This document shows, piece by piece, positions 1 to 64,000 of a DNA stretch of 64,000 nt; within the stretch, counting starts at the first letter, position 1; each line of letters opens with the position of its first letter. The stretch covers positions 496,001-560,000 of the forward strand of contig RSEE01000004.1 in assembly GCA_003971905.1 (NCBI GenBank), written 5' to 3'. Both the position numbers and the translations under genes were made by a program. The notes under the pieces are model-generated. The model saw only the letters and a program-made list of their open reading frames with translations, was not told where the DNA came from and ran no database searches. Origin of the DNA: Moniliella sp. 'wahieum'. Its lineage: Eukaryota; Basidiomycota; Moniliellomycetes; Moniliellales; Moniliellaceae.

Positions 1-2458
1 CCGTGCTCCGGCACCATGCCAGCAGCATTTTGCAAGTCCACATCCACATATCCCACAGCCGATTCAAAGACCATAATTTTCTCAATGAACGCTTGCAACG
101 CCTCGGCATGGGCCGAAGAGGCGCCGCGCTGAGAATAGGCCGGGTCCAAGGAACCATTCTGAGCAGCGGCAAGGATGGCAGCCTCCTGTTCTGCCATCTC
201 GTCGCCCCAAATTTGCGCCATCTTTTCCAGTCTGCCAGAGGCGAGGTAGCAGACCGTAGCATTCTTACGGGCGTCCGGGGCTTGACCAGAATAGTAAAGG
301 TCCTCTAACCGTTGGCCCAGCGCCTCAGCGAGCACGCCAAAGTCCTCCGATTTGGCGTAAGTGCACAGCACAACAAAGGTCTCTTGCCAGTCGGCCAAGT
401 CGGCATAGGCCACCACGTCCCCAAGGTCTTCGGAGACGATGGACTGGTACACGCGCAAGAAGGGGCTTGTGCCACTGTTCTTGGCGAAGTAAACCGACTG
501 AGTTCTGGCCAACAGTTCATCCCCACCACGGACGGCAAGGAGGATAGCGTCTGCATACCGCTCCACTGATAGACACAGAGATACCGCGCTCTCAAAGTCA
601 CCCAAGATCAAAGCACGCGTAATATCCTGGTCCACGGAACTCTCATGGGCAGGGTAGATGGAGAAGGGTCCTTTCTCGGCCACTGTCGAGGACACATCCT
701 TCGTAACAGGAGCAGCAGGAGCAGAAACTTGGGGGGCAGCACCCAAGTTGTCGAAAAAGTCTTCGCCGCCATTTGCATCACGATCGGAGAAAGGATCAGG
801 TTGGGGTGGAGGTGCAACAATTCGTCTTGAACCGCGGCTCCGCACTTGGACCCAACAGGTCGCCCATGGTCGCTCTAGCTTGTCCAGGGCAGGGACAATC
901 TTTTGTTCCAGGTCTTGCTTGGTCACACCAAGAAGAGTGATGAGTTCGTCTCGTGCACCCGAATTGAAGAGAGTTTGGAGGGCGGCCCAGTTCGACACCT
1001 CCTCGGGGTTGGAGCCATCGGTCTCGGCAGTTGGCCTTGCTCAAGCAAACTCGGCCAGGGTGCCGCTTGCTACGGCTTGCTGCAGTCTTTCGGCCCGTTC
1101 CACAATCCCAGGCTCAGTGACGACTTGACGGATGTGCACACCAGAACGATTGGGGTGTACTGAAACGAGCTGCCCACCAAAGAGAAGGCGGCCGCGATCG
1201 GACGCTTGAGCCATTTGGGAGGCTGAACCAATGACACACCGGCAATGTCGGAGCGGTGACGCTTGGGAGGTTATTGAAAAAGTCGTTGTCGTCCACAGCA
1301 GCAGCTTGCTCGTGCTCCCGGCGGCAGCCGCGGCAGTTTCGTCATTCTCGATTGAGTGGAGAGAGTGCACGCCAATCTGGCCGTCAAAGCTGGCTTTGCG
1401 ATCAGGTTAGGATCGCGTGGGCACCATTGGGCTTCAAAGGTCCAGTTGGTACTGGGCGAGAGCTCGCCCACATTTTGACCGGTTTGGGGGTTCCAGAGCA
1501 AAGTACGGTTGTCCTTGCCGCACGATACAAGCAGATCCTCATCTGCCATGCACCACCCAACAGACAAAATTCCCCTCGTGTGGCCCTGGAGAATCACTTC
1601 AGGAGCGTGAGCATTGCGCAGATTCCAGACCGAAATGACGGGGTTGGCATCATCTTCACTAGCGGTAACGAGACGAGTGGCAGTGCGCGGGTCCCAGGCG
1701 ACAGAACTAGTACCAGCCGAACGTGCGCCAGGCGCGCTAAAGGCGCTACCAGCTGGGCCAGCACCGCCATAGGTCAGGCAAGATACCTCGGATTTGTTAC
1801 GCAGGTCCCATACCACCGTATTACCACTGTTGGAAGCCGAAGCAAGAATAGGAGGAACTTTATTGTTCCAGGCGAGAGCGGTGATGTCGCCGAGCTTGGC
1901 TGAACGCTCTCCTGGAGAGTAGGCCTGGCGCGGGTCATGCAAATCCCAAATGTAGATCTCACCGTTGATGCCACCCGAACCGAGAAGATTGGGAGAAAGC
2001 TTGTTGAAATCGACGCCGCGCACCGGGCCACGGTGGCGGTTATTGCGGAAAATCTGGGCGTCGTCAATCGAGCCAGCGAGCAGCTTGGAAGCATCCCAAG
2101 CTGTAAATTCGCCGTTGTCGAGACCAGCAGCAAGCACGCCGCTAGGGTGAGCCGGAGCCACATATCCCCACTTGAGACGATGGAAGCTGGACGCGGGACG
2201 GGTTAGCAATGCAAGCTGGGCACGGCGTCAAGAGAGAGTGCGGGGCACATACCGCGAGCCTGCTGAGAGGGAGGCCAGTGGCTTGACATCGTCGCGGCGG
2301 CCGGCATAGTCGGGCTGCCAGAGCTCGAGAATCGAGTCGGACGAGAAGGAGTCGTCGAGGGCGCCCGACACGGTGCCGGTGGCGAGAATGGGGGTGCCGG
2401 TGTCAAAGCCCTCAGGCGACCAGGCCACGGTGGCCGTGCGGGGCAAGACGGCCTTCAT
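1..2458 (-). CDS. SEC31: SEC31, COPII outer-coat WD40 protein (5' part; gene continues past left edge)
   Basis: Sec31 pairs with Sec13 to build the outer cage of COPII vesicles at ER exit sites. Exon 1 (2458-2253) begins MKAVLPRTATVAWSPEG, the usual Sec31 opening. An intron at 2252-2187 (GTATGT donor, TGCTAACCC branch, CCAG acceptor) leads to SFHRLKWGYV and a run of WD40 repeats, including GHTRGILSVGW, LLVSCGKDNRTLLWN and WCPRDPNLIA. Further down come the segments FGGQLVSVHPN and VVTEPGIVERAERLQ, which link the propeller to the alpha-solenoid. The solenoid is visible near 600-300 (ALILGDFESAV, then DLADWQETFVVLCTYAKSEDFGVL in another frame). The frame changes near 1300, 1150, 950 and 560 without loss of homology, so sequence errors are likely. 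The proline-rich C-terminal half lies outside the window. Family identity is secure; exact exon borders after the first intron are not. Confidence 0.9.
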
Positions 2459-3550
2459 GCTCGGGGGGGCGGGACGGGCTGGTCGGAGGTGGAGGCGAAG
2501 GAGAAGCGGCGCGGCTGGGCCGTGGGCCGTGGGCTTGAGGTGGTGCCGTGGCCGGTGGGCCGAGGGGGCTGCCGTGGCAGCAGCGACCGCAACGCATGGC
2601 ACGGCGCAAGTGTAACGTGGTCCGCCCTGGAACCCTATCCGTCGGCCAGGGTGTGGAACGCAGCTTGCCCAAACGTTCAATGTTGAAGGAATGCTGACGC
2701 CGTCAGTATAGGCCAGCTCCACTCCCACTCTCCACACACGCGGACTCTGTTTTACAGGAGTCTACTCCGAAACGCATGCAAGCATACGTCAGTAGCGCGT
2801 GCGCCTCCCACCCTCGGATACGCCCAAGCGACGCCGACGTGGGCCACCCCTGAGCCCCAGACTGGAGTGTAGTTTGATGGGGGCAAGTACGATCGGGTGG
2901 TGTATGCCATCTTCTACTTGGTTAGGCCATATGTGCGTGCGTAGCTGCTTCTCTGACACTCCGACGCGTGCCGGCGTGAGATTTGCTTGGCCACAGCTCT
3001 TTTCGATCTGTGCTTCGCTCGACTTTGATGCCATGGTCGGGGGTCTTTTTGGTGGTAGTCTACTGCGTCCTGACGCGCATCCTGCTCTCCCAATTTTCCT
3101 TCTGTTGGCCTTGCGCAGCACGTCGCTGGCCGGCGGCAAAAAAGGCCGCAGTGCGTCCTGGCTGCTCGCCGCATTTATGCTCGGCATGAACGCGGTCGTC
3201 GTCGAACGGCATGGGGCTACCTGCAAGACCATGAAAAGGGAATGGCATGCACTTGCCCCGCTGGTGTGGTCTTAGCAGAGATGGGCGGCATGACTAGCTA
3301 GCTCATGACTAGGACTGCTCAAGCGACCGTGGGTAGCGGCGGTGGCTGCTGGTGGGGCATATACAAGGGTAGGCTTAAGAGCAACTTGGGGCGGAATGAT
3401 TAATGAGGCCGGGGCGGAAGGGGAGGCGTGAACCATCCCCGGACCAGTGATATATGATGCACGATGGATGACGTCGATGGCCCAGCACCTTCGGCGGCGT
3501 CGAGAGCGGCGTCGGACCAGCTGGACCCGCCGCACTACCCCAGACAGGAG

Positions 3551-3578
3551 CGCATGCATGATGGTGATGCATGATGCT
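3551..3578. repeat. GCATGATG-type short repeat
   Basis: Two close copies of TGCATGATG lie in the HSP90 upstream region. They belong to the same motif family as the GATGCAT tandem repeats at 13972, 15493, 38397 and 54061. Confidence 0.5.
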
Positions 3579-3594
3579 GCTTGCGCCGGGACGT

Positions 3595-3608
3595 TTCCAG
3601 AACATTTC
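3595..3608 (+). promoter_or_regulatory. Heat-shock element of HSP90
   Basis: The sequence TTCcaGAAcaTTTC carries two perfect alternating HSF-binding pentamers, plus a third unit with one mismatch (TTT in place of TTC). It lies about 270 bp upstream of the HSP90 start codon, where heat-shock factor would be expected to act. The match was read by eye and its function is inferred. Confidence 0.5.
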
Positions 3609-3805
3609 ACGCCCGCAGGCGGCCTCAACGTCAACAACTACTTCGAATAAATACATACTGGCCCCGTGCGGGCGCCCTGCGGTGGAACACCTTCGCCAGG
3701 TTCCACTGCGGGGGCACAACGCCGCCGCTGCCCCCGTGCCCAAACTTCCCGCACCCAGCAGCGGCCCGGCCGGGGTGCGCACGCACACCGGCCTCCTGCG
3801 CAGCG

Positions 3806-3812
3806 TATAAAA
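3806..3812 (+). promoter_or_regulatory. TATA box of HSP90
   Basis: TATAAAA lies 67 bp before the HSP90 ATG and is followed by a C-rich, pyrimidine-rich leader. This is a typical strong inducible promoter layout. Confidence 0.6.
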
Positions 3813-3878
3813 CCAGCACGGGCTCCACCGCTGGCCTCCTCTTCCCCCATCATTTCCTCCCTTTCCCCGTCGTCTCCC

Positions 3879-5961
3879 ATGTCGTCGCCCAACTCGGAAA
3901 CCTTTGGCTTTGCCGCCGACATCAGCCAGCTGCTGGACCTGATCATCAACACCTTCTACTCCAACAAGGAGATCTTCCTCCGTGAGCTCATCTCGAACGC
4001 CTCGGATGCGCTTGACAAGATCCGCTACGCCGCCCTCACCGACCCCACTGCTCTCGATGAGGAGAAGGAGCTGTACATCCGCATTACTCCCGACAAGGAG
4101 AACAAGATCCTGTCCATCCGTGACACGGGTATCGGCATGACCAAGACCGACCTGATCAACAGCATTGGTACCATTGCTCGTTCGGGCACCAAGGCATTCA
4201 TGGAGGCACTTTCCTCTGGTGCCGACATCTCTATGATTGGCCAGTTCGGTGTGGGCTTCTACTCGGCCTACCTCGTTGCCGACAAGGTGCAGATCATCAC
4301 CAAGAACAACGACGACGAGCAGTACATCTGGGAGTCGGCTGCTGGTGGCACCTTCACCATCACGCAGGACACTGTCAACCCTTCGATTGGCCGCGGGACG
4401 GAGCTGCGTCTGCACATGAAGGATGACCAGCTTGAGTACCTTGAGGAGAAGCGGATCAAGGAAATCGTCAAGAAGCACTCTGAGTTCATCTCGTACCCCA
4501 TCCAGCTCGTCGTCACCAAGGAGGTCGAGAAGGAGGTCGAGGTTGAGGAGGAGGCTGCCGACGATGACAAGAAGCCTAAGATTGAGGAGGTTGAGGATGA
4601 GGACAACAAGAAGGAGAAGAAGAAGGTCAAGGAGATTGTCAAGGAGGAGGAGGAGCTCAACAAGACGAAGCCTCTCTGGACCCGGGATCCCAAGTCGATT
4701 GAGCCGGAAGAGTACAACTCCTTCTACAAGTCTCTGACCAACGACTGGGAGGACCCTCTGGCTGTCAAGCACTTCTCGGTTGAGGGCCAGCTTGAGTTCA
4801 AGGCTCTGCTCTACATTCCCAAGCGTGCTCCCTTCGATCTCTTTGAGAACAAGAAGAAGCGCAACAACATTAAGCTCTACGTGCGCCGTGTGTTCATCAT
4901 GGACGACTGTGAGGACCTCATCCCGAATGGCTCTCGTTTGTCAAGGGTGTTGTCGACTCGGAGGACCTGCCACTCAACATCTCGCGTGAGACCCTGCAGC
5001 AGAACAAGATTCTGAAGGTGATCCGCAAGAACATTGTCAAGAAGGTCCTCGAGTGCATCTCGGAGATTGAGGAGGACGAGGAGAACTACAAGAAGTTCTA
5101 CGAGGCGTTCGGCAAGAACATCAAGCTTGGTATCCACGAGGACTCGACCAACCGCAACAAGCTTGCCGAGTTCCTTCGCTTCCACTCGACCAAGTCGGGT
5201 GACGAGCTCACCTCATTAAGGACTATGTGACGCGCATGCCCGAGGTGCAAAAGAACATCTACTACCTCACCGGCGAGTCGCTTCAGTCGATCAACGACTC
5301 TCCCTTCTTGGAGGCGCTCAAGAAGAAGGGCTTTGAGGTTCTCCTCATGGTGGACCCCATTGACGAGTACGCCGTTACCCAGCTGCGTGAGTTTGACGGC
5401 AAGAAGCTGGTTTCGGTCTCCAAGGAGGGCCTCGAGCTTGAGGAGACGCCCGAGGAGATTGCCGCGCGTGAGGAGGAGGCGAAGAAGTTCGAGGGCCTGC
5501 TCAAGGCTATCAAGGACATCCTCGGCGACAAGGTTGAGAAGGTGGTTCTTTCGAACCGCCTTGTCGGCTCGCCCGTTGCTCTTGTCACTGGTCAGTTTGG
5601 CTGGTCGGCCAACATGGAGCGGATCATGAAGGCTCAGGCGCTGCGGGACACTAGCATGAGCTCTTACATGTCCTCTAAGAAGACGCTCGAGGTGAACCCC
5701 AAGAACCCCATCATTAAGGAGCTGCAGGCCAAGGCCGATGCTGACGCGGCCGACTCGACGGTGCGGGACTTGACTTGGTTGCTGTACGAGACGGCCCTGC
5801 TCACCTCGGGCTTTAGCCTGGACCAACCTCAAGACTTTGCCAACCGACTGTTCAAGCTTATCTCGCTCGGTCTCTCGATTGACGAGACGGAGGAGGAGGC
5901 TGAGGAGGAGAAGGAGGCTGAGCAGCCCGAGGGCGAGAGCACCATGGAGACGGTCGACTAA
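3879..5961 (+). CDS. HSP90: HSP90 cytosolic molecular chaperone (two single-base frame breaks)
   Basis: This is an ATP-dependent chaperone of the GHKL ATPase fold that matures kinases, receptors and other clients in the cytosol. The start [18 protein letters not shown] is followed by the N-terminal ATPase motifs [21 protein letters not shown] and [13 protein letters not shown] charged linker rich in K and E follows (about residues 210-260), then the middle domain ([22 protein letters not shown]) and the C-terminal dimerisation domain. The length, about 690 residues, is normal. The frame steps by one missing base near 4925 (in the conserved DLIPEWL region) and again near 5215. Homology continues across both, so assembly deletions are more likely than a real pseudogene. 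The protein ends in METVD rather than the usual MEEVD. No intron was seen. Confidence 0.97.
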
Positions 5962-6557
5962 AAAGCAACTCCATTTCCCTACCCTTTCAGTGGTAGCTCA
6001 GATCCCCCCTTGCGTCCCCCTTTACCATCTATGTCCTTGTACCGTACCCCGCAACCCCCCCTCCCCCTAAAATCCCTATAGGCTCCGCACCTTGATCAAT
6101 ACACTGTCTTGTCCAAACAGATATCTAGAACAGGACCTAACGGCAGACTTGGTTGTAGTATGAGTTTGGAGACAGGAAGAAAGTGAAGGAACATGGTGAT
6201 CCTGATTGATGAAATGCAGAGATGATGATTCTGGCACGGGCTCGCGCCGCGTTTAGGGTGTATTGATACGTATCGAGCGGCAACATTGCACGCCTCACTC
6301 GTAGTGCAAGCGAGGTCCGCCCCGTACGAATCGGATTCAGACGAAGCAGAGGCCAGTTTAATAACCACATGCTGACAGGCAGGATTAATGTGGGACAGGG
6401 CATGTGGCGTGTGGCACACCGTTGTGGGCACATGGCCTGGTACACACACAATTGGTTATTTTTTTCCCCGAATCACCTTGTCGTTTGCCACGCCCGCCAT
6501 GGTTCCCACTCATCCGCCTCTGTTGGGGGTCGCAAGCTGGACAAAGCTGAGGGAGCG
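5962..6557. other. Convergent intergenic region
   Basis: This is the shared 3' region of HSP90 and the NUM1-like gene, about 600 bp. It has C-rich and T-rich tracts after the HSP90 stop. No gene or RNA was recognised. Confidence 0.5.
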
Positions 6558-9500
6558 CTAGTGATGGTATTGGTGGGGCGGGGTGGTGAGGGGAAGAGTT
6601 CTTCTCCGCCGGGTCCAGGACGAGTCGGGGGAGGGATTCGGGCGTGAACGTTGGCAAAACGGCGCACGCCAGCTGGATGAGGTGGGCCGAGGGTGGGTGG
6701 GGGAGGACAGCGGCCCGGAGGGGGGTTGATAGATCAGGGAAGAACGGCGGGAGGAATAAGGAGCAATGCCTTCTTCTTCATGGTCTCCTTCCCCCTCTTC
6801 CTCCGTATATGCCGTATTGCCCGGGTTTGCCTGTAGTGTGAACGACATGGAACGCGGACCGTTGATGGACCTCGCTCCATCCCCCGCCGGTTGTACCGCG
6901 CCAGAAGAGAGGAAGTGCACGGCAGAAAACCAAGCTTGGTGAGCTTCGGCCGAAGGGGCGGTCAAGTACAGATCGTGCCCTTCGGGCGAAGTAAGGACCA
7001 AGGATTCGTGGTGCAAACTAAAGCTGTCGTTCCCACCAGGGAACTTGGGTGATCCATACAGCTTTCCGTCCAGATCAAAGTTCTGCTCCGACCTGATGCG
7101 CACAACGGGCATGCACTTGCTCACGCGTCCGTCGGCTGAAGCCTGGCTGGGGGATACAGTGGGCCGGGTCGGAGACCAATAGAGGTATACCCCCTGATGG
7201 GTCCCGCTGGCATGGATCCAGCAAAAGCGAACATGTCTGCGCTCCCACAGTCGTTTGCGTCGACGAGCTGCCACGGACAGAGTCTCGTCTCCTTTCCCTT
7301 TCCCCTCTGCATTGAGCATGCTACCCGCGGGCTTGTTGTTAGAGGAGAGGGAGACGAGCGCTTTGTTCCAGGGTGTACGAGTGTACTTGATCATGAACAT
7401 CCCCGACCGAAGCTGCGCGACAGCATTGGCGATGGAACCCACCCCACCCTGGGAGCCTTTGCTCGTCACCCCTACAGGTTCAAGCGGCTGACTCGGGGGA
7501 CCCCGCGCCGAGCGCATAGTCACTGCCGCCGAATGGGACTGGTGACCCTTCTTGCCAAAGTAGGACCCCAACGTGCTGTACCGACGGGGAACGAGAGGAT
7601 CAAAAGGTTCAGCCGGAGGGTTTGATTGTAAATTGGTAGAGCTCCTGCTCCTAGGCACTGCCGGGTTGCCCAGGCGAGGGACAGAACGGTCGATCAGAAT
7701 GCTCTGTAGTGTCAAGTGGTCCGTACGGGGGAGATGAGGGCGGGTATCATCGAAAATGGGCTCGGTACAGGAAGATCTCACAGCAGACTGGCCGGCGATA
7801 CTGACCGCCTGTGTTGGGTTGTTACCACCCACTTGGGTATGTTTGTCCGGGAGCTGCTCACTTGGACTGAGGGAGGGTTTCCGAGTCTGTACGTTGCAAT
7901 TCATGCTCACCACTGGCAGGGCCCATTTCCTTGTCTGTGCGCCCGGAAGGGTGTGATGAAGATGGTGAGGAAGTTCCTTCGTTTGCTTCATCAGGGTAGG
8001 AAGCGGGGCGTGGATTAGCTGAGGTAGATGCATAATCCTGCTGGCGTGTAGAAGGCTGGGGAGATGGGAGACAACAAGCCTCTGTTAGGAGTTAGAACGG
8101 AGGGGGGACTGAAGCAGTAGGTAAAGTCAACTCAAAACAGACGAGCGCCTCATGCCTCCTTCGCTCGAGACAATTCTAGGCTGCAGGGTTGTGGGCCTGT
8201 TCTCGGCTCCAACCCCTAGTGAACCCACCGGGCGTTGAGCCAAAGTCGCGTAGCCCCTCACTTGTGAAAGATCCTTTGATGGTTGAGCTGGTGTGATAGA
8301 CCGTGTCCCACTCCATGTTGGTTGCTCCTCAGCAACCACGGCCGAAGGCTCAGGGTCAATGCCAACATCTTTTTGTTTCTTCTTCCGCCCTTTCTAAATG
8401 ATGCGACAAGGAAACATGGGAGGATTCAAGTCGGTTTGAAGTGTCACTTGGACTCTTCGGTCACCATAAGCGTGGTGTTGAATGCCCTCCACCTCCATCA
8501 GCTGTGGTGCACAATGCGTCAAGTCAGCGCCAGGAGATGGGACAGGATCGACTGTGGTCGCAGGGGTGTTATTGACGCGGTTGTGTAGTATCAATGAGTT
8601 GTAGCGGGGGGTCAGGAGTGAATGACCAAAACCAAGATCGGATCGCATGCTACTGCTTTCAGACGCGTCTGAAACCTATCTTCATCATCCTCGCCATCTG
8701 TTGCCTCCATCTCCTCCTCGCGAGTCGCCGTCCGATACCTTTCACTCGGGTTGGAGAGGAGCAAGACTTCATTTGCGGATCTGGCGTCCATATTCAGATC
8801 AGCCGCATGGATAGTGGACCCGTTGTCAGAAGTGTGAATGCCGTTCATCAACGGGATTTCCATGGAGGTATTAATACGATCGTCGCCATCAAGTACACAC
8901 GAAGACGCTTCATTTTGATGACGTGTGGGGGGTTGGCAATGCCATTTCGGGTGCCTCTACTTGTTCCTGTTCTTTCAGAGGTATGAACAGGGTGACCTGC
9001 TCCTGTTCTTCTTGACATCGATGAAGAGGTGCAACGAAGCTGCTCCATGCTGCTCGCAATTGATTTAAGATGTGCAAGCAGCGAGTCGTTTTGGTGGCAC
9101 TCACAGGCATAGTATCCACCATAACTCGGTCCTGGGGTCCTTTTGCCTGGGATATTGCTGATGTAGGCATTCTAGCGGGTGGGCGGTAAAGAGAGGCAGA
9201 CTGACCCTTCTCCGGATTAGAAAACGTCTGGTCACGAGAACCCGCAGGATGCCATTTGGCCGCTCGACACTCCTAAGCTGCTGCACTGATGGTTCCAATA
9301 AACAATTTGGTGATGTCTGGTGCGACGACAGAAAGACTTCGTTTGGGGCCGTATCAACACCATGTGAATCAGCGCCGTCCCGATTTTCGATGTGCTCATT
9401 CGTGCTGGCCGGCGAGAGAAAGCGGGAGGGATTTTGATCGTGTAGCACCTTTGACTCGGGGCCTTGCACACAGCCCCGTTCGTATGCGATAGAGCCAATA

Positions 9501-10837
9501 GGTGTATGAAGAGTGCGTTGGAAGCCTTTTTCTTGTCGGATTGGGTTGGTTTCCCCTTTAGAAAAGCCAACTGTAGACGAAGTGCTTCAACCTCTTCATT
9601 GTGCTTGGCAAGCATCTCATCCTGGGTTTCTCTGGAAGATACCAATTGGGCTTGCAGCTCCACAGCTGACGCCTCAGCCTGAGAGCATTTGATCTGGAGT
9701 TCGATCATCTCCCCTTGGGCCACTTCATGAGCTAGGTGTAGATCGCAAAGCTCGGCAGACATCATATCTGCCAAACACAAAGGGCCACAGGCTATTATTA
9801 GTGTCCGTGATCTTTTTTGTTCTGGAACTTTTGGTCATGCACTCTGTTGCGCACTTGTACAGAAGAGGGATATGGTGTGGTAAAACAAAGGAGACGTACC
9901 GTTGGCATGTTGAACCATGTTCAGTTGGGTCAGGTAACCCTCATTCCTTTCGTGTAACCTATCAACAAGGGTATCGCGCTGGGTCTGCCTGGTTTTCAGC
10001 AGCGCTGATTCCACCCGGCCTAGGGTCTCGTTGTGTTCCGTCCGCATCAAGGAAAGGGACGTGGTGAGAGAAGCATTGTCAGTTTGGAGCCGACGCAGTT
10101 GGATCAGGAGCTTTTCTTGCATGTTCCGCGTAAACACACCGTCCAGGTCGATTGACGCCGATGTCCCGCTTTCGCCTTGAGAATCGTCAAGTGCAGGGCG
10201 GTTGCAGGGATCGTCTTCATTCCGGGCTCGCCGAGTGGCTTGCGTTTTGGCCCGCTCCCGCAACAAAGCCATGGCGGGGGAAGAGGTTCGATCTGCACCA
10301 TTCGCTTTTGATGTAGCTGACACAGCAGGAGGTAAAAAGGGGTTAGATGATGAATGCGCGACGACAAGCTGCACCAGATGGTCAAGCCGGCGCTGCCGCT
10401 CTTTGGTGAAGCGGGTCTGAGCTGAAGTGATGTGGGAGCGGAGCTGCTGAATCCGGAGGAGAACGTCGTCAGTGCCAGAGGCTGGGTCATGAAGGGCCAG
10501 CCTAGGCTGCTTGCTGGGTACTGGAGGAGATGGCAGAGTGGTCATCCAACTAGACCAATGCTCGGTAGACTGGGCATCGTGTTCGGTGAGCTCGGCTTGG
10601 TGGAGCTGCTTTGGGGCGTTAGTGAGGACAGCAAGCCATGCGTGTGCGGTGGCCTCGTGGTGCTCGAGAGTATTGGTGAGGGCCGCGGCAGCCTGGACTT
10701 GAGCGGCGAGAGTGGCACAGTGGCGCTCAAGGTGAGCGCGACATTCCACTTCCTCTTCGCGGACAATGGAAGGGCGGTCGAGGGGGGGACGAGGGCTGCG
10801 TCGTGGATCCCGAAAGGGGGGATGCTGCGGGCGTCAT
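6558..10837 (-). CDS. NUM1: NUM1/Mcp5-like cortical anchor protein with PH domain
   Basis: Num1/Mcp5 proteins bind the plasma membrane through a C-terminal PH domain and tether dynein and mitochondria to the cell cortex. The PH domain is encoded at about 7395-6890. It begins GMFMIKYTR, then RRHVRFCWIHASG with VYLYWSP, then SLVLTSPEGHDLYLTAPS and the closing helix AHQAWFSAVHFLSSG, which matches the Mcp5-type PH pattern. Upstream the same strand encodes long coiled-coil stretches (about 10750-9835 and 9780-9540: LRRLQTDNASLTTSLS, EVEALRLQLAFLKG), as expected for this family. An intron is clear at about 9900-9775 (GTACGTCTCC donor, TTGGCAG acceptor), and others are probable near 9530-9100 and 8050-8600. 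The start is uncertain: an ATG at 10837 opens a proline/serine-rich leader before the first coiled coil. Several frame changes are present. Confidence 0.75.
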
Positions 10838-11550
10838 GGCCGGAGAGATGGTCCTACCCGCACAATGGAGGGATGGGTGAGATGTAGTGGTGCTCTGGGA
10901 GACAGCACGCTCGATGGACGAAGGAGAGAGAAGCGGTGGTGGTGTGGTTAGCAGCGTGCTCTTGCTGACGGTGCCCGTGGGTCCGTGGGACGCCGGCCTT
11001 CCCGCTGCACGGGGGGCTGCAAGGGGCTCAGCAGCAGGGGCCAAATGGTGCGTCTGCCGATATACCACCCGTCTGATCCACTCAGACGAGCAGCAGCCGA
11101 AAGCACGCTGCTGGCGAGAAGAGTATATATACGCCACATCCCCTCCCCGTTGCATATGGGATTCCCTGTGGTTAAGCGGTGCAGGCGGTCCCACCCCCCA
11201 GGGCCTTGGGTATGTTTGCTCTCTCCCTCGCTCCCTCCTGCATTACTAGCATCCCTATCCACAGAGCCACCAACGGAGGGGCCCTGCAGCATGAATCAGC
11301 TCACAACATGCAACATCTCTTCAGATCTAACGCTCCCGCCTTCCAACACGCCATATCCAACACGCCCCACGCCCCTCGCCCAACGGTGCTCTGTATGTAT
11401 ATGCACCAAAGCTCCCGGCCGCACGTGCAGGCCCATCCGTCCTGTATGTAACAGATCAGGTGGCACCAAAAAACCATGCCAGTACCCCCCCACATAGCAC
11501 ATCCACACTCCCCTTCGTCGCCATGCCATCATGCATCAAGCTCCATCAGA
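10838..11550. other. Intergenic region upstream of NUM1-like gene
   Basis: About 0.7 kb lies between the 5' end of the NUM1-like gene and the 3' end of the beta-adaptin gene. An AT-rich patch GAGTATATATACGCC near 11118 could be a promoter element for the NUM1-like gene. Nothing coding was recognised. Confidence 0.4.
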
Positions 11551-13776
11551 TTAGAACAAGCCGAGCAAGTCCTCCTCGGGCTTGGGCGCCTCGGATGCAC
11601 CCCCCACTCTGGGGGGTGCCGATCCCAATGAGGACGTCTGCGAGGCTCCCAACCCAGTCTGCCCCTCCGAGCTTGGTGCCGCGTCAAACAGGCCTAGCAA
11701 ATCGTCCAGCTGCGACGGCGCCGACACACCAGCCCCGCCCGCCCCACTCGACCCATTCAGCGTGGGTTGCAGCGAAAGGGACGCCATTCCGGACACGGGA
11801 GGTGGATCGTCCTGCAGGCTCAGTAAATCCTCCAATCCACCCAGTCCAGTTGCTGCAGACGGGACCGATCCGCCAGGACTGGCTGGCGTGTCATCATCGT
11901 CAAACCCAATCAGGATCTCCGAGGTGGTACCCTGGACAACCGTCTGGAGTGCCTTTTCTCGAGAGATGTTGTGCTGCCCGCACGGCCACGCGCCACATCA
12001 TCTGCGCCCATTCTCCCCTTGCCCACAAACGTAGATTCGGGCTTGTGGTAGGCGGCTGCAAGGCTTCCCAGCTCTGCCAACAGTTCATCTAACAGAGCCG
12101 GTGATAAGGTGGAGAGGGGGATGGAAATGGGAGGGTGCGACGCCAAAATCACTGCTTTGCTCACTTCTTGGTCTGGGCTGGAGAGGAGGCGCCAGTAAAT
12201 GAATGCCCGGTCCCGCAGGTCAGGCAATTCGACCTCCTTGGTAGCCAGCTCGAGTACGCGTTGAACCAACTCGCGTCCCGCATCGGGTTTCTTGAGGAAA
12301 AGCTTGACGACCGCGGTCAACGTCTGAAACTGAACACTGTGTTGTTCCTCGACAAACGTGTCGAGAAAAAGGCAAGCAAATCCTCGCTGTTGGTAATCTT
12401 CTCGGCATACTCGCCCACAATCCAAATGAGAGATGCCTTGGCCTCTGGTTCGTCCAGGTCTTCCAAGTTGGAGCACAAGGTGGGAATAATACCCTCGTAG
12501 TTGCTCGGGTACTTGCGGAAGATGTCTTTGATCACGACGATCGCCTCTTGCACCACGTAACTCACTCGCGTTCCAATCAGATCCAGCAACACGTGCACAC
12601 ACCGTTCCGCCGCCTCATCAATCTTGATCGCGCACTGTCCAATAGCACGGATGGAACGACGAACAAAGTCCACGTCCACCTCTGCCGCATACTCCTTCAG
12701 TTCGCTCAACAGCATGTCCACGTTGCGCACATTGGCCAGCTTGACCATAATCTCCAACTTCTCCACCTTGACGTAGGAAGGATCGTTGTACTTGCAGAAA
12801 AAGATGCGCAGCTCATTGTTCAGCAATTCGGGGTACTTTTGCAAAATGAGGTTCACATTGCGCAGGGCCACCCTGCACCTCGGGCTGAAGAGATGAGGGT
12901 GACGAGAGGGGGAGCCATTTTGCGGATGAGTTGTTTCCTAAAATCCTCCTTCTTCACTGTGTCCATGTGGATCAAAATCACTTTGACCGCACCCAACACC
13001 ACTGACCCATTGGCATGCTGAAACTGGGGCATAGCTCGCTCGCAAATGTGCTCGGCCTCTTGCTCGTCGCTGGTCTTGTAGGCGGCAAGGGCGTTGAGGA
13101 TGGCGATGCGGCCCCATTCGGTGCACTCGTTGAGCGCAATCAGCAGCTTTTGAAGAGTGCGTGCGTCGATGACAAAAACATCGGAATTGGCATCCGACTC
13201 TTGCGCCATCTCGTGAATGTCGGTCAAGGCTGTGACCGCATTAGCCACGACCATAGGGTTCGAGTCTCCCACCATCTCTTGGAGACGAGTCAGGAAGCCG
13301 CCCTCAATGGCAAGCTCCGGCTTGAGATCATACAGCTTCGCAACGCAGATCGCAGCCGTCTTGCGCACGTATGGGTTTTCGTCGCGCAGGCCTTTGGCAA
13401 GAGGGTCGGCAAGGTAGTCGATGATCTTCTCGGCGCGCAGACAGCCCATGGTGCGCAGGGCGAGGGCGCGGATGAGCGGGTTGATGTCCTCCGAGTCCTT
13501 GACAAATGTGTTGACGGCAAGAATGACGAGTTCTGGCTGCGTTTTGGCATAGTTCATAAGGTAGAGGTAGACTAGCTTCTTTTGCTCCACGTCGTCCGTC
13601 TGGCCGTTCTTGAGGACCGAAGCAAACAGCCCTGACACATCCTTCCCGATGGTCATGTTGGCAATGACTCGCTTGATGGCATCCTTGCGGCGGTCGCGAT
13701 ACTCGGAGTTGAGGTCGGCCAGCAGCTCGAAGTTCTCGCCCTTGCGCGGGGCTGAAAAGAAGCGTGGCCTGCTCAT
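11551..13776 (-). CDS. APL2: Beta-adaptin, AP-1 clathrin adaptor large subunit
   Basis: This is the large beta subunit of the AP-1 (possibly AP-2) clathrin adaptor, which sorts cargo at the trans-Golgi and endosomes. The N-terminal trunk is extremely conserved: [49 protein letters not shown] and [18 protein letters not shown]. It continues through [15 protein letters not shown] and [18 protein letters not shown]. The C-terminal hinge carries clathrin-box-like LLSLQD, LLGLFD and a terminal LLGLF, and the protein stops there at about 735 residues with no ear domain, as in yeast Apl2. The frame shifts near 12880, 12370 and 11960 while homology is kept. The start at 13776 ([17 protein letters not shown]) fits the family. 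AP-1 is preferred over AP-2 on overall resemblance only. Confidence 0.9.
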
Positions 13777-13971
13777 GGGCGCAGAGCGGGCGGGCGGGTC
13801 GTCGTGGCAGCACGAGTCGAATGCAAGCCGCCTTCCTCGCCTGCGCCACGAGCGATGCTGAGCCTCCGGCGGCTGATGACGCTGGCCACCTGGCGGCGCC
13901 ACCCAGCTGACGTAACCGACACCTAGTGTCCGGTGGCCATGGCACGTGACCCGAAGTATGCCAGGACCCAA

Positions 13972-14001
13972 GATGCATGCATCATGCATGATGCATGATG
14001 G
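13972..14001. repeat. GATGCAT heptamer repeat
   Basis: Alternating ATGCATGCATC and repeated CATGATG units lie about 200 bp upstream of the beta-adaptin start. It has the same motif as other intergenic copies in the window. Confidence 0.6.
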
Positions 14002-15492
14002 TTAAACGTTAAGGCCGTCATTTCTGTTACGACGAGTGCTGTATATGCACCACTGTCTTTGTTTGGCCCCACCTCACCATTGGCAGCCAGCCCGAGCAGC
14101 CCAACCAACGTGAGTCGGACCACGCATTCACCGGCCTCACCAACCTCTTGGATCCCCCGTGCCCATGGCCTGAGTCCTGCTTCCCACGCATTCCGTGTGC
14201 CGCATTCTTGGGGAATTGTGTGGGGCGTCTTCCAAGAAAACAGCTACCTGAGAGATATATGCTGGCGCCGATACACACATGAGAAGTGTTGTGCATTGAC
14301 TAAACTCTGCCCCCTCCTTCTATCTCACCCCCAAAGTATCTCCCAGAGAGTGGTTACGTCCCTATAACAATGCGCGAGCAAAATTATTGGAAGCGCTCTT
14401 CCATCAGCAGCCTTTTCCCCTCCCCCTCCCCCTCCATACACCACATGCCCAAAATGTTGTGAGTGGCACTACCCTATAGTTAGAGGTTTGGTTGCGCCGC
14501 GCTCCCATATCGCGCCTCTACTTTCTTCCAATTGTAAGCCGCATGTGTAGTAGACACCACTGGGGCATTCCTCTGTTCTTCCTTACCACCACCCCTTCGC
14601 TCAACTCGTTACTTCGTTCTTGCTCATCTGCTTCTGGTATTGTTTTCTGTCTGCCGTGCAGTACCTCGCTACACGATCATATGGATCAGGAATGAGCATA
14701 AAAGGAAACAACCCATCATTAACCTGGTGTTGGTGGTCGTATGTAGGATCAAAGAAGAGAAGCTTGAAGTAGCAACTTACAGCTGTTACATGGATATGAC
14801 TGTGCATGTGTGGTGTGGGTTGTTTTGTCACATCTCTGTTGTCAGTGTCATCAGGCCTGAGGACCCCTTCAGTGTGTCGTCGGGATGACACAAAAGAGTA
14901 TGGTCCGGTATGGATTATTGTGGACGAGACGCGGGTTATGTGCGACCAAGACTGGCAACACGGTGTGTCGAGCATTGGAAAAGGAACGTATACTCAAGAG
15001 TCTCTGGCATAGGAGAGATCGTTCATCGCGACTGATCAATCTCGATCATCGCTCTCACACTCATGTCCATGTATAGTATGAATACCACGTTCATTCGTAT
15101 CCGCTCGCGCGACATGCGGTTTGGAAAGGTGGAAGAGGGTCATACGAGTACACCCACGTTGGCTTTGTCATTGCGCTGGCTCGAACTGACAGCAAGCACA
15201 CCGCATGTCGATGATGAGCCAGCCTGCGGTATTACAAGCGCAGCACATCTTTGTCCCCTTCTGACGGTGTGCAATGCCACATGGAGACCGGCGGCGTGAT
15301 GATACAGAGGCAACATGTGATGTCCTGATCATCATCAGTGCATCAGTACTCAGTACGTTCAGTACATATCAGCACTCGTCTCAGATCTTGGGATGCCAGA
15401 ATCTCAGATCTCAGGCACTCCGACGCAGGCACAGACGGGCACTGGCCCAGCCCGTCGCAGCGCCAGGCACACACCTGCACACACCCGTGCGT

Positions 15493-15520
15493 GATGCATG
15501 ATGCATGATGCATGATGCAT
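15493..15520. repeat. GATGCAT tandem repeat, four perfect units
   Basis: Four consecutive exact copies of the heptamer GATGCAT occur in non-coding DNA about 370 bp upstream of the MED25-like gene. Confidence 0.85.
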
Positions 15521-15884
15521 TGGATGATGCCGCGTGAGCGTGATGCGATTCGTGGTGGCACGGCTGGGGCCGCACTGGGGCAGCAGGGGCGGGTGGGGCG
15601 CATGTGCCGTGCATATTGCATGTGCACTGGGGCACAGTGTGGTTTAGCACTCTCCTGAGCATCTCCTGGGCAGCGCCTGGCAGGCTGGGCGCGCTGGGCA
15701 CTGGCTGGGTGCTGACGCTCTGAGTCTGAAGGCTGTCAGAGCATCGAGTGGTGGCCGCATGCGTGCAGCCTGCGTGCAGCAGGCGCTCTGCGCCTGTGTC
15801 TGCTGGCTAGCCGCTGCCAGGGGCTGCCTCCGCGCTTGGTACGTGGATATACGCTGGCTGCGTCGAGCAGCCGTTGATTAATGA

Positions 15885-18800
15885 TTGCAGCTTGCTTTGC
15901 CTTGGCCAAAGCGCCAAGCGCTAACCGCTCCCATCACCCCATCACAAAACGCCCTCCCCGCGCTCCTCTCCACCACCTCCACCACCTCCACCACCTCCAC
16001 CATTCCTCGGCTGCGCCCCATGGCCGTCCCCCACCCCCCGCCGCCCCCCGGCCGTAGTAACCCTGTCCCCAACACTGCTATGCCTATGCCCCTGACGTCT
16101 GTTGTCTCGGCTCACCCCCAAGTCACACATCCACATACCTCGCCCCTGTTGCCCTCCGCTCCGCCCGCTTTTGCAACACGTGTCCATCGTCCCACCGGCC
16201 CAGCCTCCATCGCTCCCCTGCCCCTGCCTGAAATGGTGGGATCCAATCACGTCGCACCCTGGGGCACCATCCTCGTTCTTCTCCCTGTCGAGATGCAACA
16301 CCCCTTCTCCTCTGCCAATTCGTCCTCCCAGACACCTGCTTTGCTTTCAGTGGTGGACCAGGTCATTGCGCCGTTTGTCAACATGGTCCGCGATCGCCTT
16401 GTTATTGCTGCCAAGCTGCACACCCTCCTCCTAAGTCGCAACGCTACCTTGGACGTCACTTCCGTTCCTGCAGCTCCCATTGAACCAAAACTGGACGTGG
16501 GCACCGTCTTCTATGGTACACGCTCGAGCGATGCATGCCCCATGCCTTCCGGATTCGGTTCATCTACGGATTCTTCAATATACTCCATTCCGTCCGTACA
16601 GTCTATACCCCTCCAATCTGCCCCGCAAGCCTGGAGTCACTGCGTCAAAGGGCGTTTCCTTCTGCCTCCACCCCTAAACTGTCTGAACCCGATTGGCTCC
16701 GTACGGACGCCCTTGATGCATTCTGTGACCAAGCCGCATTGGACTCGACAGGCACACCGCTTGGCCTTGTTGTATTCCGGCATACCGTCACCGGAGGAGG
16801 AAGGATCGAGTGCTGCCTGGCATGAACTATGGTCACTTGGGCGGGCTGAAGTTCCGTCTGTTTCAGAAGAGAGGAAGGGTATTCTCCTGGCCGAAGCACT
16901 TGTGGCTGCCCTTGAACTTCTTCCTTCTCTTCAAACAGAGCCTACCTCTACCTTGCTTCATCCTTCCCATGCGCCCCTCTCTCCGGCCCCCTCACCAAGC
17001 CCATCTTCTGCTGTAGGTGGATCGGAATCGCGCAAACGCAAACGGGATGCTCCGGCAGCGTCAAACTTTCCCAGTACACCCACGTGCGTTTACATCTTAT
17101 CTTTCCTCCAACCCGTAGCCGGGACAACGGATTCAGCATTCTCTTCTCTTCCATGTCTTTCCAACAAACGGAGCGTGAACGACAACCTGTGTTGGACTCA
17201 GGCCGCCGAACTGTTAGCAGGGCAGACTGTCTTCCCTTGTACGGTTGTCCTTCGCAACGAAAAGGACAAAACCCATGGGGTCCATGGCTTGGATCCTGCC
17301 TCTTCTGCCGGACGATTGCATAATCTTCTCTGCGGCAGTTCGGAGGCCAGTTCACGCATCCATTCGGATCCCATTCGCCTTTTCCCCACGGTTTCTCAAG
17401 TCGGTAGAGTCGCCTTGACGGGCCTCACAACCCGCAGCAAGACGATGGGCCCAGGGTGGGGGAAGAACTTGCCACCTTTGCCGGCATCCCATTTGCTTTG
17501 GCCCAAGCACCCGCCCAAGTCCAAGGAAGATACACCTTTTTCCTCCCCTTCATTGGGGCATCGAGAAGGTGCGCTTTTTGCCCTACGCAGAATGCAGGAG
17601 TGGCAAGCGGGCCGTGTGCTGGTTTCGTTCCAGCTGCGGGATGCGTATCAGCAAGTGCCCTCCTACTTGGAGCACAATCAAAAGCTGGCAGCTCGCTCCG
17701 CGTCTTCCCATCATCCACCGAGCCGCACTTTTCCTACACGCGATCCCGCCCCGGTTGCAGTGGCCACATCTTCCAAACAGACCAATGCTCCTGCGAAAAC
17801 GGTGCCTGTCGGTCCCAGCAACATTCGAGCGCAACCCGATCTACCGGACCCCAAGTTGGTCATTCTCGCGTTGCGACAATCAATGACCAATGGCATGGCG
17901 GGCGTGACCGGGGATACGGTGCAGGGGTTCCACAATCTGTTGCGGCAGCTCGTTACCCTGCAACGCGCTGCGTTGGCGCTGCACCAAGCCCAAAAGCTGT
18001 CAAAGCAGAAAAATGTACCCCCGGCCAGCAACTTATCGAGCCGGAAGCAACCAACTTTGCGGCTATCGATACGGCCCAGGCCGCCCTGCTCACATTGCAG
18101 AAGAAGGTATATGGCACAGTGGGGGCGCTGGCGGAGGGACGGGTAGCCAAGGACGCCGAAGACAACCCGCAAGGTCCGACAGCAGAAATGCGGACGAAAC
18201 GGTTGCTTGTCGAGCTGAATAAGGAGCTTATCGCCATTGACAGGGCCGTAAGCGCTGCGGGGGTGAAGCTGACACATCGTCCCCCAACAATCCCCCGGTG
18301 AACGCGCCCCCTGCCCCGACCAGAACCGATCCTACTCCGGCCCAACCTGCTATTATTTCCCTCGCACCCCCCGCGCCTGATGGTAAGAGCGAGGCCTCGG
18401 AAAAGGTCTCGGTGCGCGAAGTCGTGTACCGTGGTAACATCACCTGGTCGACTCCCGACCCCAAGGCCAAAGACAAGGGTGTGCGCAAAGACGTTGGGAC
18501 ACATATTACTGCCACAGTAGCGCGGGAGGCGAACCGAGCTGATGTGTACGTGCTTCTTCTCATCGTTTATTGGGCTCCAGGCCACTAACAACAATTATTT
18601 CTTCAGCTTGCTACCCTGGCCACGATCGTTGGCCATCAGCTCCATCGACCCGGTCAATGTACCGGCAGTGCAGCAGTATGCCCAGGCTCATTCCATCCCC
18701 GTTCTTGTCGTCACACCTACCCAGCCAGCTGGGTTAGGGGAGAAAGAGCTGAGCCTAGAGCAGAAGGACCGCCTGCGTGCCAACGTCGAGGTGTACCACT

Positions 18801-20569
18801 CCTTGGCCCGCGGTCTGGCCTCCAAGCAGGCTTCTGCCTTCATTCGCCATGGCTCCCACCACCGCTCGGGCATCCTGCTTGTTTCTGTCTCTCCTCCCAC
18901 TGCAGCGCAGTTGCCTGCCACTACGGCCTCTTCGCTGCGCCTGCTCGCGTTTGTCTTCAACGAGGGAGTGCCCGCCTGTGTCACAGTGTCCCGCTCAACG
19001 TCGCTTTCGGCAGGGGCAGCTACCAACGGCCCAGCCACCGCCTCAGGGGAGAGTGGCAAGCTTGCCGTCCCGACAGCTCCTACCCCCTCTGCTCCCACTA
19101 GCACCCCCCCCCTTCAACGTGGCCAGCAAGCACCTTTTCTCCTTCCCTTCGCCTCCCTGCCCCACAAATCCAATCCACCCGTTCTCCTGCCCTCCCTACG
19201 GTACCCGTTGCTACCACTGCAGTTTCGACTGCGGCGCCTGTTGCAGCTGCTGCATCCAGTGGCCACTCTGATCTTCCCGCCGCCTTCCCACCTGCCCCCC
19301 AAGCGTCCCTAACTCCATCCTGGCCCCCGCTGTACCTGCGGGTTTGCCTGTACCGTACACTAGTCCCTCGGCACCGGCAGCGTCAAGTGCAGGCCCGAGC
19401 GCAAGCCCAAGCACCATCCCAAACCTAACCACTCGCCTGCTCGCCCAACAACAAGTAGTGTACGACATCTTGCGATCTGCCAACCTGGACCCAGCGCCTC
19501 TTGTCCAAAGTGGCACGCTATTGCAGCACCTGGCCCACCTCGACCAGGCTACTCGTACTCGGTTACTAGAGGCTTTAAAGACGTTGCGCCAACTTACGAC
19601 GGACGCCCAGGCGCAGCAGCAGGCCGGGCAAGCGCGCATGCCCACCCAAGCTGGTCAAAATCATCTCCATACGCCTCCCCAGCTTGTCCAACCGCCAACG
19701 CAAGCCCACCCCCATCCCCAGACTTACACTGATCAACCGCACTCGAACGGTCACGGTACGCCAGCGCAAGCCAAGACTGAGGCTGAGATGCGAGCAGCTC
19801 AAGCTCAGGCTCAAGCACAGGCATGGGATCGGGATCGGGCACAAGCTCAGGCGCAAGCTCAGGCTCAGGCACAGGCGCAAGCACATGCACAAGCACAGGC
19901 ACAAGCACAGGAACAGGCACAAGCTCAAGCCCAGTTTCCTTGGCAGGCTCAGCCAGCCCAACCGGACTCCCATCCACAACCCGTCCCTGCAAGACAGAAC
20001 GCTGGGACGTTAACGATGCTGCAGCAGAGTACCTTCTCAACTTCCAACAACAGCAACAACAACAACAACAGCCTCAATCTCAACCTCAACCTCAGCCTCA
20101 GCCTCAGCTTCAGCCTCAGCCTCAGCCTCAACCTCAATCTCAACCTCAGCCTCAACCTCAATTGCTACCTCAACTGTTCTTGCGCGCAGCAGCAACACCA
20201 ACCCCTGCAACCACAACCACCCCCGCTGCCACAGCACGACTTGAGTGGGCTAAGCCTCCAACCCGGCGCTCTCACGCCGGCGCAAATGCAAGCCCTGCAG
20301 TGGCATCTTCTCCAGCAAGGACAGGGGGGCTCACTTCAAGCGCTGCAGGCTCAGCTGCTGCAACGTCTGTCTGCCCCGGGGGGTTGGGCGTGTCAACGTC
20401 CGTTTTGACCGGGGGTCCTGTACCAGCGCCAGCGCCTGTGCCAGCGCCGAGGCGTCTGGGGCCAGGCCAAGAGGCAGGCCAAGAACAAGGGCAAAACCAG
20501 GGCCAGGCGGGGGAGCCGGATCCGCTGGCGCAACTCTACTCCCAGTTCCCCCTTCCATACCGCCCCTGA
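15885..20569 (+). CDS. MED25-like Mediator subunit: vWA-like domain, ACID-like domain, Q-rich tail
   Basis: Med25 links activators to the Mediator complex through an N-terminal von Willebrand A domain and, in animals, a C-terminal activator-interacting (ACID) domain. Here the N-terminus has a vWA-like layout: a hydrophobic strand WGTILVLLPVE, a helix VVDQVIAPFVNMVRDRL, a later strand GLVVFRH (16760 region, another frame), then LLAEALVAALELLPSLQ and CVYILSFLQP. Further on, YRGNITWSTPD is joined by an intron (about 18547-18606, ending TTTCTTCAG) to LLPWPRSLAIS. After that come HHRSGILLVSV and LRLLAFVFNEGVPA, resembling the beta-barrel strands of an ACID domain. The tail (19780-20570) is low-complexity AQ, PQ and Q repeats. 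The frame changes several times. The assignment rests on architecture read by eye; a different vWA protein is possible. The start at 15885 is not certain (16020 is an alternative). Confidence 0.5.
15967..15999 (+). repeat. CCACCACCT coding microrepeat
   Basis: Tandem 9-bp units near the N-terminus of the MED25-like frame encode a Ser-Thr-Thr run. Confidence 0.6.
19800..20165 (+). repeat. Glutamine-rich coding repeats (CAGGCTCAAGCA / CAGCCTCAACCT)
   Basis: Degenerate 6- and 12-bp units encode AQ- and PQ-rich tracts, with a CAACAG run near 20045. The region changes frame near 20000, probably by a sequencing slip in the repeats. Such tails are common in transcription coactivators. Confidence 0.75.
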
Positions 20570-20757
20570 CCAAAACAACGAAGCGCCAAGGCGCCACAGC
20601 GCCACAGCGGCAAGCACTATGGGGAGGTCCTGCGAGTCTGTTTTGCCACCATCTGCATATTCAACTCCAAGTTCAAGGTTGCTTTGGTTGGCTCCTTTAT
20701 CTATGATCCGTTTGCGTACCGGACGGGTGGACATTGTGCCTGGTCCATCCGTGAAAT

Positions 20758-22172
20758 TTATTTGTACCCTAGTTCTGGGCTGACGAGGTTGATGAGGCCG
20801 AGGTGGCAGTAGTAGGGTGTGGAGGAGGATTGTCGACTGGTGCCGAGAGGTCTTTGGAGGGAGGCGGAGTAGAGTAGAAGCAGTGGCGGGGGTGGCAGAG
20901 GGGACTGCGGGGGATGGGTCCTTGGAGGGGATGGTGTCCTTGGAGGGAGATGTATCAATGGAGGTAGACGGAGTGGTAGTGGTCGAGGTGGGAGAGGGGA
21001 GGGAGAGTCCTTGTGTTCGATAGGACGAGAGCTGACGTCGTACGGCTCAAATGGGAAGAAGAGGCGATTCTTCGGCCAGCGCGGGGTGTCGGGGTCGGTG
21101 GCGACTGCACATGTACCGCCGCGCGAGGCAAAGCGGACCAAGCGCTGGTCCGGATCGAACGCGCGCGCGAGCGGGTACTCATACACCCAGTACGGCGTCG
21201 AGTCATGCTCATGCTTGACCAGCAAACTGACGCGCACCGCGGGGAACGAAGGCATGCCCATCCCACCCCCCACAACGTCCAAGTCCGAGAGCTGACGTGG
21301 GGCGAGGATAGGGCCGAGTGTGTTGGTCATCAGCGCTTGCGTGCTAAAATTCTTGGTTACGGCACCAACGGTAAGATGAGGCATGTAGATGTCCTTGGGT
21401 ACCGGTGCTGGTATGGCACCCATATCGACCAGCAAAGTTTGGATGCGATGCTGCTGAAGCAGTAAGAGGCGCCGAGTACCTTCCTCGCCTTGGACAAGTC
21501 GGTAATCTGGCACATTCGGAGGAAGAGGAGAATGAGGAAGAAGGCTATCCTCTGCCAAGCCAGGTGGTGGGGTGAACTTTCCCGTCCGTTTTAATTCCTC
21601 CTCCGCTGTCCGGATGGCTTGGCGGTGTCGGGCCTTGTCCCGCCCGACGATGCGGGTTAGGTCCCAGAGCTTCCGCTCAGGAACGGAGTAGGTCGGAGGT
21701 AAAAGAGGAGCTTGTTGGGCGTGACGAAAAAGTCGGAAACAGGAAAGTTGAGACTGAACGCACCACCGGGGAAGGTGTGGGTCAACTTGCGCAGGGCGGA
21801 CGAAATGTGCTTGACATAGTTGATGAGAGGAGGAACGTAGTCTTGGGGGCCGCGGAGGAAAAAGTGGTCGGTTTCGGGGATGGTGTCGGCGCTTTCGAGT
21901 GCAAAAGGTGGTGCATTGATCATCCGTCCTTTTCGACGGTACCTGGCCTTAACCTTCCCTTCGTTGTCCCACTGCATGCCATGATCACGCGGGATGGGGC
22001 TCTTGAGCATAAACGGCGATATGAGCGGGATGTGTGGAAGAAGCGTGTCGTGGTGAGGATCATGCAGGCGGCGGACCCGCTGCAGTTGCTTGTACATAGC
22101 ATGAGAAGCGGGACTGTGGGGCTCGATCATGAGCGCCACCATGGCTTTCAGTCTTCCCCTGAGAGCAGACAT
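20758..22172 (-). CDS. 2H-phosphoesterase / 2'-5' RNA ligase-like protein
   Basis: The 2H superfamily includes 2'-5' RNA ligases and cyclic phosphodiesterases built around two H-x-T/S motifs. This protein starts MSALRGRLKAMVALMIEP. It shows LLPHIPLISPF (His codon at 22032-22034) where the family has a PHITLLPPF-like first motif. About 220 residues on it has the second motif MPHLTVGAV (His codon at 21376-21378), preceded by a helix LLLLQQHRIQTLLVDMG. The first motif has proline where T or S is expected. The stretch from 22172 to 21660 is one frame. A frame step near 21670-21690 joins it to LWDLTRIVGRDKARHRQ and the second half. The C-terminus after PFEPYDVSS is low-complexity Pro/Ser/Thr, and the true stop is uncertain. 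I do not know a named orthologue. Confidence 0.5.
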
Positions 22173-22540
22173 TGTGGTGGTGGCGAGGTTTGAAAGATGG
22201 AGGATTAATGACGAGAAGAAGTCGGAAGCATGCAGGAGATTGTTGTCTTTTTTTGCTTTCTCGCACCAAAACCACTTTTTCCAATTTCTTATTTGCAACG
22301 TTCAAAATTCTTTTAAACTTGCAGCTCGAAGCTTCATTGAAGCTCTTGAAGCTGCAAAGGCAAGCTCAGGGATAATCTCCTTGACGTAGTAATGCCAAAC
22401 CTGCCATTCCTCTAGTTGACAGTAAGCGACTACATTTCCCTCGTTTCTGACCTCCCACCACAGCCTCCCAGTCACCAAGTTTGGTCGAATGCACACCATC
22501 CATCCAAACATAAGATGGGAAACACTCATACATGAGCACA

Positions 22541-23241
22541 TTACAGCTGCAGTCCCAGGAGGATTTGCTCCACTGCATAGAAGATCGGTTAGTGCCTGTC
22601 CATCGGTCGCGTCTGATGAGGGGGCGGAACGTACAGGTCTTTGAACCAAACTGAATGACACGAGGGGCGGAGCCATCAGAAAACTCAATTTGGATACTGG
22701 GCGAAGTGATATGGCCTTGGCCAGCAGCTCCGTTTCTTCGGCAGAGGGCTTCTTGGAATAATGGGCAATCGGCTTGGGCGGTTTTTTGATCACCACTTCC
22801 TCATCGTCCGCTGCAGCGGGCGTAGTGGCAGACGATTCTTGTTCCTTGGCGAGGGCGCGCTGCTTCTCAGCAACCTCGTGGGAGACAAGTTCTTCGCGAC
22901 CGTCTAGATAGCGGAGGACGTGGTCGTGGGTCGGGGGCAAGTAGGCCACGGACCAAGTCAGAGACGGGTTCTGGAACGCGAGACGGGGAAGAGCTTGCTT
23001 GACAAATTGGTACTGGCCGCTGGTGCGTTCAAAAGGCTGCTGCAGCGCAACGATGACCTGGGAGGCAGTGCGGGGCAGACGGAAGCCGCCGGGAGCATCG
23101 GTCTGGGACAGGGCGGTAATTAGATTGGCGGGGGTGGGCGTGTCCATGCCCAGGCGGCCTAAGTGGGTGCGGTGTGGGGCGGGGCGCTCCCTCCAGGGAA
23201 GCGGCGAAGTAGGAGGCCAGCAGACGACCGGTAGCGCGCAT
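22541..23241 (-). CDS. Probable mitochondrial ribosomal protein, mS25-type (L51/S25/CI-B8 fold)
   Basis: The N-terminus MRATGRLLASYFAASLEGA is basic and hydroxylated, like a mitochondrial presequence. The body has the L51/S25/CI-B8 pattern: GQYQFVKQALPRLAFQNP followed by LRYLDGREELVSHEV, which resembles the conserved FVF..IPQIQYKNP and FLRFYLDSGE of mS25. A frame step near 23150 joins leader and body. The C-terminal exon is supported by an intron at 22634-22573 (GTACGT donor, CACTAACC branch, ATGCAG acceptor) that joins SDGSAPRVIQFGSKT to EQILLGLQL and a TAA stop at 22541. The likely role is in the small mitoribosomal subunit. Other members of this fold (mL61, mL43, complex I B8) cannot be excluded. 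Confidence 0.5.
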
Positions 23242-24114
23242 GGCGAGGGGGGGTGATGGCGGTGGTGTCGGGCCCAGGGCGGCTCAGAAGGTCGGGAGAC
23301 CGAGCGGAAGAAAGGCGGAGGTGAAATGGAACATTGAAAGTTGAACGTTGAAGGTTGAACGTTCAACGGTTGAACATATATTTGAACACGTTGAACATTG
23401 AATATTGAATGTTCAAGTTGAACGCAGCGGTTAATTTCATATTTCAACAACTCAGACCTCCAATGTGACATGTGACATGCGATCATCGATCTGCTCGATC
23501 ACTAGTCACCGGTCACCGCTCATCGACATCGTCCATCTACATCAGCACCAAGCGCAAGTCTCACCGACTGGATTGACAGAATTTGGGATGCGAAGGGACT
23601 GTCGGGCGAGCAGATCGATCAGACATTGCTGCGCCACTGCGCGCAGCCCACCGCGAGGGGAGGCGCCTTTCAGGGCCGGTTATATTTATAGCGCCTGTCA
23701 GCTGTACACTGCAGACATGCCTAGTAGTATAGGGCCCCTCTCATAAAAAAGGCCTAAGGCCCACGGCTCACAAAAGGGCCCAACAGGCAAGCACGCTTCC
23801 TCTCGATCATCCATCATCCATCCTCGATCCCCACCCGGTCCTCTCCGCCCCGGGTAGCCAGGAGGCAGAAGAGAAGAATGGAAACATGAGGCTGCGACCA
23901 GGTTGTTCTGCGCACTCGGGTACTCTGACATTCTGGACTCGGCCCATTTCTTCACTATTAGTTAGTTACTCGTTATTAGTGACTATAGTTTAGTTGCTAC
24001 GGTTGTTCTACTGTTGACACTCTCGTCCCTCTCCTGTCACCCAGACCGAGCCCTCTGAGGCCGAGGCCGAGGCCTCTGAGGGCCACCTCAGCCCACAACG
24101 GCTCCTGGCTCAAC
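23242..24114. other. Intergenic region with palindrome cluster
   Basis: About 870 bp lies between two divergently transcribed genes, with no coding recognised. It contains a dense TTGAAC/GTTCAA cluster, TGACATGTGACATG at 23464-23480, and ACTAGTCACCGGTCACCG near 23500-23518. An AT-rich patch GTTAGTTACTCGTTATTAG lies near 23960. Confidence 0.6.
23330..23424. repeat. Cluster of TTGAACGTTGAA / TTGAACATTGAA motifs
   Basis: About ten direct or inverted copies of a GTTGAA core occur in 95 bp, including perfect palindromic pairs such as TTGAACGTTCAA. It lies just upstream of the mS25-like start. Related single copies occur at 2673, 41703, 52320, 53247 and 53431. Confidence 0.7.
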
Positions 24115-26228
24115 ATGTTCGCATCGCATGCTGGCCAGCAGCACCAGCCTCTCCAACTTCAGCCCCGCCTATATCCCTCTTCCAGCAGCGGCCTCTCCTT
24201 CGCCATCTTCACCCTCTCATCCGTGGGAGCCTCCATGCCCGCACCGGCCGCCGCCAACATCCCCGCTCCATCCTCGGCTGCCCCATCCTCCGCTCCCCTC
24301 CGCGACTCCCAGCGCACTCACAGCAAGAGCACCCTCCGTCGTGCTCTCGCCCTTGCTCAGGCCGCCATCCAGTATGACAATGATGGCGACTACGCCCAGG
24401 CCGTGGATGCCTACCGTTCTGCCATCGTCCTCCTGGACACTGTTCTTACACACACCTCCCTCACGCACCAGCCTGAGCGCCGTCGTCTTTCAGAAATCCG
24501 CACGGCTTATTCCGACCGCATCATTCGCCTTTCCCGCCATATCCGCCCTCACACCCATCACCAGCCCCAGCCTCAACCCCGACCCGCATCCCCCCCTCCC
24601 GTCTTGCCCAGAGTCGCGGCACCGATTCCGATTCCGCTCCCAGCCCTCGCTTCGTCTGCGCCACTCCCGCCGCATTGCCGAACGGAGTGGGAGGGCGCGC
24701 CGCCCTCCCTCCGTCACGCCTCCTAGAGCCTCACGTCGCCGCTCCACTTCGGCCCCTGTGCTCGCCAGCATGCCGGACGGTACCACATTGGCCAGCCACA
24801 ACGATTCTCCCTCTCGCCCCAGCAATCGACCCGTAGAGCGTTTCCCATCTCAGCAGGTGCCCACGGTGCCTCTATCCACATCGCCCCTGCCCTCGCTTCC
24901 CTCTGCCCCTGCTTCCCTCTCCTCCCCGTTCGGCCATGCACGCATACGCCGGGATGCCCTCACCCACCCACACCCTCTGTCCCCTCCTCGGCTCAGTCTC
25001 ACCACCCCATACATACCGCGTCGCTCCCCCACGCCCCTCGGCAAAGTGAGACCGCGTGACGTCTCGCCGCCGCGCGGGAAAAATGCGCTCCCACGCAGCA
25101 CCCCATCGTCACGGCGACCTACACCTCCCAGTTCGCCTACTGGCCTCCCTGCGTTCCCGACCGAGCGGCCTTCTAATCAAGAACAAGTACCGCTCATATC
25201 CTCGCCCCCTAGCTTCATCCAGGAGGAGGAGAAACCTAATCGGGCGCGCAACCAAACCAAGCCCTTATCTGACTATCATCGACCTCGCCCTCCCCTGCCC
25301 AGCCAAACCCAAGCTGCTATCCGCATCCTGACAACCGACCTTCCTACCTGGACCCCCTGTACGCTCGCCATCCCTCGCGCCCAACCTCGCCTGAAGCGCA
25401 CGGACCCTACGTTGGTGGTTGCCCGGCGACTGGCCGCGTCCTTACCCGGATGTGCTTGGTCTGGGACCGAAGGAAACAATCGATTTCTTCTTCCCGCCAA
25501 AGCATGGCGCTTGCCCCAGTCGCAGACCCGTGGCCCCCAAAGCACCGCTCCAAGTGTTGGAACAAGTTGGCTCGGACTTGGCCTCGGCCTTGCAGCTGGG
25601 CACGGCCTGGCTCCATCCTCCCCCCACTTTCATTGAAGGCGGGGCCGAGAGATTGTCCCCATCTGGGTCGACACCCGTATCGGTACTAACCCCAGCAGCC
25701 CAGTTTATGCTGCTCTGGACGATATGATGGAGGAAATGATAGGTGCAAGTCCATCAGTGCGCAAGCACCAATCCCGACAGAGCCTGGGACGGAACAAGCA
25801 TCGTTTGAGCATGTCACAAGCGCTCGACGAACTGACACTCACCTCGGGCCCGGCCGAAAGGACGCGCACCCCATCCCCCATCCGCCTTCGTCCGGGGGGG
25901 GTTGGTGAGCCGTGTGAGCGGGTTTCGAGCGAGCTGGAGTGCGATTGCGCGGGGCAAGGCGCGTGAACCAGCTCGAGGAGCTAGTCAATGGCCTGGAGCT
26001 GCGTATGCATTGGCGCTAGCCCGAGTGTTGGGGGGATTGGCGGCGTTGGAGCGGCTGTTGGATCGTTTAGACGAAAGCTGCTCGTCTCGGTCAGCCAGTG
26101 AGCAAAGTCTGGTTCGGAGGAAAGTGGCCTCCACCACCGCCTTAATTGGCACCGTGGTACTTGCTCCTGCCCTAGCTGATGTGACGGCAGTGTGGGAAAA
26201 CTATTTAACGCGTAGCGCGTTGAACTGA
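24115..26228 (+). CDS. MIT-domain protein (fungal, long disordered middle)
   Basis: MIT domains are three-helix bundles that bind ESCRT-III tails, though in fungi they also occur in long proteins of unknown role. The domain lies near residues 65-140: a basic helix STLRRALALAQAAIQYDN, then GDYAQAVDAYRSAIVLLD, then ERRRLSEIRTAYSDRIIRLS. A Pro/Ser-rich disordered region follows (24560-25400) with frame changes, including YIPRRSPTPLG and SRRPTPPSSPTGLP. The C-terminal part holds helices such as LQVLEQVGSDLASALQLGTAW. It ends with a hydrophobic helical block, ALARVLGGLAALERLLDRLDE and TALIGTVVLAPALADVTAVWE, to the stop at 26228. The specific partner is unknown. The MIT call is fairly sure; continuity of the second half is inferred from frame shifts. 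Confidence 0.6.
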
Positions 26229-26370
26229 AGTAACGGAGGGGGGCTTGGATCCTCATTACCTCCATTTTCCCCACCTTCTCCACCACCAACCCTCACTGCG
26301 GCTTATAAATTAGTTGTACCAGTCATTCTTATTCTGCTTGTATCACATCATTTAGGCGATGGGATAGGGG

Positions 26371-29300
26371 TTAAGTCGTCGTGTCGGACATAGGAGACGG
26401 AGAGAACCGATCGCCATGCTCCAAGGGGAGAGAGGAAATCGGAGACGACGGACGCATACGTGAGGGGCGCCTATGCGCGGGAGCGGGCGGGAGGAAGCCG
26501 TCCAGGGGATCCAGGGGCTCGACTTCGCCATTAAACGGACTGGGGACCGAGGTGAGCACGCTCACGGGTGAAGACGCATCCGACACCTGACCAATGGACG
26601 ACGAAATGAGATCCTGAATTCCCTCGTCCTCGTCTAACTTGTCCTCAACGGCCGCGGAGACTGTCCACGTCATATCCCCGGTGGCGAAGAGAGATCGGAG
26701 GAGGAGACGGGGGGGGGCGCAGGGGTGAGAGCCTCTTCCCCAGGTTGTTCCAGATCGGAGAGGGAAGACGTGTCGCTGAACGTGTCGATGATTGCAGCAA
26801 GGGACGTATCCACCGTTGTACTGGGGTGGTCCCCACCAATGGACTCTTTCCCGTCCACCTCCCCAACTGCTTTCATTCCAAGAGGACCATCTTCAAGGGA
26901 CCCAGCTCTCACAAGGGGTTCATCCTCAAGAGGCTCGTCCACACTCGCTTCCCTCCCCGAAGGTCTCCCTCAAGTGACTCCTCCACAACGGATTCCTCTT
27001 CAAGAGGCTCCTCCACAAGGCAGTCCTCTTCAAGATGATGGTCCTCGTGGAACTCCTCTTCGTAAGGGGTTTCTTCAGGAGGCATCTCCTGAGCAGGCAC
27101 CTCCTGAGCAGGTACCTCTTGAGCAGGCACCTCCTGAGCAGGCACATCTTGAGCAGGCACCTCCTGAGCAGGCACTTCCTGAGAAGGCACCTGAGCTGGA
27201 ATCTCCTGAGCAGGAATCTCCTGAGCAGGAATCTCCTGAGCAGGAATCTCCTGAACAAGAATCTCCTGAACAAGAATCTCCTGAACAAGAATCTCCTCAG
27301 CAGGAATCTCCTCGGCCGGCTCCTCAATAAGCGTCTCCTCAATATTCCCCTCCTGAGAAGGCTCCTCATTTGCAGACACATCCATAGTAGGCTCTTCCGT
27401 AGCAAGCTTTTGCATACGAATCTCCTCACTAGGCACATCTTGGGCAGGTGGATCATCTTCGAGGGACCCATCTTGCACAAGAGATTCAGCACCTAGACGT
27501 TCCTCCACTCTGGCTTCCTCTGCGAGAAGGTCCCCCTCAAGTGGCTCTTCCACAAGGAATTCTTCCTCGAGAAGGTCATCCTCGTGGAACTCTTCTTCGC
27601 AAGGGGTTTCGTCAAGAGGCACATCCGTAGCGGGCACCTCCTTAGCAGGCACCTCCTTAGCAGGCACCTCCTTAGCAGGCACCTCCTTAGCAGACACCTC
27701 CTGAACAGGCACGCCCTGAGCAGGGAACTCCTCAAGAGGCCCCTTATCAGCCGGCTCCTCAATAAGCGACTCCTCAAGAGACCCTTGCTGAGTGAGCTCT
27801 TCAATAAGCGTCACATTAATACGCTTATCCGGAGCAGGCTCCTCCACAGGCTTCTCCTCAAGAGGCCCCTCCCGAGCAGGCTCCTTCATAGGAAGCTCAT
27901 CCTGAGAAGGCACCTCCTTAGCAGGCACCTTCTCAGCAGACACCTTCTCAGCAGACACCTCTACAACAGGCTGTGCCTTAGCGGGCTCCTGTTCTAGAGG
28001 CTCAGCACGAGGCTCTTGCCCAAGGGGATCCTCTCGCGTTTCCCCCTGACCAGGATCACTCAAACGGGATTGATCTAGAGGTACTGCGGAATAGGCGCCG
28101 CCTCACCCGGCTCACTTGGCGAGACTCCACCTGCCGTAAAATCTCCGCAGGAGGCTCCGACTTGCGATGCTCTCCTCCTCTCGACACCCTTCAACATGAG
28201 CCTCCTCAGCATGAATGCCCCGATGAAGATGCTCTTCCTCCAGGTGGCGTACCTACGCGCGGCTCACCCACATGTGGGCTTTCCTCCAGCGCTTGATTCA
28301 CGGGTGACTTTGCCTCCATTGGGACGGTTGCGCCCGAACCTTCGGCTAATGGGTCCGTCAAAGTCAACGAGGCCGAGGAGACGAAGGACGCCGCACCCTG
28401 TGGGGTTGGCACCTCCTCGGTAGCAGAGAGTTCCTCGCCTTGGTAGTGGGAGGCAGGCACTGCAAGCATGGCAGTGGTTTGCCCCGCCTCAGATGAGACA
28501 GCGTCTTTCATCGGCTCCATAGGAGGGTGGGAGGGAGAGGCGGCTGGGGGTTCCAATGACGGTACGACGCAGTCCTCCTTCTCAACTGAAGGATCCACAG
28601 TGGCCGGCGTGGTTGTTGGCAGGATTAGCTCCCCGTCCGCTTTTTCCACTTCCTCCATCTGGCTGGCAGATGGTTCGGGCCCAGAGGCGGGTTTGGGTGC
28701 AAATGGTGCAAGGGGCGATGATCCCCCTCATGTTGGCAGGTGCGTCCCCTGAGGAAGTGGGGACCATAGGCAGAGGAAATGGACCTGCCATTTCGGTGCT
28801 CACCCCTGGGACTACGGGGGAAGCAGGGGTAACCGTCACGTCCATCAACTCACTGGAGGGATGACCTGGCTCGGCGATAGGGAGAGTTGTAACCAGCTGA
28901 GAGGAAGGGTCGGTATTTAATTCAGCGGCAACGGAGACGGGCGCATCCTCCGTTCCTTCCATGGCAGAGACGGTGCGGGGCTGTTCAGGGAGGCACATAT
29001 TCAGTTGTGAATGCGTATGTGCCTCTCCCACTACGTTGACCTCGAGTGCGGGGGGTGCTGGTCGTGCTTCAGCACTCCCCTGGTCGGTGGACGGTATCCT
29101 GAGCACCGGTGATTCCGTTTTGGCGGCGGCAGGGATCGTCCTCGTGGTACCATGGGGGGCTGAGTAGTGGTAGTACTACACCCGGTATGACGTTGGGAAG
29201 CATCGTCTTCAGCCACGCTGGCCACCGGCATCACACTTTCATGGTCCTTGGGCGCCAGAACATGTTGGCTTTTGTTCTTTCCGTTCAACTCGTGAGGTCT

Positions 29301-31135
29301 GGACCCGAGGCCATCCATGTCAGGGGTGGGCCACACCCAGATGTTGGATCTGAAAGAAGGGGGGTTAGTGGATTCTCGGACTTCCGGAAGGCACCTTATA
29401 CGTACGAGCCATCCAGTAGCCTAGGCTCCGTCAATGTGACCGGCTTCGTAGATGGTGGGACATGGGGTAAGTCCCAGCCGAGTCGCTGGGCAAGGTAGCT
29501 AACGATGTATCAGGGTCACCGAGAAGCTGACATCCGACTGAAAGTGGGGCACATGTGTCTGATGATCATAATAACCGGGGACCGATGCGGCATGAGTGCG
29601 ACCAAGTCGGCAGCGAGCGTCGAGGCGTTCAGTGGAGAGCCTACAATAATAATCAGATCTGCGTAGTGGACGGTCCACCTCGAGAAGTCTTGCAGTTGGC
29701 TCGACACGCTCTCTCCGACAAATGCAATGTCAGGCTGACAAAGTCAGAAAAGTTCCAAAAAAGAAGAGGAAAGCAGACGTACCTTGAGTACCCCCAAGCC
29801 AGGCTGGGCATCATTTTCTTGCGCAAAGACCCAGTGCACCTCACCATTGGGTCCCGCACGTTTTTTGCGTCGTTGATTGACAGCGCGTTCCTCGCAGGTA
29901 GGGCATTGGGGTACTTCCCTGGCCATAATGGCTGCTTGTATCTGCGCCTTCTCGACCCGCGTTTTACATGTTGGATCGGTACAGGTGGCCGTAGCGATGC
30001 TGCCGTGACATTGGAATAAGCGCGTGATGCCTGCCGATTGTCCGAGCATGTCGATGTTCTCAGTGTAATTGCGCAACAGCCGGTCCCGGTCTTGTAGAAG
30101 CTTGACAAACTGATACGAGACCGAAGGTTGAGCAGTCGAAGAAAAAATTGTATGTCTACACCAAGTCAGTATTCTCCTGTATGTGAATGTCACCAATCGA
30201 CAGGGGTGTGCACGTACGCAGCATTGTAGAAAATGCTCGGGTTGGCAAAAAGCGGCTGATGTCAAACATGTCATCCGGGATTTGGACATCAGAGGTTCCC
30301 TCGAATGAATATAAATACCGTTTTGGGAGCGAACGTCGAGGTTCCCGCCAGGCGCACTGATTTCCGCTCCGGTCAAGACAAGGATGTTGTGGGCCGCAAG
30401 GATCAAGTTGACCGCATCATCAGGGTGCTGTATTGGTCCAAACGGGGACGTTGTTGCAATGCTCGATCAGCTTTATTTAACGGCACATCAGCTTGTCTCA
30501 TGCGCTCTGCGAGAATGCTCACTAATTGGTCTCTGGGTAGGTCACGATTCACAAAGTATTCAGCCTGGGGAAAGTGTCAGTTTAATGCGCTTGTGCTTTA
30601 CACAAACTACAAGAGCATCACATACCTTTTCAAGCCCTTTGGCGGCGAGAAACAAGGGAATCTAGGGAACAAAATCGAGTGTCAGCTATCTGACGCCCCT
30701 GCACCTCGTTGCCACAGGCACCAACGAACATCCAAATCGTTTGCATAACGATTTAACCAACGCTCCAGGCCGTAGTTTTGTAGATCCGTATGGAGTTGCT
30801 CAAGACGATCAGGGGGAAACGCCTGGTGAGCTAGCACAGCATTTAGGGGGTTAAGAACGCGTTCCATTCCATCTCCCAGCGCGGGGTGTCAGGGGGTCAA
30901 GTGGTAACGAACCGGCCTGCTTGAGCTGCTCAGCCCGCATGTCGGACTCTAACGCCGGAAGACTGGACATGTCGGAAACGAAGGGGAGACGCGTGCTCCA
31001 GAGTTCGACACTGCAAGCGCAGAGGGAAAAGGAGACAACGGCGATGGTGGTGGCGATGGAGTTGAAGAGTAGTCCGCCGTGCCCCGCCGCTAGCGCTAGC
31101 AGACGCAGCGGCGACAACTCTGGCACACTAGTCAT
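26371..31135 (-). CDS. Sir2/Hst1-type sirtuin with very long acidic repeat C-terminal tail
   Basis: Sirtuins remove acyl groups from lysines using NAD. The core reads, in order: ILVLTGAEIS with NLDVRSQNGIY (30380-30320), PDDMFDIS with NPSIFYNAA, LLRNYTENIDMLGQSAGI (30075-30030), the catalytic-His motif FQCHGSIATATC, a zinc site C-x4-C ... C-x2-C, GVLK spliced to PDIAFVGES (intron about 29782-29730), ADLIIIVGSPLNAST, and LAQRLGWDLPHV. This layout fits the Sir2/Hst1 branch. Several NAD-pocket residues differ from consensus. An intron at about 29404-29344 (GTACGTAT donor, CACTAACCC branch, TTTCTTTCAG acceptor) joins the core to a further coding run of acidic, Pro/Glu-rich sequence reaching a stop at 26371, with several single-base frame steps. 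The tail could still be a separate gene if that splice is not used. Start: 31135, or an in-frame ATG at about 30940. Confidence 0.7.
27083..27316 (-). repeat. 15-bp coding minisatellite, PAQEV/PAQEI units
   Basis: About fifteen tandem 15-bp units read on the + strand as CTCCTGAGCAGGCAC and variants. On the minus strand they encode VPAQE, IPAQE and ILVQE pentapeptides in the sirtuin tail. Neighbouring copies are nearly identical, while subtypes form blocks (PAQEV, PAQEI, VQEIL). This suggests recent stepwise duplication. Confidence 0.9.
27619..27712 (-). repeat. Second 15-bp coding minisatellite, PAKEV units
   Basis: Five to six units of CTCCTTAGCAGGCAC encode VPAKE repeats on the minus strand. 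They are flanked on both sides by larger duplicated acidic blocks (EEEFHEDD and LVEEPLEGD type) that also occur beside the first array. Confidence 0.85.
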
Positions 31136-31937
31136 AACCCTACCCTACCCTCTGTCGTGTCTGCTATGCCACGTCGCCTGTGACATGTGACATGTGGCAC
31201 GTGACGCGTGAAGCTTGAAGATGCATGAGCCTGAGGTCGGGGGTTTATCCTTAGTAGCCAGGCTAGCAACACTTCCCCCCAACTCCGGCAATTTCCCCAC
31301 CACATCATATTTTCTTCAGCCACACAAACTCCATCCCTGTTCTCCGCTCGGGGCCCCACCTTTTATGAGGATGGCCCAGTCATGAGGCCAAGACGGCAGG
31401 TGTGAGGCGATACGACAAGCGAGAGATTTCCGCGGTGAGACTGCCCTCGATGTGCAAACAAATGCCGGTGTATACACGCGTAGGCTTCTCGGAAGTCAAA
31501 GAGGGACAGCAAACCAGACCAGCCGTATAGCATCGTAACGCGCGAGTAATGCGAAACGCGCAACGCGCCAACGTGGGTGGGCCAAAAAATAAATGACGGC
31601 GGGAGAGGTAGGACAGGTGACCCGGATGGGCGCGCGATCGGGACAAAGGCCAGGATTGCGATTTCACTAATTTCACTTCCACACCGGGGCCAGCCGGCCG
31701 TTTGGAAGGCGGGGCCAGTAGGGTTGGAGGCAAGCAAGCGCCCTGCTGGAATTTCTAAGCGGGGCCCGGGCACGGGGCGGTGCTCACCTATATGCCTGAC
31801 AGCGCACGGCCAAAGCCGGCACCGGCACAGGACGAGTGTCCTGCCCGGACGGCCCCGTGGCCGCTTCTTCAGGCTGGGGCTGGAGGCGCTTGGGCTGGCG
31901 GTGCTTTGCGAGGCTTTGCCCGACACCCTCCACCGCC
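31136..31937. other. Divergent intergenic region sirtuin / ATP3
   Basis: About 0.8 kb with no conserved coding. It carries a cluster of TGACATGTGACATG and CACGTGACGCGTGA at 31180-31228, close to the sirtuin start, and CT-rich sequence before ATP3. Small frames on both strands look like chance GC-rich frames. Confidence 0.5.
31180..31228. repeat. TGACATGTGACATG / CACGTGACGCGTGA block
   Basis: Overlapping copies of TGACATG and CGTGACGCGTGA include the E-box CACGTG. Similar blocks lie at 23464, 38349 and 41742. Confidence 0.5.
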
Positions 31938-33151
31938 ATGTTCGCTCGTGTTGCTGCTGCCCGTGCCCTGCAGGCTACCTCGGCCGCCCCTGCGGTGCGT
32001 GGCTTCCACGCCTCCGCTGCCCAGGCTGCCACCCTGCGTGAGCTGGAGCAGCGGATCAAGTCTGTCGGCAACATTGAGAAGATCACCAATCGATGAAGAT
32101 GATTGCCTCGACCCAGCTCAACAAGGCCCAGCGCGGCATGGCTGCTAAGGCATACGGCAATGCCAACCAGGGTGAGTGCCTGTTCTGTGATTCTGATTGG
32201 TCCCAAGCCGATGGCGCGTTGGTAGTTTTTCAGGGTGGTCTGCATGAGGCTTCTTTGGAAACACCATCTTGCTTGCCGCCGTGCCCAATCCCTTCCACAA
32301 ACAGTGGAACTGTGGCCCTACTCTTGTCCCCACTTCAGACTTGTGGGCGCGTTGGCCCGAGCGGACAATGGGGACGCGTCCAGGAGGTGATGGGACCAGG
32401 AGGCGGGACACGGTTGGGACTTGCTCCGCTCCCGGCTAAATGGACCACCCATCCTTCTTATCCCGATTTGTGCTGACCCTTTACACCAGAGATCTTCAAG
32501 CAGACTGGTGCCAAGGCCCCGGAGGGTGGCAAGCAGCTGATTGTCGTCGTGTCGTCGGACAAGGGTCTCTGCGGTGGTATTCACTCTGCGGTTACGAAGA
32601 AGACGCGGCAAGTACTCTAACGCGCCCGAGGGTGACAAGCCCCAGATCATTGTGGTCGGTGACAAGTCCAAGGCGCAGCTGCACCGTGCTCTTCCAGAGG
32701 CTCTGGTGCTCTCTTTCAGCGGCTTTGGTAAGGAGAACGCCACGTTCGCCGACGCTGCCGCTATCACCGACCTGATCTTTGCTCAAGGTCTTGAGTTTGA
32801 CTCGATCAAGATTGTGTACAACAAGTACATGTCTGCCATCTCGTTCGAGTCGGTTGCAGACACTGTGTACGCCGGAAGGTCCTTGCTGAGGCCCCTGAGT
32901 TCAACGTGTACGAGGCCGAGGAGGGATATGTCTCGGATCTTGCCCAGTTCTCCATTTGCAACGCCATCTTCGCTGCGCTGGCTGAGGGCCACGCATCAGA
33001 GATCAACTCCAAGCGGAACGCTATGGACAACGCCTCCAAGAACGCCGGCGAAATGATCACCAGCCTCAACATGGCATACAACCGTGGTCGCCAGGCTGCC
33101 ATTACCAACGAGCTTGTCGAGATTATCACGGGTGCATCGGCAATGGAGTAA
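31938..33151 (+). CDS. ATP3: ATP synthase F1 gamma subunit, mitochondrial
   Basis: The gamma subunit is the rotor shaft of mitochondrial F1-ATPase. The N-terminus MFARVAAARALQATSAA with GFHASAAQAATL is a clear matrix presequence with a processing site. The mature part opens RELEQRIKSVGNIEKIT and continues SMKMIASTQLNKAQRGM. A 318-nt intron (32172-32489, GTGAGT donor, TTACACCAG acceptor) leads to EIFKQTGAKAP, then SSDKGLCGGIHSAVTKKTRQ, IIVVGDKSKAQLHRALP and the C-terminal helix MDNASKNAGEMITSLNMAYN to GRQAAITNELVEIITGASA. Frame steps near 32088, 32607 and 32875 are single-base losses with conserved protein either side. The length, about 300 residues, is normal. Confidence 0.95.
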
Positions 33152-33968
33152 GACGCATGAACGTTTAATCCGGGTGCCACGACGCCAACCAAGAAAGTTA
33201 TTCCATCCATCCCTTGGGCCTGTTATGTTGGGTCGCTCGACATCGATATAGTCGAGGTCGCAGGTTGTACTCGGTGTGGTTCGATGCTGTGGTTCGATGC
33301 TGAGCCCATCGCTGTTGACTAAGAAAGTTCGCCTGAACAAGCAGTGGACGTTGGGCTATCATGTATCATTTTGGTTGCGCCTGCACCCTATGTAGGTCTG
33401 CAATACAGTTGAGAGCCGCCAGACTGGGCCACGTTTGTGTCTTGAGACGTTCCGCCGCTTGATAGTCTGAGGCCTCAGTCTGAGGAGAGTCTTAGTGGCC
33501 CCGTCTTCAGGCTGTTATAACTATCGACGTCGCAAGTCTCTTCCTCATCAACCTCATAGGCCTCATCGACTTCATCGACCACCTGATGGCGTTGTTGATG
33601 TCTGTCTTCTTCCTTGGGTGTCATGATCCAGGATGGGGTGCCAATGGGGGAACGGGTGGGCAGAGCAGGAGCTTGCTGTTCTCCACCTCCGCTCTATATT
33701 CCTCCTATCCTCATTCTCTCGCCGCAGACGCCCAACCGATGGGGAATCTAAACTATGAGGAGACAGCAAGGCACGTGCATAGATTGTTAGCACAGCCCAA
33801 GCAGGCAGACAGGTGGGGCCAACACAATGCCCGTATGCGGGTCATACAAAAGCAACATAATCGCTGGCTCATTAGTATCTGATCAATTAGCCCTTGGCAG
33901 CGGAGCGACGCGACGTGGATCCCGACGGGTCGGGCGGGGGGAGGGCTTGAGAGAAGGTGAGTCTTCTA
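33152..33968. other. Convergent intergenic region
   Basis: About 0.8 kb lies between the ends of ATP3 and the siderophore transporter gene. No conserved coding was recognised. The transporter's last residues may extend to about 33887 in another frame. Confidence 0.4.
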
Positions 33969-35990
33969 CTAGCTCGGCTTGGGTAGGAATGTTGCGGGGG
34001 CGGGGGCGAGAGATTGGGCGGGCAGATTGTGGGGTCTGCGGCGCGTGACTGTGGTCTGGGTTCGAAGGGTGCCGTTGGGCATGGCCCAGGCAAGCACGAG
34101 TGCCGGAAGGAGCACGGCAGTGGCGAGGATGCAGGTGAGGTACATGACCCGTACCCAGGCCTGGATGATCCCCGTCCGCTCGGGTGAGCCAAGCGGATAG
34201 GAAAGCGCGGTGGAGAGGGAGCCGTAGATTTTGCGGCGCTGCTCAGCATCAAGCTGAGGAAGCAGTTCGGCCAGGTGCCGGGGCAGACGGTCGGACACAA
34301 TCAACCCTGCCAGCGCCGAGCCCAACGCCGCCCCCACCTCAGTCACCAGCAGTTGGAACGCCGTCACCGTTGCCACATCCCGAGGAGCAGCATAGACTTG
34401 CGCCGCGACCTGCATCGTGATGGCCACCGCGCCGCCTCCGACGCCTTGCAGCAGTTGGCACAAGACCAGGAGGGGAGTTGGTCTTCATTATTACGGAAGC
34501 GTACCATCAAGCTTACCCCCACAATCCGCACCACCACGCCGAGGATCATGAGCGTTCGAAAACGTCGGGTGGTCGACATGACCCATCCGACCATCAGACC
34601 AACAAGAGTGGAGGTGATGTTCTGGGTGGTGGAAAGTAGGCAGTGCGGGTCTGATTCCATCCCTTGACAACCTGAATAAAGGCCGATAGGTAGGTGAAGG
34701 TGAGGGTGAACGAGGCAAAGTCAACCAGTCCGAGGAGGCAAACATAGATAGTTTGGCGGAGTGCATGGATGGGCACGATGGGAGTCTGGGTGCGGGTCTG
34801 CCAGTAGAGACACAGCGCAAGGAGTGTTCCCCCAGCCAGCGCGTACTGGGCATTGTCCTTGGACGAAAGTGGTCCCGAAGTGTCAAAGGTAATAGCAATA
34901 GGAGCCAGCCAACGGCAAACAGGCACAAACCGAAAAAGTCCAGCGAAGCACCAAGACGTCTCACTTTCTTCCCCCATGTCAAAGAATGAGGAAGATGGAG
35001 GCGGATGTGCCGACCTTGATCCCGTGGGCGTGAACTGAGATGAAGCGCGGGGCGCATGAGAGGCGTGGTAGGAGAGAAAGGAGACGGAGGTTGGGCGGAT
35101 GAAGCTGGGTCATCCGGGGACAGGCACCCGGCCCGGATTTGCCTGGTCAATAGAGAGGGTGATGAGCAGCGGCAAGGCGGCCAGGGGTACAAGCACTGCG
35201 TACGCGCCAATCCCCACTCGCCAACTGGCATTTCTAACGACCAGGTCAGCGAGTGGGCCAGCAAGAGCAAAGTTGATCAGGTATGGCAGATTGATTGCCC
35301 CCAGCACCAGGCCGCGATATTGAGGCGAAGTCGTGTCTGCAATGATGATGCTTTGAAGAATTGTATTCCCGTCGTTCCGGCAGACTGGATGACGACGCCC
35401 AGCAAGAAGCTCCGAAATGTACCTGCTGTGGCGACAAGGCTGTATCCTCCCGAGTAGAACGCGAGTGCGAGTGCCAAGGCCTCGGCTCGACCAAACACAT
35501 CACTCACCACGGCAATGGGGGGCTTGGCCACAGCATAGACCATCTGCTGGGCAATGCTGACAGTGGAAAAGGAGGCGAGCGCACCAAAATCCGAGAGACC
35601 CCAGTTGTAGTACAGATAGGCTGTATTGGACTCGAGCGAAGTGAAAAAACAAACGCAGAAGATGGCGCCGTACATGACGGCGAGGCGGCGGCGGCGGGCC
35701 CGCGCTGCGCGCATCGCCGCTCCACAACAGGGCTCGGGCGCGGACCAGACGCTGGAGGTACGGGCAAGATAACCTGAGGAGGGCGGATGATAGGTGGCGT
35801 TGTATTGGCGGGTGGAGGCGTGTTGGCTAGGCAGTAAAGGTTCTTGCTCTGTCCCAGATCCTGTTCCGTTAAGCCTCCCGTTGTCAGAGCAAGGGCCCGA
35901 TACAGCAAGGGGCAACGTGAGATGAGTAGGCGATGGAAGGGGTGGGTGAGCGATGGGGCAGGGACTGTGCTCTAACGCGGGATGGGACAA
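33969..35990 (-). CDS. Siderophore-iron MFS transporter (ARN/SIT family)
   Basis: This family imports ferric siderophores across the plasma membrane or endosomes by proton symport, with 14 membrane segments. Visible signatures are TM1 with AVMYGAIFCVCFFTSLESN and YLYYNWGLSDFGAL. Next come a TM with VSIAQQMVYAVAKPPIAVVS and DVFGRAEALALALAFYSGGY. The family-typical IIADTTSPQYRGLVLGAINLPYLINF follows, then ASLDFFGLCLFAVGWLLLLLPL and DFASFTLTFTYLSAFIQ. Near the C-terminus are QLLQGVGGGAVAITMQVAAQ and AFQLLVTEVGAALGSALAGL. A serine/proline-rich cytosolic N-terminus precedes TM1. The frame shifts near 35360, 35050, 34980 and 34640 (the last with a possible intron). Substrate cannot be told from sequence. 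Start 35990 is tentative. No siderophore biosynthesis gene is adjacent. Confidence 0.8.
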
Positions 35991-36733
35991 GTGGACGGGG
36001 GAGTGCAGGGGCGAACGTGGGGGAGGAAAAAGAGTGTTGGCGGTGGTGTCGAACGGTCAACCGACACGTCCGCCCAGGTGGCATGCAGAGCAGCAGGAGA
36101 AGATGGTTGAGGTGCATCTTCCTCCTGCTCCTCATCCTCTTCTTCTCCTTCCTCTTCTTCCTCTTCTTCTCGTCGTCATCGTCCTCGCCTTCTTCGCCGG
36201 CCGCTGTGTCGTGAATGCGCGGGGAGGGGGGTGGACGAAAGAGAAAACTAGCCTCCAGCGCGGCCACCTCGGCCCCGGCCAGTTGGTTGGGCCCCAGGAG
36301 AAGGGAGATGGCGCGGGGAGCGATGGGGAGGAAGCGGCCGGGTCGGACGGGGAGGCGGTGGACGCCGACGAGGCCGACAGGGCTGGCGACGCGGGCGGGC
36401 CAGCACCTTGGGCAGGCGGGGCCAGGGCAGACATGGGACACAGGCCGAACCCAGGCAGCCAGCAGTCGCACCTGGCCTAGCTGATCAGCTCCAGCGGTGT
36501 GGAGGCCGGCGGGATCGGGGTAGTTGCGGTGTGTGTGGGTGGTGGGTGGTGGTGGCAGCCCTCCAGCCGCCCGCTGGCCCAGACGGCGTAGGCCGAGCTG
36601 GCATATTTGGTAACCGGCACACTGCCCCTGCGCCGCCTGGAACAGCACGTGGCTACTGTCCATTTCACATTTTTTGTCCCGCCTTCCACCACCTCCACGA
36701 GTCGGGAGATCGAATTGGTCATCTTCATCGGCC
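35991..36733. other. Divergent intergenic region SIT transporter / acylphosphatase
   Basis: About 740 bp of low-complexity DNA, including a CTTCCTCCTCTTC pyrimidine run near 36120-36180 and GGTGTGTGTGGGTGGTGGGTGG near 36530. Frames here have skewed composition and no recognisable product. GATA-type (iron-regulatory) sites were not assessed systematically. Confidence 0.4.
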
Positions 36734-37079
36734 ATGCCGCGCATTGACTTTCGTGGTATGTCCTCCGCCTGCCTGTGCTGCGTGCCTGTGCAGGCGCGAC
36801 TGACCCCCGCCAGTGACCGGCAAAGTGCAGGGCGTCTTTTTCCGTCGCCACACCATCACCACCGCCCAGCAACTCGGCCTGCGCGGCTGGGTGCGCAACG
36901 ATCCCGATGGCGCGGTCGTTGGCGAGGCGAGCGGGACGCAGGCCACGATGGACGCCTTCGTATCCTTCTTGCACCAGGGCCCGCCAGCAGCCGTGGTGGA
37001 CAAGGTCACCATTGTCCCGTCCCAGCTAGCCGACGAGGCGCTGCCGCTGCCCTTTGCGCTCCGCAAGCACCTCGCCTAA
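36734..37079 (+). CDS. Acylphosphatase
   Basis: This small enzyme hydrolyses acyl-phosphates such as acetyl- or 1,3-bisphosphoglycerate. Exon 1 encodes MPRIDFR. An intron at 36756-36813 (GTATGT donor, CGCCAG acceptor) joins it to VTGKVQGVFFRRHT. This is the phosphate-binding loop with the catalytic arginine, followed by LGLRGWVRNDPDGAVVGEASG with the catalytic asparagine. It ends ALPLPFALRKHLA at TAA 37077-37079. The total, about 95 residues, is the normal size for the family, and no frame problem is seen. The annotation is secure despite the short length. Confidence 0.93.
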
Positions 37080-38911
37080 CCACGCAAATCTACGTGGAAC
37101 TACTGGACAACATAGCAGATCTAGATAGCTTCGTGCCTTCGCCACTGTTGCTCCCAGACATGCATCATGCATGCGCAGTGTTCCTGCAAGTAGGGTACAG
37201 TCATTCCGCCAGTGTTGGGTACAGGCCGATGAGCAACTCACTGTACAGTTCCTCCGCGCAACACCCGACTCCATCGTCCCGGTATTCACCAGAGGAGGAG
37301 GCTGGTTCCCTGGCGCTAGGCTCAGAGGGGATTTTTGCATCTCAGTCTGTCCAGGCTCATGCGGCGCCCACAGAGGGCGTCGTCGGTTGGTGCTTTGAGG
37401 CAGATGGTTGTGCAGGGCTGGGCCTCTCCTTGATAAGGGCGAAGATGGAGTGCTGCTGTTGAGTGAGGTAGGTGCGTACATCTCGGCGATCGTGGCAATG
37501 TCCTCAAACCTGGTGAGTTGGCAGCAAATTGGAAAGCAATAGTGAGCGTCATGGCATCATAGCAAGTAGTTGTCAATCAATCAGACGCTCTCGTGCAGGC
37601 GGCGTATCGCGCAGCCGCTCAGCTATGGAGCAACTAGAGCGACCCTCGCACCGCCTGACACTTTTTGCCCGAGACTAGCCAGATCCCCCCTGTGGGGACT
37701 GAAGGCATCATTTCTGCGCAAGCGCGATGGCCCTGTAAAGGCTTCGCCTGATCCTCCACGAAGTCTTGCAGTGCTGCGCCGAGCAGAGCTGTGCATGCCT
37801 TGGAATTCGCCCTGCAAATCCGCGTTGGCCTGGCGAGCCAATCATGTGGAGGGCCGAGACAGCCGGGTTGAGATCCTCTCGGGCCACCGGCACCTACTCT
37901 ATCCGCACGTTACGCAACACAGCATTGAGCTATTCAAGAGTTCTGTGGTCGTGTGCCCGGCCTTCTTAGCCGCTCGCTCGTACGCCGCCAGTAGGCGTCC
38001 GTGCAGCACTTGCCCAATATCCATTTGGCCCGACGAGCCAGGACCCTCACGCCTTGTTCCAGCACGTCGAATTCAATTCACCTAGTGCTTTCACCCTGCC
38101 AACTGGAGTGCAGCAACAGCATCTCGCGATTCTTCAGGGGCACCACCCAGGTGGCTGGGCAGACTTCCCAGCGGAGCCACGGCAGAATCGACGGGACGCA
38201 TGCGCTCAGAAGTGCGGCCATCGTGATGCACGAGAGGGAGAAGGATGATGGCGATTGACGGCGATCATGTTCACGGTAGCTGCACATTTACGCTTGGGCC
38301 GCGTCATGGCCGTAGACTTGGTTGTTACGGCTGGTAGGCCGCGTCGTACATCACGTGACGCGTGACGGGGCATGGCGATGCAGGAATGCATGGGGTGATG
38401 CATGATGCATGATGCATGGACCTCCTGGTCCTGCCTCGAGGCTTGGCGCTTGAACGTTGCAAATCGGAGAAGCACATGCCACATGCCACATGCCACCGGC
38501 CGCATGCCGCGTGTCCCAGAGCCGTCGGCGCATGCAACTTTCAACCAAGCGCACCCTCCGGGCTGCCGGGGTCCGTGCGCAGCGGGGGCGCAGCACGGGG
38601 CCAGCGTCCCTGGGCATCGCACCGCCCGGCTGTAGCCGACAGCGCTGCTATATGCTAGCCCATCATGCATGGCGCATGACGGTGACCGGTGAGTGTCCTG
38701 TCAGAGTGGCCGTGACGCGTGACGATGCGATCGATGACTAGTGACTACTCGCAGCCAACGGAGAAAAGCTGATACGAAGACTGGACAGACCGGCACGGCG
38801 CCGCAGTCGCAGCACTCCAGCCAGCCTCCCTACCACTCGGCATCGCCAGCGGTGGCTTTTTTCTTCTTCTTCTTCTGCCTTGCTGCTCTGCCCCACCACC
38901 TCCCTTGCGCC
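37080..38911. other. Long intergenic region with repeat motifs
   Basis: About 1.8 kb without recognisable coding. It holds CATGCATCATGCATGC at 37160-37175, CACGTGACGCGTGACG at 38352-38367, a GATGCAT tandem at 38397-38417, repeated CACATGCCACATGCC at 38475-38492, and GTGACCGGTGA with GACTAGTGACTAC at 38682-38745. A T-rich tract TTTTTTCTTCTTCTTCTT lies just before the SPE3-LYS9 start. Confidence 0.6.
38397..38417. repeat. GATGCAT tandem repeat, three perfect units
   Basis: Three exact heptamers GATGCAT lie about 500 bp upstream of SPE3-LYS9. Confidence 0.8.
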
Positions 38912-41221
38912 ATGGCCCAATTCTCCCACCCCCTTATCCGTGACGGCTGGTTCCACGAGATCAACTCCCAGTGGCCTGGCGAGGCCATGGGCCTCCAGGT
39001 CGTCCGCATCCTCCACCACGAGCAGAGCAAGTTCCAGGATGTGCTCGTCTTCGAGAGCACCACCTTTGGCAACGTCCTCGTCCTTGACGGTGTCATCCAA
39101 GCCACCGAGCGCGACGAGTTTTCGTACCAGGAGATGATCGCCCACCTCCCCCTGGCCAGCCACCCCAACCCCGAGCGCGTGCTGGTCATTGGCGGTGGCG
39201 ATGGCGTGCTGCGCGAGGTGGTCAAGCATGACTCGGTCAAGGAGGCCGTCCTGTGCGACATTGACGAGGCTGTGCCTCGTGTCAGCAAGCTGTACCTGCC
39301 CCACATGGCTCAGGGCCTGACGCACCCCAAGAGCACGGTGCACATTGGCGATGGCTTTGCCTTCCTCAAGCAGCCCGAGAACAAGGGGGCGTTTGACGTG
39401 ATCATCACGGATTCCTCCGACCCTGTGGGCCCAGCTCAGGCGCTGTTTGAAAAGCCGTACTTCCAACTGCTCAAGGAGGCGCTCAAGCCCCGGCGGACAC
39501 ATCTATACCCAGGCCGAATCGCTCTGGTTGCACCTTCCCCTGATCCGCGAACTGCGTCAGAGCACCAAGGAAATCTTCTCGGTGGCCGACTATGCCTTTA
39601 CCACCATCCCCACCTACCCCTCGGGCCAAATTGGCTTTGTCATCTGCTCCACCGAGCCGACGCGCAACGTGCGTGTGCCCGTGCGTGAGGTTCTGGGTTG
39701 CAAGTACTACAATGCCGATGTCCACAAGGCGGCCTTTGTCCTCCCCGAGTTTGCTCGCGCGGTCATTGAGGAGGGGCGGCGGCGCCGGGCCCTGTCGTGG
39801 CCTCGGGTGATGGGGGCCCCGCGTCCCGTGACGCTAAGAAGATTCTTCTGCTGGGCTCGGGCTACGTTGCCCGTCCCTTCGCCGAGTACGTTCTGCGTTA
39901 CCCCGAGTACAGCTTGACGGTCGCATCGTCGCGGTTGGCCAATGCCCAGCGCCTGGCTGAGGGTCTGGCGCGTACGACGGCCACTTCGGTTGATGTGAAC
40001 AACCATGCTCTGGCCGAGCTGGTCGGGCAGCACGACATTGTCATCTCGCTCATCCCCTACATTTACCACGCCAAGGTGATCGCGGCGGCGATCGAGAAGA
40101 AGGTTGATGTGGTTACCACTTCCTACGTCAGCCCTGCCATCCGCGAGCTGGCGCCCAAGATTAAGGCCGCAGGCATTACGGTGATGAACGAGATTGGTCT
40201 CGACCCTGGTATTGACCACCTCTACGCCGTCAAGGCCATTGCCGACATCCACGCTCAGGGAAAGAAGGTGAAGGAGTTCTATTCGTACTGCGGTGGCCTT
40301 CCTGCCCCCGAGGCGGCGGACAACCCGCTGGGATACAAGTTCTCGTGGTCCTCGGTGGCGTCCTGCTTGCCCTTCGCAACACGGCCAAGTTCTGGCAGAA
40401 AGGAAGCAAGGAGCCGGTTACCATTCCTGGCCCCGAGCTGATGAAGTCGGCCAAGCCTTACTACATTAGCCCCGCCTTTGCCTTTGTCGCGTACCCCAAC
40501 CGTGACAGCACGCAGTACCGCGAATGGTACAACATCCCCGAGGCTGAGACGGTGGTGCGTGGCACGATGCGCTACCAGGGCTTCCCCGAGTTTGTCGAGC
40601 ACTTGTCAAGCTCGGCTTCCTCGACGACTTTGCCAAGCCTTACCTCACCCTGCCCAACATCAAGTCCTGGGCTGACATTTTGGCGGCCGTGACCGGCTCG
40701 CAGAGCACGGACCCAGCTTCGCTCGCGGCCGCGGTGCGCAAGATTGTGGAGTTCAAGACGGAGGAGGAGGCGGACATGGTACTCCGTGGTCTGCGCTGGC
40801 TTGACCTCTTTAGCTCAGATGTGACCGCCACTGTTCGTGGCACGGCGGAGCAGGAAAAGGAGCACCAGGCAACCTTCTCGACTCGCTCTGCGCTACGCTC
40901 GAGCTCAAGTGCCAGTACGGCCCCGAGGAGCGCGACATGGTCATGCTCCAGCACAAGTTCGTCACCGAGGACAAGGATGGTAACGAGGCGACCCTCACCT
41001 CTACCTTGCTCGACTTTGGCGTGCCCAACGGCTTCTCTTCGATGGCCAAGACGGTGGGTGTGCCGTGCGCGATCGCCACCAAGCTCATCCTGGAGGGCAA
41101 CCCCGGACTCAAGAAGCCTGGCGAGATTGTCGCCCCGTACTCCCTCGACGTTACGGAACCCATCCGTCTCGAACTCGAGAAGGAGGGCATTCCTCGAGGA
41201 GCGCTGGATCTAAGTGGATGA
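38912..41221 (+). CDS. SPE3-LYS9: Spermidine synthase-saccharopine reductase fusion (Spe3-Lys9)
   Basis: This bifunctional polypeptide combines polyamine and lysine biosynthesis. Residues 1 to about 290 are spermidine synthase (putrescine + decarboxylated SAM): start [18 protein letters not shown], then [37 protein letters not shown] and [14 protein letters not shown]. About 30 linker residues later the saccharopine reductase part begins: [20 protein letters not shown] (Rossmann loop). It continues with [55 protein letters not shown] and the end [19 protein letters not shown]. There is no stop between the halves, only a one-base frame step near 39790. Further one-base steps lie near 39490, 40345, 40605 and 40865. 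The fusion is known from basidiomycetes such as Cryptococcus. No introns are evident. Confidence 0.95.
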
Positions 41222-42998
41222 CTAAAGGCGAGACTCGTCCCATCTTCCCCCCTCGGAACGCTTGTTTGTGTGTTGTGGAGCGATGCCGTTGGCTCCAGTA
41301 TGAATGGATGGCATAGGCATCAGTATGGTTCTATCTGTAGCATCCAATCGTGCACCACACTGCTAAAGCAAAGATGCTATCAGTAAAGCCAGTATTGCGT
41401 TGGTCTTCGATCGAGCTTCAACCAACGTCCATTCCTGCAGCCCGTCCGTCGGTGCGAACTGCTACTGCTATAGTAGCAATAGTGTAATCCTGGCGACCGG
41501 CCGAACCTGATCGATATCAGGGATCACTAGCACTCGATCACATGATAATCGTCGATCGCATTATCGTGCCAGGATGCTCATGCGCTCATAACTGACTGAA
41601 AGCTGCCCAAGTCAGATGCGCATGTCAATCACGAGATAGATGATGATACGATGCACGATGCATCTGATCTTCTGATCTCTGAGGATCTCTCGATCCTTGA
41701 AGTCAGCTTGAAGGTTGAAGACGTTGAAGCTTGATGCCTACACGTGACGTCGCATTAAGCATTGGGATGCAACACCGTTCGCACGAAGTAGAATCATCAG
41801 GCTGCGGCCCAGGAGGGGGTGTGGATCTCTCCGCAAAGAGATCCTGACTTGCGAGATCAGCGCCAGCTCCATCAGCGCCAACGCCGACTGCTGAGCGCGC
41901 TCCTGGCTCAGGCTGAGCCCTCAGGCTGAGCGCGCTCAGACTGAGCAGCTTAGCATTCTTGGCCTCATTCGGGCAGATAGCTTGAGTAGTCTGAACAGGA
42001 GCTTGGCACCGCCGTCTCAGATCTCACATCTCACACTACTGCCCCCCTGTCCCTCGCAACATTCCCCGCGCGGTGGGGGCGAAGATCGGGCGACATCTGA
42101 CGCACTCAACGACTGGTGGCGCGTGGCGCGCCAGAAAAATAAAAATTGCAAAACGGCGACGGCGTCCCCTGCTCTGGTCCAGGTAGACACACAAGTGGAC
42201 GGGTCGTACGATTGCTGCCCTGGCCCCCACCACCCATTGCCGACAGTCGACAAACGTGTCTCTTGCCTGCTGCCCCCGTCTCGCCACTTCACTGTGCTGG
42301 TCACGCGCTCTTTTACCCACCGGTCAGGCTGAGCCGTACACTGCATGTGCAGTGAGAGTACTGAGTGTGGCTCATGAACCCATCCTGTCCCCAGACGCAC
42401 GCAGAGTCTGCCTCCGTTTTCCTTTTGCCCCTTCGTTATTGACAGGAGCGCGGTGGATACGAGGGGACCAATCTGACCATCGGTAACTAGTAAGCAAGCA
42501 ATCCCCACAACTGTTGCATGCTTGAATACCTGCTAACCAGACTGTCCCCTATATTGAACCGCCATTCTTCCTGCCCCCACCACGTTCAGTCGTTCGCCCG
42601 GCGGCAGGGAAAACAAAAGGTGTGTCGTGATCCTGAGCCTGTGGGACCAAACTACGAGGAGACCGGACCGCGCATGCGCTCAACGGAGAACATGGCCGAC
42701 GCCCTCAAGCCCCTCGCTCCTCGAGCTCAAATCATTTTTCTTTATGGCGCTGTCCGTATTACTTGAAGATGAGGCTCTTAATAGCGTCAAGGGGCCTCAC
42801 CGGCCCCGTCCTCATGGCCCATATGAGGTTATCATGTCATTTTCCTCAACTCCATCACTAACGTTTGCTTAAACTAGGCGCGATCCTACTTAACGTTTTC
42901 ACCTTCATCTTCCACCCTCCAAGCGCTTGCACCACGGCACCCATTGTTGTCCTCCTCCTTATTTTCATCCTGCTCATCCCGGACGACAATTGCTCAAC
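41222..42998. other. Intergenic region
   Basis: About 1.8 kb with no conserved coding. It includes AT-richer sequence with many GATC-containing palindromes (41500-41700), TTGAAGGTTGAAGACGTTGAAG at 41706-41727, CACGTGACGTCGC at 41742, and a CAGGCTGAGCGCGCTCAG inverted repeat near 41895-41945. Confidence 0.5.
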
Positions 42999-43810
42999 AT
43001 GGAAAATGACATCGCATCCCTTGAAAAGGAATCCCATCGTCCCCATCCGCGTCGGCAGTGGCGAAAGGAGCAAATTGATGCTGGTCTAATCGACCCTTTG
43101 ACAGGCGATTTTGTTCCCCGCCCGCCCAGGGCGCTCCTTTGCTTCTTCAAATCCTTACTGGGCCTATGTGCGGCCGCCATTTTCCTCGTCTTACTTACAG
43201 GAGAGGCCGTGAAGGGCGATCCGCTTTGGGGCTGTCGCACAAATTGGCTGTCCCGACACAGCTGGCGTGCTGTATGTCATTCTCGTTGCCCAAACTCAAT
43301 GCTGGTGTGGCTTCTGTTCTGACCCTTCCCTATTCAAATATGTAAGGAACGACCACGAGGCATGACCATGTCAGAGCTTTCGCACTTTGATGGCCGTTCC
43401 CCCGATCAACTCATCTATTTGGCCATTAAGGGGGACGTGTACGATGTAAGCCACAAACGTTACCTGTACGGACCTGGAGGAGGATACGCCTTCTTTGCCG
43501 GCCGTGACGCCAGTCGTGCCTTTGTCACGGGCTGTTTCCAGGACCACTTGACCCATGACATCCGCGGTCTTACTGCCGCCGAATTGGAGGTGCGTCCACA
43601 GTTTCCACTCCCCTCCCCCCCCCTCTCCGAGATGTATATGCCCCGAGCAGTGTGCTAATGACCCACGGAGGACAGACTCTGGACCGCTGGCACACATTTT
43701 TTGAAAAGAACGATAACTATCGACGCGTCGGCTACTTGATTGACCTCCCACCCATTGACCCAGCGTCTCCTGTGCCGACGGGGTTCTGCATGCACCAGCC
43801 CTCTCGTTGA
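42999..43810 (+). CDS. Membrane-associated cytochrome b5-like heme-binding protein (MAPR / Dap1 type)
   Basis: MAPR proteins bind heme and support cytochrome P450s and sterol metabolism in the ER membrane. Exon 1 (42999-43271) encodes MENDIASLEKES, a basic stretch and one membrane helix LCFFKSLLGLCAAAIFLVLL. A likely intron (about 43272-43345, GTATGT donor) joins WRA to ERPRGMTMSELSHFDG. The b5-like core follows: IYLAIKGDVYDVS, YGPGGGYAFFAGRDASRAFVTGCF and DIRGLTAAELE. A second intron (43590-43675, GTGCGT donor, GGACAG acceptor) leads to TLDRWHTFFEKNDNYRRVGYL and the stop TGA at 43808-43810. The core tyrosines typical of MAPR heme ligation (YGPGG and YAFF region) are present. The call is firm; the exact first-intron acceptor is inferred. 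Confidence 0.88.
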
Positions 43811-44575
43811 ATCCGCCTTGTCTATACTTTCGCACACTCTTTGTCCGTTATTCTTGGGTTTCCTGCACTTCATATTGTCACCTTGACTTTCCCTGTTGTA
43901 TGGCGTGTGAGATCGTCAGCAGTTCAGTGCCATGTCTTAATAGCCTGTCTCTATTGGGCTTTTTGATGCCCTACGAGAGACCTGAGAAGGATAGATGGAT
44001 GCCGCGTCCCCGGTTTCATGCCTGTGCCCTCATCTTCCCATTTTGCTTTTCCCCCTCTCTCTTACAGGCTTCCTCTGTCGTCTGCGTATCCTCATTTTCT
44101 GGCCACCACAGCGGTTGGGGGTGGTAGCGTGCCCCCTATCTGATGATAAATGATGGCATACTCACTCCACCAACACTGGGTCTGTCATACTTGTAGCTCA
44201 GTGGCTGGCGCTGATCCGTCCCGCTTCCGTTTCCGGTTTCTTTGTCTCGAACGTCTGGCTATTTCCCTGTTCTTCTGCTTCGCTCCATATCCCCTGTTCT
44301 TGCTTCTTCCCCCCGAACGATTGCTACACTCCCCGACCGTGTCTCGACTCTGGTCTCCCTCGCCAGGCCCCGACTGTGACAATGTCGATCAAGTTTTTGC
44401 GGGAAAAAAGGAAAAAAAAAGGCCGAGGTGTTTGAAACAATGAAACAATAGCATTGCCTTTGAGGATCTGAGACGATATCGAAAAGCTTCAGCCTCCACT
44501 GCTTGCATTCGTCGGTCGGGTGCGGCAGCCACCCAGACATCCTAGATCACTGCGACCATCTGCATTTTTCTCACC
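43811..44575. other. Intergenic region
   Basis: About 0.76 kb, mostly pyrimidine-rich, lies between two genes on the same strand. No coding or RNA was recognised. Confidence 0.5.
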
Positions 44576-45991
44576 ATGGTGTCTGGGGATCCGCCCAAGA
44601 TGCCTCTTCCGCGCCTCGGGACGCTTGGCATGTTCATTCTGGACAAGTTCCACTACCTGCAGCCCGACGGCCCCCGAATCCCCATCCGACCGCGGCTTCC
44701 CCCCCAAGTGGGCGGCGGGGGCACGTACGTGTGTGTAGGTGCGTCAGACCTCCGTCTCAACCTTGGTGCCCGGCTGACCTTCCCGTTGCCTCTCTTTAAC
44801 TCGAACCAGCGGCGAGCATGTGGTACGTTTTTTCTGGCTCCATCTGGCTCCCATGCTTCCCCTCGCCGCGTGCCGGGATTGCTAACGCGAAATTCTGAGC
44901 AGGCTGGCCCCCAACCGAGTGTGCATGGTGGTCGATCGGGGCACTGACTGGGACAGCGACTGGCAGCGGCAACTGGACCAGTACGTTGATACGTCCTCCT
45001 TGCAAGAAGGAGAGGTGGGCATCTGGCACTTCCGCCCCCGGGAGGGTAAGACGACGCTCGCTCTCAACGTCTTCCGCGGAGATACGCGAGAGTATGAGTA
45101 TCCGGCTGGCCGGGTGCGCATCTACCCCCAGGACCTGTTGATGAAGGATGTTCATACGGGCAAGATTGGTATACCGGAAGTTCTGCATCTCGTGTGCTCC
45201 CCCGAGCGAGCGAAATCGATTGCGGAAGTTACAAGTGTTTATGCCTCGGAAGGACGGGGCGCCTTTCGCAATGCTGACCCGGACCCAGCACCCATGCTGA
45301 TCTGGGAGCCCATGCCAACGGATGCAGTGCCAAAGAACTTGGACGCATGCCTGGCACTCTTTGAGAAGGTGCACTTATTTAGTCCGAATCATGAGGAGGC
45401 CGCTTGCCTCCTCTCGGTTACCCTGCCCCCCCAAGAAGACGAGGAAGGTATGGTGGCTGCTGTCGAGCAGATGGTCTCCAAGTTGCTCGCTTTGGCCGGG
45501 GAAATGGGACTGCCGCGAACCCCAGTGATTGGCCTGAGGTCGGGCAAGTTGGGCACCTATCTTGAGCCAGCCCATCTCTCCCCCTCACGTACAGAGAGCC
45601 GGAGAGGCTTCTGGGTCGCAGCCTACCACGACCGTTCTATGGCGCACCGTGTGGTCGATGTCACGGGCGGAGGAAATGGATGGCTCGGTGGGTACGCATC
45701 CGCCATGGCCGATGCGGTTGCAACTCAGCCCAAAATCAAGGTCATGATGGACAAGGACACTTTGTTACGAGCTGGTGTGCGTGGCAGCGTTTCGGCCTGT
45801 AAGTTGTCTTCTCCGCACGTATTTGCGCTAGATCCTGACCGGTCCATCCAGCCTACATGATTGAGCAGTTCTCTCTTCCGCCGGCTTCCAACTTCCTTCC
45901 TGGTGCAACAGCTGTTGGCAGCGAGGAAGGGGTTGATGAAGGAGCCCAAGCCCGCTTCGATCGGCTCTACAAACGGGTCACTGCAGGATAA
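44576..45991 (+). CDS. PfkB-family carbohydrate kinase, Mak32-like
   Basis: Mak32-like proteins are divergent ribokinase-fold proteins of unknown substrate; yeast Mak32 is needed for stability of the L-A helper virus. The start MVSGDPPKMPLPRLGTLGMF and ILDKFHYL is followed by PPQVGGGGT. Introns in the 44725-44905 region lead to ASMW and LAPNRVCMVVDRGTDWD. Later landmarks are ALNVFRGDTREYEYP, LHLVCSPERAKSI, LIWEPMPTDAVPKN, FSPNHEEAACLL, and the anion-hole region VVDVTGGGNGWLGGYASA. A last intron (about 45800-45852) joins to YMIEQFSLPPASNFLPG, with the end at KRVTAG and TAA 45989-45991. The catalytic Asp of typical PfkB kinases (DTTGAGD) is Asn here, so catalytic activity is doubtful. That change is, as far as I recall, shared within the Mak32 group. 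Confidence 0.8.
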
Positions 45992-46127
45992 TAGTGTATC
46001 AATGTGCCGGCTCAACCATCCACATGCTGGTCAACAGAGGTACCAGTAGAATATTATTTATCGAGAAAACAGTAATTGGGCGAAAGAGAAAGCGAAAAAA
46101 GAGAGAGAGAGAGTGTCCTTAATGACC

Positions 46128-49100
46128 TTAATGGCGCTGGTGGGAGCTGGGCCCAGTGCCGCTGGCCCCGACAAACCCGCTCTGGATGCCCATCCGACGA
46201 TTGTACCGTTCAATCTCCCATTGCTTGAGACCGTCGTCGCCGGCCCAGTTGGCCGACGAAGACCGTGGACGCCGACGAACATTGTTGCTCTTTGGGAACA
46301 TCTCCTCGATCGGTACGTTGCCCACCGGTACCCCAAACAGTGCATCCGTATCAATGTCCATCTGCGCCTCGAGCGTGTCCTGCAGCGTCTGTCCCTTGCA
46401 CCAATCGGGCGCAAGCTTGCGCCGACGAATCGTCTCCTCGTCATCCGACATGGAGTACTCGGATCGTACCTCGGGCAACTCGATGTCCTCGTCGCGCGTG
46501 CTGTCGGGGCTTCCCGCCTCTCCAGGATGGAACCCGCCTGGAACTTGTTGGGAGACATTGGAAGGTTGCACAACAGGAGGTTTTGCGACAGGTCTTTGCT
46601 GGAACGGGTTATGCTGGGAAAAGTTGGCCGAAGCCGCGGCAGAAGGAGCCACAGGAGGAGGCACCGGAACTATAGAAGCCGATGGGGTAACGCGAGCGGT
46701 TTGTGGCTTGATCAGCAGAGACGGTTTCTTGGTCAAATGTCCAGCTGGGCCACTTGAACCCACCCCTGTATTAGCAATGCGACCGTTGCCCTGTGGACGG
46801 AAGGCTGCCCCGGCACTCTTTGGGTTGGGGGGAAGCGGCTTGGCCATGACCATCGTCTTGGGAGGGGGCCGAGGGGCGGGAGCTGCCTTGGCTGGGACCG
46901 GCTTTGACAGCTGCTGGTAGGCGCCGGCTTGGTGGCCGATGCGAGTGTAGGCTTGGCTGGTGGCGCCGGTCCCTTGGTCGCAGGCGGCCGGGCAGCCGCT
47001 TTGGCCCGAGTCGTGGCTGGGGGGGGTGAGCCGGCTTCTTGCCAACTGCAGACGAGGGGGCACGGAGGCCTGTAGCCGAAGGTGCCCGCTCGGTGGGCTT
47101 GGGAGTCTGAGCGGCCTTACGTCGCTCCTCCCGCTCAAGCTGTTTTCCGTTCCTCTTCAGCTTCGGTGGCTTTGCGCGCCGTTCTGCACGAACGACACTG
47201 GCCAAACGGGTGGAATGAGCCGGGGTGCTGTGGGCACCAGGGCGGGAAAGAGCCTCTTGGCTTTGCATTTTAGGCGAGTGGGCCTGGACAGCAGCTTGGC
47301 CGTGGCCCGCAAATGAGAAGAGGCCCTTGAGTTTGGACCCAATGCTCCAGGTGGGAGAACCCTGGGGTACCCTGTTGCGATTCTGCGCGCGTAGGCGTGG
47401 CAGGACGAAGCTTGGGCGAGCCAGTGGCCAAGGGGACGGCTGAAGGGAATGCGCTTGGGGGACGTTTGCGGTGTAGTGGACGCTGTCTGAGTCGGGGCAG
47501 CTTTGCTGCGCAGGTTCCTGTTGGAAGGAGTCGGAAGCAAGGTCGACATCTTGGACCTCGGTTGTCCTGCTCCGGCGGGCTTGTGCGAATGGGACATGAA
47601 GGATCGAATCGAAGATGTTGGCTCCCGACGCTAGCCTTCGGGTGTCGACTTTGCCACGGGAATGGGTGCTTGGGGAGCAGCGGCCAAAACTGGGGAGGCA
47701 GGCACGGCTCGGGGCACGGGCTGAACCGTGACGGACTCACTCAGCATGATGGGCGACGGAGGTGGTAGGTTGGACTCGGTCCGAACAGACGCAGGGGAGG
47801 CTGTGGCGATACGGTTGAACAGGAGAGATTGAGGAGCAGGAGAGGGGGAGATGAGGTGAGGGTGCCCGTTCGAACTCGGCGGGATGGGCAATGGCATGAC
47901 CAACCCGGGCCCCAGTGGCGCCGAGGCGGGATCGCAAAGCAGCGACGGCGCTGGTAGGATGCTGAGCTGCCAGTCCAAGACCAACCGTGGCCTGTGCAAC
48001 GTGGCTTTGGCTTTGGTCCACAACCACCTTCTTTGTTGGACGACTTGTTTGAGCGGAATCCGTGAGGGCATCCTCCTCCGTATCCATCTCGTCGCTTGCG
48101 CTTCTTGCCCCCAGGATGAGAAGGTGAAGTAGCCGGCTCATTGTTGGCTTCCTCGGGCTCATCATTCGAGGCGGCTGAGAGCAAGAGCTGGTAAAACGAC
48201 TTGGACGGGTTGCGTAGCATCGTGTTGTCCTGGGTTGCAGCCTCAGGTTCGGGAGCAGAACCCTTACTAGAGGCAAACAAGCTCCGTTTGGGTGGGGGCA
48301 CATCCTCCGTTTCGACATCAGGATGAGAGGAAAATTAGACAGATCGCTGGACTCGTCACTCGCGTCGGTTGCATCCTGATTGGGCTCGGCCTTATCCGTC
48401 CCATTATCCCGCGTCTTGGCGGATCCTTCCTCCTCCTCCAATTCATCGCGCTCCTCCGACATACGAGGGCGCTGAACCTCTCCCGACTCGGAGCCTGTGT
48501 AACAAAGCTCTTGTGGGCCGATGAACTGGATCCAGCGCGGGTCGTACGTGCATCTTGCGTAAGTGTCCTGGACGTGCGCGGCGGAGCAAGAATCTCAACT
48601 GAGTTGTCCTCCATCGACTGGTCCACGTCAGCTGCGGGCGACATGGGAATGGTTTTGATAGGTGCAGCAAATGCGCCCTTAGTATCGGCCACAGGCGGTA
48701 CGGGACGGGGCTCAGGCGCATGCTGCTCCAAAAGTGCGCCCTGCTCCTGATGGTTGGGGTCGGTATGCAACGGCTCCTCCGGAACGTGTCGATCCTCATC
48801 ACGCAGCTTCTCGATGGGAGCGGGTGAAGTTTGAGGAGATGGGGTGGGGGTAGAGGACATTATCTTCGCGTTCTCCACAGGGGGCGAGGCAACTTGGGGT
48901 GTTTCCTCAGTCACTGATATATCCTCCTCAGGCTTGGATTGGGCTTCGGCTTCGGGCGCAGACTTATTCTCGTGCTCAGACTCCTGTCGAGACTCAGGCT
49001 CAGGTTCAGGTTCAAGCTCCTTCCGTGGTTGAGGCTCCACATCTGGCTCCTGCACTTGTTGAGACTCGGACATTTGGTGTTGAGGCACCGATTGCGGTTG

Positions 49101-49725
49101 CGATTCCGTGGCAACCGCCGCCTTTTTCGCCGCCTCGAAGCTGAGCGAGTAATTTTCCTGGTCGGCATCTTTTTCACCACCGGGCTGGCTTGGTCTTAGC
49201 CTTGGAGGCAGGCACAGGTTTCTTGGATTCCGACGCAATGACGGGTTGCTCGACGAGGCTGTTCAAGCTGCGGGTTTGCAAGGCAGAGTTGCCTCCCATG
49301 GCTCTGAGGGGTGGAGGGAGGCAGGGCCCGGGGGGGGTAGGAGAGATAATTCCGTTTTCCTTGTTGCTCAAGCGAGGGGCTGCGAAGAGGGCAGGCTCAA
49401 AAGAATCGAGGGCCGGCTTGGCCCGCACCTTGCGCTGCGGAGACTTGACAAGATCAACGAGCCGGCGGCTGCGCTCGTCCTCACGCCACCACCTGCTGGA
49501 GACGTCAAGTAGAATTTGGGAGTCAGCTGTTTGCTCCCAAGACCAAGAAGGGCGGGGGAGAGACGTACACATAGTGCTGCCGGAGAGTGGCGCCGTCGGA
49601 GATCATCTGGAGTGCCCAGTCCATGTCGAGGTGAACCTCAACATCGAGGGAGCAGAGGGCATCCAAGCTGGAGAGGAGGCTGCCCAGCGTGGTGGGCGCC
49701 CGGGAGCGCGTGTGGTAGTGGCCAT
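46128..49725 (-). CDS. INCENP, inner centromere protein of the chromosomal passenger complex
   Basis: INCENP (Sli15/Pic1 in yeasts) scaffolds Aurora B, Survivin and Borealin at centromeres and the spindle midzone. The diagnostic C-terminal IN-box is encoded at about 46450-46200: LPEVRSEYSMSDDEE, then APDWCKGQTLQDTLEAQ, DIDTDALFG and IEEMFPKS. The N-terminus has SLLSSLDALCSLD and DMDWALQMISDGATLRQHY, as expected for the centromere-targeting segment, then an intron near 49565-49505 and RWWREDERSRRLVDLVKSP. The middle is long, disordered and Pro/Ser/Lys-rich, including a Glu/Pro-rich stretch at 49100-48850 and basic blocks (ERRKAAQTPKPTE near 47170) that may form part of the microtubule-binding region. 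Frame steps are frequent. Start 49725 is approximate. Confidence 0.82.
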
Positions 49726-52319
49726 GCTGGGGATGCTGAGCGGATCCAGGCGGATGTCGAGGCCGGGGTTGATGGCGATGGAGTTGGAGTTGGGGATGGT
49801 GGGGAGCGCCAGGGGGTGGTTGGACCCAACCCTGCGGCCTAAGGCCTGTCCAGCCGAAGCACCTCACCGGTGACGGTCACCCCGGCAAGAGTGAGAGGAT
49901 GGAGTCTAGAACGTTCAGGCTGCACGCTCAGCGCGCCCCACGGCGCCAGTGTTGCCGCGTCGTCCGAATATCAACACCCACCCGGTGTTGCAATCTTTCA
50001 GTCGGCGGCTCCTCCAGCTCAGCCCAACCAGATCAACGCATTAGGCGTGTTGAAACCGCCATGTCACCCCCCCACGCGCCCACTGGCAAGACCCAACAGC
50101 ACCAAGCCATCGCGGCTGAACGGTGTAATGCATGGGAAGCGTGCATATCGACTTCACTAGGAGACGGCCGTCGGACCCGCTTTACACTTGCCGTTTGTAC
50201 GTTATCCGATGAACAAGATGCGGGTTCCTCCTGCCGAGAGACCATCGAGGAAGGAACTGAATCTCCGCACCCAGTGGTCGGAATGGAGGCAGCAGGCAGC
50301 GCGAGAAGAAGAACCAAGCGAAAGTAAGAGAGTGAATGAGACCCAAACAGCTGAAACGTAACTGGTTTTGGGTACAACAACCCTTGTACCTTTCCCTGTT
50401 TATCCAAGCCAATGTCATACTAACCGCCGGGCGTGTCAAAAGACCCAGAGAAAATGCCAGTAGGAAGCGAACCGCCGATCCTTGTCGGCGTAGGGTCATC
50501 GCTCGAGCCCCAGCTGGGTCTTGTTCATGCATAGCTGTACGACAGCCAGAAAAACGGATATAGTATTAGTGTAGTTGTAGAGCTCTGCGTCGCGGTTGAC
50601 ATCGATCGGACCGTCAAGCTATTTCTTTAACTTCAGGGGATAGTTTTCCTGGGGAATTCGTCCACGCTAGCACTCCTCGTCTTACTGCAAACGGTTCTCA
50701 TTGGTGGCCCTCCTCGGGCACTATAAACATCACATGATGCGTAATAGAGAGGGGTATGGGCAGCTTCCGGAAAAAACAGACAGCGAACGTCGTCCATACT
50801 GCGCAAATAATGTAGATGCACCTCGGGAGTTGTAAGCCCACACATGCAGGACACTGGCGAAAGTCTTTTATGTCCTTTTTATAGCCAGCAGGAGCTGGGT
50901 TCGTTATGAGTACGACCCGATTCCCGCTTTTCAGTCCCAGGTATAAAAACCGACTTTAACATATGACACAGTCGGGGGCTGAGATCCGGGAACATTGGAG
51001 AGGAAAACCAGAGCAAAGACGATGTCGAGAACTGCAGCAAACAGAAGTGTGTTGCGACGGTGACCAGTTTCACCGATGGCGGCCACTTCTGACCTAACTA
51101 GCTCTCACTAGTCCGAGGCTCCGCGGGCTACTGAAGAGGCTGATTGATGCGCGCACCAGCGTAAGCTAAGGCCGTAGCCTTCTCCTGTAGCCCACGTCCG
51201 TCTTCCTGTCACCAACGCCTATCTCTCACCCGCAATCGATGGCCTACGCTACTGTCCTAAACGCTTCAGTATCCATTGCAGTCTCCATAGCCGGGTGGAC
51301 CAGGACATCGCTGCAAGTGGACCTATCAAGCAAGGGAACAATCTGAACAAGGGGAGGAGTGAGATGCGCATGAGACAGAGAAATTGGAAATGTTGGGAGC
51401 GAAAGATCAGCCAGCCGATGATACCAAACCGTGTCTGTGGTGCCCTTGTTTCGCTTGATTTGCCGCCTTTTCTTGTAGGCTGTGTGGGCTGGTTCGATTG
51501 TCGGTTACCAGTTACTAGCCCTCATCTGGGCAAAAACCGTGTGTTTTTTATATGGATCCGTCATCGATTGGACATGAGTCCAGCAGCATAAGCGAAAAGG
51601 TCGCGCGGCCGATGATGCACGGAGGAACAACTCTCAACATCTCGCCGTCTGGGGCCAGTGATAGCCCCGAGAGTTTTCTATGTTAGTACTTATTAACAGA
51701 AGAGGGAAATGGAGGAAAGGATGAGCATTCATATTCATCGAGGGGAAGGAGGCGAGGTATATGTACCTCGGAGAGAAGAGAACGTGCGAGCTGAGTCACA
51801 CGGAGGAAGAAAAGGGAGCATAATATAAAAAGGGAAAACAGGGTCTAGAACAGATCAGGGTCCAGCTACCCTATACTGTGGTGACTATAGTATGTGTGAC
51901 CACAGGTGGGTCTGATGCCTCCAGTAGTTATGATCAGATCCCTGTGTTGACCGTGTAGTTGCTTAAACCTCCCGCCCCTAAGGATGATGTACGGCCGCCG
52001 AACCAGGGGGGTAGCCCTGTCCTCTGCTCCATTTGTCCCCCGCATATTGGCGGCGTATATGGTGGCGAGCCGTGCTCGCACAGTTCCTTGTTTCTCTCTG
52101 TGGGGGGCGACGGATATTTTGACACCGTCACTGCCCTCTTAGATCTTAGAACGGACCCCGTGCCCAGCGAGGCATTCTTCGGGTGGACACTCTAAGTAAC
52201 CACAGCTGGAACGCGGGGGGTCAGTACTCAGTCAGCTAGTCGGGTCTCCCCATCGCCCCTGCACAAGGACTTTTTTTGACCATATGTCCATCCGGATCCA
52301 GTGACTACGGAGGGGAAAG

Positions 52320-52365
52320 GTGTTGAACGTTGAGTGTTGAGTACGTTGAGTATACTGAGTACGTC
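52320..52365. repeat. TTGAACGTTGAG / GTACGTTGAG tandem motif
   Basis: Five short GTTGA or GTACTGAG-like units in tandem with small variations occur in non-coding DNA. They are related to the 23330-23424 cluster. Confidence 0.5.
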
Positions 52366-54060
52366 GAACCCCTGATGGGTCACACACATAATATATCCAC
52401 ACACTGGATGTGCCTACTCTACTATGATTATGACCCCCGGTTCTGGATCTTCCTTGAAGCTTGAAGCTTGACCGGTGACGGTGACCCCTTTATGTGTCTC
52501 TTTCCCTTCCTCTCGTATATACGGCACCACACTCTGGCATGCCGGCCTGAATGAACGCCATCTCTTCGGCAACCAAAGCATCACACTCCCAGTTGATGCA
52601 TGATGCCCAGTGTAATAGGGGGGAGGACAGAGCTCAAAAGTACAGCTTCAAAAGCAGCTGTGCCGCGTGGCCTTCATTGTTTTGGGAAAGCCGGAAGAGA
52701 GGGCAGCATGGGTGGGCTCCATTGCACGTGTCCCCTTGCGTGTCTCAAGACAGACGGAGACCTGGGTGGCTGGTTCAACCATAGGACCGTCCAGCCGTTC
52801 ACGCTGCGCTCATATTCACCAGCCGCTTCTCAGGGGGTGCGCCATGGGGGCGGCTGTTCCTCCGCTGTTGAAACGCCTCCTGTGTCGTTTTTCGTTCATC
52901 CTCGCGCACCAAGGCGCCACTGGCATAGCTGAGAACTGCAGAATCGCAGCGTCGATTTTGGCCTGGTCCAATGGGCCGCAGAGAGAGGCCAGCAAAACAA
53001 TATAGGGGGAGGGTCAGTTGCCGCAGGTACCCGCCGACTCAATGAAACTCATTAGCCCATCTGGACAGCGACTGTCACGCGCGCAAAGAGGAGAGGGGAT
53101 GGTGCACGGCATACGCTTATGGGTGAGGCTGAGGAATGGGAAAGATTCGACGCCATGCATGACATGGATGAAAAGCAACAAGCCACAGAGGGGCGCCGTA
53201 ACGCGGAACGCGTACTACCGCGCAAGACAGATGCGCCCATCCATCCAACGTTGAATGTTGAGCGTACCAGGGTGTGGGGCTCCGCCTGAGCAGTCAGCGG
53301 CTGACTAGTGACTGCCAAAGCGCCAACCACCAAAAAGCGGGGAAGAGCAGCCAAGGGCGGAGTGTGAACTCGACGTCCCCGGTGGCGGTGGAGACAGTGT
53401 GCGGTCCGAGTCACTAGTCAGCGCCACCAAACGTTCAATGTTCACTGCTCCTGCTAGCTTACTCAGTACTGCGTACCATTAATCATCGAGTTCACTATCA
53501 ATCCCAGCTGGTTCCTCCCCGATTCTGCAACGCGCCATGAAATTTAAAATGGAAACGCTGCTCAGCTCCATCGGTGGATGCGTGTGGAGTGTGAAATGGT
53601 GTGAAAACCTTCTGCGGCGCCAGACACGCAAAAAGTTTGATTTGACTCCAGGAACCGTGTGGGGCGCTGCGCGCTGGCTGGCGCTGGCGGCGGGGCAAGG
53701 CGGAGCCCCACAGCTTGGTCACCAACGCCCCCAGCGCACCCAGCACAGCCAGCACACCTTGGTTTAACGTTTGCCGGTTGCCGGTTACCGGTATCGACCA
53801 GTGGCTAGTGGTGCCCGGTGCCCGGTGCCCGGCGCCCCTCTCCAGATGGAGAGAGCGGAGGAGAGCGGTGTTGGTGCGCGGGGCTTGCCTGGCCTTCAAT
53901 GGCCCATGGCGGAGATTGCGGCAATGATCGAGTCGGGAGAGGGGCTGGCGGTGTGTGTGGCACTGTGGGGCACGTTGCAGCATGGCCCGTTCTTGATCTG
54001 GCATCTTTGAATCAGCCCGAAAGCTTAAATCTAATCAGCGCCCAATGGCCGCGGAGGATC

Positions 54061-54090
54061 GATGATGCATGTTGCGTGATGCATGATGCG
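54061..54090. repeat. Degenerate GATGCAT repeat
   Basis: GATGATGCATGTTGCGTGAT is followed by GCATGATGCG; the heptamer motif is partly decayed. It lies in non-coding DNA. Confidence 0.55.
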
Positions 54091-55361
54091 TGCCATGGGA
54101 GCCTAGCATGCATGATACGCATCGGTGGCCAGGCCAGACAGCGCCCCAGCCTGGATCGGCCCGTCGCACGGAGCTCCTTGCAGTCGACGTGGTATCGGTG
54201 TGGTCGGTGCGTTCACGCGTTCACGCGTTCACGCCATCCCCAATCGCGACGCCAATCGCAATCGGCGGGTGCTGTGGGCGGTGGAGACGCCCGTCTCAAG
54301 TGCCTGGCCCCTGGCGCTGCCGCCAGAGAGCGCCGTGCCGCAGTAGGCAGCAATGCACCGGCGACAGTCCGCAGTCCCCACCGCACCCTATTGCTGCCCC
54401 CTCGTCCCCTGTGGATGGTACATCGGTGACCCCTCGGTGACCATCATCGATCGTCATCGATCATCGATCAGGGCCCAGCGCCAGGCGAGTCATCAGCGAT
54501 CATCCATCGTTCGTTGGCGTTGCTCTTGCTTGCTTTGCGATTCACATCCTCCAGCGCTGGAGCGCAATCAATTTACCAGGATCAATATTCAATCTGCGGG
54601 GGAAGCGGGGAAAACAAGGGGGTTCGCTGGTGTCGTTGGAAATTGGAGCGTGCCAGGCGCAGGCCGGAACACAAGAGCGTGAATGTGGGCATTGGGATGA
54701 ACGATGAGATTGAACATGCTGAGAGAATTACGACGGTAGGATCGAGGGGCGGGGGAATATTGGGGCCAGTTGCCGCCTCGATTCTTGGCACAAGGCCTGC
54801 TCGTGAGGAGGGCGGCCTGCGTTGCGGCAACCAGGCGGTTGGGGCCGGGGGCTGGTGCTGGGACCGTGGGGGAAGATGCCGAGCACCAGCCATGCGCCCC
54901 GGGGGATGTGACACACCGGCGGCCATTTGGGGGCGGCAGGGGGGCGCAGGCGGGCTGGCGGGCAGGGGGGCAGGGGGAAGCCCGTGGTGGGTGGACGTGG
55001 GGCAGCACAGGGGCAGTGCCTCTCCGCATTCTTCTCCTGCCGCCCCGTGCCCGGGCGTGCGCTGGCTGCCGCATGCGCAGTCCCAGCCGACACTGGCGGG
55101 GTGCGCAGCAGCACGCAGCAGCAGCACGCCCGCTCTCCGCCAGCCAGCCCGACGGCGCTGCGCTGCAGGGCGCTGCTCTGCGCGGCGACTGGCTGCCCAC
55201 CCCCCCGCCTCCATCTCGGCGCCGCACACCCCACCAGCCGTCCCTCCGCCTCACCTGCAGCCCCACCACCACCGCCTCCCCCTGCTGCCCGCCCTTGCCG
55301 CCCGCCGCCCTCGCCCTCCGCGTCCTCGGCCCGCCCCCTGCCACCCAACGCTCCTCTGCTC

Positions 55362-57358
55362 ATGCCCACCTCCGATGCTGCTGCCAGCGGCGGTGCCCCC
55401 GACCGCAGCAAGATCCCACGCCCCTACCAGTGTCCGCTCTGTCCCCGCGCTTTTATCGACTGGAGCACCAGGTGCGTCCTCCCCGCCCCCTGCCCTCGTC
55501 CCATCCTAACCCCCCCTTCCTCCCCAGACACGCCACATCCGCACCCACACCGGCGAGAAGCCCCATGCATGCCAGCACGCTGGCTGTGGCAAACGCTTCT
55601 CTCGCTCCGATGAGCTGACCCCACATGCGCATCCACGCCAATCCCAAGCGCACCCGCATCATCCAGCCTCCGCCCCCTTGGCTCGCCCCCGCCCCACGGG
55701 GCAGGCCAAGTCGCCCGACCTATCTGCGTCCGATGCGAATCCCGTCCCCCTCGTGCCGGCCACATCCGTACCAATGGCAATGCCCATTCCCGTACCCCCC
55801 AGGCTGCGCCCCGCCCTGCGATGGAAGGCAGCTACCCCATGTCGTGGGAGGAGTACCATGCTGGTGCCCCTGCCCTACCTATCGGTAACCATCCGCTTCG
55901 TCCTCAGGCAGGGCCGTTCCTGTTCGTAAAGGATGCCGATGTTAGCATGGACCCCGAGCTAGAGCGCGACGCCGCTTACTCGCAGTCCCATCCGCCGGTA
56001 AGAGGCGGGAACAATATGAATGCGTTGGCGATGTTGGCTGCAGAGGAACTGCAGGAGCTGAACCAAGCCACTTCCCCCACCGGCGCCGTCACTTCGCCCG
56101 GCTCGGCCCCGACCCGGCCGGCGTGCGAGCACGAGGGGTGCATGGACTCGTACCATGAACAAATCGCCTCGGCCGTGCGTAGTAACTTTCCTGTCCCTGC
56201 CTCGGCTCATGACAGACGAAGTCCCCACTATGCCCACTCGGCACACCAGCCCGTGTCGGGACCGCGCTCCTTCTCGGGTCCTTCTTATCGGACGATGCGC
56301 CCCCCACCCGAGTCGGTGGTGAGTTCGACGGCGCCTTCGCCCAGGATGAGTGCGCTGGACCGCCCGGGCTTTGGGGACGACCCCGAGTCGGATGGAGAGC
56401 TGCCGCCGCCGCAGGCATACAAATATGGTTCGTCGGTTCCCTCGTCCCACCGTGTCACGGGCAGTCGCGGGCCCGGCACATTTTTCACCCCTTCTGGTTC
56501 CCCCGTACTTGGTCCGCTGCGCAACATGAGTCTTCGCTCGGCGCGGACCATGCCAAATACCCCGCACACTTCCCGCCCCAGTTCGCCCGTGCACCTGCAC
56601 CACGCGCGCCAGCCCAATCTCGCTTCTCTCTCCCCCACCCTCGCCCCGGCCGGGTCGGCGCAAGGTTTGGGCGTGTTAGTATCGGATTCTGGACCGATGC
56701 ATACGCCCAGTACCGGTCACCATCCCGTTCACCGTCACCGTCCATCCCACCCTTACAGTCCAGGCTCGACCTCGGTCAGCTCGGAGGCAGCACGCGCGCG
56801 GGCTGGGGTGGCGCGCTCTCTCCAATTGACTGCGCTCCCGGTCGGGGGCGAGGAGGGCGAGGTAGGCGCGCGTCCTTTGGCCCGCTCTCGCTCCTTTGGT
56901 GCCCATCGGCGCGAAGACGAATTTACTTCGATGTCCACTGCGCCGAAGCGGCGAAAACGCATTTCGGACTTACTGTCGGCCGCGCCAGGGCCGCAGCCCT
57001 CGGGGCCACCCACCCTGCGCACCGCTCGCTCTGCCCCCGGAAGTCCACGTATGACTCGTGGCGTGACCCCGTCCTGCGCGGCTCGGCCGAATCGTCGCCG
57101 GCTTCGGAACCGCGCGAGTTGCCCGGGTTGACCTACACCAAGTCTGCTGCCTCCTCCATCTCGCACATTCCGCCCGCCACATGCACCAACTCGCCCACCG
57201 AGACAAGGGCCGTATCACCATCTTCCTCCTCGGCCTTTTCCTTGGCCAAGTATAAGTTGCCCCCCTTGAGCGCCATGACGCCGATCGTGCCGACGGAGCA
57301 AGCTGCGTCGCCGGGCCCGGCCGCGTTGCCGACGCTGCGGACGCTGTTGAGCGAATAG
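55362..57358 (+). CDS. MIG1: Mig1/CreA-type C2H2 zinc-finger carbon catabolite repressor
   Basis: Mig1/CreA represses genes for alternative carbon sources when glucose is present. After [13 protein letters not shown] the first finger opens [14 protein letters not shown] and YRLEHQ. It is split by an intron at 55472-55527 (GTGCGT donor, CCTAAC branch, CCCCAG acceptor) and resumes [16 protein letters not shown]. The second finger is [12 protein letters not shown] with [12 protein letters not shown]. These are the hallmark fingers that bind GC-rich boxes. Single or double base losses near 55455 and 55631 disturb the frame inside the fingers. The rest is a Ser/Pro-rich tail of about 500 residues with basic blocks ([11 protein letters not shown]). 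It ends [14 protein letters not shown] with [10 protein letters not shown] at 57358. No other C2H2 family fits the two-finger signature as well. Confidence 0.9.
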
Positions 57359-57703
57359 TTTCCTTCTTGCACCTATGTACCTTGTAGGGTTTGCCCTGGC
57401 CGCGTCTCCCCTCTTCTTGGTTCTCCCTGAGTACCTTAGTACTCTTGCCACTCCAGGCGAAAATGTGGAGGGGTGGCCTGCGCAGGGATTCTTGTCGGCT
57501 ATCCTGTTCAGATCTCTTACGTGTGACGCGTGTTCCAATGTATCATGATGCGCATCGCTCTGCGCCCTTGGGGCGCTTCCCAATCGCAGGGAGGGGAAGG
57601 GGTTCGAATGTGCCCCCTCCCTTCGGAAGCCAGGAAAAATGATTTAGGAGGTGGCAAGCATCTGTAAAAAATTCAAGGAAAAAAAGAGGACGCCCTGTCG
57701 GGT
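57359..57703. other. Intergenic region MIG1 / tRNA
   Basis: 3' region of MIG1 and trailer of the tRNA gene. Apart from the A-run that terminates the tRNA transcript, nothing was recognised. Confidence 0.5.
57679..57685 (-). terminator. Pol III terminator of tRNA-Arg
   Basis: Seven T on the minus strand begin 18 nt after the discriminator base of the tRNA, with a second T-run just beyond (57666-57671). Confidence 0.6.
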
Positions 57704-57784
57704 CGAACGACGCAGGGGTCGAACCTGCAGCCTCCTGATTACAACCTGTCGTAGTCAGACGCGCTACCATTGCGCCAGCCGTCC
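57704..57784 (-). tRNA. tRNA-Arg (anticodon ACG) with a 9-nt intron
   Basis: The acceptor stem GGACGGC pairs with GTCGTTC, with G73. The D-stem GCGC pairs with GCGC, with the conserved loop AATGGTA. The anticodon stem TCTGA pairs with TCAGG, and the T-arm is GCAGG-TTCGACC-CCTGC. The anticodon loop is enlarged: ACG occupies positions 34-36 (57752-57750) and base 37 is A. Nine extra bases (57748-57740) then sit at the canonical 37/38 intron site before A38. The sequence GCGTCTGACTACG is typical of tRNA-Arg(ACG). A GTA triplet lies in the intron, so tRNA-Tyr was considered; that would need a non-canonical intron site. Confidence 0.8.
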
Positions 57785-58128
57785 TTACTTGGTCAGGGGA
57801 GCATACTGTCCAATTGTCCTGCTTCTGCGTTTCTCGTATCGAAACTCCGCACGACGAAAAATACTGGGAAGAGATGGGCGAGAAGAGCGCAACAGGCCTA
57901 AGATGGCAAATGTAGGCAGTCCTTACCACATGAGAGGCACAGGCGCAGTGCTGGATGCATTATGTACCGTCTGGTCCCGCTTGCCCACCGTTGGAACCCC
58001 CAAAGTCTATAGGAACAGTACTCGTGTGTTTCCTACAGCGCTCGCTGAAGACTTACGTGCCACCCTTAAACCTCCATTTTCATGCATTATGGGCGTTCAC
58101 GACTGGTGGGGCAGGAGGTGCGCAGGTG
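57785..58128. other. Intergenic region tRNA / NOP1
   Basis: About 340 bp lies between the 5' end of the tRNA gene and the 3' end of NOP1. No further feature was recognised. Confidence 0.4.
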
Positions 58129-59184
58129 CTAGTGTACAAGAGGGACATTGAGTCGGCCTGGTGGCGCTGCTTTTACCATCCGCCGCACACATCTAAGCAT
58201 GCCGCTGGTGTACTGCGCCACAAGCATAGCATGGTCACGCTCATACGGCTCCAGCGTCAGTTGCTCCCGTGGCCGGAACATCTCCCCTTGCAGCTTCTTG
58301 ACCTCCGAAGCAAACACCGCCTCGGCGGGGGCAGTCGAGTCGATACACGACGCCTTGATGGAAATGACAACGTGCCCCCCGTCCTTGAGGAAGTAGTGCG
58401 CGTTGAGCGCTACAATACGGGCCTGGTCTGGCTGGGCCACATCGGCAAAGATCACGTCCACCGTGTCCACCAGCATGCGGTACTTCTGGGGATGACGCGC
58501 GTCCTCGATGATGGGAATCACGTTGGTGCGCTTCTTGGCCATGTTGATCAAATCCCGCCCACTGCGGTGGGAGAACTCAACAGCGTATACTACACCCGTC
58601 GGCCCCACCACGTCGGCAACGTGCGATACGGACGTTCCGGAAGCAGCACCAAGGTAAAGCACCTTGGCACCCGGCTGGATATGGATGTGATCCAGACCAC
58701 CGAGGATACCAGCAGCCAACTTGGAACGGAACGGATTCCACACACGGTACTCAACCTTGGCGCCGGGAACACCGTCATCCTGGACCACGTCGACTGAAAT
58801 ACGCTTCTCGCCGTAGACCGAATCACCAGGAGCCAAGTTCTTGGTCACGAGCAAGTGCTCTTTGCCCTCGGCAATGAACACGCCAGCGTGACGGTGAGGC
58901 TTGACAATTACTTTGCTGCCTCCACGGGCACCACCACGGGGCGCACCACGTCCACGAGGGGCCCCACGGCCACCGCCACGAGGGCCACGCGTCCGCCACC
59001 ACGGGCGCCTAACCACAAGGAACGTCAGTCGTCTGGACAATGATCCCGCGCAGATACCAATTAACGTACCACGGCCGCCAGGAGCGCCACGGGCGCCGCC
59101 GCGGCCCCCACGTCCAGGGGGGCCGCCACGTCCACCACGGAATCCTCCGCGTCCACCACCACGTCCACGGTCACCAAAGGCCAT
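58129..59184 (-). CDS. NOP1: Fibrillarin, box C/D snoRNP 2'-O-methyltransferase
   Basis: Fibrillarin methylates rRNA ribose 2'-OH groups in the nucleolus under box C/D snoRNA guidance. The start [18 protein letters not shown] opens a Gly/Arg-rich domain, interrupted by an intron at 59069-59009 (GTACGT donor, GTGGTTAG acceptor). The methyltransferase fold follows: [26 protein letters not shown] and [19 protein letters not shown]. The SAM loop is [17 protein letters not shown], then [30 protein letters not shown] and [14 protein letters not shown]. It ends [15 protein letters not shown] and then an unusual 29-residue extension. Fibrillarins usually stop soon after ERDHAMV, so the true stop may be hidden by a base error. 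The rest of the frame is clean. Confidence 0.96.
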
Positions 59185-59581
59185 TTTGTCAGTCAAAGCA
59201 AAAAAAGTGTGGAGGCTGGTTGTGGTTGAGTCGGCCTGCCCTGCTTGGACTTTGCTTCGAATGGCCAAGTCAAACGGCAAAAATTTAATGCTTACGTATG
59301 GACTCTGTTCCGCCAGCGGGGGCAGCGGAAACGAGCCAGCAAGTACTTTTTGAAATGTAAAGCCATCTTTTGATCTTGCGCGTTCAACTTCAGCCGAAGG
59401 CCAAAAGGGCGACGGAAGGACGTTTGATTGCACTGAACTTATCCCACTACCACCGTTGTTTATACAAGTTTCGCGTAGCTTCCCTTGCCTTTGAGCTTGA
59501 CTAGCTTAACTGGACGCTTCAAAACAACGTTCGGACTCAGTCGCTCAAATGGCAGCCCAAATACCAGGCTTGGCCAGCGTC
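59185..59581. other. NOP1 upstream region
   Basis: About 400 bp lies between the NOP1 start and the 5' target-site copy of the retroelement. This is the likely NOP1 promoter. No coding was recognised. Confidence 0.5.
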
Positions 59582-59586
59582 CGATA
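59582..59586 (+). other. 5' target-site duplication CGATA
   Basis: CGATA directly precedes the TG of the left LTR and is repeated exactly after the CA of the right LTR (62847-62851). Confidence 0.8.
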
Positions 59587-59837
59587 TGTTGGGACCTGCG
59601 GTCCCGTACATAGGCCAAGGCGCCTTAGGCCTTATCACCCTTCGCCCCTCATTGGCCTCATTAATCATTTGACCTCCGAAGCCTCCACGTGTATACTCAG
59701 GCTTTTGTTTGAACCCTTGTCTCATCTAGGTGTGGCATAAGGCTTAGAGCTTAGACCCAACCACCACCACCGCGATTGCACTGCTCTACATTTCCAGAGG
59801 TTCATCGCCCAACCCCCTGGGTTCCTCCGGCCTTACA
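59587..59837 (+). repeat. 5' LTR of copia element
   Basis: Starts TGTTGGGACC and ends CCTTACA, about 251 bp. Most of it is repeated at about 62627-62846, sharing GTCCCGTACATAGGCCAAGG, GTATACTCAGGCTT and CATTTCCAGAGG. It differs by several short indels, so the insertion is not very recent or the assembly has errors. Confidence 0.85.
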
Positions 59838-59943
59838 GAGTTACAATCTTCTTGACGCTCATTCCTGAGTCCTCCCCATTCACCCCACTCCTCCATCTAA
59901 CCCATTCACTTCCACTCCACCCAAGTCCTGGCTCAATTCCTCG

Positions 59944-60930
59944 ATGCCACCTCGTGCTGCTCCCGCCGCCGAGGACACATCTCGTGTTACTCCCGTGCCC
60001 GAGGCCATCCCCACTCCTACCCCCGACGATACTGCACCCATATCGTCATCGCAGACGAACGGCATCCAGGCTAATATCTCCAACATTGTCGACGTTCTCC
60101 GCCCCGTATTTGCCTTTTTCAACGCTGGGAAGATCACCTTCGAGGAGTTCCAACAGGCGGGTACTTCACACGGGTTTTCGCTCGAATCGACGATGCAAGC
60201 CTTCACACGGATTGCCGGGGAAACATCGGTTTTCGCATCGAAGCCGAGCCACGATAAGAACCCTTGGGCGCTACCCCCCCACAAACTTTTGCGTGAAGCT
60301 ATCCGCACCGATGTGCCGTACAACGAACGCCTACACATGAACGGCTTTTTGGCTATGGGCCGAACACTTCTTGCCTAGTCTCCACATCATCCCACAAGGC
60401 CGCGAACACCTGGAACAAGGCTCATCTCTGAGTGGGTACAATGAGACCCTTGATGCCCTTTTAGTCAAAGTGCTACTCCCATGGCTGGATACCGACGTTG
60501 CCCAGAGTCTTACCCTGACGGGCACTCCAGCCCTCGGCTCTGCATACTTTCAGACCCTGCGTAGTGTGTACGGCTTTGTGTCCGACGCTCAGTTGACACA
60601 CCTGTACGCCAAGATTGCAACGATTAAGATGGGTTCCAAATCCGGCCGCCAATACCTCAACGAGTTCCAAATGGCCGTTCGCGAATACGAGCTGAGCGCG
60701 AAGACTGAGTTGGGTGAGCGGACTCTGGCACACATACTGCGGGCAGGTGTGCCGGATAGGATGTGGCTGAAGATGCATCGCAACAGCAGTTACGCCGAGG
60801 TATGCACAGCGGTGAATGAACTCGACGCCTTTGTTGATGAGCAGGTCCTGGTGCAAGCCATACCAACCCCAACCTCCTCGCGCGCTCTACACCCAGCAAC
60901 ACTGTCAGCACTGGTACCAGTTGCGGAAGA
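59944..60930 (+). pseudogene. copia gag (capsid) coding region, broken frame
   Basis: The first frame opens MPPRAAPAAEDTSRVTPVPE and reaches a stop at 60378. The second, starting at 60371, continues with gag-type helical sequence: NETLDALLVKVLLPWLD, AYFQTLRSVYGFVSD, GRQYLNEFQMAVREYELS and TLAHILRAGVPDRMW. This resembles the UBN2/gag domain of copia elements. No CCHC zinc knuckle was found. The frame break at about 60375 disables the copy as read, unless it is a base error. Confidence 0.7.
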
Positions 60931-61149
60931 GGCCACGGCAGCGGCGGCAGTTATCGAGGAGGATACCACGGCGGTCACTGTGGTGATAGCCGGGTACGGT
61001 CCTCCCCGACAGGCGAGTCAATCTCGACTGCCCACGCACGATTCCCGATGCTTCCCTCCACAACGCCTGAGACGCCCGCTGCGCCTGAGCCGGAATCGAT
61101 CGTGTCCACAACCCTCCTCACCCTTACAGGGCCAGCGCGGGAGGCCCTA

Positions 61150-62550
61150 CGCCAGCCAACCTCCCTGCACAACACGATTCGAGTGCGAGACCATCCGTAT
61201 TTAATAAACGAAGCGCGTTTATCAATCTTCGCCCACACCGCGAGCCCATAGCGGTGGCAAACGGGCCGATCGCATACACTAAAGGCATTGGCACCATTTC
61301 TATGTACATCCAAACCCAGAACGGAGCTCCTATCCGCATCCACCTTCCTGGCAGTTTGTACTGCCCTACCTTCCCGACCAACCTCCTAAGCGCTTATCAT
61401 CTCTCTGTCGCAGGCATTGGCAGCCGGATCCCTCCAGGTGGCCATGGCCTCTACCTTGGTCGACACGGCGAACCCCTCGCCGCCGCCGATTCAAGCTATT
61501 CCCTCACTCTTGCGTCTAATACGTCAGCCACAGCCAACAGCGCCACTTCGCCACTCAACCTTGAAGCAACCCTGGTCAAGGTGAAAAACGCCCACATCCG
61601 ATGGAACCATGCACCACTAGATCAACTTTCAACTCTCACGTCGGACGACCAGCATTCGAACGGGTCAGGAGTGGCGACATCGTTTTAGTCCGGTCCTCGT
61701 GGCACTGTCCCCATGCGCACTAAGCAGAGCCACTGCCCCACCCCACGCTACGACTGGACGCCCAATCCGAACCATTCGCCCTTTCTCTCTCCTTCACCTC
61801 GATGTCCTCGACATATCCCGCCAAAACGGTGGGGGTCATACGTACGCCCTTATCATTGTCGACGATTTTACGCGGTATACCTGGACGCTACCCTTGGTGT
61901 CCAAGAGTGATGCCACAGCCCAACTTCAGACCTTTATCCGGCGAGAGCATCGCCAACATCCCGACCGCCCCCTTCAGACTGTCCGCTCTGACAATGCGCC
62001 CTGAACTTACCACCGCAATGGACGACTTTTACTGCGAACTAGGCGTAGTGAGGGAGCGCACCAATCCTGGCGAAAGTGCGTCCAATGGGGTCGCCGAACG
62101 CGCCATAAGATCGATTACGGATCGCGCTCGACTCATGGTAGTCGCCAACCGATTGGTTCCCGACGAGTGGTGGGAACACAGCTTGTTGGCAGCCACATAC
62201 GCACACAACCAGTCGCCGCCGATGGCACTGGGTGGTGACAGCCGATTTGTCCGATACATGGCTTCAAACCTTCCCTTCGCATGCGCGGTTTTGGCACCCT
62301 TGCTTACCTGCACCTATTGCCCAACCAACGCGAGGGCGGCATACTTGGTCCGCGGGCCGTCCCAGCTATGTTGGTGGGTTACGGGCACGGTCACGGTTCG
62401 AAAGGGTGGCTCTTTGCCATCCACCAGGATGACGGCCAGGTTGGATTCCGCTGGAAAAAGCCGTCCACCTGGACACATGTTCCGTACACCACCGAATATC
62501 CCACGCACTTTCATCTGTCCCCCCTTGTTCCTCCTGTGATGGAGAGGTGA
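61150..62550 (+). pseudogene. copia pol remnant: protease and integrase
   Basis: A protease-like start HDSSARPSVFNKRSAFINL (active-site region at 61176-61187) leads to VANGPIAYTKGIGTISM, then the pre-integrase segment with LPGSLYCPTFPTNLLS and the histidine-bearing HIRWNHAP. The integrase core has HLDVLDISRQNGGGHTY, IIVDDFTRYTWTLPLV, VRSDNAP and, after a frame step near 62003, NPGESASNGVAERAIRSI, giving D, D and E of the catalytic triad. The C-terminal integrase part ends at 62550. No YVDD-type reverse transcriptase motif was found. Confidence 0.75.
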
Positions 62551-62626
62551 GGGGGGGCGGAGGGATGGGTGCTGTGGGGCAGTCAGACAGCTCTCCACCC
62601 CGTCGGCGTGTGCGTTTTGCGATCGA

Positions 62627-62846
62627 TGAATCGCAGTCCCGTACATAGGCCAAGGCGCCTTATCACCCTTCGCCCCCAGGCCTCATTTGACCTCCGAAGT
62701 CTCCACGCGTGTATACTCAGGCTTGTTCGAACCCTGTCTCCTCTAGGTGGGCATAGGCTTACTAGACTCAACCACCACCACCGCAATGCATTGCTTTACA
62801 TTTCCAGAGGCTCATCGCCCAACCCCTTGGGTTCCTCCGGTCTTCA
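62627..62846 (+). repeat. 3' LTR of copia element
   Basis: Matches the 5' LTR from GTCCCGTACATAGG to the terminal CTTCA, with shorter spacing in several places. A purine-rich tract GAGAGGTGAGGGGGGGCGGAGG lies about 65 bp upstream and may be the remains of the polypurine tract. The left boundary is diverged; TG at 62627 is the best guess. Confidence 0.75.
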
Positions 62847-62851
62847 CGATA
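62847..62851 (+). other. 3' target-site duplication CGATA
   Basis: Exact copy of the five bases before the 5' LTR. Confidence 0.8.
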
Positions 62852-63300
62852 TACTATGTGCTAGTTCTACCTGCGCCTTCCGTGCCGGCTCACCGTTCGC
62901 GGTCGAAAGGCTGCCATCCGTCCGTCTCCGTCATCGATTCCACCTCTCCATCTCTTTCCCCCTACTATATACGCACGAACGAATGACAACCATTGTGCAA
63001 GATAAAATGCTCTTAAATGATGGTGAGAGGTTCCATGTCGGGATGGGTCGCATAGTCGAAGTGCAAGATGCAAAGTGGTAAAATGCAGGGAGCAATCTCA
63101 CCTAGTGAGTCCAAGTTGGGTGGAGAGGGACGGTCATTCCGGTCCCAGCAATGCAGCAGCAGAGCCGTTGGAGATTTCGTGCTCGACCGATGGGGTTTGA
63201 AAGGCCAAATGTCAAAGACGCGAGCCAACGCGACAAGCTGGGTGGTAGACAGATCGCATACCTCGCCCTAGGATCCACCACTTCCTCGGGTGAGTGGGCA
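62852..63300. other. Region right of the retroelement
   Basis: About 450 bp with no confident feature. It may hold the 3' end of the minus-strand coding fragment that runs in from the right edge. Confidence 0.3.
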
Positions 63301-64000
63301 AAGTCCGTGTTGTCCTTAGCGAGACGATGAACAATTTCCTCCGCACCAGGTGCAACATGGCGCGGGAATCGAGGATGGAATGGCTGCGCAAAACAAGGAC
63401 GTTTTCATCAACCAGTCAAACGTTGGGTAGAGGTCCACCGGCACCAGAGGATCCTGCGCGGAGTGATTGTAACGAACGCAAGACGCTGTCGGTTCAACCC
63501 CGACGCCGCATTGTCGCTTTCAGGCCCGCCATTGGTCTTGACCAAACGAGAGTAAGCCGATTTGCCCACAATCATTTGTTCACTGCCATAAACGTGATCA
63601 TAAAGCGGCAGGAACTCGTCCCCGCGCATGTGGTATCCACATGCGCAAGGGCGTCCGTCAGCACGTTCATTGGACCGAGGTGATCCCCGGCGTGATCACC
63701 AATCGGTCGGCCAAGCTTTCGGTGATGATCAGGTGCATTTTGACCCTGCCATAACGAAAAAGCCATGCGCGAGAGAGCCAATAGCCGAAATCATTTGGAC
63801 GACGAGTTGCTCCCCCAAAACGCTGTTCGGGATCGTCATAAACACTTCCAAGGGAGACGCCACTTTCCAATCCGGAGTGTCGAACGAAAGGCTGTCGCTA
63901 GGTTCACCTGGGAAGGACAATGCCAGTATCACGCAACGGGTAATCAAAAGCGCCACCCTTTTCCAAGTCGGTGTTGTAGTGGCCCACTCCCAAGCCGAAT
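63300..64000 (-). CDS. Unidentified protein-coding fragment (5' end beyond right edge)
   Basis: The minus strand shows protein-like segments in alternating frames: GLGVGHYNTDLEKGGAFDY at the edge, then GSVYDDPEQRFGGA, RPNDFGYWLSRAWLFRYG, VKMHLIITESLADRL, GPMNVLTDALAHVDTT, then GDEFLPLYDHVYGSEQM with IVGKSAYSRLVKTNGGPES. The segments abut one another and change frame as other genes in the window do, which suggests one real gene with base losses. I recognise no family. The boundary on the left is a guess. Confidence 0.35.

What the first reader, a model, noticed from the sequence alone, without database searches (positions are those of the whole stretch)
30005..30400. Sirtuin with substituted NAD-pocket residues but intact catalytic His and zinc site
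The sequence aligns without gaps to the Sir2/Hst1 core, yet the glycine-rich NAD loop GAGIS reads GAEIS and IPDFRS reads NLDVRS. TQNID reads TENID, and the GTS motif near the C-terminal end of the core reads GSP. The catalytic histidine (CHGS) and the C-x4-C...C-x2-C zinc ligands are kept. These are base substitutions, not the single-base losses seen elsewhere, so error is an unlikely cause. Such residues contact NAD in known sirtuins, so the protein may have altered acyl or NAD chemistry, or act as a non-enzymatic reader or scaffold.
Basis: partly seen in the sequence, partly recalled or inferred. Interest (0 to 1): 0.7.

Follow-up and report, generated by a model that had tools for sequence, protein, structure and literature searches.

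The report
Decaying duplicate of a fungal sirtuin
This is one of three related copies of a Sir2-type gene in a basidiomycete fungus; its cofactor pocket really is altered in both chromosome sets, but the gene is evolving almost without constraint, so it looks more like a spare copy losing its function than like a new enzyme.

Summary
The substitutions are real. The window is one of two haplotypes of a 69.5 Mb fungal assembly, and the allelic copy on contig C16 carries the same GAEIS, NLD(V/L)RS, TENID and GSP, plus Asn-to-Ser at a further NAD contact. The catalytic His and all four zinc Cys are kept. Two close paralogues, each an allelic pair, are canonical at all 17 NAD contacts checked: B (C17/C65, in a block collinear with the window) and C (C3/C61).

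The functional reading is only partly supported. Between haplotypes copy A has 24 amino-acid-changing against 14 silent codon differences (omega about 0.6, not distinguishable from 1); B has 3:11, C 4:12. Copy A has lost 24 of 116 deeply conserved residues, B 2 of 87, C 7 of 92. Losses are not significantly concentrated at NAD contacts (6 of 16 against 16 of 69, P=0.19). Best explanation: a redundant Sir2/Hst1 duplicate that has very probably lost NAD-dependent deacylation and is decaying. A retained non-enzymatic partner is possible but not favoured. Eight frame breaks in the window copy are absent from C16; error and allele-specific decay cannot be separated.

The parts
30218..30450 (-). Core exon with the NAD-binding loop: ...VLTGAEISAPGGNLDVRSQNGIY... 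(canonical GAGIS / GIPDFRS)
   Evidence: same stretch is one open frame in the allele, L018 3655-4044
30156..30217 (-). Intron, 62 bases, same place and length in the C16 allele (the alignment model demands GT-AG ends)
29783..30155 (-). Core exon with TENID (canonical TQNID), catalytic CHGS and the four zinc cysteines
   Evidence: Pfam SIR2 PF02146, 84.1 bits for the reading frame that holds it
29735..29782 (-). Intron, 48 bases; 49 bases in the C16 allele (the alignment model demands GT-AG ends)
29399..29734 (-). Core exon with FVGE, GSPLN (canonical GTSLN) and the region of the INK Asn, which is Ser in C16 and unreadable here because of a frame break
30682..30888 (-). Likely part of the N-terminal region (..FPPDRLEQLHTDLQNYGLERWLNRYANDLD..), 56% identical to paralogue B over 39 residues; exon ends not determined
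28200..29360 (-). Probable C-terminal tail beginning SNIWVWP (SYIWTWP in B); exact structure not resolved
   Evidence: reading frames; inference

Best explanation
Copy A is a Sir2/Hst1-type sirtuin gene made redundant by duplication of a block of about 40 kb or more. Its partner B (C17/C65) and a third paralogue C (C3/C61) keep an intact NAD pocket and stay under strong constraint. Copy A was constrained for most of its history. Before the two haplotypes of this strain diverged it lost constraint and fixed changes at NAD contacts (the third residue of GAG to Glu, Ile to Asn and Phe to Val/Leu in GIPDFR, Gln to Glu in TQNID, the last residue of GTS to Pro; Asn to Ser in INK is seen in the one readable allele). 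The likely consequence is that any protein made folds, zinc site included, but no longer binds NAD well and does not deacylate. The gene is decaying, or at most keeps a weak non-enzymatic role. Shown: substitutions in both haplotypes, their absence from B and C, relaxed constraint, block collinearity. Inferred: loss of NAD binding, redundancy as the cause, timing.
For: Allele shares the substitutions. B and C are canonical at all 17 NAD contacts checked. Omega between alleles: A 0.59 (NG86) or 0.86 (YN00), B 0.11 or 0.14, C 0.10 or 0.11. Changing:silent codons, first 290 positions: A 23:13, B 3:10, C 1:11, Fisher A against B+C P=0.0002; 18:11 against 3:16 after dropping codons within two of a frame break, P=0.003. 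Branch model: omega of A tips 0.61 against 0.084 for B and C tips, P=0.0019; omega=1 for A tips not rejected, P=0.21. Deeply conserved residues lost: A 24 of 116, B 2 of 87, C 7 of 92. The next gene, ATP3, has allelic omega 0.07 between the same haplotypes (2 changing codons of 291), so base errors do not explain the excess. 12 of 14 listed window-C17 BLAST blocks lie in the same order and orientation.
Against: The C16 allele shows no in-frame stop in the core and one frame break, within the noise of control genes. About 2 stops would be expected from neutral change of this size (0.040 stops per missense change, times about 48 changes; my arithmetic), so their absence is weak evidence that the frame is kept. 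The catalytic His, the Asn and Asp of TxNID and four of four zinc Cys survive, and 63 of 85 deeply conserved residues are unchanged. A first version of the branch test, with stricter filtering and 241 sites, did not separate A tips from B and C tips (P about 0.09 by my arithmetic). Three short control pieces also have high ratios (5:3, 6:2, 3:5); against all eight control pieces the contrast is P=0.027 unfiltered and 0.079 filtered. Synonymous change between A, B and C is large or saturated, so stem omegas are rough.
Confidence: 0.66

Rival explanations
1. Retained pseudo-sirtuin: copy A has lost NAD-dependent catalysis but is kept as a non-enzymatic partner, acetyl-lysine reader or competitor of paralogue B.
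For: Nearly open core in the C16 allele (one break, no stop), introns at the same places in both alleles, zinc site and most conserved residues kept, stem omega only 0.18. Precedents for non-catalytic or paired sirtuin action: SIRT1 mutants without deacetylase activity still protect neurons (PMC2605257, abstract and passages); FAM118A and FAM118B process NAD well only together (PMC12700824, abstract and passages).
Against: Near-neutral allelic divergence, with changes from the B state found on both alleles (list); losses not significantly concentrated at NAD contacts, P=0.19; changes also hit positions outside the contact list, such as FFGE to FVGE, F132I, P242T and V243L.
Confidence: 0.22
2. 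Enzyme with altered NAD or acyl chemistry under new selection.
For: Catalytic His, the Asn and Asp of the TxNID motif, the Arg of DFR and the Tyr of GIY are kept; fast amino-acid change is also what adaptation would give.
Against: A charge in the pyrophosphate loop, Gln to Glu in TQNID, Ser to Pro in GTS and Asn to Ser in INK together remove contacts rather than reshape one (inference); no branch class fitted has omega above 1; residue F39 differs between the alleles (Val/Leu), unlike a selected new pocket.
Confidence: 0.05
3. Active ordinary sirtuin with tolerated substitutions.
For: One of the changed positions varies in known sirtuins (SIRT1 has GSS for GTS).
Against: Positions 29, 36, 39, 111, 237 and 260 of the core are the same in B, C and in whichever of SIRT1, yeast Sir2 and SIRT3 was aligned at that place.
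Confidence: 0.05
4. Sequence or assembly artefact.
For: The assembly has many one-base indels, also in conserved genes; 8 frame breaks in the window copy.
Against: The substitutions recur in a separately assembled allele at about 95% identity; the neighbouring ATP3 shows only 2 changing codon differences of 291 between the same haplotypes.
Confidence: 0.02

Closest known systems
Sir2/Hst1 subfamily (yeast Sir2, human SIRT1, basidiomycete Sir2)
   Same: Best matches of the three core exons among solved structures are SIRT1 chains, with yeast Sir2 next or among them; zinc site and catalytic His kept.
   Different: Six of 16 conserved NAD-contact positions are substituted in copy A.
Yeast SIR2/HST1 duplicate pair
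   Same: Two Sir2-type copies from a duplication, with unequal fates. Subfunctionalisation by complementary inactivating mutations is the title of Froyd and Rusche 2011, seen only in a reference list; start of the abstract of PMC2762165 seen in the listing.
   Different: In yeast both copies are working deacetylases (recalled); here one copy has lost pocket residues.
FAM118A/FAM118B noncanonical sirtuins
   Same: A paralogue pair with very weak NAD processing alone (PMC12700824, abstract and passages).
   Different: FAM118s resemble bacterial ThsA and need their active-site His and Asn; no evidence of pairing here.
Sirtuins of Ustilago maydis and Cryptococcus neoformans
   Same: Basidiomycete repertoires of five sirtuins, with one Sir2/Hst1 member (PMC10126416, passages; PMC5399365, abstract and section 4).
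   Different: This genome has three closely related Sir2/Hst1-type genes per haplotype.

Membership tests
Sir2/Hst1 sirtuin (by descent) | Pfam SIR2 domain and best match to SIRT1 or Sir2 | tested here: met
   PF02146 84.1 bits on one reading frame, 95.8 bits in the genome search; SIRT1/Sir2 best. No tree with other fungi was built.
Sir2/Hst1 sirtuin (by descent) | Four-Cys zinc site and catalytic His | tested here: met
   All kept in both alleles
Active NAD-dependent deacylase | Canonical NAD-binding motifs GAGxS, GIPDFR, TQNID, G(T/S)S, IN | tested here: not met
   6 of 16 conserved contact positions substituted
Active NAD-dependent deacylase | NAD-dependent deacylation in vitro | not testable with these tools
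   needs a bench assay
Functionally conserved pseudoenzyme | Purifying selection on the degenerate protein | tested here: inconclusive
   Omega of allele tips 0.61, not different from 1 (P=0.21), but one strain only and few differences; weak constraint is not excluded
Functionally conserved pseudoenzyme | Losses confined to the cofactor or catalytic site | tested here: not met
   16 of 22 losses lie outside the contact list; 6 of 16 NAD contacts against 16 of 69 others, P=0.19
Pseudogene | Disrupted reading frame in all alleles | tested here: inconclusive
   8 breaks in the window copy, 1 in C16, none at the same place; assembly noise present
Duplicate from a block or genome duplication | Collinear neighbours around A and B | tested here: met
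   12 of 14 listed BLAST blocks in order, window 4.3k-45.6k against C17 172k-222k

The most novel reading that the evidence does not exclude
A basidiomycete pseudo-sirtuin: a Sir2/Hst1 duplicate that has lost NAD binding but is still made and modulates its catalytic twin, for example by occupying the same complex or acetylated targets, with the two haplotypes carrying functionally different versions.
Probability: 0.2. Interest if true: 0.5.

Novelty: new member of a known kind. Interest (0 to 1): 0.3.

Why it matters
It shows a sirtuin duplicate partway through losing its function: the NAD pocket is already altered in both haplotypes, the zinc site and most conserved residues are still there, and two intact paralogues are in the same genome. 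That gives a clean internal comparison for how redundancy after duplication relaxes constraint on an NAD-dependent chromatin regulator. It also warns that a domain scan alone, which still calls this gene SIR2, would probably mislabel it as an NAD-dependent deacetylase.

Tried and rejected
Read error as the cause of the substitutions: rejected by the C16 allele. A flagellated lineage (considered because of the duplicated block): rejected, since only two dynein heavy-chain matches were found, and spermidine synthase and saccharopine dehydrogenase domains lie together on one strand at 38.9-41.2k (Pfam), an arrangement that PMC10051792 found fused in 48 of 48 basidiomycetes and separate in all 27 ascomycetes, 5 chytrids and 2 oomycetes examined (abstract and passages); that the two are one gene here is inferred. 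Whole-genome duplication as such: not settled; RNA polymerase largest-subunit domains fall on 7 contigs (lower bound), not the 12 places I would expect if each of three genes were kept twice in both haplotypes. Naming the species by rRNA: the search did not complete three times and was dropped; the species is not identified. Selective loss at NAD contacts only: not significant. A relative-rate test with C as outgroup gave 39 A-only against 15 B-only changes, P=0.0015, but depends on the rooting, so the root-free count is preferred. Structure prediction was not run: a spliced protein is not a single frame of the DNA, and a fold model would not show NAD binding. Papers: no title or abstract opening in the listings describes a catalytically dead fungal Sir2 duplicate; this is no proof of absence.

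Full report
What is there. The window is G000:C4:496001-560000 of a 69.5 Mb, 223-contig genome. On its minus strand, from about 30.9k down to 29.4k and perhaps further, lies a gene whose core matches Pfam SIR2 and, piece by piece, SIRT1 and yeast Sir2.

Two haplotypes. Contig C16 aligns along the window in ordered blocks of 91.9-96.4% identity, with one further out-of-order block (63,367 of 64,000 bases covered), and carries the allele of the gene at about 95% DNA identity. In that allele the NAD-loop exon is one open frame reading GAEISAPGGNLDLRSQNGIY, and TENID and GSPLN recur. A further NAD-side residue, the Asn of the INR/INK motif, is Ser in C16; in the window a frame break falls there. 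The same errors in two separately assembled haplotypes are not credible, so the substitutions are real and most likely older than the haplotype split.

Paralogues. The SIR2 search returned 23 matches in the genome. Two allelic pairs are closest: B on C17/C65 (loci 95.5% identical) and C on C3/C61 (97.4%). B and C read GAGIS, GIPDFRS, TQNID, GTS and INK, and TQN is found in every other locus in which the motif was hit (no hit in L016, L017 and L019). The other sirtuin loci are further off: the best tblastn identities of the A, B and C cores over long stretches to L001 and L002 are 28-36%. A and B sit in collinear blocks: 12 of 14 listed window-C17 BLAST blocks lie in the same order, from HSP90 at 4.3k through ATP synthase gamma (ATP3) at 32k and spermidine synthase plus saccharopine dehydrogenase at 39-41k to a weakly PfkB-like gene at 45k (names by Pfam). 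The other two blocks, at 44.2k, match two places in C17 in the other orientation. B and C share an upstream neighbourhood. Patterns shared against SIRT1 favour A with B (8 sites, against 3 and 2 for the alternatives).

Frame breaks. A frame-tolerant alignment gave 8 breaks in the window core, 1 in C16, 0 in C17, 2 in C65, 5 in C3 and 6 in C61. The reference was taken from C17, so its zero is by construction; three of those in C3 and C61 fall at the same place in both and are probably alignment effects. Eight control pieces (1269 codons) of the same two haplotypes had 5 (window) and 13 (C16) breaks, for example 3 and 3 in ATP3, and copies of conserved genes elsewhere in the assembly contain stops in the searched frame. 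In a three-way alignment with C17 the window had 8 private one- or two-base indels in the sirtuin blocks (C16: 3) and 13 in the neighbouring ATP3 block, introns and flanks included (C16: 2), which hints at a noisy stretch. But in coding sequence the window sirtuin has more breaks than the controls (P=0.001 and 0.005), while the C16 sirtuin does not (P=0.71). Along the window, such gaps are common and not highest here. I cannot tell whether the window's excess is local noise or real decay of that allele.

Selection. Between alleles, copy A differs at 24 changing and 14 silent codons of 303, B at 3 and 11 of 316, C at 4 and 12 of 307. Limited to the first 290 positions, because the end of C is poorly modelled, the counts are 23:13, 3:10 and 1:11 (Fisher A against B plus C, P=0.0002); without codons within two of a break, 18:11, 3:8 and 0:8 (P=0.003). 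Five conserved control pieces gave 17:35 (P=0.005 and 0.019); adding the three short pieces makes the controls 31:45 (P=0.027 and 0.079). The neutral expectation for copy A is 2.61 changing per silent change; the observed ratios do not differ from it (P=0.21 and 0.22), while B's does (P=0.0001). A codon branch model on 290 positions gave omega 0.61 for the A tips, 0.084 for the B and C tips, 0.18 for the A stem and 0.05 for the B and C stems; A against B and C tips P=0.0019, A tips against 1 P=0.21, A stem against the other stems P=0.0067. An earlier run with 241 positions, including the C-terminal end, gave 0.63 and 0.22 with a log-likelihood difference of 1.41, P about 0.09. Stem estimates are rough because silent change is saturated.

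Where the losses fall. Of 85 positions identical in B, C and whichever of SIRT1, yeast Sir2 and SIRT3 could be aligned there, copy A has changed 22 in at least one readable allele and 17 in all readable alleles; 6 of 16 NAD contacts (list recalled from known structures) and 16 of 69 others, P=0.19; zinc ligands 0 of 4. Asking the same of each copy in turn against SIRT1 gives 24 of 116 for A, 2 of 87 for B and 7 of 92 for C (A against B P=0.00007, A against C P=0.010). So the domain as a whole has lost constraint, with at most a mild bias to the cofactor site.

Mechanism. In known sirtuins the GAG loop wraps the NAD pyrophosphate, the GIPDFR loop and Gln-Asn of TQN position the nicotinamide ribose, GTS holds phosphate and ribose, and the INR Asn holds the adenine ribose (recalled). 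A Glu in the loop, loss of the Ile and Phe of GIPDFR, Gln to Glu, Ser to Pro and Asn to Ser together should abolish useful NAD binding, although the His, Asn and Asp that act on it remain. Because B and C are intact, loss of A would be tolerated. From the excess of amino-acid change, relaxation seems recent compared with the duplication but older than the haplotype split; this is an inference.

Verdict. Five sirtuins, one for each of five fungal subfamilies, are described for Ustilago maydis (PMC10126416, passages), and five sirtuins with one Sir2 for Cryptococcus neoformans (PMC5399365, abstract and section 4), so three Sir2/Hst1-type genes per haplotype would be more than in either.

Noticed in passing
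window 4348-45633 against G000:C17:172001-222000: A duplicated collinear block within a basidiomycete genome that is also split into two haplotypes. Divergence is very uneven between pairs (silent divergence 0.13 in the spermidine synthase piece, 1.7 in the sirtuin), suggesting gene conversion, strong codon bias or different ages.
   Followed up: partly
window 27080-27312, 27617-27732, 27839-27961; L018 1038-1220, 1337-1430: 15-base tandem arrays (five-residue repeats if read on the minus strand) downstream of the sirtuin core, different in length between haplotypes and not found in the first 3.1 kb of L009, the duplicate.
   Followed up: partly
window ~14.6k and ~37.4k; 61151-62630: C16 carries about 6.2 kb and 5.6 kb that the window lacks; part of the second matches window 61151-62630 at 91.9%, as a mobile element would.
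   Followed up: no
G000:C118:86752-87570, C134:48535-50298: Matches to the RNA polymerase largest-subunit domain with several stops in the searched frame while others are open; frame noise in the assembly or introns read through.
   Followed up: no
G000:C223 and C10: A further sirtuin locus whose copy on the 32 kb contig C223 has its two parts at opposite ends of the contig, continuous with each other in C10 (L016, L017 against L019), as if that contig were circular or cut open inside the gene.
   Followed up: no
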